From the NCBI GenBank assembly GCA_021202895.1, contig JAJQCE010000007.1, positions 31,853 to 95,852 on the forward strand: 64,000 bases of DNA. Reading direction: 5' to 3'. Position numbers and translations under genes: made by a program. Source of the DNA: Ruminococcus sp. GTDB lineage: Bacteria; Bacillota; Clostridia; Oscillospirales; Ruminococcaceae. The stretch's first letter is position 1; each line of letters opens with the position of its first letter. Positions 1 through 64,000 of this stretch are shown piece after piece. Under the pieces are notes generated by a model that saw nothing but the letters and a program-made list of their open reading frames with translations, did not search any database and was not told where the DNA came from.

Positions 1-2
1 AA

Positions 3-1253
3 AGCTATGCGTCTAAATTTGAAAGCACAAAAAAATGGCTTGTGCAGGATGAAATGGTTGACGAAAGCTTAAAGCGCACAGATATGGACGTTTACCGCTA
101 TTCGCACTATATGAACAGCTATGCTGGGTATCCGATTCAGCAAAACAGCGAGGTTACGTATTTCAAATCTGGTGAGGAGAAGCATCCAGTTATGCTTGAG
201 GAGCTGAAAAAAGCTAGGCACTATATTTTTATCGAGATGTTCATTTTAGCTCAAGGCTCTATGTGGGACGAGATACTTGAGGTTCTGACGGAAAAGGTTA
301 AGCAGGGTGTTGAGGTTCGGCTATTGTATGACGGAATGGGTTCGTCGGCTCTTTTGCCTCGAAAGTATGACAAGAAGCTCCGTGAGATTGGAATAAAGGC
401 TTTGGTTTTTCAGCCGTTCACGCCGTTTTTGTCGTCCATTCAAAACAACCGTGACCACAGAAAAATTATAGTCATAGACGGACACACAGGCTTTACAGGC
501 GGAGATAATTTCGCAGATGAGTATGTAAACCGCATAGTTCGCTTCGGATACTGGAAGGACACGGCGGTTATGATAAAAGGGCAGGCGGTCTGGAATCTCA
601 CGATGATGTTTTTGCAGATGTGGGAGGTAAACCATCCAACCGAGCTGGTGGCGGATTATGACAAATACAAGCCTGATCTGCACATGAGAAAAAAATATGA
701 ATCTGACGGATATGTACTGCCCTACGGAGATTCCCCGCTTGATAACGAGGACGTTGGAATGCTTACATATCTAAGCATAATAAATAGCGCAAAGGATTAC
801 TGTTACATTTCAACGCCGTATCTTATACCAGATGAAGAAATGCTGTCTGCGCTCTGCTTTGCGGCAAAGCGCGGAGTTGACGTGAGAGTTATAGTTCCTG
901 GAATACCTGACAAGTGGTATGTTAAGGTGCTTGGCGAAAGCTATTACAAGCAGCTTATTGAAGCAGGAATCAGGCTTTACGAGTATAACGGGTTTAATCA
1001 TGCCAAGATGTTTGTTTCGGACGATATTAAGGCGACTGTAGGCACGATAAATCTTGACCACAGAAGCTTTTCGCTACATTTTGAGGACGCTTGCTTTCTT
1101 TACAATATGCCTGCGGTGATGGACGTTAAGGCGGATTTTGAGAATATGTTTAAAAACGAATGCAGAGAGCTGACTCTTGACGATTGCAATAATAGAAAGC
1201 TCTACAGGAGAATGTGCGCAGGGGCGATTAAGATAATCGAACCGATGCTGTAA
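3..1253 (+). CDS. cls: Cardiolipin synthase / phospholipase D family protein, 5'-truncated by the window edge
   Basis: Frame is open from base 3 (SYASKFESTKKWLVQDEMV...). Two HKD-type PLD motifs: DHRKIIVIDGHTGFTGGDN and FNHAKMFVSDDIKATVGTINLDHRS. Confidence 0.9.
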   Translation, partial: SYASKFESTKKWLVQDEMVDESLKRTDMDVYRYSHYMNSYAGYPIQQNSEVTYFKSGEEKHPVMLEELKKARHYIFIEMFILAQGSMWDEILEVLTEKVKQGVEVRLLYDGMGSSALLPRKYDKKLREIGIKALVFQPFTPFLSSIQNNRDHRKIIVIDGHTGFTGGDNFADEYVNRIVRFGYWKDTAVMIKGQAVWNLTMMFLQMWEVNHPTELVADYDKYKPDLHMRKKYESDGYVLPYGDSPLDNEDVGMLTYLSIINSAKDYCYISTPYLIPDEEMLSALCFAAKRGVDVRVIVPGIPDKWYVKVLGESYYKQLIEAGIRLYEYNGFNHAKMFVSDDIKATVGTINLDHRSFSLHFEDACFLYNMPAVMDVKADFENMFKNECRELTLDDCNNRKLYRRMCAGAIKIIEPML

Positions 1254-1262
1254 AATGAGGAC

Positions 1263-2267
1263 GTGAAATCTTTGAAAGCTATTAGTTTGTTTTCGGGTTG
1301 CGGCGGATTAGATTTAGGCTTTGAATATGCAGGCTTTGATATTCCTATTGCTAACGAATATGATAAGACAATTTGGAGTACATTTAAAATCAACCATCCT
1401 AAAACTCATCTTATTGAAGAAGATATAAGAAAAGTGAATGAGGCGGATTTCCCCGATGATGTTGACGGCATTATCGGGGGTCCGCCATGTCAATCATGGT
1501 CAGAAGCTGGGACTTTGCGCGGTATCGACGATGAACGTGGACAGCTATTTTTTGATTACATCCGAATACTTCGCAAGGTTAAGCCAAAGTTTTTCCTTGC
1601 AGAAAATGTAAGCGGTATGCTTGCCAACAGGCACAATGAGGCAGTACAGAATATCATCAATCTATTTGAAGAAAGCGGCTATGATGTTTCTCTGACGCTT
1701 GTAAATGCAAAGGACTATGGCGTTGCAGAGGAACGCAAACGTGTTTTCTATATCGGCTTTAGAAAAGATTTAGGGATTAAGTTTGATTTTCCTGTTGGTT
1801 CAACGGTTAATGATAGGAAAAAACTCACTCTTAGGGATGCAATATGGGATTTGCAAGAAACTGCAGTTCCTTCTGCCGAAAAAAATCATCGTAATCCTTC
1901 AGCTGTTAATAATAATGAATACTTCACCGGGGAATACTCATCCATTTTTATGAGCCGTAACAGAGTAAAATCATGGGACGAGCAAGCATTTACAGTTCAG
2001 GCATCGGGCAGACAGTGCCAGTTGCACCCGCAAGCACCTAAGATGATTAAAGTTGGAAAAAATGATTGTCGCTTTGTGAAAGGTAAAGAGCATTTATATC
2101 GCCGTATGACCGTCAGAGAGGTCGCGAGAATACAAGGTTTTCCAGATGATTTCAAATTTATCTATGAAAACGTGAATGATGGATACAAAATGATTGGAAA
2201 CGCTGTACCTGTTAATCTTGCATTTGAAATAGCGATAGCAATCAAAAAAGAATTGGAGGCAATATAA
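1263..2267 (+). CDS. DNA (cytosine-5-)methyltransferase, M.HaeIII-like (predicted GGCC specificity); start may be TTG at 1272 (MKAISLFSG)
   Basis: C5-MTase motifs: [15 protein letters not shown] (I), [24 protein letters not shown] (IV), ENV (VI), and the [31 protein letters not shown], which resembles M.HaeIII as I remember it. Confidence 0.9.
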
Positions 2268-2999
2268 TGAGTTCAAAGAGCAACGATCAGGGCAGAGCGT
2301 TTGAATATGCCTGCATTTTGAAATTGAAAGATAGAATAGCAGAAAAGCGACCTGTTACTGTTGACGAAGAATCTGTTTCGGCAGCCCGCAGAGCATGGAA
2401 AACGCAAGGCGAAGCATTCACGTCTTAGCTCCAAGATTGACTTCGGAGCAAAATGGTATGGTCTGCCTTGTGCGGATTGCTATTGGGACGTCATTAAGCC
2501 GATATTTGCAAGATTGCAGTCTCTCAAAGAAGAAAAAGTGACTTGGCACGATATGCCTGACAAAGAGAATAGTGTATATCTTCCGATAGTCGATGCCTTC
2601 ATCAAGGAAATGAACAGAGCCTATAAAGCTGACAGCACCATTCTGGCAAGATTGATCTCTTATCTGCTCGGTATCCATGACTTCTACAAGGTCGTGTCCA
2701 TCGACAAAAAGCAGCTTACCGAGTTTCAGTCCTTCAATCTCCGAGGAGAACTGAACAAAGACGGCAAAAAGACGAAAGCTACATTGATTATCCCGAAGGC
2801 TGATCTGCCGACAGAGATCATTGCATTACGATTCAAGCCTAATTCCAAAAGCACAGCTGAATTATACCTGAATAATGGTTGGTCGCTCTCTTTTAGAATA
2901 CATAATGCTTCTACTATCGTTGAGCCTTCTTTAAAATTTGACATTCAGTTTTTAGGTGTGCCTGCAAATATTATTACGGTTAATTGTAGGTGGAAATAA
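2267..2999 (+). pseudogene. HaeIII-family type II restriction endonuclease remnant (internal deletion plus frameshift)
   Basis: ATG at 2267 overlaps the MTase stop and reads [53 protein letters not shown]. The C-terminal part continues in another frame (2361..2999: KAKHSRLSSKIDFGAKWYGLPC...RIHNASTIVEPSLKFDIQFLGVPA). Both parts resemble HaeIII-family endonucleases. Confidence 0.7.
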
Positions 3000-3002
3000 C
3001 TC

Positions 3003-3038
3003 AAAATCCGCTTCGGTTGTATAAACGAAGCGGATTTT
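3003..3038. terminator. Bidirectional intrinsic terminator between the R-M remnant and nadC
   Basis: Perfect 13-bp inverted repeat AAAATCCGCTTCG-N10-CGAAGCGGATTTT. Confidence 0.85.
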
Positions 3039-3065
3039 AATTACTTATATTATGTCAAAAAACAA

Positions 3066-3905
3066 CTACTTAACCATCTTCATGGAAATATCAAACGCCT
3101 TGACTGAATGTGTCAGCGCACCTAAGGAAATTATATCCACTCCCGTGGCGGCGATTTGAGCAATGCTTTGCTCGGTGACGTTGCCTGAAGCTTCAAGAGC
3201 GGCTTTACCGTTTGTTATTTTGACAGCCTCGCTCATCTGCTCACAGCTCATGTTGTCAAGCATGATAATTTCACAGCCTGAGTCAAGTGCTTCGCTTAAC
3301 TCATCTAGGTTAGATACCTCAACTTCAATTTTGACGGTGTGTCCCATTTTTTCACGCAGAGCCTTTACTGCGGCAGTGATTGAGCCATATGCGTCAAGGT
3401 GAGTGTCCTTGAGCATTGCGCAGTCGGAAAGGTTGTAGCGGTGGTTTTTGCCGCCGCCTACAGTAACGGCATACTTTTGGAAAATTCTTAGCCCCGGGAG
3501 CGTCTTGCGAGTGTCGGCAACGCTTGCGGACGTTCCCTCGCAAAGCTTGACGCAGCGGGCAGTCGCAGTGGAAATTCCCGACATATGCTGCAAAATGTTA
3601 AGCGCAGTCCGCTCACCCTTCAAAAGCGCACGGGTGTGAGCGGTGATTTTCGCAATTATATCTCCGTGTTTAACCTGCTGTGAATCGTGAATTAAAATCT
3701 CAAAGCTTGCGGACGGGTCTAAAATCGTAAAAACACGCAGAGCTATGTCAATTCCGCAGAGTATGCCGTCAGCCTTTGCGACATACTGCGCCGTGCTTAT
3801 CTTGTCCTCGTCAATGAGATAGTCGGTAGTCACGTCAATGTAGTTTATGTCCTCCGCTAGTGCGGCTTTTATCATATCGTCAATTTGAAACTGCATCAAT
3901 TTCAT
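3066..3905 (-). CDS. nadC: Nicotinate-nucleotide pyrophosphorylase (carboxylating)
   Basis: QPRTase features: ERTALNILQHMSGISTATARCV, DTRKTLPGLRIFQKYAVTVGGGKNHRYNLSD; adjacent to nadB. Confidence 0.95.
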   Translation of the reverse strand: MKLMQFQIDDMIKAALAEDINYIDVTTDYLIDEDKISTAQYVAKADGILCGIDIALRVFTILDPSASFEILIHDSQQVKHGDIIAKITAHTRALLKGERTALNILQHMSGISTATARCVKLCEGTSASVADTRKTLPGLRIFQKYAVTVGGGKNHRYNLSDCAMLKDTHLDAYGSITAAVKALREKMGHTVKIEVEVSNLDELSEALDSGCEIIMLDNMSCEQMSEAVKITNGKAALEASGNVTEQSIAQIAATGVDIISLGALTHSVKAFDISMKMVK

Positions 3906-3917
3906 CTGTAAATCTCC

Positions 3918-5429
3918 TTATTTGTCAGGTACTTCAAACAGCGGCTGTATTTCCTCGCTGTTCGAGCAGATTTTAAACGCTTCGCTTAATATAATGTACG
4001 CTACAGTCGCTAAGCTTCTCGCTTCAACGTAGTCGCGGTCTATGCAGAAGCTGCCGCTGTCAAGCACAGTCATAATATCCGTAACCTCCTCAAGCCCTGT
4101 CATAAGTCCGTCAACATTTGGAATTACGAAGTAGGTTGACTGCATTATTCTACGGATTCTTGTGCGGTAGCCGTGAGGAATTTTCGGCGAATTTTCGTTT
4201 AGTTCAAAGTCATACGGCGCAAAAGCTTTTTCACAGTCCTTGGCGGAATTGTTTATCTGAACAGCCGCACGGCGTGAAAAGACATGAGCTTCAAGCAACG
4301 AGTTGCTTGCTAAGCGATTGTTTCCGTGAACTCCTGTGCAGGAGCATTCTCCGCAGGCATAAAGGCGGTCTATCGTAGTTTTGGAATTTTCATCAACCTT
4401 TATTCCGCCCATAAGATAGTGCTGGCAGGGGTAGATAGGTATCATATCTGTAGTCATATCAAAGCCTGCGTCAAGCAGATTTTTGTAAATCATAGGAAAA
4501 CGCTTCTTGATAAATTCAGCATCCTTGTGAGTTATGTCAAGGTAAAATTTGTCGCTGCCTGTCCGCTGTGACTCAAAGATAATCGAGTGGGAAACTACAT
4601 CTCTCGGCGCAAGCTCAAGCCGCTTGTCGTAAAGGTGCATAAAGCGTTCACCCGCACAGTTTTTAAGATATGCGCCCTCGCCTCTTACCGCCTCTGAAAT
4701 CAGAAAGCATTCGCGAGTGTGGCGGTTACTGAAGGCAGTCGGGTGAAACTGTATGTAGCAGAGATTTTTAATTTCTGCTCCAAGGCGATAAGCCATAGCG
4801 ATTCCGTCGCCTGTTGCAATCGCCGAATTTGTGGTGTATTCATAAACCCTGCCGATACCGCCTGTGGCAAGCACGGCAAAGTGAGAATTTGCAGTGATAA
4901 GCTCATTGTCCTTTAGAACTAAAAATGAAAAGCCTGTCGGAGTCTTTGCCATATCGCAGACGAGAGTATTCTCCCATATGGTCACATTTTCAAGAGCCTG
5001 AACGCTTCTGAGCAGTGTGGTTTCAATTTCATAGCCTGTAGAATCAGCGTGGTGGAAGATGCGGTGCATACTGTGACCGCCCTCTAGTGTGCGGTGGTAT
5101 TCGCCGTCAGGGGTTTTGTCAAAATCTGCGCCAAGCTCAATAAGCCTGCCGATGTCAAGGTGCGCTTCGTTTACTAATATATCGGTTGTCACAGGGTTAT
5201 TTTCGTAGCCGCCTGCAACAAAGGTGTCGTGCTTGTGGTTTTCGGGCGAATCGGTCGGCGAGTTGTAAACTCCAGCAATTCCGCCCTGCGCAAGAGAGGA
5301 GTTGCAAAGGGTAAGCTCACGCTTCGCTATTACGAGAACATTTAAATCACGAGATAAATTATATGCGCAGTAAAGCCCTGCTGCTCCTGCACCTGTAATG
5401 ATAACGTCAAAATTATTCATTAAGCTCAT
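3918..5429 (-). CDS. nadB: L-aspartate oxidase
   Basis: FAD-binding N-terminus DVIITGAGAAGLYCAYNL; HRIFHHADSTGYEIETTLL, CYIQFHPTAF, ACGECSCTGVHGNNRLASNSLLEA. Confidence 0.95.
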   Translation of the reverse strand: MSLMNNFDVIITGAGAAGLYCAYNLSRDLNVLVIAKRELTLCNSSLAQGGIAGVYNSPTDSPENHKHDTFVAGGYENNPVTTDILVNEAHLDIGRLIELGADFDKTPDGEYHRTLEGGHSMHRIFHHADSTGYEIETTLLRSVQALENVTIWENTLVCDMAKTPTGFSFLVLKDNELITANSHFAVLATGGIGRVYEYTTNSAIATGDGIAMAYRLGAEIKNLCYIQFHPTAFSNRHTRECFLISEAVRGEGAYLKNCAGERFMHLYDKRLELAPRDVVSHSIIFESQRTGSDKFYLDITHKDAEFIKKRFPMIYKNLLDAGFDMTTDMIPIYPCQHYLMGGIKVDENSKTTIDRLYACGECSCTGVHGNNRLASNSLLEAHVFSRRAAVQINNSAKDCEKAFAPYDFELNENSPKIPHGYRTRIRRIMQSTYFVIPNVDGLMTGLEEVTDIMTVLDSGSFCIDRDYVEARSLATVAYIILSEAFKICSNSEEIQPLFEVPDK

Positions 5430-5492
5430 TCCCTTTTAAGCGGCTTTCCTTTACCGCTGCATTTTCTACCCTTTAAAGGATATACTTATTCT

Positions 5493-5521
5493 ATCATAAC
5501 ACATATTTAGTCTTTTTTCAA
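5493..5521 (-). promoter_or_regulatory. Predicted sigma-A promoter of nadBC
   Basis: On the minus strand: TTGAAA-N17-TATGAT. Confidence 0.7.
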
Positions 5522-5694
5522 TGGTTATTTTGTTAATATTGTATATTTTGCGTTTGGTATTTTACAAAAATCAGAGTTGAATTTTCAGCGGTAAAAAGCG
5601 ACAAGAATCTGTGCACCAAGCTAGTTTTTCGGAAAAAAGGCTGCACAAAAGTGTAAACATTTTGTAAACATTAAGAAAACTTTTGTTATCACAC

Positions 5695-5723
5695 TTGAAA
5701 AAATATCAGGAATATAGTATAAT
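5695..5723 (+). promoter_or_regulatory. Predicted sigma-A promoter of the S10 operon
   Basis: TTGAAA (5695-5700), 17 bp spacer, TATAAT (5718-5723). Confidence 0.8.
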
Positions 5724-5729
5724 AAATCT

Positions 5730-6149
5730 TGCGTGACTGCACTGGATATATATAATAATGTATCCAGAATGATATGCGATGAAGCGGGAGGTTGCCGATA
5801 AGTGCGTCGGGTAATTTCCGCCGAGTATGTCCGATTTTAAACCGGGCGGCTGTGATAACAAAGCGCTGTGTGCGCCGTACTTCTTGCGATAGGCAAAACG
5901 TTGTGAGCAATCAGGCTTGCGAATGTGTTGGTCTTTGAGGCTTAAACGGGTTCGTTTGTGTGAAGGAAAGCTTTTGCAGGATGAGTTTTGCTTTTGGTAT
6001 GGCAGCAGGAGTCTTTATTTTAAGTCCGTAAAGAGTTTGAAGGCTTTCGGAATTTTTTTATGAGGATACCGTGAAACACACGGGTCGGTTGTTAGTTGCA
6101 GAAAAAAGTCCCCGTACAATTTTATATTACGCACAAGGAGGCGATTTTA
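5730..6149 (+). promoter_or_regulatory. Long structured 5' leader of the S10 operon
   Basis: About 420 nt from predicted TSS to the rpsJ start. Contains CTGGATA...TATCCAG and a long bulged hairpin at 5784-5821 (GCGGGAGGTTGCCGA-N8-TCGGGTAATTTCCGC). Confidence 0.6.
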
Positions 6150-6464
6150 GTGGCAGTCAATGAAAGAATAAGAATCAAGATTAAAGGCTATGAGCATGCA
6201 ACTGTAGATCAGGCGGCAGCCAAGGTTGTAGAAGTGGTTAAGCGTTCAGGAGCAAAGGTTTCAGGACCTATACCGCTGCCTACAGACAAGGAGGTCGTAA
6301 CTGTACTTCGTGCGGTTCATAAGTATAAGGACAGCCGTGAGCAGTTTGAAATGAGAACTCACAAAAGACTTATTGATGTAATCAGACCTACAAAGGAAAC
6401 TACATCGTATCTTGAAAATCTTGAACTTCCTGCCGGAGTAAGCATCGTAATGGAAATCAAGTAA
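6150..6464 (+). CDS. rpsJ: 30S ribosomal protein S10 (GTG start)
   Basis: [26 protein letters not shown]...; AAGGAGG Shine-Dalgarno upstream of GTG at 6150. Confidence 0.95.
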
Positions 6465-6560
6465 TTTCCAAAAGAGATTGCAGGCAATCTCGCAGCGAAG
6501 CTGCTCGCAGGTCATGTTGGGTAAGCCCCAACCAATAACCATTTTTAGGAGGAAAGAAAA

Positions 6561-7196
6561 ATGCAGAAAGGTATCATCGGAAGAAAAATCGGCATGACGC
6601 AGATTTTCGATGAAGCGGGAAGGGTTATTCCCGTAACTGTTGTTGAAGCAGGTCCTTGCGTTGTCGTTCAGAAGAAAACAGTCGAGAACGACGGCTATGA
6701 CGCAGTACAGCTGGGCTTTGGCGACATCAGAGCCAAGAGGGTAAACAAGCCCTTGCAGGGTCATTTTAAGAAAGCGGACGTTGCGTTTAAGAGAACGCTT
6801 AAGGAGTTTCGCTTTGACGACTGCAGCGCTCTGGACGTAAAAGGAATTGTAAAGGCTGACATCTTTGCTGTAGGCGACATCGTTGATGTAAGCGGTACAA
6901 GCAAGGGTAAAGGCTACGCAGGAACAATCAAGCGTTATAACGGACGCAGACTTAAGGAATCCCACGGTTCAGGTCCTGTACACAGACACGCCGGCTCAAT
7001 GGGAGCCTGCTCGTCGCCCTCAAGAATTTACAAGGGCAAGAAGATGCCGGGACACATGGGAGCTGAAAAGGTAACGATTCAGAACCTTGAGGTTGTAAAG
7101 GTAGACGCTGAGAATAATCTTATCGCAATAAAGGGAGCTGTTCCAGGTCCTAAGAACGGAACGGTTACAATTGTAGATTGCGTTAAGAAGGCTTAA
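6561..7196 (+). CDS. rplC: 50S ribosomal protein L3
   Basis: [33 protein letters not shown]; conserved position in the S10 operon. Confidence 0.97.
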
Positions 7197-7213
7197 AGGA
7201 GGGAGAAATTAGT

Positions 7214-7837
7214 ATGTCACAGATTTCAGTATTTGATATGAAAGGCAGTAAAGTATCCGACCTTGAGCTTGACGATAAAGTATTCGGAATAGAGCCTAAC
7301 AAAACTGTAATGCACGCTATGGTGGTTAATTACCTTGCAAATCAAAGACAGGGCACACAGTCAACGCTTACCCGTTCAGAGGTCAGCGGAGGCGGAAGAA
7401 AGCCGTGGCGTCAGAAGGGTACGGGTCACGCCCGTCAGGGTTCGACGAGAAGCCCGCAGTGGACACACGGCGGAGTAGCGCTCGGACCTAAGCCCAGAAG
7501 CTACCGCTATTCCATCAACAAGAAAGAGAAAAGACTGGCGATGAAGTCGGCATTGTCCTCTAAGGTGCTTGACAGCGATATGATTGTTGTTGACGAGATC
7601 AAGGTGGAGGATTACAAGACCAAGACTGTAGTTGAGATGCTTAAGGCACTTGGCGCAGAGAAGAAAGCGCTTATCGTTACAGACGGCGCAGACAAGGTTC
7701 TTGTAAAGAGTGCGGCTAACATTCCTGGAGTTAAGACTGCTACGGTAGGCACGCTTTCGGTTTATGACATTCTTAATTATGACAAGTTTGTCGTAGCAAA
7801 GGATGCTGTAGCTAAGATTGAGGAGGTATACGCATAA
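7214..7837 (+). CDS. rplD: 50S ribosomal protein L4
   Basis: [39 protein letters not shown]. Confidence 0.97.
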
Positions 7838-8130
7838 TGGAGAAAATTGCTTCTGATATTATTATAAAGCCTATTATCACCGAGGATTCGATGGAACGCC
7901 TTGAGGATAAAAAGTACACCTTTAAAGTTGCGAAGAACGCTACAAAGGTGGAAATTGCAAAGGCTGTTGAGGAGCTTTTTGACGTAAAGGTTGCCAAGGT
8001 AAACACAATAAACGTCAAGGGCAAGAAGAAGAGAATGGGAAGATATGTCGGATACCGTCCTGATTGGAAAAAAGCTATCGTAACGCTTGAGGGCGACAAG
8101 ACAATTTCATTCTTTGATGGAATGATCTAA
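7837..8130 (+). CDS. rplW: 50S ribosomal protein L23
   Basis: [40 protein letters not shown]; operon position. Confidence 0.97.
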
Positions 8131-8173
8131 GATCCCGATTAAAGAGAAACACTATTTTAAGGAGTGAAATTAA

Positions 8174-9007
8174 ATGGCAATAAAGAGCTATAAGCCTACT
8201 ACTCCCGGAAGACGTGGGATGACTGTCGTCGATTATTCGGGACTTAGCAAGGTCGCTCCCTGCAAGAGCCTGTTAGAGCCGCAAAAGAAGCACAGCGGAA
8301 GAAACAGCTATGGCAGAATTACAGTTCGTCACAAGGGCGGCGGAGCAAAGAGAAAATATCGTGTAATTGATTTTAAGAGAAACAAGCTTGATATGGACGC
8401 AACAGTTCTTACCTTGGAATATGATCCGAACAGAACGGCGTTTATTGCGCTTGTTGAGTATACTGACGGCGAGAAGAGATATATCATAGCTCCAGAAGGA
8501 CTTAAGGTCGGAGATGTGGTAAGATCAGGAGCGTCGGCTGATATCAAGCCTGGAAACGCACTTGCGCTTTCAGATATTCCCGTAGGTACGTTTATCTACA
8601 ATATTGAGCTTAACCCTGGTAAGGGTGCGCAGCTTGTACGTGCTGCTGGAAATACCGCTCAGCTGATGGGTAAGGAGGACAAGTACGTTCTTGTAAGACT
8701 TCCTTCAGGTGAGATGAGGAGAATTCCAAGCAAATGTATGGCTTCTATCGGTCAGGTGAGCAACATCGACCATGGAAATGTTAACATCGGCAAGGCTGGA
8801 AGAAAGCGTCACATGGGCGTAAGACCTACTGTAAGAGGTTCGGTAATGAACCCGAACGACCACCCGCACGGCGGCGGTGAGGGAAAAGCACCTGTCGGAC
8901 GTCCAGGACCTGTTACACCGTGGGGCAAGCCTGCGCTGGGCTACAAGACACGTTCCAAGCATCATCGTTCCGATAAGTATATCGTGAAACGCAGAAACGG
9001 AAAGTAA
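8174..9007 (+). CDS. rplB: 50S ribosomal protein L2
   Basis: [18 protein letters not shown]...[36 protein letters not shown]. Confidence 0.98.
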
Positions 9008-9030
9008 TGCTGAAAGGAGGCAGATGATAC

Positions 9031-9315
9031 ATGGGAAGAAGTGTAAAGAAGGGACCTTATGTCGAGGAATCCCTTATGAAGAAGGTAACAGCATTAAACG
9101 AAGCAGGTGAAAAGAGAGTTGTCAAGACATGGAGTCGTGCCTCGACAATTTTCCCTGAGTTCGTTGGTCATACATTCGCAGTTCATGACGGAAGAAAGCA
9201 TGTGCCGGTTTATGTCACAGAGGATATGGTAGGACACAAGCTCGGCGAGTTTGCTCCGACAAGAACATTCAGAGGTCATGCCGGTTCAAAGACATCGAAC
9301 AACGGCAAAAAGTAG
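9031..9315 (+). CDS. rpsS: 30S ribosomal protein S19
   Basis: [19 protein letters not shown]...[50 protein letters not shown]. Confidence 0.98.
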
Positions 9316-9326
9316 GAGGAACTTAA

Positions 9327-9662
9327 ATGGAAGCAAAGGCAATAGTTAAAAGTGCGAGAATCGCTCCCAGAAAGGTTCAGATTGTGCTGGATCTTATCAG
9401 AGGAAAGGATTACGAGCTTGCGCTTGCAATAGTTGAAAATACGCCAAAGGCTGCCTGTGAATATCTTGATAAGCTTCTGAAGTCCGCCGCTGCAAACGCT
9501 GAAAACAACCACAACATGGATAAGAATAATCTTTATGTTGCTGAGTGCTACGTTTGCCCGGGACCTGTAATGAAGAGAATCAGACCAAGAGCGCAGGGCA
9601 GAGCCTACAGAATTTTAAAGAGAACATCGCACATCACCGTTGTTCTTAAGGAAAAGGAATAA
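9327..9662 (+). CDS. rplV: 50S ribosomal protein L22
   Basis: [27 protein letters not shown]...[21 protein letters not shown]. Confidence 0.97.
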
Positions 9663-9678
9663 GCGAGGAGGTAAACTT

Positions 9679-10482
9679 ATGGGCCAGAAGGTCAATCCAC
9701 ACGGACTGCGTGTCGGTGTTATAAAAGATTGGGATTCCCGTTGGTTTGCAGGCAAAAAGGACTTCGGTGATACTCTCGTAGAGGATTATGAAATCCGCGA
9801 GTTTATTAAGAAGAAAATCAACACAAGATCTAAGAATCCCACAAGCAAGACTATATATGCAGGAGTTCCCAAGATTGAAATTGAAAGATTCGGCGACGCT
9901 GACGGAGAACAAAAGATTAAGATTTACGTTCACTGCGCAAAGCCTGGTCTTGTAATCGGCAAGGGCGGCGCAGAAATCGAGAAGCTTCGTGTCGACATTG
10001 AAAAGCTGACGGGGAAAAAGGTTCTTATCTATATAGTTGAGGTTAAGCAGCCTGATGTAAATGCGCAGCTTGCAGCTGAAAAAATTGCGCATGATCTGGA
10101 GGACAGAGTTTCCTTCCGCCGTGCGACAAAACAGGCTATCGGACGTGCAATGAAGCTTGGCGTCAAGGGAATCAAGACAAGAGTAAGCGGACGCTTGGGC
10201 GGTGCTGAAATTGCAAGAGCGGAAACCTATCACGAGGGAACAATCCCGTTGCAGACTATTCGTGCAGATATAGATTACGGTTTTGCAGAAGCTCATACCA
10301 CATACGGCAAGATCGGCGTAAAGGTATGGATTTATAAGGGCGAGGTTTTCAAGGAGGAAGCTAACAATTCCGACAGAAGAAACGACAGAAAGCCTAGAAG
10401 AAGAAATGACGACAGACGTCAGGGCGGAAGAAGAAGCGACCGCCGTGGCGGCGCAAATAGAATAGAAGGAGGTAACAAATAA
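9679..10482 (+). CDS. rpsC: 30S ribosomal protein S3 (with Arg-rich C-terminal tail)
   Basis: [24 protein letters not shown]...KH domain [14 protein letters not shown]; tail [27 protein letters not shown]. Confidence 0.97.
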
Positions 10483-10904
10483 TGCTGCTTCCTAAGAGAG
10501 TAAAGTACAGAAGAGTACACAGAGGAAGAATGAAGGGAAAGGCTAACAGAGGAAATACCGTCACATACGGCGAGTACGGACTTCAGGCGCTTGAGCCTTC
10601 GTGGATAACCTCTAATCAGATTGAGGCTGCTCGTGTTGCTATGACGAGATATATCAAGAGAGGCGGACAGGTCTGGATCAAGATCTTCCCCGACAAGCCA
10701 GTAACAAAGAAGCCGCTTGAAACCCGTATGGGTAAAGGTAAAGGCGCACCTGAGTATTGGGTAGCCGTAGTAAAGCCCGGCCGTATAATGTTTGAGCTTG
10801 CTGGAGTAAGTGAAGAAACAGCGCGTGAGGCTATGCGTCTTGCTGCGCACAAGCTTCCGATCAAGTGCAAGTTCGTCAAGAAAGAAACGGATGGTGAACA
10901 GTAA
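10482..10904 (+). CDS. rplP: 50S ribosomal protein L16
   Basis: [57 protein letters not shown]. Confidence 0.98.
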
Positions 10905-11095
10905 TGAAAGCAAGCGAATTAAGAGAACTATCGGATGTAGAGCTTGAACAGAAGCTCTCAGAGCTGAAGCAGGAGCTTTTTAACCTTCGTTTTCAGCACG
11001 CTGTCAACCAGCTTGAAAACCCTATGAGAATCAAGGCTGTAAAGAGAGATATTGCACGTGTAAAAACTGTTCTCAGCAGCAGTGAAAACGCTTGA
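10904..11095 (+). CDS. rpmC: 50S ribosomal protein L29
   Basis: [43 protein letters not shown]. Confidence 0.97.
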
Positions 11096-11109
11096 AGGGA
11101 GGACTTGCA

Positions 11110-11367
11110 GTGAGCGAAAGAAATTTAAGAAAAACAAGAGTCGGCAAGGTTGTATCCGATAAGATGGATAAGACAATAGTAGTAGCTATTTCGGACAACG
11201 TAGCGCATCCTCTCTATAAGAAGATCATAAAGAGAACTGTAAAGCTTAAGGCGCATGACGAAAACAATGTGTGCAGGATAGGCGATAAGGTTGAGATTAT
11301 GGAAACAAGACCGCTTTCAAAGGACAAGAGATGGCGTCTTGTAAAGGTGATCGAGCAGGCAAAGTAA
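11110..11367 (+). CDS. rpsQ: 30S ribosomal protein S17 (probable GTG start)
   Basis: [26 protein letters not shown]...[17 protein letters not shown]. Confidence 0.93.
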
Positions 11368-11391
11368 GCCTTAAGGTCACAAATGTTCACA

Positions 11392-11442
11392 GCCGCAAAA
11401 TTTTATGTAGCTTCGTTTAGCTTGGAGCGGAATTTATGCGGC
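11392..11442 (+). repeat. Stable inverted repeat in the rpsQ-rplN intergenic region
   Basis: GCCGCAAAATT pairs with AATTTATGCGGC (one bulge); internal AGCT repeats. Confidence 0.6.
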
Positions 11443-11478
11443 AAATAATGATTTGATTTTTGAAAGGAGGAACGCACT

Positions 11479-11847
11479 GTGATTCAAATGCAGACTCACC
11501 TTAAGGTAGCAGATAACTCCGGAGCAAAGGAGCTTATGTGTATTAAGGTGCTAGGCGGTTCACGCAGAAGATATGCAAACATCGGCGACGTTATAGTTGC
11601 TTCTGTAAAAAAAGCAACTCCGGGCGGACTTGTTAAAAAAGGCGATGTTGTAAGAGCAGTAATCGTTCGTTCAGCCAGCGGTTTGAGAAGAGCAGACGGA
11701 ACATATATCCGTTTTGACGAAAACGCTGCTGTAATAATAAAGGAAGACAAAAACCCAAGGGGAACGAGAATTTTCGGGCCCGTAGCCAAGGAGCTTCGCG
11801 AAAAGGATTATATGAAGATACTTTCGCTTGCTCCCGAAGTACTTTGA
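11479..11847 (+). CDS. rplN: 50S ribosomal protein L14
   Basis: [46 protein letters not shown]. Confidence 0.98.
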
Positions 11848-11864
11848 TTAGGAGGAGTCGTTAA

Positions 11865-12188
11865 ATGAGTAAGGTTCATGTAAAAACTGGCGACACCGTA
11901 GTGGTTCTTTCCGGAAGGAACAAAGGACAGCAGGGTACTGTAATGGCTGTTTCCCCGAAGGAAGGCAAGGTAATCGTTGAGGGATTAAACAAGGTTAAGA
12001 AGCACGTAAAGCCCCGTTCGGCGGCTGAGCAGGGCGGCATAGTTGAAGCGGAGGGCGCAATGTACTCTTCAAAGGTTCAGCTCGTATGCCCTAAGTGCGG
12101 CAAGACTACAAGAGTCGCTCACAGGATTCTTGAGGACGGCTCCAAGGTCAGAGTTTGCAAAAACGAAGGCTGCGGAGAGGAATTTTAA
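11865..12188 (+). CDS. rplX: 50S ribosomal protein L24
   Basis: KOW motif [25 protein letters not shown]-terminal CPKC...CKNEGC. Confidence 0.96.
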
Positions 12189-12207
12189 TTAAGGAGGAGA
12201 TATTACG

Positions 12208-12747
12208 ATGGCAAGATTAAAAGATTATTATGTTTCAGACGTAGCTCCTGCCCTGATGAAAAAGTTCGGTTATCAGAACGTAATGCAGATTCCTAAGCTT
12301 GACAAGGTTGTTGTCAACGTAGGCTGCGGAGCGGATAAGGACAATAAAAAGGTTATCGACGCTATCATGACAGATTTAGCGGCAATCACAGGTCAAAGAC
12401 CTGTAGTGTGCAGAGCTAAGAAGTCAGTTGCTAATTTCAAGCTCAGAGATGGTCAGATAATCGGCGTCAAGGTTACGCTAAGAGCGGACAGGATGTACGA
12501 ATTTGTAGACAGACTGTTTAACGTAGCGTTCCCTAGAGTACGTGATTTCAGAGGAATAAGCTCAAACAGCTTTGACGGAAGAGGAAACTATTCCACAGGC
12601 ATCAAGGAACAGCTGATTTTCCCTGAAATTGAGTATGACAAGATAGATAAGGTACGCGGCATGGATATAAACTTTATCACTACCGCAAAGACGGACGAAG
12701 AGGCTAAGGAGCTGCTTGAGCTTCTCGGCGCACCGTTCGCTAAGTAA
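12208..12747 (+). CDS. rplE: 50S ribosomal protein L5
   Basis: [41 protein letters not shown]. Confidence 0.98.
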
Positions 12748-12765
12748 GAAAGAGAGGGTATTATA

Positions 12766-12951
12766 ATGGCAAAGAAAGCTATGATAAACAAGCAACAGGC
12801 TAAGCCTAAGTACTCTACCCGTGCTTACACTAGATGCAAGATTTGCGGAAGACCGCACGCTTATTTAAGAAAATACGGCATCTGCCGCATATGCTTCAGA
12901 GAGCTTGCGCATCAGGGAAAGATTCCTGGAGTTAAGAAGTCAAGCTGGTAA
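12766..12951 (+). CDS. rpsN: 30S ribosomal protein S14 type Z (zinc-binding)
   Basis: [49 protein letters not shown]; four-Cys motif. Confidence 0.97.
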
Positions 12952-12972
12952 TAAAAGGGAGGTTAATTTAGA

Positions 12973-13371
12973 ATGCAGATTACTGATACAATTGCAGATT
13001 TGCTTACGAGAATCCGTAATGCAAGCACTGCAAAGCACGCAACAGTTGACATTCCCGCTTCTAACATGAAGAAGTCAATTACACAGATTCTTCTTGACGA
13101 GGGATACATCAAGGACTACAAGGTCATTGATGACGGTAAGCAGGGAATTATAAGAGTAACTCTAAAATACGATGAGAACAGAAACCCCGTTATTTCAGGC
13201 TTGAGAAGAGTTTCAAAGCCGGGTCTGCGTATTTATGCAGGATGTGATGAGCTTCCCAAGGTTATGAAGGGCCTTGGAATAGCTATCATCTCTACTTCAA
13301 AGGGAGTAGTTACCGACAAGAAAGCCAGAGAGCTTAACGTGGGCGGCGAGGTTCTCGCATTTATCTGGTAA
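12973..13371 (+). CDS. rpsH: 30S ribosomal protein S8
   Basis: [36 protein letters not shown]...[27 protein letters not shown]. Confidence 0.98.
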
Positions 13372-13386
13372 GGAGGACAAAGGCGT

Positions 13387-13938
13387 ATGTCAAGAATTGG
13401 TATTAAGCCCATTGCAGTTCCTGCTGGAGTAGACGTTACAATCGGAAGCGACAACGTTGTAACGGTAAAGGGACCTAAGGGTACACTTACAAAGTCCTAT
13501 AACAAGGACATGATTATTAAGCTTGCTGACGGCGTTATCACAGTAGAGCGTCCCAGCGAGGATAAAAAGCACAAGTCCCTCCACGGACTTACAAGGACGC
13601 TTATAAGCAACATGGTTACAGGTGTCACAGAGGGATACTCAAAGTCACTTGAGATTGTTGGAGTAGGATACAGAGCTACGAAGCAGGGCAAGAATGTAAA
13701 TTTGACGCTTGGTTATTCGCATCCAGTAGTAATATCTGAAACGGACACAATCAAGCTTGACGTTCCTCAGCCGAATACCGTTGTGGTTTCAGGCATAGAC
13801 AAGCAGGCGGTAGGTCAGTTCGCCAGCGAAATCAGAGGCAAGCGTCCGCCTGAGCCTTATAAGGGCAAGGGAATCCGCTACAGCGGCGAATATGTCATCC
13901 ACAAGGAAGGCAAGGCCGGCAAGGGCAGCAAGAAGTAA
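13387..13938 (+). CDS. rplF: 50S ribosomal protein L6
   Basis: MSRIGIKPIAVPAGVDVTI...IRGKRPPEPYKGKGIRYSGE. Confidence 0.98.
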   Translation: MSRIGIKPIAVPAGVDVTIGSDNVVTVKGPKGTLTKSYNKDMIIKLADGVITVERPSEDKKHKSLHGLTRTLISNMVTGVTEGYSKSLEIVGVGYRATKQGKNVNLTLGYSHPVVISETDTIKLDVPQPNTVVVSGIDKQAVGQFASEIRGKRPPEPYKGKGIRYSGEYVIHKEGKAGKGSKK

Positions 13939-13959
13939 TTAAGAAGGAGAGAATAACAA

Positions 13960-14319
13960 ATGATTAAAAAGATCGACAGATCAAAGGCAAGAGCCAAAAG
14001 ACATTTCAGAGTTCGCAAGAAGATCAGCGGTACTCCAGAGTGTCCCCGCTTGAATGTATTCCGCTCCTCAAAGCATATATATGCTCAGATTATCGACGAC
14101 AAGGCAGGCGTTACACTTTGCAGCGCATCATCATTGTCCAAGGACTTTGAAGGCAACGGCGGCAACAAGGAAGGTGCTCGCAAGGTCGGAAATCTGATTG
14201 CTGCGGCTGCGGCACAAAAGGGAATCACAAACGTTGTATTTGACAGAGGCGGATATGTGTTCCACGGACGTGTACAGGAGTTGGCAGAGGGCGCTCGCGA
14301 GGGCGGACTTAAGTTCTAG
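13960..14319 (+). CDS. rplR: 50S ribosomal protein L18
   Basis: [37 protein letters not shown]...[26 protein letters not shown]. Confidence 0.97.
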
Positions 14320-14335
14320 TAAGGAGGTTATACTT

Positions 14336-14836
14336 TTGGCTTTAATAGATGCTTCAACATTGGAGCTTTCCGAAAAGGTAGTTTCAATAAACAGAGTATC
14401 CAAGACGGTTAAGGGCGGAAGAATCATGAAGTTTTCAGCACTTGTAGTAGTAGGCGATGGAAACGGAATTATCGGCTTTGGTCTTGGAAAGTCGGGAGAA
14501 GTACCCGACGCTATCCGTAAGGGAATTGAGGACGCTAAGAAGAATCTTATAAAGATTTCGCTCAGAGGCTCGACGATTCCTCACGAGATTACAGGAAAAT
14601 TCGGCGCAGGAGAGGTTTTGCTGATGCCTGCCGCACCTGGTACAGGAGTTATTGCTGGCGGACCAGTCAGAGCGGTGGTAGAGGCAGCGGGAATTAAGGA
14701 CATAAGAACAAAGTCCTTGCGCTCAAACAATCCCTCTAACGTAGTCAGAGCGACATTTAACGGACTTGCAAATCTTAAGAGCGCAGAAGAAGTTGCTGCA
14801 AAGAGAGGCAAGACTGTAAAGGAAATTTTAGGTTAA
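14336..14836 (+). CDS. rpsE: 30S ribosomal protein S5 (TTG start)
   Basis: AAGGAGG then TTG at 14336: [44 protein letters not shown]. The supplied ORF start (14198) lies inside rplR. Confidence 0.95.
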
Positions 14837-14849
14837 GGAGGACAAGGCG

Positions 14850-15029
14850 ATGGCAAATGTAAAGATAACACTCGTAAGGAGTTTAAATTCCTGCAAAAAG
14901 AATCAGATTGCAACCGCACAATCCCTTGGACTTCGTAAAATCGGGTCTGAAACAATACAGCCCGATAATGCACAGACGCAGGGAAAAATTAAGGTGATAA
15001 GCCACCTTGTAAAAGTAACAGAAGCGTAA
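14850..15029 (+). CDS. rpmD: 50S ribosomal protein L30 (59 aa; absent from the ORF track)
   Basis: ATG at 14850: [66 protein letters not shown] upstream. Confidence 0.95.
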
Positions 15030-15048
15030 GTTGGGAGGTGCAACAAAT

Positions 15049-15489
15049 ATGAAACTGCACGAATTATCGCCTGCTCCAGGTTCTGTTAAGTCGCGTAAGA
15101 TTGTCGGAAGAGGACATGGCACAGGACAGGGAAAAACAGCTGGAAAGGGTCATAAGGGACAGAACGCACGTTCAGGCGGCGGAGTCAGACCTGGCTTTGA
15201 GGGCGGACAAACGGCGCTTGCAAGAAGAACTCCTAAGCGTGGTTTTAATAACATTTTCGCAACCGAATATGCTGTAGTCAACGTATCGGATTTAGAAAAA
15301 TTTGTCGAAGACACGGTGGTAGATACCGAACTGCTCAAGGCGTCGGGACTTATCAAAAAGGAGCTTGACGGAGTAAAGATTTTAGGCGGTGGAGAGCTTA
15401 CAAAGAGCCTCACCGTAAAAGCGGCTAAGTTTTCCGAAGCTGCCAAGGAAAAGATTGAAAAGGCAGGCGGGAAAGCCGAGGTGATGTAA
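15049..15489 (+). CDS. rplO: 50S ribosomal protein L15
   Basis: [54 protein letters not shown]. Confidence 0.97.
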
Positions 15490-15491
15490 TA

Positions 15492-16799
15492 GTGATACAG
15501 ACGTTAAAAAACGCTTGGGCAATACCTGAGCTTAGAAAAAAACTGCTGTACACATTACTGATCGTCATTGTATACAGAATCGGCGGAGCGATCCCCGTTC
15601 CATATCTGGATTCGGCGGTGCTGCAAAGCTGGTTTGAGGAGCAAAGCTCAAGCGGAAATATCTTCAGCTATTTAAATGTGCTTTCGGGAGATAATTTTTC
15701 AAAGGGTACGCTAATGGCATTGTCGGTTTCACCGTACATCAATGCCCAGATTATTATTCAGCTGCTGACCTACGCTCTTCCACCGCTGGAAAAGCTGGCT
15801 AAAGAGGGCATGGAGGGCAGAAAGAAGCTTGACAAAATCACGAGATATACAGCGCTTGCTATTTCAGTGTTCCAGGCGTGGGCATACTACCTAACGCTGA
15901 AGAATCAGACGAGCGCACTTATGTATACTTCAAGTGACGGAACATTTGCTAAGGTATTTTCTGAAATTGTAATTATCATGTGTTTCACAGCAGGTTCGTT
16001 CTTAACTATATGGCTGGGAAATCAGATTAGTGAAAAGGGAATAGGAAATGGTATTTCAATTCTGCTGTTCGCAGGAATTATCGCAAGACTTCCCTCAGAC
16101 GTTATAAGAGATTTTGGATACATGAGTCTTGACGATACAAAGTATAAGATTTTAGTTCCGCTTCTCTATATCATCTACATTTTTATGATCGTGCTTATAG
16201 TATTTATGAACAATGCTGAAAGAAGAATTCCTATAGCATACGCTAAGAGAGTAGTCGGAAGAAAGCAGTATGGCGGACAGAATACCTACCTTCCTATAAA
16301 GGTTTCAATGGCGGGAGTTCTGCCGATAATCTTTGCAATGGCATTTATGTCGCTGCCGTCAACACTAGAGCTGTTTATCACTCCTAAGGAGGGCGGTATC
16401 TATGAGAAGATACTCAATGTTTTCAGCTACACTCACCCCGTATATGGAATTTTGTATTTCATTCTTATAATCGCATTTAACTATTTCTATGTTTCAATGC
16501 AGTACAATCCTGTAGAGATAGCCAACAATTTAAGACAGGCGAACGGTTCAATCCCCGGCATACGTCCAGGTAAGCCTACAGTTGATTACCTCAGAAGAGT
16601 TATGTCAAAAATAACACTATTGGGAGCTTTCTTCTTAGGACTTATCGCACTGTTCCCGATTATCTATGGAGCTACAACAGGCTTGCAGGTTGCTATGGGA
16701 GGAACATCTATACTCATCGTAGTAAGCGTTGCTTTGGAAACGGCGAGAACACTCGAATCACAGATGATGATGCGTCATCACAAGGGATTTTTGGAATAA
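15492..16799 (+). CDS. secY: Preprotein translocase subunit SecY
   Basis: Ten-TM SecY family; TYALPPLEKLAKEG, GNGISILLFAGI, ERRIPIAYAKRVVGRK. Confidence 0.97.
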   Translation: MIQTLKNAWAIPELRKKLLYTLLIVIVYRIGGAIPVPYLDSAVLQSWFEEQSSSGNIFSYLNVLSGDNFSKGTLMALSVSPYINAQIIIQLLTYALPPLEKLAKEGMEGRKKLDKITRYTALAISVFQAWAYYLTLKNQTSALMYTSSDGTFAKVFSEIVIIMCFTAGSFLTIWLGNQISEKGIGNGISILLFAGIIARLPSDVIRDFGYMSLDDTKYKILVPLLYIIYIFMIVLIVFMNNAERRIPIAYAKRVVGRKQYGGQNTYLPIKVSMAGVLPIIFAMAFMSLPSTLELFITPKEGGIYEKILNVFSYTHPVYGILYFILIIAFNYFYVSMQYNPVEIANNLRQANGSIPGIRPGKPTVDYLRRVMSKITLLGAFFLGLIALFPIIYGATTGLQVAMGGTSILIVVSVALETARTLESQMMMRHHKGFLE

Positions 16800-16820
16800 T
16801 TATGCGAGGAGGAAAAAGCT

Positions 16821-17450
16821 ATGAATTTGATTTTATTAGGAGCACCAGGTGCTGGAAAGGGTACGCAGGCGGAGGTTATCTGCAAGGAATTTAATATTCC
16901 TACCATTTCAACTGGAAATATGCTCAGAGCCGCCGTCAAGGAGGGCACTGAGTACGGACTTAAGGCAAAGGCTGCAATGGACGCAGGCGCACTTGTGTCG
17001 GACGAAATTGTAATTGGTATTTTAAAGGATCGCATTGCACAGGACGATGCTCAGAACGGCTTTATTCTGGACGGATTTCCAAGAACCGTACCGCAGGCTG
17101 AAGCTTTGGACGAAATGGGAGTTAAGATTGACAAGGTAGTCGAGATTTTCGTTCCCGATGAGAAGATTCAAAAGCGAATGAGCGGCAGAAGGGTTTGTCT
17201 TGACTGCGGAGCGACATTCCATACGGAGTACAATCCCCCGAAGCAGGAGGGCATCTGCGACTCTTGCGGCAAGGAACTTGTTGTTCGCAAGGACGATGAG
17301 CCTGAAACTGTAAAGAGCAGACTTAAAACCTATCATGAGCAGACCGCACCGCTTAAGGACTACTATGCGGCACAGGGCAAGCTTGTGAGCGTAGAGGGTC
17401 AGGAAGAGGTTGCTGACACATCAAGACTTGTGCTTGACGCGCTTAAGTAA
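16821..17450 (+). CDS. adk: Adenylate kinase (zinc-lid type)
   Basis: [38 protein letters not shown]; lid CLDCGATFH...CDSCG. Confidence 0.97.
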
Positions 17451-17476
17451 GGTCAAGGCAGGAAAGAAGCGTAAAA

Positions 17477-18229
17477 ATGATTTCTATTAAATCTCCAAGT
17501 GAAATTGAAAAGATGCGCAAGGCGGGCTTAATTACTGCCAGAGCGATTCTTACGGCAGGAAAAGCTATCAGACCAGGTATGACTACCAAGGAGCTGGATA
17601 CTGTCGTCAGAAAGTATATAACGTCGCACGGCGCAAAGCCAAGCTTTTTGGGATACGGCGGATTCAAAGGCTCAGCCTGCATATCCATTAACGATGTGGT
17701 AATTCACGGTATTCCTGGATCGCAGGTTATAAAGAACGGCGATATAGTGTCGGTGGACGTTGGAGCGTATATCGGCGGTTATCATGGAGATTCGTGCCGA
17801 ACCTTTGCAGTCGGAGAGGTTTCCGATGAGGCGAAAGCACTTATGAAATCAACCGAGGAGAGCCTGCATCTTGCGATAAGCATGGTTAAGCCTGGTGTAA
17901 GGCTTGGAGATCTCGGAGCGGCAATACAAAAATACAATGAGGACAACGGCTACAGCGTAGTCAGAGAATTTGTCGGACACGGAGTGGGGCATGAGCTTCA
18001 CGAGGACCCAGAGGTTCCGAACTTTGGCAAGGCAGGACACGGAGTAAGACTTCGCGAGGGCATGGTTATAGCGATAGAACCTATGATTAACCAGGGAACT
18101 GCCGCCGTAAAGGTTGAAAAGGACGGATGGACGACAAGGACTGTGGACGGCAAGCTGTCCGCTCATTTTGAACACACAATAGCTGTTACAAAGATGGGCT
18201 GTATAATACTTACAGACCCTAATGAGTAA
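17477..18229 (+). CDS. map: Methionine aminopeptidase type I
   Basis: ISIKSPSEIEKMRKAGLITA...VDVGAYIGGYHGDSCRTF...GHGVGHELHEDPEVPN. Confidence 0.97.
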   Translation: MISIKSPSEIEKMRKAGLITARAILTAGKAIRPGMTTKELDTVVRKYITSHGAKPSFLGYGGFKGSACISINDVVIHGIPGSQVIKNGDIVSVDVGAYIGGYHGDSCRTFAVGEVSDEAKALMKSTEESLHLAISMVKPGVRLGDLGAAIQKYNEDNGYSVVREFVGHGVGHELHEDPEVPNFGKAGHGVRLREGMVIAIEPMINQGTAAVKVEKDGWTTRTVDGKLSAHFEHTIAVTKMGCIILTDPNE

Positions 18230-18282
18230 CAAGGCAGTCCCTCAAGGGAAACGTTGCTTACCTAAAAGGGCGGTTTGATATG

Positions 18283-18317
18283 GCAATACCGCACAATAAA
18301 GCTTTGCGCGGCATTGC
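18283..18317 (+). repeat. Inverted repeat in the map-infA intergenic region
   Basis: GCAATACCGC / GCGGCATTGC (9 bp plus 1 mismatch). Confidence 0.5.
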
Positions 18318-18456
18318 TTTAATGCAAACACATTTCACCTGCCAAAGCTAAAGCTTGAAAAGCTGATGAAGTTTAAAACCCAAAGCGAAGAATCGGCAGA
18401 CCGAAGTCTATGACAGACCGCAGGTCGATATTCCAGAAAGGAATGTGGATTTTAAT

Positions 18457-18675
18457 ATGTCAAAGGAAGATGTAATAGAGCTTGAAGGAATTGTGACAGA
18501 GGCTTTGCCAAACGCTTCATTCAGAGTGGAGCTTGCAAACGGACACAAGATTCTAGCGCAAATTTCAGGAAAGCTCAGAATGAATTACATTCGTATAGTA
18601 CCTGGAGATAAGGTAACGGTGGAGATGTCGCCGTATGACCTTACAAAGGGAAGAATAACGTGGAGAGCTAAGTAA
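18457..18675 (+). CDS. infA: Translation initiation factor IF-1
   Basis: [72 protein letters not shown]. Confidence 0.97.
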
Positions 18676-18743
18676 AGGCTTTCCGTCATAAGCAAACAGA
18701 AAGCTTAGAAGCTTTCGAGAAGGATTTGAAGGAGGTATTTCAA

Positions 18744-18857
18744 ATGAAAGTAAGACCTTCAGTTAAGCCCATGTGTGAGAAGTGCAAGGTAATTAAAAGA
18801 AAAGGCAAGGTAATGGTTATCTGCCAGAATCCTAAGCACAAGCAGCGTCAGGGATAA
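18744..18857 (+). CDS. rpmJ: 50S ribosomal protein L36 (37 aa; absent from the ORF track)
   Basis: [42 protein letters not shown] upstream. Confidence 0.97.
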
Positions 18858-18884
18858 CAAAGAAAATTTGGAGGTGCAGCTATA

Positions 18885-19253
18885 ATGGCTCGTATTGCAG
18901 GTATTGACTTGCCTAAGGAAAAGAGAGTTGAAATCGGACTCACTTACATTTATGGTATCGGTCAGAAAACATCCGCAAAGATTCTTGCAGCAACAGGCGT
19001 CAACCCCGACACCAGAGTTAAGGATTTGTCTGAGGACGACGTATCCAAACTGCGTGAATATATCGATCAGAATTTAACTGTTGAGGGCGACCTCAGAAGA
19101 GAAACAGCACTCAACATCAAAAGACTTGTTGAAATCAACTGCTACAGAGGCATTCGTCACAGAAAGGGACTTCCTGTAAGAGGACAGAGAACCAAGACAA
19201 ACGCAAGAACCCGCAAGGGACCTGTAAAGACGATTGCAAACAAGAAGAAGTAA
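18885..19253 (+). CDS. rpsM: 30S ribosomal protein S13
   Basis: [26 protein letters not shown]...[27 protein letters not shown]. Confidence 0.98.
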
Positions 19254-19270
19254 GGAGGGACTAAGAGAAC

Positions 19271-19663
19271 ATGGCTCAGACTAAAAAGACTATTCGCCGT
19301 CGTCGCGAAAGAAAAAATATCGAACAGGGACAGGTTCATATCCAGTCCACCTTTAATAACACGATTGTAACAATTACAGATATGCAGGGAAATGCTATTT
19401 CATGGGCGTCAGCAGGCGGCTTAGGCTTTCGCGGCTCAAAGAAAAGCACACCCTTTGCTGCTCAGAGTGCGGCTGAAACAGCTGCAAAGGCAGCTAAGGA
19501 GCATGGTCTTAAGACGGTTGAGGTTTATGTAAAGGGACCTGGAGCAGGAAGAGAAGCTGCAATCCGCGCGCTTCAGTCGGAGGAGCTTGAGGTAAGACTT
19601 ATCAAGGACGTTACTCCTATTCCTCATAACGGATGCCGCCCGCCTAAGAGAAGACGTGTATAA
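19271..19663 (+). CDS. rpsK: 30S ribosomal protein S11
   Basis: [46 protein letters not shown]...[18 protein letters not shown]. Confidence 0.98.
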
Positions 19664-19691
19664 GCATTTGAGTTAGTTTTTATTCTCAAAG

Positions 19692-19724
19692 TCGAACAGA
19701 CGGAGATAAACCGCAGAGGTTCGA
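19692..19724 (+). promoter_or_regulatory. Structured element between rpsK and rpsD, candidate S4 regulatory leader
   Basis: TCGAAC-aga-CGG-agataaa-CCG-caga-GGTTCGA nested inverted repeat upstream of rpsD. Confidence 0.45.
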
Positions 19725-19757
19725 TATAACATTGAAAAAACGGAGGTATTTTATATT

Positions 19758-20354
19758 ATGGCAGTAAACAGAAAGCCTATACTGAAAACCTGCAGAGAGC
19801 TGGGAATCAGCCCCGCAGTTATGGGAGTTTCAAGGGAAACCAAGAGAAATCCCAATGCAGGAAAGAGAAAGAAAGTATCCGAATACGGAATGCAGCTTAA
19901 TGAAAAGCAGAAGCTGAGATTTATCTACGGCGTGCTTGAGGGACAGTTCAGACGTATCTATGAGGACGCTAAGAAAATGGACGGACAGACGGGTGAAAAT
20001 CTTATCACTCTTTTGGAGCTTAGACTTGATAACGTAGCGTTCAGAATGGGTATGGCACTTACAAGACGTGAGGCTCGTCAGCTTGTTACGCACGGACATT
20101 TTCTTGTAAATGGTAAGAGAGTGGATATTCCCTCCTACAGAGTAAAGGTCGGAGATGTGATCGCACTTTCTGAAAAGAGCAAAAAGAGCGAAAAATTCAA
20201 GCAGATTATTGAGAACGTGTCAGACAGACTTATTCCGACATGGCTTGATGCCGATAAGGCAAACCAGACGGCAAAGGTTCTGCGCGTCCCTGTAAAGGAT
20301 GACCTTGATTACGAGGTTGAGGAGCACCTCATCGTCGAGCTGTATTCAAAATAA
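19758..20354 (+). CDS. rpsD: 30S ribosomal protein S4
   Basis: KQKLRFIYGVLEGQFRRIYEDAKK...ENLITLLELRLDNVAFRMGMALTRREARQLVTHGHFLVNGKRVDIPSYRVKVGD. Confidence 0.97.
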   Translation: MAVNRKPILKTCRELGISPAVMGVSRETKRNPNAGKRKKVSEYGMQLNEKQKLRFIYGVLEGQFRRIYEDAKKMDGQTGENLITLLELRLDNVAFRMGMALTRREARQLVTHGHFLVNGKRVDIPSYRVKVGDVIALSEKSKKSEKFKQIIENVSDRLIPTWLDADKANQTAKVLRVPVKDDLDYEVEEHLIVELYSK

Positions 20355-20438
20355 TATTTTTTACAGCGTATCATTTTGCAAACATCCAAATGTAAACGTA
20401 AAAACCACAAAAAGTTTTATAAAACAGGAGGGTTTTAA

Positions 20439-21401
20439 ATGCTTGAAAAAATCGAAAAGCCTGAAATTGAAACAGAAGAGCTTAAGAATAATGACGGCAG
20501 TTATGGACGTTTCGTTCTTGAGCCGCTTGAGCGTGGCTATGGAATAACACTTGGTAACAGCTTAAGAAGGGTACTGCTCTCCTCGTTACCGGGTGTTGCC
20601 GTTACCTCTGTAAAGATTGACGGAGTACAACACGAGCTCACGACAATTCCGGGAGTAAGGGAAGATGTAACGGAAATCATCCTGAATCTCAAGGGACTTA
20701 CAGCAAGGCTGTACGGTGAAGGTCCTAAGACCATATATATAGAAGCAGAAGGCGAATGTGAGGTTAAGGCAGGCGACATAAAGGCGGATTCAGAGGTAGA
20801 CATTCTGATCCCCGATATGCACATTGCAACTCTTGCGGCAGGCGCCAAGCTTTATATGGAAATTGTAATCGACCGCGGCAGAGGCTATGTTTCCGCTGAA
20901 AAGAACAAGTCCCTGACCCCAAATGCGCCATTAGGTGTAATTGCAGTAGACAGCATTTACACTCCGGTGCTTAAGGTAAACTATACGGTAAACAATACCC
21001 GTGTCAGACAGATAACGGACTATGACAAGCTTATACTTGAGGTCTGGACGGACGGCACAATTTCCGCAAAGGAAGCCGTGTCAATGGCTGCCAAGCTGCT
21101 TACAGAGCATCTTAATCTCTTCATTGACCTTTCAGATGAAACAAGCGTTGTAGAGATTATGGTTGAAAAGGATGACAAGGACAAGGAAAAGAATCTCGAA
21201 AAGACAATCGAGGAGCTGGATTTGTCGGTACGTTCGTTCAACTGCTTAAAGCGTGCGGGAATCAATACCGTAAATGATTTGATTGAGAAATCCGCTGAGG
21301 AAATGATGAAGGTTAGAAACCTAGGTAAGAAATCGTTTGACGAGGTTAAGGAGAAGCTTCATTCGTTAGGCTACGACCTCAGTTCGGAAGAAGATAATTA
21401 A
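20439..21401 (+). CDS. rpoA: DNA-directed RNA polymerase subunit alpha
   Basis: [28 protein letters not shown]; alpha-[26 protein letters not shown]. Confidence 0.98.
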
Positions 21402-21420
21402 GAGTAAGGAGTGAAAATCT

Positions 21421-21762
21421 ATGCCAGGCGCAAGAAAGCTCGGAAGAACAAGCGACCACAGAAAAGCAATGCTCAGAGCTATGGTTACTTATCTTTTAGA
21501 GAACGGTAAGATTGAAACAACTGTAACAAGAGCCAAGGAAGTCAGCGCAATGACTGAAAAAATGATAACTCTCGGCAAGTCGGGAGATCTTCATGCAAAG
21601 CGTCAGGTTCTTTCGTATGTAACAAAGGAATCTGTAGTCAAGAAGCTTTTTGACGAAATTGCACCGTCATATGAGGGACGTAACGGAGGATACACACAGA
21701 TTATCAAAATCGGTCCTAGACGTGGAGATGCGGCTGAAATGGCTATAATCAAGTTGGTTTAA
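21421..21762 (+). CDS. rplQ: 50S ribosomal protein L17
   Basis: [41 protein letters not shown]. Confidence 0.98.
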
Positions 21763-21775
21763 TACAAAAATTTAC

Positions 21776-21805
21776 GACCCTCGTGAAAAAGCGGGGGTCT
21801 TTTTG
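21776..21805 (+). terminator. Intrinsic terminator of the alpha operon
   Basis: GACCCTCG-tgaaaaa-GCGGGGGTC followed by TTTTTGTTTTG. Confidence 0.85.
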
Positions 21806-21955
21806 TTTTGAAAGCTGTTTTTAAATTGACATAAAAATCAGAGCAAAAGCAAAGGCTCCCGAAAGTATTTTTCAAGAGCCCTTTGTCCGTCTTAAGTAGA
21901 ATATGTGTGCGCATAAGCTGCTTAAGCGAGCTTTTTTTATTTTGAAGGTATTATC

Positions 21956-23842
21956 TTAAACCATAAGATCGCATACTAAATTTGCAAATTCAACGGGATT
22001 TTCAATGCTGAGTCCCTCAATGAGCCTTGCCTGCGAATAGAGCAGCTTGGTGTAGTCGGCGAGCTTGTCCTTGTCGTCGGCGTAAAGTGCTTTGAGCTTT
22101 TCAAATATCGGGTGTGAAGCGTTTAGCTCAAGGCATTTTTCAGCCTTAACCTCCTTGCCCTCGTTTTGCGGCATTGAATTAAGCACCTTTTCCATCTCAA
22201 TTGTAACCTGACCCTCTGATGAAAGGCATACAGGGTGGCTCTTGAGCTTTGTCGAAAGCTTAACCGCACTAACCTTGTCGCCGAGAGTTTCTTTCATAAA
22301 GTCAAACATTTCCTTGCTTTCCTCTGAGGTTTTCTTGTTTTCTTCCTTTTCCTCATCGGTTTCAAAGTCTGCGTCTCCATCGGTGATTGACTTAAAAGGC
22401 TTGTCCTTGTAATTCATCATAACCTTAATCGCAAACTCGTCAACGTCCTGAGTGAAGTAGAGAATTTCATAGCCCTTTTCCTTGACCTTTTCAAATACCG
22501 GCAGCATTTCAATTTTCGTCTGTGATTCGCCGCAGGCATAGTAGATGCTTTCCTGCCCCTCTTTCATTCTGTCAACGTATTCTGCAAGCGTAGTTCTCTT
22601 TTCATCGTTAAATGACGAGGGGAACATCAGCAGATCCTCAAGCGTGTCCTTTGCGCTGCCGTAGCTCTGGTAAATTCCAAACTTAAATTGCAGTCCGAAA
22701 GCGTCATAGAACTTTTCATACTGCTCGCGGTCGTCCTTGAGCATTTTGGCAAGAGTGTTTTTAATCGAACGCTCAATGTTTTTCGCTATAATTTTAAGCT
22801 GTCTGTCGTGCTGAAGCATTTCACGGGAAATGTTGAGCGAGAGATCCTCTGAATCGACAAGACCCTTTACAAAGCTGAAATAGTCAGGAACTAAATCCGC
22901 ACACTTTTCCATAATCATCACGCCGCTTGAATAAAGCTGCAAGCCCTTTTCGTAGTCCTTTGAATAGTAGTCAAACGGAGCGTGAGAGGGGATGTAGAGA
23001 AGCGCATCGTATGTCGCAGTCCCCTCGTTTTTGGAGTGAATGTGGGTAATCGGCGGCATATAGTCCATAAACTTTTCGGTGTAGAAGTTGTTGTACTCCT
23101 CGTCGGTAAGCTCGTTCTTGTTCTTTTTCCAGAGCGGGGTCATAGAGTTTATAGTTTCGTTGACAATATGCTTTTCGGGCTCTGCGTTTTCGTCCTCTGG
23201 ATAATGGGTGTGTTCAACGTCCATCTTTATAGGGAAGCGAATGTAGTCGGAATATTTCTTGACAAGCGTCTGAAGCTGGTACTGGTCAAGATAGCGGCTG
23301 TATTTCTCATCGTCCATATCGTCCTTTAGCGTTAATATAACGTCAGTACCAACGCTCTCCTTTTCGCACTCCTCAATCGTGTAGCCGTCAACGCCGTTAG
23401 AAGACCATTTGTATGCCTTGTCGCTGCCAAAAGGCTTTGTGATAACTGTAACCTCCTTTGACACCATAAAGGTTGAGTAGAAGCCTACTCCGAACTGCCC
23501 GATAATGTCAATGTCGTCCGCCTCGTTGTCGTTTTTAAACGCAAGCGAACCGCTGTTAGCGATAGTCCCCAGACAGCTGTCGAGATCCTCCTCGTTCATA
23601 CCGATTCCGTTGTCTGAAATGGTAAGCGTGCCTGCCTCCTTGTCGGGAACAATCTGAATTTCAAAATCGTCCTTGCCCATTCCTACAGAGGTGTCGGTAA
23701 GCGATTTGAAATATAGCTTGTCTATAGCGTCGCTTGCGTTTGAAATTACCTCTCTTAAAAATATCTCCTTGTGCGTGTAAATCGAATTGATCATCATGTC
23801 CAAAAGACGCTTGGATTCCGCCTTGAACTCTCTTGTTTCCAT
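21956..23842 (-). CDS. htpG: Molecular chaperone HtpG (Hsp90)
   Basis: [68 protein letters not shown]. Confidence 0.97.
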
Positions 23843-23890
23843 AACTAATTACCTCCAAAATGAAATTTACTCTTGTTAGAATCATCATTT

Positions 23891-23917
23891 TTAGCACTCT
23901 TAACACTAGAGTGCTAA
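23891..23917. promoter_or_regulatory. CIRCE operator (HrcA binding site) upstream of htpG
   Basis: Exact consensus TTAGCACTC-N9-GAGTGCTAA. Confidence 0.95.
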
Positions 23918-23928
23918 ATCTATATATT

Positions 23929-23957
23929 ATTATACACTTGCCTTTTAAAAATTGCAA
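23929..23957 (-). promoter_or_regulatory. Predicted sigma-A promoter of htpG
   Basis: Minus strand TTGCAA-N17-TATAAT; CIRCE lies at the predicted start site. Confidence 0.7.
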
Positions 23958-24020
23958 GTGATGTAACACAATCAGTCGTTTTTGTTTACAATTTATTATT
24001 ATTTATCTTGCCAAATTGAT

Positions 24021-24049
24021 TTGTGTTTTGTGAGATATTATGATATAAT
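24021..24049 (+). promoter_or_regulatory. Predicted promoter of metF
   Basis: TTGTGT-N17-TATAAT. Confidence 0.55.
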
Positions 24050-24161
24050 AAATATATAGTGTTATGTTGCTCTGCTTGCGCTCTAAATAAGTATATAGAT
24101 ATATCGTACCGACTTTGTCGCTGTTTATGCGGGGCAAGCTTTATGAAAGGATAGATTTAAA

Positions 24162-25025
24162 ATGCAGATGAAGGGTCTGTTTAATAATGGACACACAACT
24201 TTTTCAATAGAGATTTTTCCGCCTAAAAAGCCAGGAACAATTGAAGATGTATATACCACGCTTGACGGATTGTCGAATATAAATCCCAGCTTTATAAGCT
24301 GTACATACGGAGCAGGTGGAAATTCTGGCGATGCGACTACTATTGATATTTGTTCGATAATTAAGGAAAAGTACGGGATTTTGCCGATAGCTCACCTTAC
24401 CTGTGTCGGCAATACAAAGGAAACGATAGATGAGGCGATAAGAAAGCTTGACGAGGCGTCGATTACTAATGTTTTGGCTTTAAGGGGCGATATAAGCGAG
24501 AGAGCAGGCTTAAGCGAGGACTTTAAGCACGCTTCGGATCTGATAGTTTATCTCAAGGAGAAAGCTCCGCAGCTTAATATTTCAGCCGCCTGTTATCCGG
24601 AGGTTCACCCCGACAGCGAATCGGTTGTTTCTGATATACTCTATATGAAGCAAAAAGAGGAGTGCGGAGCGGAGCATTTTATGTCGCAGCTTTTCTTTGA
24701 CAACGAGGATTTCTACAGCTTTTGGGAGAAAACGCAGATTGCAGGGATTAAAAGCCCGATAGAGGCAGGGATTATGCCTGTTACAAGCAAGGCGGGGATT
24801 TTGAGAATGGTGTCGATGTGCGGCGCAAGTATACCTAAGAAGCTTTCGAGGATACTTAACAAGTACGAGAACAATCCGCAGGCTTTTTCGGATGCCTGTA
24901 TAGCTTATGCGATAGATCAGATTTCGGATCTTGTTGCAAACGATGTTGACGGTATACATTTGTATTCGATGAATAAGCCTGAAGCTGCACAGAGAATATA
25001 TAACGCAGTTAAGAATCTTTTGTAA
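24162..25025 (+). CDS. metF: Methylenetetrahydrofolate reductase
   Basis: FSIEIFPPKKPGTIEDVYTTLDGLSNINPSFISCTYGAGG; IAHLTCVGNTKETI; NVLALRGD. Confidence 0.93.
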   Translation: MQMKGLFNNGHTTFSIEIFPPKKPGTIEDVYTTLDGLSNINPSFISCTYGAGGNSGDATTIDICSIIKEKYGILPIAHLTCVGNTKETIDEAIRKLDEASITNVLALRGDISERAGLSEDFKHASDLIVYLKEKAPQLNISAACYPEVHPDSESVVSDILYMKQKEECGAEHFMSQLFFDNEDFYSFWEKTQIAGIKSPIEAGIMPVTSKAGILRMVSMCGASIPKKLSRILNKYENNPQAFSDACIAYAIDQISDLVANDVDGIHLYSMNKPEAAQRIYNAVKNLL

Positions 25026-25051
25026 GTAACATTTTTTTAAGAAAGGAAACC

Positions 25052-26146
25052 ATGGATAATTTTAACGGATATGCAAGCGGAAGCTTTAACTATAATCCGA
25101 ATGATGATTACGAATTTCAGCGCAGAGAGGCACAGAGGCAGGAAGCCTGCAAGGCTGAAAGAAGGAAGCTGTTTAAAAACGCATCCTTTTTAGGTGTGCT
25201 GCTGATACTCTATAATGTATTTAACTACGTCTATCTCTACCTCTTTTACATTCTGACATATGTAAAATATCACGGCGGATTTACGCTTGACATCAGTGAG
25301 GTTACAAGCTATCTTGTTGGTGAGCAGGCGGAGCTTGTCAGCTCGTCGGCGTATTCTATGACGGCGAATTTGTTTTTGGTGCTGATGAGCCTTGTGACAA
25401 TACTTATTATAGCGCAGTGCTTTATGAGAATTGGCATAATGGATATGCTCATGCCGTATAAGCATTGCTTTAAGCAGGGAGCTAAATGGATGCCTGCCTG
25501 CCTGTTTATAAACGTGGTACTCAGTATAATAGTCGGAATAGTCGTTGAAATGTTTGAAGAGAGCGGAGTGACGGTACCTGAATCGGATTTCACAATAACC
25601 GAGCAGACTACCTATGCGGTGGTTATTCAGCTTATTTACGTCTGCATAGCAGGACCGATTGTCGAGGAGGTTATTTACAGAGGCTTGGTTATCAAGCTTT
25701 TAGCGCCATATGGCAAGGGGATAGCGATATTCTTTTCAGCGCTCTCATTCGGACTAATGCACGGCAACGTTTCGCAGGCAATACCTGCATTTTGCGGCGG
25801 ACTTGTCTATGCGATGGTGGCGGTTAAGTATAACAGCATAGTTCCGACCATTGTCATACATTTTCTAAACAATCTGCTTGCGAGTATAACCGATATAGGC
25901 GATGTGTTTAACTTTGACGGAGCGTATACTATTTATAACATCTGTACAATTGCGGTAATGATTGCAGGGCTGTATGTTATTATGGTTAATCTTGATGAGC
26001 TTAAAAACGACATAAAGAAAAGCGAGCCTGTCTGCGCTCTGCCGTCTGGAGCAAGAACTAAGGCTTTGTATACAAACATATTTGTGATAATATATCTGCT
26101 CATGCTTGTGTGGAGCTTTGTTGAGAGCTTCATTTATTACAACTAG
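25052..26146 (+). CDS. CPBP family intramembrane metalloprotease
   Basis: Multi-TM; motifs AGPIVEEVIYRGLV, FGLMHGN, HFLNNLLA. Confidence 0.85.
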   Translation: MDNFNGYASGSFNYNPNDDYEFQRREAQRQEACKAERRKLFKNASFLGVLLILYNVFNYVYLYLFYILTYVKYHGGFTLDISEVTSYLVGEQAELVSSSAYSMTANLFLVLMSLVTILIIAQCFMRIGIMDMLMPYKHCFKQGAKWMPACLFINVVLSIIVGIVVEMFEESGVTVPESDFTITEQTTYAVVIQLIYVCIAGPIVEEVIYRGLVIKLLAPYGKGIAIFFSALSFGLMHGNVSQAIPAFCGGLVYAMVAVKYNSIVPTIVIHFLNNLLASITDIGDVFNFDGAYTIYNICTIAVMIAGLYVIMVNLDELKNDIKKSEPVCALPSGARTKALYTNIFVIIYLLMLVWSFVESFIYYN

Positions 26147-26157
26147 GGGGACTAAGA

Positions 26158-26766
26158 ATGGATTTTCAGCTTCCGATTGGAATCTATATAGAAAATACAG
26201 ACGGCTTGTGCAATGCGTATGAGCGAAAATCAGGAGAGCTTTCTGCGGTTTTGAGTGCAGAGCTTCTGGAGGATTTTCTTTACAGCTATTTAAAGCTGAT
26301 AGATGAGCCGATATTCTTTTTCCTGGAGCTGCCGTGTAGTGATACGGAGGAAAAGGAGCTTGGAGAAACGGACGGATACCATTACAAGCTCTACTATCTT
26401 GACAACTGCACACGTGAGGTCGCAGGAGCGATTCTTAAGTGCTACGGTTCTATGCTTGTAAACGATGGGCTTTGCCGCTTCGGATTTGGTTCAAACGACA
26501 GCGATGACGAGGTCTACATTCAAAGCTACAAGGTTATAGGTGTTTTCAGTGAAAGCGAGAGCGTGCTTGACAAGACTGCGGCAGTGCTTGAGCGTCTGGG
26601 TGCAGTTAAAAAGGAGAGTATTGTTACGCCTTGGGATTTGCTTAGCAAGGACAATGTTGGAGAGTGTGTCTGCATTGACGAGGAAGGCTTTGCGGTGTAC
26701 GATATTCCGAAGCTTCTTGAAGAAGTGGGAATGTACTTTGACAAAATAGTAAGCGATAGCTTGTAA
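26158..26766 (+). CDS. Hypothetical protein
   Basis: Clean 202-aa ORF, RBS upstream, co-oriented with cdaA; no family recognised. Confidence 0.7.
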   Translation: MDFQLPIGIYIENTDGLCNAYERKSGELSAVLSAELLEDFLYSYLKLIDEPIFFFLELPCSDTEEKELGETDGYHYKLYYLDNCTREVAGAILKCYGSMLVNDGLCRFGFGSNDSDDEVYIQSYKVIGVFSESESVLDKTAAVLERLGAVKKESIVTPWDLLSKDNVGECVCIDEEGFAVYDIPKLLEEVGMYFDKIVSDSL

Positions 26767-26797
26767 CTAAAAATAAGTGAAAGGAGCGTGAGGGAAA

Positions 26798-27688
26798 ATG
26801 CTTGATACGATAAGCAGCTTTGGCGATTTGCTTGATTCAATATGGGGCGTGTTTATTTCTATAGGCTTAAACGATATAGTTGACATAGTTATTTTGTCGT
26901 TTATTATTTATCATGCGATAAAGCTGATAAGAGAAACCCGTGCGCTTCAGCTTGTTCAGGGTATTTTACTGCTGGTTGTTTTCTACCTCATCGCAATGTT
27001 TTTCGAGCTTCAGACTATACGCTATATTCTTAAAATGCTGTTCCAGTGGGGAATAGTAGCGGTTGTTATACTTTTCCAGCCGGAGCTTAGGCGAATTATC
27101 GAAAAGCTTGGACGAACGCAGATTACAGACTTGGCTTTTGTACCGAGTACGGACAATGGCAATGCGGAGGAGCTTTGGTCTGAGGCAATCGACGCTATTT
27201 GTCAGGCGGCTCAGGAGCTTGCTTCCACCTGCACGGGTGCGCTGATTATCTGTGAGAGAAAGGTGCGCTTAGGCGAGCAGATCGCAACGGGAACTGTACT
27301 TGACTGCACGCCTAGTGCGGCGGTCTTTGGTAATATATTTTATCCGAACACACCGCTTCATGACGGTGCGGTTATAATGCGAGACGGCAAGATTTTAGCG
27401 GCAGGCTGCTTTTTGCCGAAGCCGCAGAAGGAGGAGCTTATCGCAAAGCAGCTAGGCTCGCGGCACAGAGCTGCAATAGGAATGAGCGAGAACAGCGATG
27501 CGATAGTTATAGTTGTCAGCGAGGAAACGGGAACAATTTCAGTTGCGGAGAACGGAGAGCTTACAAGGGGCTTTTCAAAGGACAGCCTTGCGAAGCTTTT
27601 GAGAAAGCGGCTGATTCCTGAAGCACAGACGCAGGGAGCTCCGACAGGATTTGCGGGGAGGGTGATTTCTAAATGGAAAAAACAATAG
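26798..27688 (+). CDS. cdaA: Diadenylate cyclase CdaA
   Basis: N-terminal TMs; DAC motifs PLHDGAVIMRDGKILAAGCFLP and LGSRHRAAIGMSENSDAIVIVVSEETGTISVAENG. Confidence 0.95.
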   Translation: MLDTISSFGDLLDSIWGVFISIGLNDIVDIVILSFIIYHAIKLIRETRALQLVQGILLLVVFYLIAMFFELQTIRYILKMLFQWGIVAVVILFQPELRRIIEKLGRTQITDLAFVPSTDNGNAEELWSEAIDAICQAAQELASTCTGALIICERKVRLGEQIATGTVLDCTPSAAVFGNIFYPNTPLHDGAVIMRDGKILAAGCFLPKPQKEELIAKQLGSRHRAAIGMSENSDAIVIVVSEETGTISVAENGELTRGFSKDSLAKLLRKRLIPEAQTQGAPTGFAGRVISKWKKQ

Positions 27689-29007
27689 AAAAAAAGAATC
27701 GCCATATCTGCCGCAAGGGAGATCCACTGTCTGATTTCGTGCTTAAAATTCTTGCGGTGATTATAGCGGTTATAATATGGTTTTCGCTGTCAATTACTCA
27801 GTATCCGACTGTGAACAAGACGATAACTCAGGTGCCTGTTGACTTTTCGATGAGCGGAACTACTGCTGAAAGCAAGGGACTTAGCGCAATTGGCTATCAG
27901 GATATAACGGTTGACGTTGAGATTCAGGGAATGAACTATGAAATTGGCACCTATACCGAAAACGACCTTACGGCAACGGTTAATCTTGATTCGGTTACAA
28001 AAGAGGGAACCTATGACCTTGAGATTTCTGTTAAATCCTCTCACACCACTGACCAGTGTACGATAATTTCCGTCACTCCTGATACAGTGGAGGTTCAGTT
28101 TGACTTTATTGAAACGACAAGTATTCCTGTTACGTCAGTTGCTCCGAATGTCAGTGCGGAGGAGGGCTACACGCTGATGGAAACCTCCGTTTCGCCGAGC
28201 GAGATTGAAATTGAGGGCGCAGAAAACGACCTTGAGGAGATAGATAAGGTTGTTGCGGTTTACAACAATACGATGACAATTGCAGAGGACACTACTGTCA
28301 CGGCTGATTCGCTTGTTTTCTATGACGCAGACGACAACATTCTCGATTCGTCCGCATATACGCTGGAGGATGACGACGTGGATTTGACTTTTGTTGTGTA
28401 TAAAAAGGTTACGGCAATGTTCGAGGTGGACTTTACCGATACGCCGCCTGGCTTTGATGTTGATTCGCTGCCGTATACATTGTCGCAGGAGAGCTTGCAG
28501 ATTATAAGCTCGCAGCTTGACGATCCTGCCGAAAAGACGGTTAAGCTTAATTCGATTGCACTGTACGAGGTGACAAGAGGCAAGACCTTTATCACGCAGG
28601 TGGATTCACTTCTTAGCGCAAGTGAGGTGAACCAGTCCGGAGTTGAGCAGATTGAGGTAAGCTTTGATTTCAGCGACTACGACCAAAAGACGTTTACGCT
28701 TACTGAGGACGACATTACCTTTGTAAATTCTCCGTCAGGCAAGACGGTGACGCTTGACAATGAGCAGATTTCAAATGTTACGATTTTCGGACCGTCGGAC
28801 GTGATTGACGAGATGGAAGACTCCGACCTGACGGCTGAAATTGACCTAAGCGATGTTTCAGTGAACGGCTCTGCTTCCTATGAGGTGGTTATCTACTCAA
28901 AAAGGTACAATAACGTTTGGAATATCGGCACGAGAGAAGCCGTGGTGACTGTTGCTGACGAGGTTGAAAGCGAGGACGATAGTGACGAAAGCAGCGAAAG
29001 CGAATAA
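27673..29007 (+). CDS. cdaR: YbbR-domain protein, CdaA regulator
   Basis: N-terminal TM (LAVIIAVIIWFSLSI), YbbR-like repeats, overlaps the cdaA end. Confidence 0.9.
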   Translation: MEKTIEKKNRHICRKGDPLSDFVLKILAVIIAVIIWFSLSITQYPTVNKTITQVPVDFSMSGTTAESKGLSAIGYQDITVDVEIQGMNYEIGTYTENDLTATVNLDSVTKEGTYDLEISVKSSHTTDQCTIISVTPDTVEVQFDFIETTSIPVTSVAPNVSAEEGYTLMETSVSPSEIEIEGAENDLEEIDKVVAVYNNTMTIAEDTTVTADSLVFYDADDNILDSSAYTLEDDDVDLTFVVYKKVTAMFEVDFTDTPPGFDVDSLPYTLSQESLQIISSQLDDPAEKTVKLNSIALYEVTRGKTFITQVDSLLSASEVNQSGVEQIEVSFDFSDYDQKTFTLTEDDITFVNSPSGKTVTLDNEQISNVTIFGPSDVIDEMEDSDLTAEIDLSDVSVNGSASYEVVIYSKRYNNVWNIGTREAVVTVADEVESEDDSDESSESE

Positions 29008-29680
29008 CGAAGTAACGTTTGAGGTAATAGCGCACATTCACAGCGACTTTAAAAGCAAATTCGGTGCGCCAAGACAGAGCGGACTTGTCGAGGAGCTTTC
29101 AGCGCAGATTGTCTTTGAGCCGAGGTTTTCCTCCGAGCTTCCCTTTAGGGGAATTGAGCAGTATTCGCACCTGTGGCTTGTGTGGCAGTTTTCGCTCTCT
29201 GACGCTTCAAAATCGCTTACCGTGCGCCCTCCAAGACTTGGCGGAAATAAGCGCATGGGAGTTTTCGCAACCCGCTCGCCGTTTCGCCCTAACCCTATCG
29301 GGCTTTCCTGCGTCAGACTTAAGGCTGTTAGCTTTGATGAGCGGCTGGGAACGGTGCTTGAGGTGAGCGGTGCGGACTTGATTGACGGCACGCCGATTCT
29401 TGACATTAAGCCTTATATAAAGTACACAGATTGCAGAGAGGACGCTGTCAGCGGTTTTGCTAGAAAACCGACACAAATTAAGGTTGAAGCGCCTGACAAG
29501 CTACTTGAACGTGTGAGCGAGGACAAGAGAGCGGCACTGCTCAGGGTGCTTGCCTTAGATCCAAGACCTGCGTATCATGACGATCCGAATCGCATTTACG
29601 GCTTTGGCTTCGCTGATTACGAGGTGAAATTTAAGGTAGACGGCGAGTTGCTCACTGTAGTTGACATTAAAATAGATTAA
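28982..29680 (+). CDS. trmO: TrmO/TsaA-family tRNA (N6-threonylcarbamoyladenosine(37)-N6)-methyltransferase
   Basis: FEVIAHIHSDFKSKFGAPRQSGLV...ATRSPFRPNPIGLSCVRL...DLIDGTPILDIKPYIKYTD. GTG start at 28982 inferred. Confidence 0.88.
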   Translation: MTKAAKANNEVTFEVIAHIHSDFKSKFGAPRQSGLVEELSAQIVFEPRFSSELPFRGIEQYSHLWLVWQFSLSDASKSLTVRPPRLGGNKRMGVFATRSPFRPNPIGLSCVRLKAVSFDERLGTVLEVSGADLIDGTPILDIKPYIKYTDCREDAVSGFARKPTQIKVEAPDKLLERVSEDKRAALLRVLALDPRPAYHDDPNRIYGFGFADYEVKFKVDGELLTVVDIKID

Positions 29681-29708
29681 AGCGATTGGTTTCCCAGTCG
29701 CTTTTTTG
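29681..29708 (+). terminator. Intrinsic terminator after trmO
   Basis: AGCGATTGG-ttt-CCCAGTCGCT then TTTTTTG. Confidence 0.85.
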
Positions 29709-29793
29709 TTTTGCAAACCTTAAAAAAATTGGTGGTTTTGCACTAATATTTACTTTAAATTTTGTGAAAAGATACGAAAATAATAATTTTGTG

Positions 29794-29822
29794 TTGACAA
29801 AAGCAAATATCTATGTTATAAT
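29794..29822 (+). promoter_or_regulatory. Consensus sigma-A promoter of the secreted-peptide operon
   Basis: Exact TTGACA-N17-TATAAT. Confidence 0.9.
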
Positions 29823-29852
29823 CTAATATATCAGGTATAACTGATATATTAG
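29823..29852. promoter_or_regulatory. Perfect 12-bp inverted repeat overlapping the predicted TSS (candidate operator or 5' mRNA hairpin)
   Basis: CTAATATATCAG-GTATAA-CTGATATATTAG immediately after the -10 box. Confidence 0.8.
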
Positions 29853-29877
29853 AAATATTTTTAAGGAGTTGATTTAA

Positions 29878-30261
29878 ATTAAAATCAAAAAAATGTTAGT
29901 AGCTGTGTCAACAGCAATAGTAATGGGAGTAAGCATGATGAGTATGGGAACTAGTGCCTATTCAGGCACTATCAGTCTGCGTTATGTATCAGGTGCATCA
30001 TCAAGCAACAAACTCACCAATTCTTGGACGTATTATACAACTAAAACGACGCAAACTATGACAATCTCATCACTTAGAAAAACCAGTTCATCTTCGGGGT
30101 ACACTGTTTTTAATCCAATGGGGATTTCTGGCAGTTCGACTTCAGCAGCTACATTTACAAAGTCAGGAGTTAAAACAGGTGTTCAAATAACAGCAAATGC
30201 TAAGTTGACGAACTATGCATCTTCTTCATATGTTTACGCTTCTGGTTCGGTTTCAGGATGA
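29878..30261 (+). CDS. Small secreted cationic Ser/Thr-rich peptide; apparent ATT start
   Basis: (M)KIKKMLVAVSTAIVMGVSMMSMGTSAYSGTISLRYVSG...; signal peptide; AAGGAG 9 nt before ATT at 29878. No D/E or Cys in the predicted mature peptide. Confidence 0.75.
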   Translation: MKIKKMLVAVSTAIVMGVSMMSMGTSAYSGTISLRYVSGASSSNKLTNSWTYYTTKTTQTMTISSLRKTSSSSGYTVFNPMGISGSSTSAATFTKSGVKTGVQITANAKLTNYASSSYVYASGSVSG

Positions 30262-30274
30262 TAAAGGAGTTTTT

Positions 30275-31468
30275 ATGAAAAAACCACTTCTTCTAGCAGC
30301 TTCACTTTTGCTTCTGACCTCCTGCGCTAGGTCTGACGTAGCTTCAAGCAACGAGAGCGAAGAAGAAGCCCTGAACGTTGAGCTTATCAGCGTTGACGAG
30401 CTTGCCGACGATGTGGAAGCTGCACTTAAAAAAACTCCGAGCAATTTTGTTTTGTCAAATTACATAAATGTTGAGCTGCCCGATGAGTATTACGAATGTG
30501 ATTTTCAACAGATTTCAGGTTTTGATGAAAATTATGAATCAATTTTTAGCTCGTTTTTTGACGAGGAAGTTTACAAGGACGCAGAGATAGTTCATGAAAC
30601 AACTATTGACGCTATGACCTCATATTCCTTTGAAAATGACGGTGATTTCTGCTGTGTGGGTGATAATGGATTTGTTGCCTTTTATTATTCCTCAGTGGAT
30701 GGCAGTCCTTTTGAAACCGGAATCAGAGCGGATATTTTTCATACTGACAGAGCCGATGCAGATTTAGACTATACATGGGTAACAAAGGATAACCGTATTA
30801 CCTTACGAGAGGTAGTTGAAAATGCGCAGACTTGGTTTGATGAAAGATATGCGCAGTTTGAACCTGATTATCAAATTTCAGTCAAGACGGTGGTTGCGAG
30901 AAAGCCTGACGAGGAAAGCAGCTACAGCGATTTTTATTATCAGGTTTTTGCCGAGAAAAAATACAAGGGCGTTGCGCTTGACAGCCTTATTCCGATGTAC
31001 AATGACGATTCAGATTTATTAAAATATCAAACCTACAGAGTTTGCCTATGGCTTGATATATACGGCGACGTACTCTGCATGACAAACGGCACAGGAATGA
31101 TAACGCCCACTGATGAAGAGAAGCTTACTGAAATTGTTTCGCTCTCAAGTGCAATTGACTATATCGAGGAAACATTTACCGATTTTGAAACTTCTCTTAC
31201 AATTAACGACATCAATTTAAAATACACCCTTTCACCGTCATACAACCCTAATCCTGATACCGATGCGGGCGAATACGATTCCGCTTACAAGGCGGGAAAC
31301 GAGGTTGACGGCAATCTTGTCTGGGAATTTGTAATAGACCTAGCGGATAATGAATTTTCCTTTGGCATCGATAACGACAGCTACGGCAATATTCAGAGAT
31401 TTATCTACGTTGACGCACAGACGGGAGAGATGGATTTTGAATTTAATGCCAGCAATCTTATACAGTAA
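30275..31468 (+). CDS. Acidic lipoprotein of unknown function
   Basis: MKKPLLLAASLLLLTSCARSD (lipobox LTSC); AAAGGAG RBS; 13 nt after the peptide gene; very D/E-rich. Confidence 0.85.
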   Translation: MKKPLLLAASLLLLTSCARSDVASSNESEEEALNVELISVDELADDVEAALKKTPSNFVLSNYINVELPDEYYECDFQQISGFDENYESIFSSFFDEEVYKDAEIVHETTIDAMTSYSFENDGDFCCVGDNGFVAFYYSSVDGSPFETGIRADIFHTDRADADLDYTWVTKDNRITLREVVENAQTWFDERYAQFEPDYQISVKTVVARKPDEESSYSDFYYQVFAEKKYKGVALDSLIPMYNDDSDLLKYQTYRVCLWLDIYGDVLCMTNGTGMITPTDEEKLTEIVSLSSAIDYIEETFTDFETSLTINDINLKYTLSPSYNPNPDTDAGEYDSAYKAGNEVDGNLVWEFVIDLADNEFSFGIDNDSYGNIQRFIYVDAQTGEMDFEFNASNLIQ

Positions 31469-31480
31469 ACCGACAGCAAA

Positions 31481-31504
31481 AAAACCGCAGAATCCTGCGG
31501 TTTT
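31481..31504. terminator. Bidirectional intrinsic terminator
   Basis: AAAACCGCAG-aatc-CTGCGGTTTT perfect 10-bp stem between convergent genes. Confidence 0.9.
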
Positions 31505-31510
31505 GTTTGT

Positions 31511-33115
31511 TTATGAAAGTCCTGCTCGTTTTCTGTACCATGAGCGTATAAGCTTACCGCTTGAGGTGAGCTGACTTGTGCCTGATTTAATCTTTGCCAG
31601 ATTAGTCCCGCTCTTGAAAGCCGAAGCTGTTTCGCTCTTTGACGATGCCGACCAGTTTACATAGCCGACCTTCTTTGAATCCAGCAGCTTGAGCCATGTT
31701 TTGGTCTGTGTGGAATTGTAGCCGCCGTCGCCTGACGAATTGCAGGTGCCGAACTCTGAAACCAGTATCGGCAGACCGCTTGAGTAGCACTCGGAAAATC
31801 TGGTTCTCAGCCAGTCGGTGTGGGTGTTTGCATAGAAGTGCAGAGCGTAGACTGTGTTCTTGTCTGAAAGGCGGTTGTTCACCACGTCGTCAATGTCCTG
31901 ACTCCAGGTAGGCGTGCCGCAGATAATCAGTGCATCGTCGTCATATTTTCTTATCGCCGCAATAACCTTTTTTGCATACGGCTTGATGTTGCCCGACCAG
32001 GTGACGCCGCTCCCGTTTGGCTCGTTGCAGATTTCGTAAATTATGTTGTTGTAGTTTTTATATCGCTTAGCCATTATCTTAAAGAACTTAATCGCCTCGC
32101 TTTGGTGCGTCTGCGGATTTCCATCGTTAAGAATGTGCCAGTCGATAATCACATACAGCCCCAGTGAAGAAGCCGTTTCCACAGCCTTGTAGATTTTCTT
32201 TCTTGCCTGAAGCGCATAGGCGGAGCTTGTGGTGTAGCCGCCCCATTCCTCCGTGTACATTGCAATTCTGATGGTGTTTATTCCCCAGTCGTCGCGCAAA
32301 ACCTTGAGAGAAGCCTTTGAGAGAATATCCGAGTAGTCCTCCCACATAATTCCGTGCGTTGACATACCGAGAATCTGAAATTTCTTGCCCGACGAATTTA
32401 CAATGTTTGCGCCGCTTACCGAAAGCTGACCGTTAAGCGCAAGCGGAGTAGTCGCCTTTTTGGTCTTTACGCTGATTTTAACTCCCTTGCTGACATAGGT
32501 AACACCGTTCACCGTCTTGTAGGCCTTCACTATATACTTGTAGGTCTTGTTAGGAGTGCGGCTGTTGTCCGTCCATGAGGTGGTGGTCTTAGAGGAAATG
32601 TTCTTGACGCCCTCCCACTTTTTCGTGGAGGAGTTGTAGCGGTAAATCTTGTACCCTGTGCAGGTGGCAACCTTGCTCCATGAAAGCTTTATTCTGGTCT
32701 GCCCGGCGGTAGTCGTCAGATTTGTAACCTTTTTCGGTATAATCTTAAAGGTGAGCTTCTTTGTTCCCGTGTAGCTGCCCTTGCCTGTAACCTTAACGGT
32801 CGCCTTGCCGATTTTGGTGTTGTTTGAATAGCTTACCGTGTAGTCTGTACCCTTTTTAAGCGTCTTGCCATTGTAGGTAACGGTAACGCTAGGCTTGCGA
32901 GCCTTGCCGTTGTAGGTGACGGTAGTTGAGGAAAGCTCAAACTCCGCATTGGTAATTTTCTTAGCGTCAAGCGACACTATAGTAGAATCCGTTTCAGCCG
33001 CAAGAGCCGTAAAGGAGAAGCTCTCTGACGCTATCCCGAAGCACACCACGCTAAAAATTGCAATCAGAATCGTCTTAATCAGTGCACTGCGCATTTTGTT
33101 TAGTTCCATATACAC
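31511..33115 (-). CDS. Secreted GH5-family endoglucanase with N-terminal Ig-like and Fn3 domains
   Basis: Signal peptide; FELSSTTVTYNGKARKPSVTVTYNGKTLKKGTDYTVSYSNNTKIGKATV repeat domain; Fn3; GH5 catalytic NEPNG and SEFGT, VIIDWHIL. Confidence 0.9.
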   Translation of the reverse strand: MYMELNKMRSALIKTILIAIFSVVCFGIASESFSFTALAAETDSTIVSLDAKKITNAEFELSSTTVTYNGKARKPSVTVTYNGKTLKKGTDYTVSYSNNTKIGKATVKVTGKGSYTGTKKLTFKIIPKKVTNLTTTAGQTRIKLSWSKVATCTGYKIYRYNSSTKKWEGVKNISSKTTTSWTDNSRTPNKTYKYIVKAYKTVNGVTYVSKGVKISVKTKKATTPLALNGQLSVSGANIVNSSGKKFQILGMSTHGIMWEDYSDILSKASLKVLRDDWGINTIRIAMYTEEWGGYTTSSAYALQARKKIYKAVETASSLGLYVIIDWHILNDGNPQTHQSEAIKFFKIMAKRYKNYNNIIYEICNEPNGSGVTWSGNIKPYAKKVIAAIRKYDDDALIICGTPTWSQDIDDVVNNRLSDKNTVYALHFYANTHTDWLRTRFSECYSSGLPILVSEFGTCNSSGDGGYNSTQTKTWLKLLDSKKVGYVNWSASSKSETASAFKSGTNLAKIKSGTSQLTSSGKLIRSWYRKRAGLS

Positions 33116-33184
33116 ACACTACCTTTACAGTTAAATCCATAGAACTGCGAATCAGCAATAAAATCTTATTTCTCCATAGTATGA

Positions 33185-33430
33185 CTACCATTTTTCAATG
33201 ACCTCATCGCTTCTAGCTTCTATAATTGACATAATATTTCTCAAAACCTTTGGAGGTATTCGGGAATTGTTGTTGCACAAATAGCATTTGCCTGCTTTGG
33301 TTATCCAAATTTTAGTGGCGTTGCTTTTAGGAGAGCCTTGAGAAACATGAACATGAACAGGTTCTAGCGGCTCATTTTCATTTGCCCAAAAATAAACCCA
33401 GTATGAACCAATTTTAAAGAGTTGAGGCAT
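33185..33430 (-). CDS. DUF4160-like small protein
   Basis: MPQLFKIGSYWVYFWANENEPLEPVHVHVSQG...; matches the recalled DUF4160 pattern (EPxHVHV). Confidence 0.7.
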   Translation of the reverse strand: MPQLFKIGSYWVYFWANENEPLEPVHVHVSQGSPKSNATKIWITKAGKCYLCNNNSRIPPKVLRNIMSIIEARSDEVIEKW

Positions 33431-33686
33431 TTTCAAATTCTCCATCCTGAGAAAATTCAAGAATAAGATGAGCTACAGATTCGATGATTTTCTGATAATA
33501 ATTTATCTCCTCTGAACTAAATCCCTCTATATCCTCCCATGAATACTCAGGTAACCAGCATACAGCATTGTGAAAGCAGTCCGTTTCATCAGGCTTTTCA
33601 ATATAAACCTTAACCCTGCCGTTATCAAGCATTTGAGAGTGTACAATTTCTGTACCGTCAGATAATGTCAAAAACGGATACATCAT
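33414..33686 (-). CDS. Small protein paired with the DUF4160-like gene (DUF2442-like?)
   Basis: 90-aa ORF overlapping the downstream DUF4160-like start; family assignment weak. Confidence 0.55.
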   Translation of the reverse strand: MMYPFLTLSDGTEIVHSQMLDNGRVKVYIEKPDETDCFHNAVCWLPEYSWEDIEGFSSEEINYYQKIIESVAHLILEFSQDGEFENASTL

Positions 33687-33742
33687 TTTTATTTGCCTCC
33701 AAGAAGTTTAAAAAGCTGATAGCTTCGCCTTTACTGATTTAT

Positions 33743-36196
33743 TTACCCCAGTGTAACCTCAACCTTAACCGTTGCACCTGCCTTAGCCGCAGGGATTACG
33801 TTTGAATCAATTTCCTTGCCGTCAACCTTGACGCTCTTTACTCCTTTGCATACGTTGTCAGGATTTTTAACGGTGATGTCGTAGCTTGCGCCTCTGAAGC
33901 TCCTCGTTGCCGTGAAGCCGTTCCACTCGTGAGGAATCGACGGGTCGATTTTCAGTCCGTCATAGTCGGGGATAATTCCTAAAATGTACTGTGAAACCGC
34001 AACAAAGTTCCATGCCGCCGTTCCTGTCAGCCAGCTGTTCTTAGCCTCGCCGTGACGCTTTGCGTCCTTTCCTGCAATCATCTGAGCGTAAACGTAGGGC
34101 TCTGTTCTGTGCAGGTCGGAAATGCTCTCAAGATACGCAGGAGCAATCTTTGAATAGTACTCAAAGGCTCTGTCGCCGTTTCCGATTTTCGCTTCGGCAC
34201 AGATGATCCATGCGTTGTTGTGGCAGAAAATACCTGCATTTTCCTTGTAGCCGGCAGGATAGGTTGAAATCTCGCCGTATTCCTTGTAGTACCTTGTAAA
34301 CGCAGGATTGTTAAGCACAAGACCGTACTTTGAATTTAAGTACTTGTTCACCGAATCCATAGTGAGCTTGTCTTTTCCGTCCTCGCTTCCCAAGCCTGCC
34401 ATAACGGCAAAGCCCTGTGGCTCGATAAATATCTTACCCTCCTCGCACTCGCTTGAGCCAACCTTGTTTCCAAAGTCGTCGTATGCGCGCAAAAACCACT
34501 CGCCGTCAAAGCCGTATTTAAGCGTGTTCTCGTTCATCTTGTCAATTTCAGCCTGAGCGTTCTTTGCTTCCTCGTCAAGTCCTTTGTATTTGCACAGAGC
34601 GACATATTCAGGTCCGATAAACGCCATCATAGCCGCAACCATCACAGATTCCGCCGTGCGGCTGAACTTGTCTGCACCGTACTTCGGAGAGGTGTAGGTC
34701 TGGAAGCTTTCGCCGGGAGCGTCAGAGTGACAGCTAAGGTTGAGGCAGTCGTTCCAGTCGGCTCTCATCGCAAGCGGCAGACCGTGAGGTCCTACATTCT
34801 CAACTACATGGTAGAAGCTCTGCTTGAGATGGTGCATCATAGACTGCGCCTGCTTCGGGTCGTTGTCGTAAGGAACCTGCTCGTCTAAAATCGAGTAGTC
34901 GCCCGTTTCCTTGATGTACTGCGCAGTGGAGAGAATCATCCAGAGCGGGTCGTCCGAGAAGTCGCCGCCGATTTCATCGTTGCCCTTTTTGGTGAGTGGT
35001 TGGTACTGGTGATAGCAGCCGCCGTCAGGAAGCTGGGTAGCTGCCAAATCAAGTATGCGCTCTCTCGCTCTTTCAGGAATCTGATGTACAAAGCCGAGCA
35101 GATCCTGATTGGAATCTCTAAATCCCATGCCTCTGCCTATTCCGCTTTCAAAATAGGACGCAGAGCGCGACATATTAAACGTAACCATGCACTGGTACTG
35201 ATTCCAGATGTTTACCATGCGGTTAAGCTTGTCGTCCGAAGTGTTGACCGTGTACTGTGAAAGCAGGCTGTTCCAGTAGTCCTTAAGCTGAGCAAGCGCC
35301 TTGTCAGCCTTTTGCGGAGTACCCATCTGCTCAATCATCTCATAAGCCTTAGACTTGTTCATGCTGCCATCAGCGTTAAATTTCTTGTCAATGTCATTTT
35401 CAACATAGCCGAGCAGGAAAACAAGCTCCTTGCTCTCGCCAGGGTGAAGCTTGATGTCAAGGCAGTGTGAAGCAATCGGACTCCAGCCGTCCGCAACCGA
35501 ATTTGACGGCTTGCCCTCGACAACGGTCTGAGGATTCTCAAAGCCGTTGTAAAGTCCCATAAATGCTTCTCTGTCGGTATCAAAGCCTGAAATCTTCTCA
35601 TTTACCGTGTAGAAAGCGAAGTGATTGCGGCGCTCCTTGTATTCCGTCTTGTGGAAGATGGTAGAGCCTTCAATTTCAACCTCGCCTGTGTTAAAGTTCC
35701 TCTGGAAGTTGGTAGAATCGTCCTGCGCATTCCAAAGACACCATTCGATAAAGCTAAACAGCTTAAATTTCTTAGTTTCCTCAGAGGTGTTGGTGAGAAC
35801 GACCTTTTGAACCTCACCGTTAAAGTCCTGTGGTACAAAGAAAGTAACCTCCGCTTCAATTCCTGCATCTGAGCCCTTGATAATCGTGTAGCCCATACCG
35901 TGACGGCAGGAATAGCTGTCCAGGTCAGTCTTTACAGGCGACCAGCCAGGCGACCAGAGGTGATTGTCGTCCTTGATGTAGAAATATCTGCCGCCCATAT
36001 CAACGGGAACGTTGTTGTAGCGGTATCTTGTAATGCGGCGCATTCTTGCGTCCTTGTAAAAGTGATAACCTCCCGCCGTGTTTGAAATCAGCGAGAAAAA
36101 TTCCTGTGTTCCGAGATAGTTAATCCACGGATAGGGAGTCTTAGGATTAGTAATGACATACTCCTTGTTTTCATCATCAAAATAGCCAAATTTCAT
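33743..36196 (-). CDS. Cellobiose phosphorylase (GH94)
   Basis: [101 protein letters not shown]. Confidence 0.95.
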
Positions 36197-36765
36197 GGTT
36201 ATAAACCATCCTTTCAGTTTTTATCTATTTGCTCGGGCTTACACAAAAGCTCGTTAAGCCCGGAGTTGGGACGAACGAGTAGTTTGTTTCAAGCTTCTCA
36301 CCCTATATATCAAACATGGGGAGTTTGCGTTAGCAAAATCATAGGGCAGACAAGCATAGATGAAAGCTTGAACAAAGCTTTGTGTCTGCCCAGTCGTCCT
36401 AGAGTTTGCCTGCGGCAAACTCCCCAACTTTTGTTAGAGTATTCCGCACTTTGGTTTGAGCTTGCTAAGAATTGACGCAAAGCGGAGCAAAGCAAGCTAA
36501 GCTTGATTGCGAACGCTTGCAATAAATGCAAGGAGGATCAGCTCCGCTGGATTTCAGTGGGGATTAGTTTTTAACCCCCATTGAAAGACAAGATGGACGC
36601 CGCCTAAGAGGCTGGGGACATCGTACATTTATTATATGTAATGGCGTGAAAGTCTTAGTGACGATAATTTACTTAAAATCAGTGACGATGTCGGGGTATG
36701 TCACTATCGTCACTCGGACAGGTTCAAGTCAATGTTCAAACTTCCATTATGCTTTGCCAGACACC
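36197..36765 (-). promoter_or_regulatory. Long hairpin-rich noncoding region upstream of the GH94 gene
   Basis: Inverted repeats at 36234-36262, 36318-36425, 36344-36391, 36402-36422, 36552-36586 and 36657-36719; no supported ORF. Confidence 0.65.
36657..36719 (+). repeat. Palindromic element copy A (with 24-bp internal insertion)
   Basis: AGTGACGATAATTTACTTAAAATCA [24 bp] ATCGTCACTCGGAC. Confidence 0.85.
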
Positions 36766-37797
36766 TCAACTCTTAACTGTAAAAAATCGCTGCCAGCACT
36801 CGAAGCCTTCGCCTTTTTTTAGCTCCTTGTAGCCTGTGATCTCATCTTTGAGCTTAAGGTTGGTACAGTTAATCATTGCCGTCATAGGCTCGGGGCAAAA
36901 GTAGCCGTTGTAGCCTCTGTCGTTCCACATATTCCAGAATTTGTACTCTCTCGAAACCTCGTTGCATAGACGGTGTCCGCTCGCTTTGTCGGTGATAATT
37001 ACTCCGTAAAACGGCTTGCCGTCAAGCGTATTGTCGCAGGCGGTGTACATATCGTTTGAAATCATGTGCAGGGTCGGGCGCATAGAGCCGTTCTTGTAGC
37101 GCAAATCCTTTGTTTCAAGAGGCAAAAGCCGCTCGGTCGGCAGGCAGCGCTTGTCAAGCTCGCACCTTTGCTCAATCGGCACGCTAAGTCGCAGCTTAGT
37201 CTGCTTTGAACCGTGTGTAAGCGGAGCGTTAATGCAGGTGTGAGTGCAGATTGAAACGGGGAGTCGCTTGTCGGACAAATTTTCAAGCTTAACTCTGTGC
37301 GTCAAGCCGTCCTCTGAAAGCTCAAATGTATATGTAATTTTAAAGTCGAGCGGAAAGCAAGCGTACATTTTGTCAGCTTCTGAATGTGTAAACGAGGTAA
37401 CCAGCACAGCTCTTTCGCTGTCCGCCTCCATGCGTTCAACGGTATGCTCTCGCTTGTGAACCCAGCCGTGCAGGTGATTGCCAAGCTTTGTTTCATTGAC
37501 GGGGAGATGGTATTCGCCATCGGAGGTTTTCAGAAGTCCGCCGTCAAAGCGATTCGGCAGGTAGAGTGTAGGAAGTCCCCAGATTTCCCGAGCCTTGTCA
37601 ATCTGCTTTGCCGTGCAGTCCTCGCTGTACCTAAAAATCTCCATGTTGGTCTCGCTGTCGTACATTCTCCACACAGAGCTGCCAAATTTCGAAGAAACAA
37701 CAGCCATATATCTGCCACAGACAAGCCGTACGCAGTCAACACCCTTCATCACACATTTTTCAGCTGCACAATTTACGCTCATAGACTGCTCCCCCAT
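36766..37797 (-). CDS. Aldose 1-epimerase-like protein
   Basis: GalM-like fold signatures: ETKLGNHLHGWVH, FELSEDGLTHRVKLENLSDKRLPVSICTHTCIN, PEPMTAMINCTNLK. Confidence 0.75.
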   Translation of the reverse strand: MGEQSMSVNCAAEKCVMKGVDCVRLVCGRYMAVVSSKFGSSVWRMYDSETNMEIFRYSEDCTAKQIDKAREIWGLPTLYLPNRFDGGLLKTSDGEYHLPVNETKLGNHLHGWVHKREHTVERMEADSERAVLVTSFTHSEADKMYACFPLDFKITYTFELSEDGLTHRVKLENLSDKRLPVSICTHTCINAPLTHGSKQTKLRLSVPIEQRCELDKRCLPTERLLPLETKDLRYKNGSMRPTLHMISNDMYTACDNTLDGKPFYGVIITDKASGHRLCNEVSREYKFWNMWNDRGYNGYFCPEPMTAMINCTNLKLKDEITGYKELKKGEGFECWQRFFTVKS

Positions 37798-37853
37798 AAA
37801 GAATTTTTAAGAAAAATCATTCTTTTTCTAACAAAAAAATAATCTCTCTAGTA

Positions 37854-37882
37854 AGTATAACACATTTACTCACAAATTTCAA
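37854..37882 (-). promoter_or_regulatory. Predicted promoter of the epimerase-like gene
   Basis: Minus strand TTGAAA-N17-TATACT. Confidence 0.65.
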
Positions 37883-38070
37883 GAGTTTTTTTGTACAAAA
37901 TTAAAAGAGATTTGAATTTTTGTAAGCGAAAATATTTCAAAACCATTGCAAAAAAATTCATCTTATGGTACAAAAGTTGGTAAGAAAGTTAGTTCTTTTT
38001 AGAACAAAAGTTCTTACAGGTAAGCAAAGAAACTGAGGAACCCGAACAAAGGATAGAACCCACCCAGTCC

Positions 38071-38110
38071 GTCCGAGTGACGATATGATTTTAAGTAAAT
38101 TATCGTCACT
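38071..38110 (-). repeat. Palindromic element copy B (inverted relative to copy A)
   Basis: Reverse complement AGTGACGATAATTTACTTAAAATCATATCGTCACTCGGAC matches copy A over 39 nt. Confidence 0.85.
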
Positions 38111-38128
38111 AACTGCTTTAGGCTCTTT

Positions 38129-39373
38129 CTACTTCGTATTCTGATTAACATACCTCGTGTGAAGCTTTGAGTATACTAGCTTTTGACTGGAATAAAGTCC
38201 GTAGCTGCCGGAGAGCATATAGCTTACACAGCAAGCCGCCGCAAAGAGAATTATTCCCTGCGAGCCGAAAAGCTCCAGACTTAGGAAGATTGAGGCGACA
38301 GGGCAGTTTACTACTGCGCAGAAGAGTGCGGCTACTCCCACAGCCGCTCCAAAGCCTGCGTCAAGCCCGAAAAGCGGAGCGACAACACAGCCCAGAGCTG
38401 CGCCTATGAACATTGTCGGCACGATTTCACCGCCCTTGAAGCCACAGCCGATTGTGACGGCGGTAAAGACAATTTTCAGCAGAAAGGCAAGCGGCTTGGC
38501 TTCGCCCTGCAATATAGCGCGCTCAATAATTTCACTTCCTGCACCGTTGTAGTCGGTCGTTCGCAGGAGAAGCGTAAGTATCACAATTATAAGTCCGCCG
38601 ACAGCTGCACGGAGATATTTGTTTTTTATTCTCTCGCTAAATTCCTTGTGAGCTGTTTTCATGGCGACACAGAAAATTATGCTTACACCTGCGCAGACAA
38701 CAGCAAGCAGGCAGACTTTAAGCAGCGTAAGCGGACTTAAATCAGGTACACTAGCAAGCTCAAAGCGTGTAGGCTCGGTTTTCATCAGCAAGGAAATTCC
38801 ATAGGCGGTGAGAGCCGAAACCATGCAGGGAACAAGTGCGGCATAGTAGATTATTCCAACGCTTATTACCTCCATCGCAAAGAAGCAGGCGGTTAGCGGA
38901 GTTCCGAAAAGTGAAGCGAACAGCGCGCTCATTCCGCACATGACGTCAAGCCCTAAATCCTCCTTGTCGATTTTAAAAAGCTCGCCGATTCGACCTCCTA
39001 TGCTCCCTCCAAGCTGCAAAGCCGCTCCCTCTCGTCCTGCCGAGCCGCCGAAAAGGTGGGTGATACAGGTTGAAATGAAAATGAGCGGTGCAATTCTCAG
39101 CGGCACATGGTCTTTTGTGCGCACAGAATCGATAATGACGTTAGTTCCACCGTCATCGTGTAAGCCGAAAATGTGGTAGAGCCAGGTGATTAAAGCCCCT
39201 GCAAGCGGAAGCGCAAAAATTATGTACTCGTGGCTCTGCCGAAAGTAGGTAGCGGCGTTGACAGAAATATGAAAAAGCGAGCCGACAAATCCGCCGACTA
39301 CGCCAGTTACAGAAGCAATCACTGTCCACTTTAAAAACGTACCGAGATAGCTCCCGGCGGACAGTGACCCCAC
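38129..39373 (-). CDS. CLC-type anion channel/antiporter, possibly CLC-F fluoride/proton antiporter clade; N-terminus possibly frameshifted
   Basis: GSAGREGAALQLGGSIGGRIG, GCGFKGGEIVPTMFIGAALG; GGTNVIID in place of GSGIPE. Confidence 0.8.
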   Translation of the reverse strand: MGSLSAGSYLGTFLKWTVIASVTGVVGGFVGSLFHISVNAATYFRQSHEYIIFALPLAGALITWLYHIFGLHDDGGTNVIIDSVRTKDHVPLRIAPLIFISTCITHLFGGSAGREGAALQLGGSIGGRIGELFKIDKEDLGLDVMCGMSALFASLFGTPLTACFFAMEVISVGIIYYAALVPCMVSALTAYGISLLMKTEPTRFELASVPDLSPLTLLKVCLLAVVCAGVSIIFCVAMKTAHKEFSERIKNKYLRAAVGGLIIVILTLLLRTTDYNGAGSEIIERAILQGEAKPLAFLLKIVFTAVTIGCGFKGGEIVPTMFIGAALGCVVAPLFGLDAGFGAAVGVAALFCAVVNCPVASIFLSLELFGSQGIILFAAACCVSYMLSGSYGLYSSQKLVYSKLHTRYVNQNTK

Positions 39374-39440
39374 CTTAAATTTTCGCCTGACCCTCTGAAC
39401 ATGAAAATACCCCTAACTCCTAACTCTTACAACTCCAAGC

Positions 39441-39815
39441 TCAACGTTCCGCTATAACCTCAACCTCTACAAGCACGTCCTTCGGCAGCTGCTTTGCCGC
39501 AACGCATGAGCGTGCTGGCTTTGAAGTGAAATATTTGCCGTAAACCTCGTTGAAGCTGGCGAAATCGCTCATTTCCTTTAGGAAGCAAACCGTCTTGACC
39601 GCCTTGTCAATGCTTGTTCCAGCCGCCTCGAGAAGATTAGAGAGATTTTTGCACACCTGCTCGGTCTGCCCCTCGATGGTGTCCGCCTCAACCTCTCCCG
39701 ATTCGGGATTTATCGCTATCTGACCAGATGTGAAAACTAAATTTCCTACAACCTTAGCCTGTGAATAGGGTCCTATTGCGTCAGGTGCGTTCTTCGTGTA
39801 AATTGTCTCTGCCAT
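39441..39815 (-). CDS. ridA: RidA family reactive intermediate/imine deaminase
   Basis: MAETIYTKNAPDAIGPYSQAKVVGNLVFTSGQIAINPESGE...PARSCVAAKQLPKDVLVEVEVIA. Confidence 0.95.
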   Translation of the reverse strand: MAETIYTKNAPDAIGPYSQAKVVGNLVFTSGQIAINPESGEVEADTIEGQTEQVCKNLSNLLEAAGTSIDKAVKTVCFLKEMSDFASFNEVYGKYFTSKPARSCVAAKQLPKDVLVEVEVIAER

Positions 39816-39850
39816 AATTATCAAGCTCCTTTAAATTTGTGTTTAACCTT

Positions 39851-41050
39851 CTACCTGTTGACTATATTAAATCCTGCCTGTGTAAGCGCAGCTCTGATTT
39901 CATTTATATGCTCAAAGTTCCTCGTTTCAAGCACGATTCTGAGAATACAGTCGGTGATGTCGCTGTCCTCGCTTGCTCTCTCGTGGTGTATGCTGACAAC
40001 GTTTCCGCCCAAGTCCGCAAGTATCTGCGAAACCCCCTTGAGCTGTCCAGGCTTGTCCTCAAGCTGAATAGCAAGCGTGTCGGAGCGACCCGACTTGAGA
40101 AGTCCTCGCTTGATTACCCTTGAGAGGATAGTAACGTCAATGTTTCCGCCTGAAACCAAGCAAACCACCTTTTTGCCCTTGACGGGAACCTTGTTGAACA
40201 TAGCCGCCGCCACAGCGACTGCGCCTGCTCCCTCAGAAATGAGCTTGTGCTGCTCGATAAGCGCAAGTATCGCCGATGAAATTTCATCCTCTGAAACGGT
40301 GACAACCTCGTCCACATATTCCTTGCAGTATTTAAAGGTGTTCTCGCCAGGCTCTTTTACCTGAATACCGTCAGCGATGGTAGAAACCGAATCAAGGCAA
40401 AGAATTTTGTCCTCTCTCAGCGATTCCACCATAGAAGCCGCACCCTTAGCCTGCACGCCGTAGACCTTTATGTCAGGCTTGAGCGATTTAAGCGCAAATG
40501 CAACGCCTGAAATAAGTCCGCCGCCGCCGACAGGAACAATCACAGCGTCAATGTCGCCCATCTCCTCGAGAAGCTCCAGTCCGATAGTACCCTGCCCCGC
40601 AATGACATTCTCATCGTCAAACGGGTGAATAAAGGTGTAGTTCTTTTCGTCACGAAGCTGCAATGCCTTTGAATAAGCGTCATCGTAGACTCCAGGAACG
40701 AGGCAGATTTCAGCTCCGTAGCTCCTTGTCGCCTCAACCTTGGAAATAGGTGCGCCGTCAGGCAGGCAGATTACCGCCTTGATACCGCTGCGCTGTGCGG
40801 CAAGAGCCACTCCCTGCGCATGATTTCCAGCCGAACAGGCGATAACTCCATGCTTTTTCTCCTCATCGCTTAGCTGCGAGATTTTATAGTATGCACCTCT
40901 TACCTTAAATGAGCCTGTTATCTGCAAATTTTCAGGCTTAAGGTAAATATCCGCCTCAGGATTTATCTTAGCTGCGCGAATACACTGCGTGGGGTGCAAA
41001 ACCTCCTTAAGCACGTGCGAAGCCTTGTATATCTTGTCAAGAGTAAGCAT
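39851..41050 (-). CDS. ilvA: Threonine ammonia-lyase (with C-terminal ACT-like domain)
   Basis: PLP motif ENLQITGSFKVRGAYYK; SAGNHAQGVAL; VPVGGGGLISG; C-terminal ACT-like region. Confidence 0.93.
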   Translation of the reverse strand: MLTLDKIYKASHVLKEVLHPTQCIRAAKINPEADIYLKPENLQITGSFKVRGAYYKISQLSDEEKKHGVIACSAGNHAQGVALAAQRSGIKAVICLPDGAPISKVEATRSYGAEICLVPGVYDDAYSKALQLRDEKNYTFIHPFDDENVIAGQGTIGLELLEEMGDIDAVIVPVGGGGLISGVAFALKSLKPDIKVYGVQAKGAASMVESLREDKILCLDSVSTIADGIQVKEPGENTFKYCKEYVDEVVTVSEDEISSAILALIEQHKLISEGAGAVAVAAAMFNKVPVKGKKVVCLVSGGNIDVTILSRVIKRGLLKSGRSDTLAIQLEDKPGQLKGVSQILADLGGNVVSIHHERASEDSDITDCILRIVLETRNFEHINEIRAALTQAGFNIVNR

Positions 41051-41272
41051 AATCTATCAACATCCTTTTAAAGTGAAAATTTCGCTCATACACTTTAATT
41101 TTACTCTCCTACATTGCGCTTTGTCAATAGATATTTTATGAACACTTCTTTAAAACAGCAGCTCGCTGCACACTGGGCTTGCTCTAGCCTTTGTTATAGC
41201 TTTATTTTAGTTAGATTGGCTGTTATACCACATTAAAAAACTAGCTTTTTTGCTGGATTTTTCGACAGACAA

Positions 41273-41298
41273 GGACGCCGAACATTAGCTCGGCGTCC
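41273..41298 (-). terminator. Possible terminator after rpoC
   Basis: GGACGCCGA-N8-TCGGCGTCC 9-bp stem just after rpoC; U-tract weak. Confidence 0.5.
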
Positions 41299-41316
41299 TA
41301 TACTTTTCAGCTTGAT

Positions 41317-44300
41317 TCAGACAATTGGATAGCCATCCAAATATCCGTCAGCTGTGTGCATACTTTCGTTCTTAACGATTTCAACGTTGTTGTAAACCTC
41401 CATGCCTGTTCCGGCAGGGATAAGCTTTCCTATCATTACGTTTTCCTTAAGTCCAAGCAGGTGATCCGTCTTGCCCTTGATTGCCGCATCGGTAAGTGCC
41501 TTTGTCGTTTCCTGGAACGAAGCTGCGGAAAGGAACGAATCAGAGTAGCTTGAAGCCTTTGTAATACCCTGAAGCACAGGGACTGTAGTAACAAGCCGAG
41601 CGTTCACATCTCCCTCGTTAATGTTCTTTTGAATTTCCTCGTTTATCGCATTGATTTCGTCCTTTTCAACAAGGCTTCCCGGCAGCAGATAGCTCGAACC
41701 GCTGTCCTCGATTTTAACCTTTTTCATCATCTGGCGGACTATAACCTCAATGTGCTTGTCGTTGATGTCAACACCCTGCAAACGATAAACCTTTTGAACC
41801 TCAGTGATGATATAGTTCTGCACAGCCTCTATGCCGTTTACCGCAAGAATATCGGCAGGATTGAGCGAACCCTCTGTCAGCGGAGTTCCCTTTTCAACTC
41901 TATCGCCTTCTTTAACCTTAAGCTTGTAGCCGTAAGGAATCTGATAGGTTTCTTCAATCGGTTCATCTGTGTCCTCGCTTGTAACAATCACATGGCGAAG
42001 CTTCTTAACCTCCTCAATTCTGACAACGCCGTCTATCCTGGAAATTATCGCCGCACCCTTAGGACGTCTGCTTTCAAACAGCTCCTCTACACGAGGCAGA
42101 CCTTGTGTGATGTCCTCTGCGGACGCAATACCGCCCATATGGAAGGTTCTCATCGTAAGCTGTGTACCGGGCTCGCCTATCGACTGAGCGGAGATAACTC
42201 CTACCGCCTCGCCGACTCTAACAACCTTGCCGTTTGCAAGGTTTGCGCCGTAGCACTTTGCGCACACGCCGTTCTTTGTCTGGCATGAAAGCACCGAGCG
42301 AATCTTTACGCTCTTTACTCCTGTAGCTTCCAGAACTGCCGCTACTCTCTCCGCATCCTTTTCATTCATCAGCTTGTGATGTGAAACGGCTACCTCGCCT
42401 GTCTTAGGGTCTTTAAGGTCCTCAACTAAATATCTTCCGACAAGTCTTTCAGAAAGCGGCTCTATCTTTTCCTTGCCGTTTGTAATTTCAAATACGTCAA
42501 TGCCGTCATGCGTTCCGCAGTCCTCCTGACGGACAATCACATCATGCGAAACATCTACAAGCCTTCTTGTCAGATAACCTGAGTCCGCCGTTCTCAACGC
42601 AGTATCGGCAAGTCCCTTTCTTGCGCCTCTTGAGGAAATAAAGTATTCCAGAATATTAAGCCCCTCACGATAGTTAGACCTAATCGGCATTTCAATTGTC
42701 GAACCCGAGGTATTTGCGATAAGTCCTCTCATTCCCGCAAGCTGACGAATCTGATTTATAGAACCTCTCGCTCCCGAATCAGCCATCATGTTAATCGGGT
42801 TGTACGGGTCAAGTCCCGCCTTAAGAGCGTCTGTAACCTCGTCTGTCGCCTTGTTCCAGATTTCAATAAAGCGCTTTGACTTTTCCTCTCTTGAGATATA
42901 ACCTCTCTTGTACTGGCGGTCAACAACGTCTACAAGCTCGTCTGCATGAGCAAGAATATCCTTCTTTGCCTGAGGAATTTCAGCATCGCATACCGCAACG
43001 GTAATAGCCGCCTTGGTCGAATACTTAAATCCCATCGCCTTTATATTGTCAAGCACCTCTGACGTGTAGGTCGTTCCGTGCTGTTGAATACATCTGTCGA
43101 CTATCTGTGAAAGCTGCGATTTCTTAACAAGGAAGCCTATCTCAAGGTCAAACTGCTTGTCTGAACTGGTTCTGTCCACAAATCCCAGATCCTGCGGGAT
43201 TTTTTCATTAAAGATAAGTCTGCCGACTGTAGCGTCAATTATCCTCGACATCTTTCTGTCGCCTATCTGCTTAGTCACCTTTACCTTTATCGCCGCATGA
43301 ATAGACACATCGCCATGAGCATACGCCATCAACGCTTCGTTTGTATCTCTGAACACCTTGCCCTCGCCAAGCTCGCCGTCCTTTTGAAGCGTCAGATAGT
43401 AAGAGCCCAGAATCATATCCTGCGTAGGAACAGCTACAGGACGTCCGTCCGACGGCTTTAACAGGTTATTAGCGGCAAGCATAAGGAATCTTGCCTCCGC
43501 CTGCGCTTCAGGTGAAATAGGCAGATGCACTGCCATCTGGTCGCCGTCAAAGTCTGCGTTAAACGCCGAGCAAACAAGCGGATGAAGCTTAATAGCACGC
43601 CCCTCGACAAGTATCGGCTCAAACGCCTGAATACCCAGTCTGTGAAGCGTAGGCGCACGGTTGAGCAGCACAGGGTGTCCCTGAATTACATTCTCCAGTG
43701 CGTCCCAAACAATAGGCTCAACTCTGTCAATCGCATTTTTTGCGCCGTTTATATTAAGCTGCGGACTTGTGCTTATATCTACAAGACGCTTAATTACAAA
43801 CGGCTTGAACAGCTCAAGTGCCATCTCCTTAGGAAGTCCGCACTGATACATCTTAAGCTCAGGTCCTACTACGATAACCGAACGTCCCGAATAGTCAACG
43901 CGCTTTCCAAGCAGATTCTGACGGAAGCGTCCCTGCTTACCCTTAAGCATATCAGAAAGCGACTTGAACGCACGGTTGTTAGGCCCCGTTACGGCTCTGC
44001 CGTGTCTGCCGTTGTCAATGAGCGCATCTACAGCCTCCTGCAGCATTCTCTTTTCATTTCTAATGATAATGTCTGGAGCTTCAAGATCCAACATTCTCTT
44101 TAAGCGGTTGTTTCTGTTTATAACACGCCTGTACAAATCGTTTAAATCGCTAGTTGCGTATCTTCCTCCGTCAAGCATAACCATAGGTCTTAAGTCAGGT
44201 GGAATTATTGGAATTGCATCTAAAATCATCCACTCAGGACGGTTGCCCGAAGTCCTGAACGCTTCCACCACCTCAAGCCTTTTGAGAATCTTAATTCTCT

Positions 44301-44910
44301 TCTGCCCATTAGGGAGATCCTCAAGCTCTTCCTTAAGCTCCTCCGAAAGCTTGTTAAGGTCAATTTCAGCCAGCAGCTTCTGGATAGCCTCAGCTCCCAT
44401 TTCCGCCTTGAAATCACCCTCATCGTACTTTTCGCACATCTCTCTGTACTCGCTCTCGCTCAAAAGCTGACACTTTGTAAGCTCGGTATTGCCCGGGTCG
44501 GTTACAATATACTTTGTGAAATACAGAACCTCTTCAAGTTTTTTTTGGCTCACCTCGAGCATCTGTCCGATTCTTGACGGAGTGCCCTTAAAATACCAAA
44601 TGTGCGAAACTGGGGAAACAAGCTCTATATGTCCCATTCTCTCACGGCGAACGTCCTTTTTGGCAATCATTACGCCACAGCGTTCGCAGGTCTTGCCCTT
44701 AAGGTAATTCTGCTGCTTGTATTTTCCGCAGTGGCAGGTCCAGTCCTTTGTAGGTCCAAATATTCTCTCGCAGTACAAGCCGTCCTTTTCAGGCTTCTGC
44801 GTGCGGTAATTTATCGTTTCAGGTCTGGTGACAGCACCATAAGACCATTCTCTTATCTTTTCAGGAGAAGCAAGCGATATTTTTATTGATTCAAAAACAT
44901 TAGTTTCCAT
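41317..44910 (-). CDS. rpoC: DNA-directed RNA polymerase subunit beta'
   Basis: [14 protein letters not shown] active-site motif; zinc finger [22 protein letters not shown]. Confidence 0.99.
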
Positions 44911-44969
44911 TTATTAACCCTCTTTCTCTGTTACGTGCCGAAAGCTTAAATCATATGATTTTGTAAAGG

Positions 44970-47900
44970 TTAAAGCTCGTCGGAATTTGTACCATTGTCA
45001 AAATCATCATCGTCCTCGTTGTCAATTTCGTCTATATCAACGTCCTTGTCAATATAATCAAAGGCGTCCTCGCTGACCTCTTCCTCTTCACCTTCATCTT
45101 CCTTCAAATCGTTTTCCAGAAGTTCTGTGATATAGGAAAGCGCAAGGTTTGTATCAGGATCATCAGGCGGCACGTCGCCGCCAAGCTCCTCATCGTCAAG
45201 CATATCAAGCTCGTCTTCGTCTTCAGGAATACTGCTGAAATCAATGTCCTTGTAGCTTACAACCTCTTCCTCAACATAGTTGTGGCGAAGCTCAATTTCC
45301 TTTCCGTCCTTGCCGAATATCTCAATATTAAGTCCAAGCGACTGAAGCTCCTTAACCAAAACCTTGAACGCTTCAGGTATGCCAGGCTTAGGAATGTTCT
45401 GTCCGTCGCTGATCGCATGGTAGGTCTTATCTCTGCCGTCCTTGTCGTCCGACTTGACCGTCAGAATTTCCTGAAGTGTGTAGGCTGCGCCGTAAGCTTC
45501 AAGCGCCCAAACCTCCATCTCGCCGAATCTCTGTCCGCCGAACTGCGCCTTACCGCCTAAAGGCTGCTGTGTAACAAGCGCATACGGACCTGTGGATCTC
45601 GCATGAATTTTATCGTCAACAAGGTGATGCAGCTTAAGATAGTACATATATCCTACCGTTACTCTGTTGTCAAATTTATCTCCCGTGCGTCCGTCATACA
45701 GCGTAAACTTGCCGTCCTCGCTCATGTTCAGCGCATTAGGATTGATAACCTCATCCATCGTGTGAATAGTAAATTCATCGTCCTTATGCTCAAGATAGTT
45801 CTCCTGAGCCGCACGGAAGCAGGCTCTGATGTCTTCCTCGTTCGCTCCGTCAAATACAGGTGTCATTATTTTCCAGCCCAAAGACTTCGCAGCCATTCCA
45901 AGGTGAACCTCAAGCACTTGTCCGATGTTCATACGTGAAGGTACGCCCAAAGGGTTAAGCACTATATCAAGCGGAGTTCCGTCCTCAAGGAACGGCATAT
46001 CTTCAGGCGGCAGAATACGTGAAACAACACCCTTGTTTCCATGACGTCCCGCCATCTTATCTCCGACTGAAATCTTTCTCTTCTGCGCAATATAGCACCT
46101 TACAAGCATATTTACTCCAGGAGCAAGCTCATCGCAGTTTTCCTTTGTAAACACCTTGACGTCTATAACCGTTCCAGATTCTCCGTGAGGAACCTTAAGG
46201 GAGTTGTCCCTTACATCTCTCTCCTTGTCGTTAAATATCGCTCTGAGCAGACGCTGTTCGGGGCAAACCTCTGTTTCGCCCTTAGGAGTTACCTTTCCGA
46301 CAAGTATATCTCCAGGACGCACGTCCGCACCTATGCGGATAATTCCGTTTTCGTCAAGGTTCGCAAGGTATTCCTTATTAACCTGCGGAATATCTCTTGT
46401 AATTTCCTCAGGTCCTAGCTTTGTTTCTCTTGACTCTATCTCATACTCTTCAATATGAATGGAAGTGTATTTATCCTGCCTTACAAGATTCTCATTGAGG
46501 AGAACTGCATCCTCGTAGTTATAGCCCTCCCATGTCATAAAGCCTATAAGCGCATTCTTTCCAAGCGAAAGCTCTCCGTTTGAGGTCGCAGGTCCGTCGC
46601 CGATAATCTGATGAGCCTCTATTCTTTCGCCCGCTTCAACTATCGGACGCTGATTTGTGCAGGTTCCTGCATTTGAACGCTTGAATTTTATCAAATCATA
46701 GGTGCGCAGATTGTCATCGTCCTCACGAACGCAAATTTTGTCTGCGTCAACGCTTTCAACAACTCCCGCCTTTTCGGATACAACCGCAACTCCTGAATCA
46801 AGGCAAGCCTTGTATTCCATACCAGTACCGACAATCGGCGATTCGGTCTTGAGCAGCGGCACCGCCTGCCTCTGCATGTTTGAACCCATCAGTGCGCGGT
46901 TAGCGTCGTCGTTTTCAAGGAAGGGTATGCAGGCTGTCGCCACTGAAACAACCATTTTCGGCGATATATCCATAAAGTCTATATTCTCACGGTCAATCTC
47001 AAGAATCTGATCACGGTATCTGCCGTTTACCTTAGCTCTTGCGAATTTGTTGTCCTCTGTAAGAGGCTCGTTCGCCTGAGCTACCATATAGTTGTCCTCA
47101 ACGTCAGCCGTCATGTAGACAACCTCGTCCGTTACAACTCCCGTTTCCTTATCCACACGTCTGTAAGGTGCTTCAATAAAGCCGTACTGATTTATCCTCG
47201 CAAATGACGCAAGATACGAAATCAGTCCGATATTAGGTCCTTCAGGAGTTTCAATAGGACACATTCTTCCGTAATGAGTATAGTGTACGTCACGAACCTC
47301 AAATCCCGCACGGTCACGAGAAAGTCCGCCGGGTCCTAACGCTGACAGTCTTCTCTTGTGAGTAAGCTCAGCCAAAGGATTGTTCTGATCCATAAACTGC
47401 GAAAGCGGAGATGAACCGAAAAATTCTCTGATTGATGTGGAAATAGGTCTTATATTTATCAGTGCGGCAGGAGTTACAACCTCTGCATCCTGCGACTGAA
47501 CGTTCATTCTCTCACGGATTCCCCTCTCCATTCTGGTAAATCCGATTCTAAACTGATTCTGAAGCAGCTCTCCTACAGAGCGGACTCTTCTGTTTCCCAG
47601 ATGGTCTATATCGTCAATCGTTCCTACTCCCTCGCAAAGGTTCAGGTAGTAAGAAATAGTAGCGATAATATCGTCCAGAATTATATGCTTCGGCACAAGC
47701 TTGAAACGATTTTGCCTTATCGCTTCATAAACAGCCTCATCGCCGTCACTGTTCTCAAATATTTCACGCAATACTGGGAAATACACCTTTTCGTTAATTC
47801 CAAGCTCTTTCGGATTTATCGGAATAAAGCATGACAAATCAACCATGCCGTTTCCTATAATCTTAACCTCACGCTCAACCATTCTTGAAAGCGTTTCGCC

Positions 47901-48929
47901 TGTGCTCTCAGAAACATAATACTCCTTCGCCTCTGTAGTAACATATGCCTCCATAACTCCCGCATTTTCAATTGCGGCAGCCTTTTCATAGCGGCAGACC
48001 TCTCCTGGCTCAGCCATTATTTCTCCTGTAATAGGATTTACAATTGTGCGTGAAATGGTGTGTCCTACAAGCCTTGAGGAAATTCCCAGCTTTTTGTTGT
48101 ACTTGTATCTTCCAAATCTGCAAAGATCATATCTCTTGTCGTCAAAGAAGAGATTGTGAAGCAGCGTCTGCGCACTCTCAACAGTAGGAGGCTCGCCCGG
48201 GCGCAGCTTTTTGTACACCTCCAAAAGCGCTTCCTCCTTGTTGGCGGTAGCGTCCTTTTGCAAAATCGTCTGCGTAAGCCTTTCGTCCTCGCCGAAAACA
48301 TCAGTGATTTCCTCGTTTGTCCCTATTCCGAGCGCACGGATAAACGTTGTAATCGGTATTTTTCTGTTTTTGTCAATACGAACATAAACCACATCGTTGG
48401 AATCCATCTCATATTCCAGCCATGCGCCTCTGTTTGGTATAACGGTAGAGTTGAACAAGTCTTTTCCCGTCTTGTCCTTTTCAAAATCATAATAAACGCC
48501 TGGCGAACGAACCAGCTGTGAAACAATAACTCTCTCAGCTCCGTTTATTACAAACGTTCCGCTGTCAGTCATCTTCGGAATATCTCCCATGTAGATTTCC
48601 GATTCCTTTATTTCACCGGTTTCGTTGTTCTTAAGCTGCGTCTTTACCTGAAGCCTTACCGAATAGGTAGTATCACGATCCTTGCACTCTGCTATCGTGT
48701 ACTTAGGCTTGTCGTCTATATAGTAGTCTACAAACGATAGCTCAAGCTTGCCGTTAAAGTCAGTGATCGCCGTTACCTCATCAAAGACTTCTCTGAGTCC
48801 GTCCTCTAAAAACCACTGATACGAGTTCTTTTGCACCTCGATAAGGTTAGGCATCTCCTGAACCTCACGTATTTTGGCAAAGCTCTTGCGTACATTCTTT
48901 CCAAGCTTTACATCCTTGACGTTCACCAT
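44970..48929 (-). CDS. rpoB: DNA-directed RNA polymerase subunit beta, with long acidic C-terminal tail
   Basis: [62 protein letters not shown]. Confidence 0.99.
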
Positions 48930-49019
48930 ATGCGCTTATCACTCCTTGTATTTTTGTACTGTATTTTTGATATATTGCCCTTTAAAAGGGTATACCAACC
49001 GATTATGATACAGTATATT

Positions 49020-49048
49020 ATTATACATCTACAAAGTCAAATTGTCAA
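49020..49048 (-). promoter_or_regulatory. Consensus promoter of rpoBC
   Basis: Minus strand TTGACA-N17-TATAAT. Confidence 0.85.
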
Positions 49049-49193
49049 TACCCTACACAAAATTTTTTCAATTTTTCTCTCTTTTTTGTTACTTTGCACA
49101 AAACTCATCTCATTTTAACCGCAAAAGTTCTACAATGACGATTCAGTTACGAAATCGTAACTTTTTTATTGACAACAAGCTTGACAACAAAAA

Positions 49194-49224
49194 AAATCCC
49201 TCTGAGATACTCCCAGAGAGATTT
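49194..49224 (-). terminator. Intrinsic terminator after rplA
   Basis: Minus strand AAATCTCTCTG...CAGAGGGATTTTTTTTG. Confidence 0.85.
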
Positions 49225-49244
49225 GAAAATTTATTTTTCAAAGC

Positions 49245-49940
49245 TTATGCCGAATATTTAGCAGTATTAACCTTGATTCCAACACCCATAGTTGAAGCTA
49301 CAACAACGCTCTTAAGATACTGACCCTTTGCAGCCGCAGGCTTTGCCTTAACTATAGCGTCAAGAAGCGTATTGAAGTTCTCCTCAAGCTTTTCCTTGCC
49401 AAAGGATGCCTTTCCGATCGGGCAGTGAATGATGTTGGTCTTGTCAAGACGATACTCAATCTTACCTGCCTTAGCGTCTGTAACAGCCTTAGCTACATCA
49501 GGAGTGACCGTTCCTGCCTTGGGGTTAGGCATAAGTCCTCTGGGTCCTAAAATCTTACCCAGACGTCCTACCACACCCATCATGTCAGGTGACGCAACTA
49601 CAACGTCAAAATCCATCCAGCCTTCCTTGGAAATCTTGTCTACATATTCCATGCCGCCGTAATAATCTGCGCCAGCTTCCTTAGCCGCATCGTACTTGTC
49701 TTCCTTGCAGAAAACAAGAACTCTGATCTTCTTTCCTGTTCCGTTAGGAAGAATAACTGCGCCTCTGACCTGCTGATCAGCGTGACGTGAGTCAACGCCC
49801 AGACGGATATGCGCTTCTATTGTTTCATCAAACTTTGCCTTTGCGCATGACGCCGCAAGCTCGAGAGCCTCAGGAGCGTCATACAGCTTTGTCTTGTCAA
49901 CAGTCTTTAAGCTGTCATTATATTTTTTGCCGTGTTTCAT
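49245..49940 (-). CDS. rplA: 50S ribosomal protein L1
   Basis: [29 protein letters not shown]...[38 protein letters not shown]. Confidence 0.98.
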
Positions 49941-50009
49941 TAAAAATCCTCCTTATAAGTGGTCATGACGGAAGCTGAGCCTTTTGCTCAATCCTCCCAC
50001 CTTCTGCCG

Positions 50010-50435
50010 TCAGTCCTTAACTACAACGCCCATAGAACGGCAGGTTCCTGCAATCATGCTCATTGCAGATTCGATATTAGCCGCATTTAAATCGGGCATC
50101 TTCTGCTCTGCAATCTTCTGAACCTGTTCCTTGGTTATGGTTGCTACCTTTGTTGTGTTAGGCGTGCCTGAGCCGGACTCAATTCCGCACGCTTTCTTGA
50201 TAAGAACCGCTGCAGGCGGAGTCTTTGTTACAAATGTGAATGAACGATCTGCATATACTGTGATTACAACGGGAATTATAAGCCCCATATCGTTCTTTGT
50301 TCTCTCGTTAAAATCCTTTGTAAATGCCATGATATTTACGCCGTGCTGACCAAGTGCTGGTCCTACAGGCGGTGCAGGAGTTGCCTTTCCTGCTGGAATC
50401 TGAAGCTTAATTAAGCCTACTACTTTCTGCGCCAT
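50010..50435 (-). CDS. rplK: 50S ribosomal protein L11
   Basis: [41 protein letters not shown]. Confidence 0.98.
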
Positions 50436-50539
50436 TTTTTCGCACCTCCAAAAAAATTTGTGGTTAAGCGAGCTGTGCGATCAGCTCTCCCACCTGTGAC
50501 AATACCTGTCCTAAACTACATAATACAAACCCTAAAAGC

Positions 50540-51067
50540 CTATTTGTCAGCCTTAATCTGCGATATCGGAAGCTTTACGGGCGTATCTCTTCCGAACATT
50601 GAAACAATAACCTCTACGGTCTGCTCCTCGATATCTATACCCGAAACCTTTCCGACAAAGCCCTCAAACGAGCCTGACGTTACCAAAACATCATCGCCCA
50701 AATTATAGTCAACCTCAACGGTTGGTTCGCTGAGCTCTACTCCCAGTGCCTCGATTTCCTTTTCCGAAAGCGGTACTGGCTCAGTCGGAGTTCCGACAAA
50801 TCCAGTGACTCCACGGGTATTTCTGACAATATACCAAGTATTATCGGTAAGAACCATCTTTATCATAACATAGCTGGGAAAGAGTTTTCTTTCCTTAGTT
50901 TCCTGCTCTGAATCCTTAATCTCGGTATACGTTTCCATCGGTATGCGAATTTCCTGTATAAGGTCGCTTATCCCGCGGTTTTCCACGAGCTTTTCAATAT
51001 TGTCCTTAACATTTTTCTCGTATCCCGAATAGGTATGAATAACATACCACTTAGCACCGTCAGACAT
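50540..51067 (-). CDS. nusG: Transcription termination/antitermination protein NusG
   Basis: AKWYVIHTYSGYEKNVKDNIEKLVENRG...LFPSYVMIKMVLTDNTWYIVRNTRGVTGFVG; KOW domain. Confidence 0.97.
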   Translation of the reverse strand: MSDGAKWYVIHTYSGYEKNVKDNIEKLVENRGISDLIQEIRIPMETYTEIKDSEQETKERKLFPSYVMIKMVLTDNTWYIVRNTRGVTGFVGTPTEPVPLSEKEIEALGVELSEPTVEVDYNLGDDVLVTSGSFEGFVGKVSGIDIEEQTVEVIVSMFGRDTPVKLPISQIKADK

Positions 51068-51160
51068 TAGTGTTTCCTCCGTTTCAATACGCTATGGTGT
51101 ATCGCTTTACAGCCTAACAAATATTTCTAAACACTTTAAGGGTAATGCGCAGGCAATCGC

Positions 51161-51502
51161 TTACGATGTGCCTATGCTGAGCAGAGCGTTTACTCCCACA
51201 CCCAGCAGCGAGTCTACGCCAAACAAAAACAACCCTACAGCAATAATAACCACAAGCACAACGCCTGAATTATTGACAACCTTAGACCTGCTCGGCCAGA
51301 CAACCTTCTTGATTTCAGACTTTAAATCTCTGAAATACTTCCTTATGCCGCCCTTTTTCTTCTTTTCCTTGGACTTATCCTTGGTTTTTGCAGCGGCGGC
51401 AGCCTTTTTCTTCGCAGCCTTCTTCTCAGCCTTTGATGCATCTCTGGCTTTCTGTGCTGCGCTTGAAGAATCAATCCCTTTGGAATCGGCTTTCTTTGAC
51501 AT
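51161..51502 (-). CDS. secE: Preprotein translocase subunit SecE (Lys/Ala-rich N-terminal extension)
   Basis: GGIRKYFRDLKSEIKKVVWPSRSKVVNNSGVVLVVIIAVGLFLFGVDSLLG. Confidence 0.93.
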   Translation of the reverse strand: MSKKADSKGIDSSSAAQKARDASKAEKKAAKKKAAAAAKTKDKSKEKKKKGGIRKYFRDLKSEIKKVVWPSRSKVVNNSGVVLVVIIAVGLFLFGVDSLLGVGVNALLSIGTS

Positions 51503-51522
51503 TTTTAAAGCTCCTTCCTAAG

Positions 51523-51672
51523 TTATTTGGTTTCCCTGTGAAGAGTGTGCTTCTTACAGAACTTGCAGTATTTGTTCATCTCAAGCCTGTCAGGGTCATT
51601 CTTCTTGTTCTTCTTTGTGTTGTAATTTCTCTGCTTGCATTCTGTACAAGCAAGGGTAATCTTAACTCTCAT
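51523..51672 (-). CDS. rpmG: 50S ribosomal protein L33
   Basis: [49 protein letters not shown]. Confidence 0.97.
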
Positions 51673-51814
51673 TTTCGGCACCTCCCAATGAAATTCGCAC
51701 CCTGCCAAGAACAAAGCGGCGTGCGTGTCTGCCTCCCTCATGCATTACAAACGCAAGCTTTAAAAAAGCTCATGAGGTAACCTGTGATTTTTTTGCGTTT
51801 TTCAGGCACAAAAA

Positions 51815-51839
51815 AATATACCTCAAAAAGAGGTATATT
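51815..51839 (-). terminator. Intrinsic terminator overlapping the rpmG operon start site
   Basis: AATATACCTC-aaaaa-GAGGTATATT perfect 10-bp stem, T-run on the minus strand. Confidence 0.8.
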
Positions 51840-51840
51840 T

Positions 51841-51869
51841 ATTATATCACATTCCAAAACGCTTGTCAA
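51841..51869 (-). promoter_or_regulatory. Consensus promoter of rpmG-secE-nusG
   Basis: Minus strand TTGACA-N17-TATAAT. Confidence 0.85.
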
Positions 51870-51899
51870 GCAAATTTATGAATACTTTGTAAATTTTTA

Positions 51900-53174
51900 T
51901 CATTCGGCATCGTCTGAAGCTTCGTCCTTTGCCTCTTCAATAATCTGCTGAGCCGCCTCGCTTTTCGCCTTTGCAGCTGCCGTATCGTTTATGCTTGTGG
52001 TCTGCTTAAGCTTTTCCTGCTCAGCCTCCATCATCTTCATAAGCTGCTCAAGAGCTGCGTTTGCGTCCTGTCTGGGACGTGGTCTCTTCTTTGCAGTCTG
52101 CTGCGGCTTCTTAGGCTCATGCTGCGGCTTCTCAGGCACTTCCTTTGACGTTTGCTCAGTCTGTTCAGCTGCTTGCGGCTCTTCCGTCACAACAGCTTCC
52201 TGAGATTCAGGTTCATCATTCTTCTGTGTGTCCGCCGCCGCATCGTCAATAAGCTTAGATGCTCTCTCATAGTAGGATGAATCAATCTCTGTTTTCGGGC
52301 TCTCCTCAACAGTCTGCTCAGGCTCGCTAACCTGCTCAGGCTTATAATCCGCCTCAAGCTGATCTTCCGCAAGCTCTTCAGGCTCATCATCACTCTGCCC
52401 GATAATCGGCGAATAATCCGACTCAAGCTCAGGCTCGGTTCTCGTCTGACGATTCATAAGAGAAGCATACTTGTCCTCAAACTCCTCCTCATATGTATCC
52501 TTAGGCTTGCCTGTGGTGTAAACCTCATCGCCCTCTCCGCCGTACAGAAAGTCGTCAATCGTTACATTTTCTTCCTCGTCCTCATCGTCATCATAATCAT
52601 CGTCATCATAGTCCTTATTCTTTGAACTGTGAGCAACCGCAATTATAATTTCCAGGAATATCATTATTATAATAGGTATAGCCACGCAAGCCGCCATTCC
52701 AAACGTAGTTGTTGCAAAGGCTATAATCTGTCCTGCCGTCAAATAGTAGCTTGTCGTTACACCGATAATATCCTCACTCGGCAAATCATACATCGTTGAT
52801 GTGTCTATCTCCTGATAAACTGTGTAAACCACACCGTCAACCGTGTCGCCCTTAGAACCTATGTCGTAAAGCCACGCTACTGTGGTTCCCTCATCGCCTA
52901 CATTTTTGCACAGCACCGCATATCCCGTCTTGTCCGTTGATGGAGTGCCGTTTGACGCTATTACAAGCGCATTCTTCGGAACATCGCTGCTCATGTTCGA
53001 GGTATCCATTATAAAGAAGCTGTAGCCGCCAATGCTCACATATGAATCTTCGTTTTCAAATACTCTCGTAAGCCCATAAATCAGCAGAGCCTCAAGTATC
53101 ACGAAAACTATAAAGAATACGGCAACATTTCTTCCCGCAGAGGATTTCTTCTGCTTTGTCTGAGATTTGCTCAT
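51900..53174 (-). CDS. Hypothetical membrane protein with acidic/Gln-rich C-terminal region
   Basis: Two predicted TMs (VAVFFIVFVILEALLIYGL; AACVAIPIIIMIFLEIIIAVA) and a long low-complexity tail. Confidence 0.7.
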   Translation of the reverse strand: MSKSQTKQKKSSAGRNVAVFFIVFVILEALLIYGLTRVFENEDSYVSIGGYSFFIMDTSNMSSDVPKNALVIASNGTPSTDKTGYAVLCKNVGDEGTTVAWLYDIGSKGDTVDGVVYTVYQEIDTSTMYDLPSEDIIGVTTSYYLTAGQIIAFATTTFGMAACVAIPIIIMIFLEIIIAVAHSSKNKDYDDDDYDDDEDEEENVTIDDFLYGGEGDEVYTTGKPKDTYEEEFEDKYASLMNRQTRTEPELESDYSPIIGQSDDEPEELAEDQLEADYKPEQVSEPEQTVEESPKTEIDSSYYERASKLIDDAAADTQKNDEPESQEAVVTEEPQAAEQTEQTSKEVPEKPQHEPKKPQQTAKKRPRPRQDANAALEQLMKMMEAEQEKLKQTTSINDTAAAKAKSEAAQQIIEEAKDEASDDAE

Positions 53175-53414
53175 TTTAATATACCATTCCTTCCAAAATT
53201 TTTCTTTCCACTGTTTCTACCCTGTCCGCCGCCTACGCGTTATTTTTTTTCGTCTTAAGCGGCTAAAACAGCGTCTGCACGTAATATTTCAAAGCTTCCT
53301 GCTTTCCGCACAAATTTCTGCATACACTTATTATAGCACATTCTTTCTCGAATTTCAACACCTTTTTTGAATTAGTTGCAAAAATTTTTAAAAAAATATT
53401 TTCCTGACAAATTT

Positions 53415-55166
53415 TCAGCTCTCAAACTGTGAATTGTACAGCTTAGCATAGAAGCCGTTTTTGCTCATAAGCTGCTCGTGCGTACCCTGCTCTATTATGT
53501 GTCCTGCGTCCATAACTATTATGCAGTCGGCGTTTCTGACAGTCGAAAGCCTGTGCGCTATAATAAAGCTTGTCCTGCCCTCCATCATCTCGGCAAACGT
53601 CTGCTGAACTAAGATTTCCGTCCTTGTGTCTATAGATGAAGTCGCCTCGTCAAGAATAAGCATCTGCGGCAGTGAAAGCATAACCCTCGCTATGCACAAA
53701 AGCTGCTTCTGTCCAGCCGAAAGCGTACCGCCGTCAGAGCTTATCACCGTGTCGTACCCGTTTTCCAGCCTGCGTATAAAACCATCGCAGTGCGCCGCCT
53801 TAGCCGCTGCTTCAACCTCGCTTATATCGGCGTCAGGCTTTGAATAGCTTATATTTTCCCGAACTGTACCCTGCATAAGCCATGTGTCCTGAAGCACCAT
53901 TCCGTAAGCGGCTCTGACCGAATCTCTCGTGCAGTCCTTTATATTCACTCCGCTCAAAGTAATTGAACCGCCGTCAACATCGTAAAATCGCATAAGCAAA
54001 TTTATAAAGGTGGTCTTTCCGCAGCCTGTAGGTCCTACTATTGCAATTCTCTGCCCCGTTTTGACGTCAAGATTGAAGCTTTCGATAAGTGGCACGTCCT
54101 CTCTGTAGGAAAAATACACACTTTCAGCTTTCATTGTACCGTCAGGATTTTCAAGAACTACAGCATTTGCCTTGTCCTCAGCCTCCTGCGGCTCGTTTAT
54201 AAGCTCCATAACTCTCTTGGCGCAGGCAAAGGCTCCTTGAAGCTCGGTGACAACGCTTGAAATCTCATTAAACGGCTTGGTATACTGATTCGCATAGGTT
54301 AAAAAGCATGATAGCGCACCCACCGAAAAGCTTCCAGAAATAATCGAGAAGGCACCGATTATCCCCACCGCCGCATAGACCAGTCCATTTATAAACCTAG
54401 TCGTCGGATTAGTAAGCGAGGAAAAGAAAATCGCCCTGACGCTTACGCTCTTAAATTGCTGATTGAGCTTTTCAAAATCCTCCTGCGACCTCGCTTCATG
54501 CGAAAACGCTTTCAGCGTCTTTTGATTGCCTGTAGTTTCCTCGACAAAAGAAGTAAGCTCTCCTCTCACCGTCGTCTGCTCCTTAAAGAAATTAAAGGTG
54601 TTCTTTGCGATAAACCTTGCCGCAAACAGCGACAGCGGAGTAAGCACAACCACCACCAGCGCAATCCTGACATTTATAGACAGCATAAAGAAAAACGTTC
54701 CGATAATTGTTATAACTCCTGTAAAAAGCTGTGCAAAGCCTAAAATAAGTCCGTCCGAAATCTGCTCTATGTCGCTTATAAGCCTGCTGATAATCTCTCC
54801 CTTTGGATTAGAATCTATATATTTAAGAGGCAGGCGGCTGAATTTGTCAAATGCATCGTTTCTCAAATCCCTCACGGCGAAGTATGTCGCCTTGTTAAGG
54901 CACAGATTCATAAAATACTGCGACAGGCAGGCTACAGCAATTGTAACCGCAAAAGCCGAAAGCAGCGGTTTAAGCCCCTCAAAGTCAACATTACCTTTAC
55001 CAACAATCAAGTCCACCGCATCGCCTGTTATAATAGGTGCGTAAAGCGTCGCCGCTACATTTACCACAGCGAGAACCAAAGCCGCTAAAAGCTGTGCCTT
55101 GTAGGCAAAAAGATATTTCAAAAGCTGCTTAAGCGAATTGTCAGCCATTTCTCTGCGCCTCCTCAA
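53415..55166 (-). CDS. ABC exporter, fused permease-ATPase (second half-transporter)
   Basis: Walker A GPTGCGKTT; signature LSAGQKQLLCIARVML; LILDEATSSIDT. Confidence 0.93.
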   Translation of the reverse strand: MRRRREMADNSLKQLLKYLFAYKAQLLAALVLAVVNVAATLYAPIITGDAVDLIVGKGNVDFEGLKPLLSAFAVTIAVACLSQYFMNLCLNKATYFAVRDLRNDAFDKFSRLPLKYIDSNPKGEIISRLISDIEQISDGLILGFAQLFTGVITIIGTFFFMLSINVRIALVVVVLTPLSLFAARFIAKNTFNFFKEQTTVRGELTSFVEETTGNQKTLKAFSHEARSQEDFEKLNQQFKSVSVRAIFFSSLTNPTTRFINGLVYAAVGIIGAFSIISGSFSVGALSCFLTYANQYTKPFNEISSVVTELQGAFACAKRVMELINEPQEAEDKANAVVLENPDGTMKAESVYFSYREDVPLIESFNLDVKTGQRIAIVGPTGCGKTTFINLLMRFYDVDGGSITLSGVNIKDCTRDSVRAAYGMVLQDTWLMQGTVRENISYSKPDADISEVEAAAKAAHCDGFIRRLENGYDTVISSDGGTLSAGQKQLLCIARVMLSLPQMLILDEATSSIDTRTEILVQQTFAEMMEGRTSFIIAHRLSTVRNADCIIVMDAGHIIEQGTHEQLMSKNGFYAKLYNSQFES

Positions 55167-56880
55167 GCGTAAGCTGTGACAGGCAAATTTCCCTGTACAC
55201 AGAGCAGTTTTTCATAAGCTCGTCATGAGTGCCGATACCCACTGCTTTTCCATCGTCCAAAACCAAAATCCTGTCCGCATTCCTTATTGCGCTGACCCTC
55301 TGTGAAACGATAAACACCGTCATTCCATGCGTATTCTGAGCCAGAGCCTTTCTCAGCCTTGCATCTGTCGCCAGATCAAGCGCAGAAGCGGAGTCGTCAA
55401 GTATCAGAATTTCAGGATTTCCGACAAGCGCACGCGCGATCGTAAGCCGCTGACGCTGACCGCCCGACAAATTCGTACCGCCCTGACTAAGCTCAAAATC
55501 CAGTCCTTCGGGCTTAAGCCTGACAAAATCAAGAGCCTGCGAAATTTCAAGCGCATTAGTTATCTCCTCATCGTCCGCATCAGCCTTGCGCCACTGCATA
55601 TTCTCTCTTATCGTACCCTTAAAAAGCACCGCCTTTTGCGGAACTATTCCTATTTTACCTCTAAGCTGCTCAAACGGATAATCCCTGACATCGTTTCCGT
55701 CAACAAGCACCTGTCCGTCAGTCACGTCATAAAAGCGTGGAATCAGATTAACTAGCATACTCTTTCCGCATCCCGTTGAGCCGATAATTCCTACCGTTTC
55801 ACCACGTTTTGCCTCAAAGCTTATATTCTCAAGCGTACTGCGCTCCGAGCTTACATAGCTGAAGCTTACGTTATTAAACTTAACCGCACAGCCGCCAGGC
55901 TTGTCCTTAACAGGAGTGTTTCCCTCATCGCTGAGATCGGGAGCCTTGTCCAAAATCTCAAGTATCCTTACTGATGAAGCCTGTGACTTGGTAAGCAGCA
56001 TAATAAACTCCGCCACCCTTATCAGCGAAAGCAGAATCTGAGACATATAGTTTACCAGCGCAATAACCTCGCCCTGCGTTATCTCTCCTGTATCAACGCT
56101 TATTCCGCCATACCAAATAATCAGTATCACCGCCACGTTTACAAGCACATAGGTAAGCGGACTCATTATCGCTGAAAATCTCCCTGCTGTCGTCTGCGTC
56201 ACGCTTAGCTCGTCAGTCGACTGTTTAAATCGCTCACGCTCGTTTTCCTGCCTTGAAAATGCTCTTATAACCCTTACTCCGCTCACATTTTCAGATGTAA
56301 TAAGCGTGGTTCTGTCAAGCTTTTTCTGTATGCTCCTGTACATAGGCACAGTCTTTTTTGTGACAAAATATATCACTGCTGAAATAATCGGAGTGAAAAT
56401 TGCAAAAATAAGCGTAAGCTTAACCGAAATGGTAAGTGCCATAATCAGTGCGCCTATCACAATAAACGGCGAACGCATAAATAGACGCAGTATCATATTA
56501 ACACCCGTCTGCGCTGTGTTAATATCCACCGTCATTCTCGTCACAAGAGTTGAAGAGCCTATACGGTCTATCTGCGAGTGCGACAGCGTATTTATATGCT
56601 TATAGAGGTCGCTTCTAAGCTCCGTGCCAAAGCCCACCGCCGCCTTTGCCGCAAAATACTGCGCAAACAGCGAAGCGAAAAGTCCCAGCACACCTAATCC
56701 GACAAGCAGCGCGCCCATCTTGTAAATGTAAGGCTTGTCAGCATTTGAAATTCCCACATCGATAATTTTCGCCATGACAAGCGGAATTATAAGCTCAAAA
56801 ATCGCTTCAAGCAGCTTGCCTAAAGGTCCTAAAATGCTTTCTCTTTTATAATTTTTAAGATACCTAAAAAGCCTAAGCAT
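55141..56880 (-). CDS. ABC exporter, fused permease-ATPase (first half-transporter)
   Basis: Walker A GSTGCGKSM; signature NLSGGQRQRLTIARAL; degenerate Walker B LILDDSASALD, as in heterodimeric exporters. Confidence 0.93.
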   Translation of the reverse strand: MLRLFRYLKNYKRESILGPLGKLLEAIFELIIPLVMAKIIDVGISNADKPYIYKMGALLVGLGVLGLFASLFAQYFAAKAAVGFGTELRSDLYKHINTLSHSQIDRIGSSTLVTRMTVDINTAQTGVNMILRLFMRSPFIVIGALIMALTISVKLTLIFAIFTPIISAVIYFVTKKTVPMYRSIQKKLDRTTLITSENVSGVRVIRAFSRQENERERFKQSTDELSVTQTTAGRFSAIMSPLTYVLVNVAVILIIWYGGISVDTGEITQGEVIALVNYMSQILLSLIRVAEFIMLLTKSQASSVRILEILDKAPDLSDEGNTPVKDKPGGCAVKFNNVSFSYVSSERSTLENISFEAKRGETVGIIGSTGCGKSMLVNLIPRFYDVTDGQVLVDGNDVRDYPFEQLRGKIGIVPQKAVLFKGTIRENMQWRKADADDEEITNALEISQALDFVRLKPEGLDFELSQGGTNLSGGQRQRLTIARALVGNPEILILDDSASALDLATDARLRKALAQNTHGMTVFIVSQRVSAIRNADRILVLDDGKAVGIGTHDELMKNCSVYREICLSQLTLEEAQRNG

Positions 56881-56899
56881 TTTCTCTCACCCTTTTCCC

Positions 56900-56928
56900 T
56901 TGCATTGGACGTTAATTTGTGCTACAAT
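56900..56928 (+). promoter_or_regulatory. Predicted promoter of the PAP2 gene
   Basis: TTGCAT-N17-TACAAT. Confidence 0.55.
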
Positions 56929-56960
56929 AGATATAACTCAAAATCTTGGAGAATAAATCT

Positions 56961-57515
56961 ATGGATATTATTTACGAAATTGACTTTGCGATACTTGATG
57001 CGCTGCAAAAAATTCACAGCGGTGTTTTAAATGTAATCATGGCGTTTTTCAGCTTCATAGCAAACGGCGGAGCCGTCTGGATTGCGGCGGCGGCTTTGCT
57101 GCTGCTCTTTAAAAAGTACCGCACGGCAGGTGTTGCTGTTTCCCTTTCGCTCATTATCGAGCTTGTGCTAAACGAAAAAATCATCAAGCCTCTTGTCGCC
57201 CGACCTCGCCCATTTACACTCAATCCTGAAATTGACACCATAATCTCTCAGCCGTCGAGCTATTCCTTCCCATCGGGTCACACCTGCAGCTCCTTTGCGG
57301 CGGCAACGGCAATTTTTATGTTCAACAAGCGTCTTGGAGCAGTTGCCTACGCAGCCACTTTTTTGATAGGCTTTTCAAGGAACTATTTCTACATTCACTA
57401 TCCGAGCGACGTTCTCTGCGGAGCAATTTTAGGAACGCTCATCGGCTTAGCTGTGTCAATCGCCCTCAAAAAGGCAGTCACTCGCTTTCAGCCCTCGCCG
57501 CCTCAAGATCAATGA
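56961..57515 (+). CDS. PAP2 family phosphatase
   Basis: KPLVARPRPF...SYSFPSGHTCSSFAAA...SRNYFYIHYPSDVLCGAILG. Confidence 0.9.
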   Translation: MDIIYEIDFAILDALQKIHSGVLNVIMAFFSFIANGGAVWIAAAALLLLFKKYRTAGVAVSLSLIIELVLNEKIIKPLVARPRPFTLNPEIDTIISQPSSYSFPSGHTCSSFAAATAIFMFNKRLGAVAYAATFLIGFSRNYFYIHYPSDVLCGAILGTLIGLAVSIALKKAVTRFQPSPPQDQ

Positions 57516-57858
57516 TGATACCCACCTTTGCAAGCGTTTTCTCAAGCGTCACATCGTCTAATGGGAAAATTTCGCTTGTGTCAGTAACCGATTCGTGGTC
57601 TATCCGCCTAAGCTGCACATAGTTCTCTCTGTAGTCGGTGGAGGTGTAGATTGACGCTGAAATGTAGGTGTTTTTAACTGCATAGTAATTTACAGGCTTA
57701 AGCGACAGAATGCTTGCGCTGTCCTGACGCATATTACGCTCAAGCTCGTCAAAGTCGCACTCTTCAAAGCTCACCTTGCGGCATTTTAATTCCTTAATCC
57801 TCTTCTTAAGCGGCTGCTCAGAAGCGTCCGCTTTTTTTCGTCTGCTGAATAGTCCCAT
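57478..57858 (-). CDS. Hypothetical protein
   Basis: MGLFSRRKKADASEQPLKKRIKELKCRKVSFEE...; overlaps the PAP2 3' end convergently. Confidence 0.65.
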   Translation of the reverse strand: MGLFSRRKKADASEQPLKKRIKELKCRKVSFEECDFDELERNMRQDSASILSLKPVNYYAVKNTYISASIYTSTDYRENYVQLRRIDHESVTDTSEIFPLDDVTLEKTLAKVGIIIDLEAARAESE

Positions 57859-57947
57859 TTTTACTCCTCTACATATAAAACAAGGGCTTCGCACAGATAT
57901 TCTCAGCAAAGCCCCTATTTACCTGAATACACCTGACAAATTTCAGC

Positions 57948-58205
57948 TTACAATCCCTTGCAGGTCTTTGCATAGACAATAAGCCCTGCTGGAATGGTGA
58001 TAAGCTGTGAAACCGTAAAGGTGAGATTGAGCGAAAAGCTAAAGCTTATCACATACAAATCTATCGCAATATTGTTTATCCCCAACGTTTTTCCCCACGC
58101 AAGCCAGCTGATAAATGCAGGTCCGCCATCGCAGAGGTACGCAATAAACGCACCCAGCACAACAGATGCAAGCGCAAAGAAAATAAAAGCAAACGTCTTT
58201 TTCAA
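57948..58205 (-). CDS. Hypothetical small membrane protein
   Basis: 85 aa, hydrophobic segments; immediately follows the S1-domain gene. Confidence 0.6.
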   Translation of the reverse strand: MKKTFAFIFFALASVVLGAFIAYLCDGGPAFISWLAWGKTLGINNIAIDLYVISFSFSLNLTFTVSQLITIPAGLIVYAKTCKGL

Positions 58206-58213
58206 TGCACAGC

Positions 58214-58771
58214 CTACTTTCTGCGCGATGTACTTCTGCGCTTGTTGTCCATCACGTGCTTTAAATCCGAAAAGCGCTCCTCGCTTGACGCTTTGAACTT
58301 AGCCATCATATCCTCAAAGTCCTCATCTCCGCTTGCGGACGCTTCGTCATAAACAGGCGGCGGATTTTTAGCGAAATCCTGAATCTGCGGCTTTTCACGG
58401 TAAGGCGAACGCCGCTGTGAACCCTGACGGGAATGTGACTGCGAACCGTTTTTTTGCTCCCTTGAATCCCTCTGTCTGTTGTGAGAACCGTTTTTACCGC
58501 CATGCTCTCTTTTCTCTGAGCTGTGTTTTTCAGACTGCGGAAGCGCCTTCTTAATTGACAAACTTATCTTGCCATTGTCGCCTAAGGACAGCACCTTAAC
58601 CTTAACCTGCTGACCCTCAGTCAGAAAATCCTTAATTTCATTAACGTATGTAGCGGCGACTTCGGAAATGTGAACCATTCCCGTCGTGCCCTTTTCAAGC
58701 TCTACAAAAGCTCCGAATTTTGTTATACCTGTGACCTTTCCATCATAAATTTTCCCTACTTCAAGCTGCAT
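58214..58771 (-). CDS. S1 domain RNA-binding protein (YabR-like)
   Basis: MQLEVGKIYDGKVTGITKFGAFVELEKGTTGMVHISEVAATYVNEIKDFLTEGQQVKVKVL; basic C-terminus. Confidence 0.88.
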   Translation of the reverse strand: MQLEVGKIYDGKVTGITKFGAFVELEKGTTGMVHISEVAATYVNEIKDFLTEGQQVKVKVLSLGDNGKISLSIKKALPQSEKHSSEKREHGGKNGSHNRQRDSREQKNGSQSHSRQGSQRRSPYREKPQIQDFAKNPPPVYDEASASGDEDFEDMMAKFKASSEERFSDLKHVMDNKRRSTSRRK

Positions 58772-58842
58772 TTTTACTCCTCATACATTTTACAAGCGCA
58801 CTATGCTGTAAATCAAACTGCGCTTAATTTTCCACCTTTACT

Positions 58843-59178
58843 TCACTGCGTTTCTACGACATAAAAACGTCTTTCGTTCGGATAAGCATATCCTAAATCC
58901 TCAACGACGATTCTCTCCATGTATTCGCTCTCGTCCTCGCTTGAAAGCTGCCTTGAATACTCGTCGTTGAGCTGCTTAGCCTGAGAAATCTGCTCATTTA
59001 TATCGTCCTTTTCCTGCTTAAGCTGTGCTATCTGCACCTGCTGTGAAACAATCGTCACCGCAGCATACACCACAAGGCACAGCGCAGTAAACCAAGCAAG
59101 CGGCTTAAAGGTAATACCGCCCTCTTTTTTTCTTTTGACAGCTCTGACGCCGCTGTCACTGCGTCTTTTTTCGCCCAA
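58843..59178 (-). CDS. divIC: Septum formation initiator DivIC/FtsB family
   Basis: Single TM then coiled coil QVQIAQLKQEKDDINEQISQAKQLNDEYSRQL; ERIVVEDLGYAYPNERRFYV. Confidence 0.85.
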   Translation of the reverse strand: MGEKRRSDSGVRAVKRKKEGGITFKPLAWFTALCLVVYAAVTIVSQQVQIAQLKQEKDDINEQISQAKQLNDEYSRQLSSEDESEYMERIVVEDLGYAYPNERRFYVVETQ

Positions 59179-59286
59179 AATTTCTCACTCCTGATTTTTA
59201 CACAACTCACACTTATTTCTATCGTTTCCGCTCAAGTGCGAACAAAGCGAAAACGTTTAATATCTATTAGTTATCTTCCTATTTAT

Positions 59287-59315
59287 ATTATAATCCTTTA
59301 GGCTCAAACTTTCAA
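59287..59315 (-). promoter_or_regulatory. Predicted promoter of divIC
   Basis: Minus strand TTGAAA-N17-TATAAT. Confidence 0.75.
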
Positions 59316-59354
59316 GTGTTTTTTGAAAATTTTTTCTCAAATCTTTATTTTATG

Positions 59355-59750
59355 TCATTTTCCACAAACTTTTCTGTTTAAAACCGCCTTTGTTTTGTGA
59401 AATAATGCAAATATCGGCATGGTAATTACCTTTGCGGCAAAATTCAAAAGCTTTACCGTTAAAAAAACATACAATCTCCCTGCCGTAAAGCTCCACGCCG
59501 CCGCCGACAAAAGCATAGCGGCAAGCACAAATCCTCTTACATAGTCAGTCTGCGCAAGTGTAAAAACAAAGTAGACCGAGCCGAACATCAGCGCATACAA
59601 CAAATCGCACAAAAATGTCGCCGCTTTTAAATCAAGCGTTCGCCTCACTATTTTGAACAGGTCGTAAAGCACGCCTAAAAAAACACCTATCAACAGCGAA
59701 TTTTTCAGCACCTCTATTTCAGCGTCAACACCAAGCTGCATACCCGTCAT
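59355..59750 (-). CDS. yabQ: Spore cortex biosynthesis protein YabQ-like
   Basis: Multi-TM; LKNSLLIGVFLGVLYDLFKIVRR; position between yabP and divIC. Confidence 0.75.
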   Translation of the reverse strand: MTGMQLGVDAEIEVLKNSLLIGVFLGVLYDLFKIVRRTLDLKAATFLCDLLYALMFGSVYFVFTLAQTDYVRGFVLAAMLLSAAAWSFTAGRLYVFLTVKLLNFAAKVITMPIFALFHKTKAVLNRKVCGK

Positions 59751-59754
59751 AGCT

Positions 59755-60054
59755 TCACCTCAGCAGCTTTGAGATAAAGCTTCGGTGCTTCTTAGCCGCC
59801 TTGTCGCCGTAAACCAATGCGGAAATTTCGCCCTCAACGCTTACGTTTCCGACTTCCACGCTCATCTCATTTACGTGCAGATTCTCACCATGTATAACCA
59901 TCTCTCCGCACTCGGTGAAAAGCTTTACCTGCCTTTCGTCAAAGCTGTCAACATCGGTAACTCCCGTAACGCTGATACTGGCGCAGTCCTGCATAACTAT
60001 GCTGTGTCTGCCTGAAACGCCGCTTTTTTCAGCCGAACCTATGCTCATAATCAA
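59755..60054 (-). CDS. yabP: Sporulation protein YabP
   Basis: RHSIVMQDCASISVTGVTDVDSFDERQVKLFTECGEMVIHGENLHVNEMSVEVGNVSVEGEISALVY. Confidence 0.88.
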   Translation of the reverse strand: MIMSIGSAEKSGVSGRHSIVMQDCASISVTGVTDVDSFDERQVKLFTECGEMVIHGENLHVNEMSVEVGNVSVEGEISALVYGDKAAKKHRSFISKLLR

Positions 60055-60103
60055 TCACCTCAAGGAATTGTATGCCTGAAAGTGAAAAAATATGAGCGTG
60101 GCT

Positions 60104-60487
60104 TTAATTCTCCACGCCGAAAAACTCGTTAAAATGCTCCTTAAGCCTTTCAAAGGATTCAATGCTCAGATCATGCTCGATATGGCAGGCGTCCTCTGCG
60201 GCGACTTTTTCGTCAACTCCAATTGCAGTAAGCCATTTAGAGAGCAGTCTGTGACGCTCGTAAATTCTCTCGGCGACATCTTTGCCCGCCTCTGTCAAGG
60301 TGATGTAGCCGCCGTCGTCAACTAAAATAAATCCGCCCTCTCTGAGTATGCTCATAGCTCGGCTGACACTCGGCTTCGAGAGGTTCATCTCATGGACTAT
60401 ATCGATAGAACGCACCTCGCCTGTACGGTTGCGAAGAATGAGTATCGTTTCCAGATAGTCCTCTCCAGATTCATGAAGCTGTTTCAT
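60104..60487 (-). CDS. DtxR/MntR family metal-dependent regulator
   Basis: LHESGEDYLETILILRNRTGEVRSIDIVHEMNLSKPSVSRAMSILREGGFI...EDACHIEHDLSIESFERL. Confidence 0.9.
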   Translation of the reverse strand: MKQLHESGEDYLETILILRNRTGEVRSIDIVHEMNLSKPSVSRAMSILREGGFILVDDGGYITLTEAGKDVAERIYERHRLLSKWLTAIGVDEKVAAEDACHIEHDLSIESFERLKEHFNEFFGVEN

Positions 60488-60554
60488 TTTTAATTCTCCT
60501 TCCATGGCTTTTTAAATTCAGATAGCTTTGGCTTACTGAAGCTGTACACAATAT

Positions 60555-60583
60555 ATTATAGCATATTTTTCTTTCTGCGTCAA
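60555..60583 (-). promoter_or_regulatory. Predicted promoter of the DtxR-family gene
   Basis: Minus strand TTGACG-N17-TATAAT. Confidence 0.7.
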
Positions 60584-60645
60584 GCGTTTAGACACAAATA
60601 TTTTACCGAAAAATCAGAATTTCTATGAAAATTTTTCCTTTGCTA

Positions 60646-60674
60646 TTGACAAGCGTGAAAATACGTGATATACT
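60646..60674 (+). promoter_or_regulatory. Predicted promoter of the O-acetylhomoserine sulfhydrylase-cysK operon
   Basis: TTGACA-N17-TATACT. Confidence 0.75.
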
Positions 60675-60722
60675 AAACAAAGCGTCAATTACGCATATTT
60701 TTTTACAGAAAGGGTTTTTATT

Positions 60723-62009
60723 ATGAACAAATATAAATTTGAAACCATGCAGGTTCATGTCGGGCAGGAGACTCCCGACACAGCTACCGATGCAAGAGCC
60801 GTGCCGATTTACGCTACGACTTCCTATGTTTTCAAGGATTCAGCGCAGGCGGCAGGCAGGTTTGCGCTTACTGAGAGCGGCAACATTTACACTCGCCTTA
60901 TGAATCCCACCTCTGACGTTTTCGAGCAGAGAATGGCGGCACTTGAGGGCGGTGCGGCGGCGCTTGCTACCGCTTCAGGCTCGGCGGCCGTTACCTATGC
61001 GATTCAGAATATCGCTCTTGCAGGAGATCACATCGTTTCCTCAGCGAACCTTTACGGCGGAACGTTCAATCTCTTTGCAAACACGCTTGCGGATCAGGGT
61101 ATTGAAACCACCTTTGTAAATCCCCACAATCTTGAGGAGATTGAAGCGGCGATTAAGGACAACACAAAGCTTGTCTATGCCGAAACGCTTGGCAATCCAA
61201 ATTCGGACGTTATCGACCTTGACGCTATTGCTGAAATTGCGCACCGTCACGGTATTCCGTTTATAGTTGACAGCACCTTTGCGACTCCATATCTGCTTCG
61301 TCCGATTGAGCATGGAGTTGACATCGTTGTTCACTCGGCTACTAAATTTATCGGCGGTCACGGCACAGTTATGGGCGGAGTTATTGTAGATTCAGGAAAA
61401 TTCGACTGGGCGCAAAACGACAAGTTCCCAGGACTTAGCAAGCCTAATCCCTCCTACCACGGAGTAGTTTTCACAGAGGCTGTCGGAAATATCGCCTACG
61501 TACTTAAAATCCGCACAACGCTTATGAGAGATATTGGTTCGGTTATCTCGCCTTTCAACTCGTTCCTGCTGCTTCAGGGCTTAGAAACGCTTTCGCTCAG
61601 AGTAGAGCGTCATGTTGAAAATGCGCTTAAGGTTGTGGATTTTCTCAAGAACCACCCTGACGTTGAAAGGGTCAACCATCCCTCTCTTGCGACTGGCAGA
61701 GAAAAGGAGCTTTACGACAGCTATTTCCCAAACGGCGCAGCTTCAATCTTTACCTTTGAAATTAAAGGCGGAGCTGAAAAAGCCAAGAAATTCACTGAAT
61801 CACTTGAGCTTTTCTCACTGCTTGCGAACGTTGCCGACGTCAAGAGCTTGGTTATCCACCCTGCTTCGACAACACACTCGCAGATGGAAGAGCCTGAGCT
61901 GCTTGCGGCGGGAATTAAGCCGAACACCATTCGACTTTCAATCGGTACAGAGCATATCGACGATATAATTGCAGACTTACAGCGCGGCTTTGAGTGCGTT
62001 AAAGACTAA
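60723..62009 (+). CDS. O-acetylhomoserine aminocarboxypropyltransferase/cysteine synthase family
   Basis: KFETMQVHVGQETPDTATDARAVPIYATTSYVF; PLP lysine motif VVHSATKFIGGHGTVMGG; SIGTEHIDDIIADL. Confidence 0.95.
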   Translation: MNKYKFETMQVHVGQETPDTATDARAVPIYATTSYVFKDSAQAAGRFALTESGNIYTRLMNPTSDVFEQRMAALEGGAAALATASGSAAVTYAIQNIALAGDHIVSSANLYGGTFNLFANTLADQGIETTFVNPHNLEEIEAAIKDNTKLVYAETLGNPNSDVIDLDAIAEIAHRHGIPFIVDSTFATPYLLRPIEHGVDIVVHSATKFIGGHGTVMGGVIVDSGKFDWAQNDKFPGLSKPNPSYHGVVFTEAVGNIAYVLKIRTTLMRDIGSVISPFNSFLLLQGLETLSLRVERHVENALKVVDFLKNHPDVERVNHPSLATGREKELYDSYFPNGAASIFTFEIKGGAEKAKKFTESLELFSLLANVADVKSLVIHPASTTHSQMEEPELLAAGIKPNTIRLSIGTEHIDDIIADLQRGFECVKD

Positions 62010-62026
62010 GGAAAGAGGAATTTAAA

Positions 62027-62950
62027 ATGTCAAATATTTACAAAGGAATAGACAGGCTTATCGGCAAAACTCCGTTACTTGAAGCGGCGAAATACTCGGA
62101 TTTGAACGCTCTTGACACTCCGATTTTAGTTAAGCTTGAATATTTAAATCCGACAGGCTCGGTAAAGGACAGAGCCACACTTTATATGATTAACGATGCC
62201 GAGCTTAAGGGCAAGCTGAAAGCGGGCGGCACGATTATTGAGCCTACCTCTGGGAACACGGGCATAGGAATAGCTTCGGTAGGTGCGTCGAGAGGCTACA
62301 AGGTTATAATTGTCATGCCTGAAACTATGACGCAGGAGCGCAGAGATATGCTGACCGCCTATGGTGCTCAGATTGTCCTCACTGACGGCAGGAGCGGAAT
62401 GTCGGGAGCGGTCGCAAAGGCAAAGGAGCTGGCGGCGCAGACTGAAAACAGCACGATACTTTCGCAATTTGAAAATCCGTCAAATGCGCAGGCTCATTTT
62501 GAAACTACAGGTCCTGAAATCTGGGAGGATACAGGCGGCAAGGTTGACATCTTTATTTCTGGAGTAGGTACGGGCGGCACAATCACAGGTGTGGGAAAGT
62601 ATCTCAAGTCTAAAAATCCCGATGTTAAGATTGTCGCAGTAGAGCCGCTGTCTTCGCCTGTTTTATCGCAGGGCAAGGCGGGTCCGCACAAGATTCAGGG
62701 CATAGGCGCCGGCTTTGTTCCCGATGTGCTTGACATTTCGATTTACGATGAAATTATTCCTATTTCAAATGAGGATGCGTATGCCGAAGCGAAAGCGTTC
62801 GCAAAGAGCGAGGGCGCACTGGTCGGAATTTCATCTGGCGCTGCACTTTTTGCCGCTCTGATTCTCGCAAAGAGAAGCGAAAACAAGGGAAAAAGAATAG
62901 TTGCGCTGCTGCCTGATTCGGGCGATAGATATTTGAGCGTTTTGTCGTGA
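62027..62950 (+). CDS. cysK: Cysteine synthase A (O-acetylserine (thiol)-lyase)
   Basis: IDRLIGKTPLLEAAKYS...LEYLNPTGSVKDRATLYMI...PTSGNTGIGIA...SGVGTGGTITGVGKYLK. Confidence 0.96.
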   Translation: MSNIYKGIDRLIGKTPLLEAAKYSDLNALDTPILVKLEYLNPTGSVKDRATLYMINDAELKGKLKAGGTIIEPTSGNTGIGIASVGASRGYKVIIVMPETMTQERRDMLTAYGAQIVLTDGRSGMSGAVAKAKELAAQTENSTILSQFENPSNAQAHFETTGPEIWEDTGGKVDIFISGVGTGGTITGVGKYLKSKNPDVKIVAVEPLSSPVLSQGKAGPHKIQGIGAGFVPDVLDISIYDEIIPISNEDAYAEAKAFAKSEGALVGISSGAALFAALILAKRSENKGKRIVALLPDSGDRYLSVLS

Positions 62951-63018
62951 AAACGGCTTATCCGATAACGCGGTAATAAGCAAAGGCAAATCTGCATAAA
63001 ATAAAGTCATTTTAAAAA

Positions 63019-63068
63019 TTTCGGCGAACCACCTGAAAAATTCACACAAGAAGGTCGGTTCGCCGAAA
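63019..63068. repeat. Long inverted repeat downstream of cysK
   Basis: TTTCGGCGAACC ... GGTTCGCCGAAA (12 bp perfect); inner ACCT/AGGT. Confidence 0.75.
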
Positions 63069-63149
63069 AATATTGGAAAAATGATGTGTGATAGAAACAG
63101 TATAAGCGACAAGGCTTGAGCAAAGCTAGGTGTGCTTAATTTATACAAA

Positions 63150-63174
63150 AAACCGCTGTGAGAATCAGCGGTTT
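63150..63174. terminator. Bidirectional intrinsic terminator
   Basis: AAACCGCTG-tgagaat-CAGCGGTTT. Confidence 0.75.
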
Positions 63175-63193
63175 AATATTTGTCAAATATGTA

Positions 63194-63802
63194 TCAAAAG
63201 CCTTTTGAACCTGCGCTGTTAGCTGTTTTCGGATAATCATGACAGCTGTCAAGCTCTGAAAGAGTGCCTTCAAAGATAAGCTTAACCTCTGAAAGCTGTT
63301 CAAAATCTCTGGGCTGGAAAAGCGAAGCAGGCTTAGCTAAAACAATTGCATGATGAGAGGAGAGAAGCTCAGTGACAAACTGCGAGCAGAAGTATTTGTT
63401 TTTAATTTTGAGCGGAATACCGAAAAAGCAGCAGGCAGGACCTAAATAGTTGTAGCCGTAGCTGTCTTTGTTGAGGTACATTTCTTCAAGCTGAGTTGAG
63501 ATGTCCTCATAGGCTTGCTCAGTAACCTTTACAGCATAAACAGCACAGGGCGCATTCGGACTCAGGCTTAAAAGCCCAGTTGTAGTGCTTTCCTTTACGA
63601 ATCCAGCTGGAATCGGCATATTTGTGTAAATGCGAGCAAAGCTGTAGAGCCTAGTGCATTGACAATCAAATCCGATTGAGGCATGAGTATATTTTGTGTG
63701 AGTAAAAAGCGAAATGACCTTTGAGAAAAAAGAGTCTGTGCGCACAAGAAAAATATAGAGCGTGCGCTTTTTGAGCCTTGAGCCAATGTCAATTTGAGCC
63801 AT
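63194..63802 (-). CDS. Permuted papain-like (YiiX/NlpC-P60 type) cysteine hydrolase
   Basis: FTHTKYTHASIGFD (His) ... NKYFCSQFVTELLSS (Cys), permuted order. Confidence 0.65.
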   Translation of the reverse strand: MAQIDIGSRLKKRTLYIFLVRTDSFFSKVISLFTHTKYTHASIGFDCQCTRLYSFARIYTNMPIPAGFVKESTTTGLLSLSPNAPCAVYAVKVTEQAYEDISTQLEEMYLNKDSYGYNYLGPACCFFGIPLKIKNKYFCSQFVTELLSSHHAIVLAKPASLFQPRDFEQLSEVKLIFEGTLSELDSCHDYPKTANSAGSKGF

Positions 63803-64000
63803 GTTGCTTGTCCTTCTTTACAGATTACTAATTTGTATAAAGTATACCAAATATATTCATCTTGTCAAAATAAAAGATGAGCGGCATAAACTATAAATAT
63901 ATTATACCACATTTGAAATCGTTTGTCAAATAGAAATTGAAAAAATCAAACAAGTATATGCTTTACAAAAAATTAACTGAAAGTTAATTGACTTAAGGGC

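Follow-up and report, generated by a model that had tools for sequence, protein, structure and literature searches.

A candidate bacteriocin-immunity cassette pairing a small Sec-secreted protein with an acidic lipoprotein in Ruminococcus sp. and its relatives

Organization of the two-gene unit

The window analyzed here is a 64-kb stretch of one contig of a 2.1-Mb Ruminococcus sp. genome (G000:C21:31853-95852), and positions given without a locus name refer to it. Two plus-strand genes, PEP (29878-30261) and LIP (30275-31468), are enclosed by terminator-like hairpins: on the left the terminator of an upstream trmO-like gene (29679-29704, plus strand), an 11-pair hairpin with a T run, and on the right a bidirectional terminator (31481-31504) whose 10-pair hairpin was scored on both strands. 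A σA promoter at 29794-29822 on the plus strand, TTGACA-17-TATAAT with an extended −10 TG, matches the consensus at 12 of 12 positions. Perfect sites of this kind occur four times in the 64 kb and never in 100 shuffles; the other three (49020-49048, 51841-51869 and 63901-63929) all lie on the minus strand. The first-pass annotation had reported an exact TTGACA-N17-TATAAT promoter, terminators on both flanks and 13 nt between the genes, all of which were recovered: the PEP stop codon (30259-30261) and the LIP ATG (30275) are separated by 13 nt that hold an AAGGAG at 30264-30269. No transporter lies alongside the cassette, and no regulator was found nearby. Elsewhere in the window we noted an S10-Clostridia ribosomal protein leader at 5770-5852 (RF03136, 41.1 bits) and, at 33185-33686, two small minus-strand ORFs of 91 and 90 aa, which we presume to resemble a DUF4160/DUF2442 pair.

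A 12-bp perfect inverted repeat (29823-29852, plus strand) spans the expected transcription start, as either an operator or a 5′ stem-loop would. Among 165 loci it was present only in the window cassette and in a second copy of the unit on contig C27 of the same genome. The folded leader had a minimum free energy of −21.5 kcal/mol (z = −7.8 against shuffles). In the predicted structure of positions 29823-29900, the 12-bp hairpin is followed by another fold that puts the proposed ATT start codon in a hairpin loop and leaves the AAGGAG unpaired; this structure is possibly an operator or a means of translational control.

PEP very probably starts at the ATT at 29878 and not at the ATG at 29893 that opens the listed ORF, because its ribosome-binding site (AAGGAG, 29863-29868, plus strand) lies 9 nt before the ATT but 24 nt from the ATG, and because reading from the ATT restores the KIKK n-region of the signal peptide. 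The residues gained, IKIKK, bring the N-terminus (IKIKKMLVAVS...) into alignment with the MxxFKKK start of the relatives (MSNFKKKIAALGAA...); a start at 29893 would leave the signal peptide without a positively charged beginning.

Properties of the two proteins

Read from the ATT, PEP encodes a small, bacteriocin-like protein of 127 aa, presumably Sec-secreted; the reading draws on alignments and on purifying selection in the mature part. Inspection of the alignment gave the pattern of a signal peptide, with KIKK, a hydrophobic core and an AxA site followed by a mature part of about 100 aa. The signal peptide IKIKKMLVAVSTAIVMGVSMMSMGTSA (29878-29958, plus strand) is predicted to be cleaved after A27, a residue that fits the AxA pattern and is invariant in the family alignments. 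The 100-aa mature domain (29959-30258, plus strand) carries near its N-terminus a motif common to the mature peptides of the family, [NS]L[RH]Y-x2-GA[PS]SS-xN. It contains 8 K/R, no D/E and no Cys, in keeping with the Sec-type, cationic, cysteine-free protein described earlier, and 54% of its residues are S, T, N or Y. A single-sequence structural model of the mature protein was all-beta but poor. AlphaFold was run on the window proteins and one relative, and the models (pLDDT 43.6 for the peptide, and 38.4) were too poor for a fold search.

LIP encodes a 397-aa acidic lipoprotein, the proposed immunity protein, whose N-terminus (MKKPLLLAASLLLLTSC) includes the lipobox LLTSC at 30311-30325. 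Its match to LPAM_1 (E 0.017) is below the cut-off. The lipobox and a net charge of −59 agree with the strongly acidic lipoprotein of the first-pass annotation. At the C-terminus there is a faint resemblance to PepSY- and YycI-like domains (PF03413, PF09648; W-x-F ... V-D-A-x-TGE), in every case far below cut-off. One relative of LIP matches the first 109 positions of DUF6034 (PF19499) at 1.4e-5 and 24.6 bits, under the 27-bit cut-off, and LIP of the window does not match this family. As anticipated, neither protein could be assigned to a recognized family, since nothing passed any Pfam or NCBIfam cut-off; nor did we find a relative of either among solved structures. Viral contigs gave no relative, although the lipoprotein alignment offered no stretch conserved enough for scanning them. 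The opposite charges of the two proteins had been taken as an argument that they are partners. Every lipoprotein of the family is acidic, but the lipoprotein-linked peptides of the relatives range in charge from −1 to +10; opposite charge is thus not strictly conserved, and we dropped the argument.

Mosaic divergence of copies within the genome

Profile searches of the 2.1-Mb genome located the peptide at nine sites and the lipoprotein at seven or more. Contig C27 holds the second copy of the window unit, with the lipoprotein reading frame broken, and begins with a tandem array of three peptide-lipoprotein pairs and one extra lipoprotein gene; further relatives of the peptide adjoin FtsX-type permeases. 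These counts rest on draft assemblies with broken contigs, and features on C27 are frameshifted or run to the contig edge. Two broken lipoprotein frames were recorded, the one on C27 (L007, 5562-6742) and one behind trmO at the orthologous site of genome G003 (L014, 7300-8461), and either may reflect decay or a draft error. On contig C14 of the same genome, a lipoprotein-like gene and a complete ABC-2 transporter stand without a peptide gene (L064, 1818-5356); this unit is possibly a shared protection acting in trans for the window cassette.

The window locus and the C27 copy are identical over 273 nt (29676-29948). This stretch takes in the terminator of the trmO-like gene, which was duplicated together with the cassette; its presence there suggests that copying went outward from the window locus. 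Around the signal-peptide cleavage site the identity drops steeply, then recovers to about 100% over lipoprotein codons 1-90 and drops again. Values of dS follow the same steps, with 0.13 for the signal peptide, 1.22 for the mature part, 0.035 for codons 1-90 of the lipoprotein and 0.7-1.5 for those beyond. Within the C27 array, copies B and C are likewise 100% identical over 200 nt spanning promoter, leader and signal sequence; their perfect hexamers have the sequence and spacing of the window promoter, and after these 200 nt the two copies show no clear similarity.

In the diverged parts, where dS is at least 0.7, dN/dS between the window and its C27 paralogue is about 0.2-0.3, and both genes are therefore real. 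The mature part of PEP (dN 0.23, dS 1.22) is under purifying selection, and the ratio of 0.2-0.3 holds for LIP outside its homogenized N-terminus; positive selection was rejected on these values. The mosaic is best read as the result of gene conversion or exchange that homogenized the 5′ portions of old, constrained genes, and not as rapid mutation.

Recurrence of the pair and homology of the mature domains

The first-pass annotation had suggested a search for co-occurrence of the two genes in other genomes. Such pairs were found in at least six further genera, and the proposed pairing therefore withstood the search. In the genome under study they comprise the window pair, the C27 copy and the three tandem C27 pairs; G003, of the same genus, has one (L015), and other genera have them at L101, L105, L108, L143, L146, L153, L155, L156 and L172. 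Pairs that lie in tandem or were copied recently do not count as independent events, and the pairs in other genera are therefore the better evidence. Members of the family within the genus are concentrated in three genomes: this one, G003 and G002, the last of which has lipoproteins only. At the site behind trmO in G003, the promoter and the lipoprotein gene are present and the peptide gene is absent. The lipoprotein was found in 31 of 249 genomes of the taxonomic family and is nearly absent outside it (two weak matches), and the peptide profile matched in 31 of 398 genomes, some of the weak matches spanning the signal peptide only.

With a profile of the peptide only, we examined 15 hit neighborhoods, selected on score and small ORF size without knowledge of the partners. 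In each of them, every peptide that could be evaluated was followed by a lipoprotein gene or a permease/ABC unit; L144 stops at a contig edge. Homology across genera extends to the mature domain. In a leave-one-out comparison restricted to mature parts, with its near-copy excluded, the window peptide scored 21.0 bits against a maximum of 6.5 in 200 shuffles, and for 14 of the 17 lipoprotein-linked peptides the margin over the best of 200 shuffles of the same peptide was at least 1.7 bits. L153 exceeded its shuffles narrowly, L108 and L101b failed, and these three are assigned by context, not by sequence.

As a held-out test, the mature-only profile (A7) was run on 394 genomes of the order and returned one new locus, G308:C27, whose neighborhood had contributed to no profile. 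It reads, in one direction, ECF σ factor, anti-σ factor, small secreted ORF, PEP, LIP (1e-64), two ABC-2 permeases and an ATPase. That two unrelated genes came under one promoter by accident is hardly credible: nothing speaks for it beyond the absence of a known family, and it is refuted by co-occurrence, that is, by the same-order pairing in several genera and the successful held-out prediction.

Transporters and regulators of related operons

Four layouts were distinguished. In the first, to which the window cassette belongs, the peptide gene is followed by the lipoprotein gene and often by genes for two ABC-2 permeases and an ATPase (also L008, L101, L105, L143, L146, L155, L156 and L172). 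The second consists of the peptide, two FtsX-like permeases and a MacB/LolD-type ATPase (L149, L154; L065 and L073 without an adjoining ATPase), and the third of the peptide, two other lipoproteins, a NatA-type ATPase and a large permease (L066, L075, L147, L148 and L150; L145 has lipoproteins only). The fourth (L142) joins the peptide to a 661-aa TIGR01654-like protein and a TIGR03608-like ATPase. The peptides of L065 (4558-4998), L073 (251-667) and L149 (5459-5893), each followed by two FtsX-like permeases, form a sister group with the motif TTNYYVTxSKGTNKTS and matched no curated family tested.

The statement that no dedicated transporter is adjacent holds for the window locus and fails for the relatives, which have ABC-2 or FtsX transporters. 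The two ABC-2 permeases and the TIGR03740-like ATPase missing from the window locus stand beside L105, L143, L156, L172 and the C14 lipoprotein. The ABC-2-type ATPase has its best NCBIfam match in TIGR03740, lantibiotic protection (E 6e-51, 173 bits against a cut-off of 310), and two FtsX-type ATPases in TIGR03608, L_ocin_972_ABC (244.5 and 231 bits against 254.85); the L142 permease matches TIGR01654, bact_immun_7tm, at 1.8e-11, below cut-off.

These transporters bear on whether the secreted protein is a matrix or adhesin subunit with the lipoprotein as its membrane chaperone. Such a role in a surface or biofilm would suit mature parts that are rich in S, T, N and Y and predicted to be beta-rich, and fimbrial matches, though very weak and non-significant, were seen for a few members. 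However, PEP has no anchor, sortase motif or repeat and is a single small domain in length, other branches carry FtsX/MacB transporters nearest to bacteriocin families in the place of the lipoprotein, and orphan lipoproteins persist without the peptide; we regard this role as improbable.

The peptide gene is co-inherited with its adjacent partner, and partner genes also occur without it (L014, L016, L064, L096-L098, L103 and L107), as would be predicted of orphan immunity genes. Because a lipoprotein with an ABC-2 transporter but no peptide is common (L064, L096, L098, L103, L107), one could instead propose that these proteins serve defence only, guarding against foreign antimicrobials, with the small protein as an accessory decoy or binding partner and not a toxin. 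A decoy leaves unexplained why a 2.1-Mb genome has nine peptide loci whose mature domains differ, and why peptide genes head their operon downstream of a strong promoter; we consider this account very improbable.

The fullest operons begin with ECF σ/anti-σ or agr genes and continue with the peptide, the lipoprotein, two ABC-2 permeases and an ATPase. Genes for an ECF σ factor and an anti-σ-like protein lie directly upstream in L098, L103, L111, L142, L156 and L172, of which L098 was the one scanned with family models, and L143 has a complete agr set directly upstream (AgrD above cut-off, AgrB-like and AgrC-like). In several genera, an extra small secreted ORF of about 140 aa accompanies the ECF σ and anti-σ-like genes before the peptide (L142, 3132-4940; L148, 12900-14706; L156, 7320-9064; L172, 7203-8931).

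The six loci with ECF σ and anti-σ-like genes, together with the weak PepSY-like similarity at the LIP C-terminus, are what would be seen if the secreted protein were an autoinducer or a ligand reporting envelope state, sensed by LIP and the ABC-2 transporter and relayed to the ECF σ/anti-σ pair or to agr-like kinases. Lipoproteins and ABC modules of Bacillus are able to sense peptides, which counts in favor of such a system. On the other hand, proteins of about 100 aa and of folded type are large for signals, L143 has its own AgrD signal beside PEP, the window cassette is without a nearby regulator, and neighboring copies within a genome have widely different mature domains behind a homogenized promoter and signal peptide. 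We consider a signal and its receptor unlikely.

Comparison with characterized systems

The closest tested system, published in 2025, is mediterrocin of Mediterraneibacter gnavus, an 89-aa Sec-secreted bacteriocin of the lactococcin 972 family encoded with a DUF1430 protein and an ABC protein (PMC12345188). Like that family (PF09683/TIGR01653), the window group has a small, presumably Sec-secreted and unmodified protein with a mature part of 89-100 aa, cysteine-free in the window member, beside a membrane or ABC protection system. It differs in having a lipoprotein instead of the DUF1430 protein; the DUF1430/TIGR01654 protein and ABC ATPase are absent from the window locus, and only the distant L142 branch has their counterparts, the 661-aa membrane protein and the TIGR03608-like ATPase. 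Neither the window peptide nor 14 relatives matched PF09683/TIGR01653. Homology to lactococcin 972 was rejected after three tests: PF09683 found nothing anywhere in the genome, hhalign of the peptide with a true member gave a probability of 1.1%, and that member scored about 1 bit on the mature-domain profile.

In nisin producers, the lipoprotein NisI binds nisin and the NisFEG transporter expels it (PMC8538875). LIP resembles NisI and SpaI in carrying a lipobox, and its relatives resemble NisI/SpaI with LanFEG in combining a membrane lipoprotein, two ABC-2 permeases and an ATPase with its best match in TIGR03740 in one operon. Unlike the LanI/LanFEG case, the proposed target here is an unmodified 100-aa protein and not a lanthionine peptide: the adjacent product has no Cys, and neither a lanthionine synthetase gene nor any other modification gene was seen near the window cassette. 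Moreover, LIP is about 400 aa long and belongs to no library family, the ATPases of its relatives fall below the TIGR03740 cut-off, and the window copy lacks the transporter. DUF6034 comprises lipoproteins of a size comparable to LIP, but the sub-cut-off match is confined to the N-terminus of one relative, and all matches to PepSY/YycI-type domains are far below cut-off. Because the features that define the lactococcin 972 and LanI families are lacking, we say that the cassette probably works like these systems, not that it is one of them. The cassette family is large, with shuffled copies and ABC transporters, and is absent from the protein-family libraries and papers searched; in the open-licence literature we found no paper that names DUF6034 or describes this family.

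Discussion

Judged from sequence comparisons, the window unit is probably a minimal bacteriocin-immunity cassette, composed of an unmodified Sec-secreted bacteriocin and a NisI-like immunity lipoprotein. PEP would leave the cell through Sec and be cut after residue 27, releasing a cationic, Ser/Thr/Tyr-rich, probably beta-structured and unmodified protein of 100 aa. The mature protein may inhibit close competitors at the cell envelope, where its target, by analogy with lactococcin 972, could be lipid II. LIP, a lipoprotein facing outward from the producer's membrane, would capture cognate PEP before it reached that target, as NisI does with nisin, and in the fuller loci a LanFEG-like ABC-2 transporter, or an FtsX/MacB-type one in other branches, may add or supply protection.

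Such a cassette accounts for the pairing, the protective-type transporters, the quorum-sensing and stress-σ neighbors, the orphan lipoproteins and the varied mature domains. The first-pass annotation had proposed a functional pair, for example a bacteriocin with lipoprotein immunity; this idea is now well supported by pairing across genera, by ATPases nearest to bacteriocin-protection families and by the agr genes of one locus, though it has lost the argument from opposite charge. Against it stand the ATPase matches below curated cut-offs, the absence of a family model naming PEP or LIP and the missing transporter at the window cassette. In addition, LIP genes outnumber peptide genes and often lie beside ECF σ/anti-σ genes, which a sensing role would also fit, and dN/dS points to constraint, whereas toxin-immunity pairs sometimes show positive selection.

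More tentatively, the family may represent a new class of Sec-secreted bacteriocins, widespread among Ruminococcaceae-type Clostridia, unrelated to lactococcin 972 and defined by the mature motif. Its toxin and immunity domains would vary between copies while gene conversion maintained the identity of promoter, signal peptide and lipoprotein N-terminus, and a single genome would in this way hold an arsenal of some nine such proteins. Little is known about the bacteriocins that gut and cellulolytic Ruminococcaceae secrete. If the proposal is true, the motif and its partners would offer a searchable signature for protein antibiotics and immunity proteins of core gut bacteria, and the natural sets of pairs, several per genome, would allow direct tests of toxin-immunity specificity.
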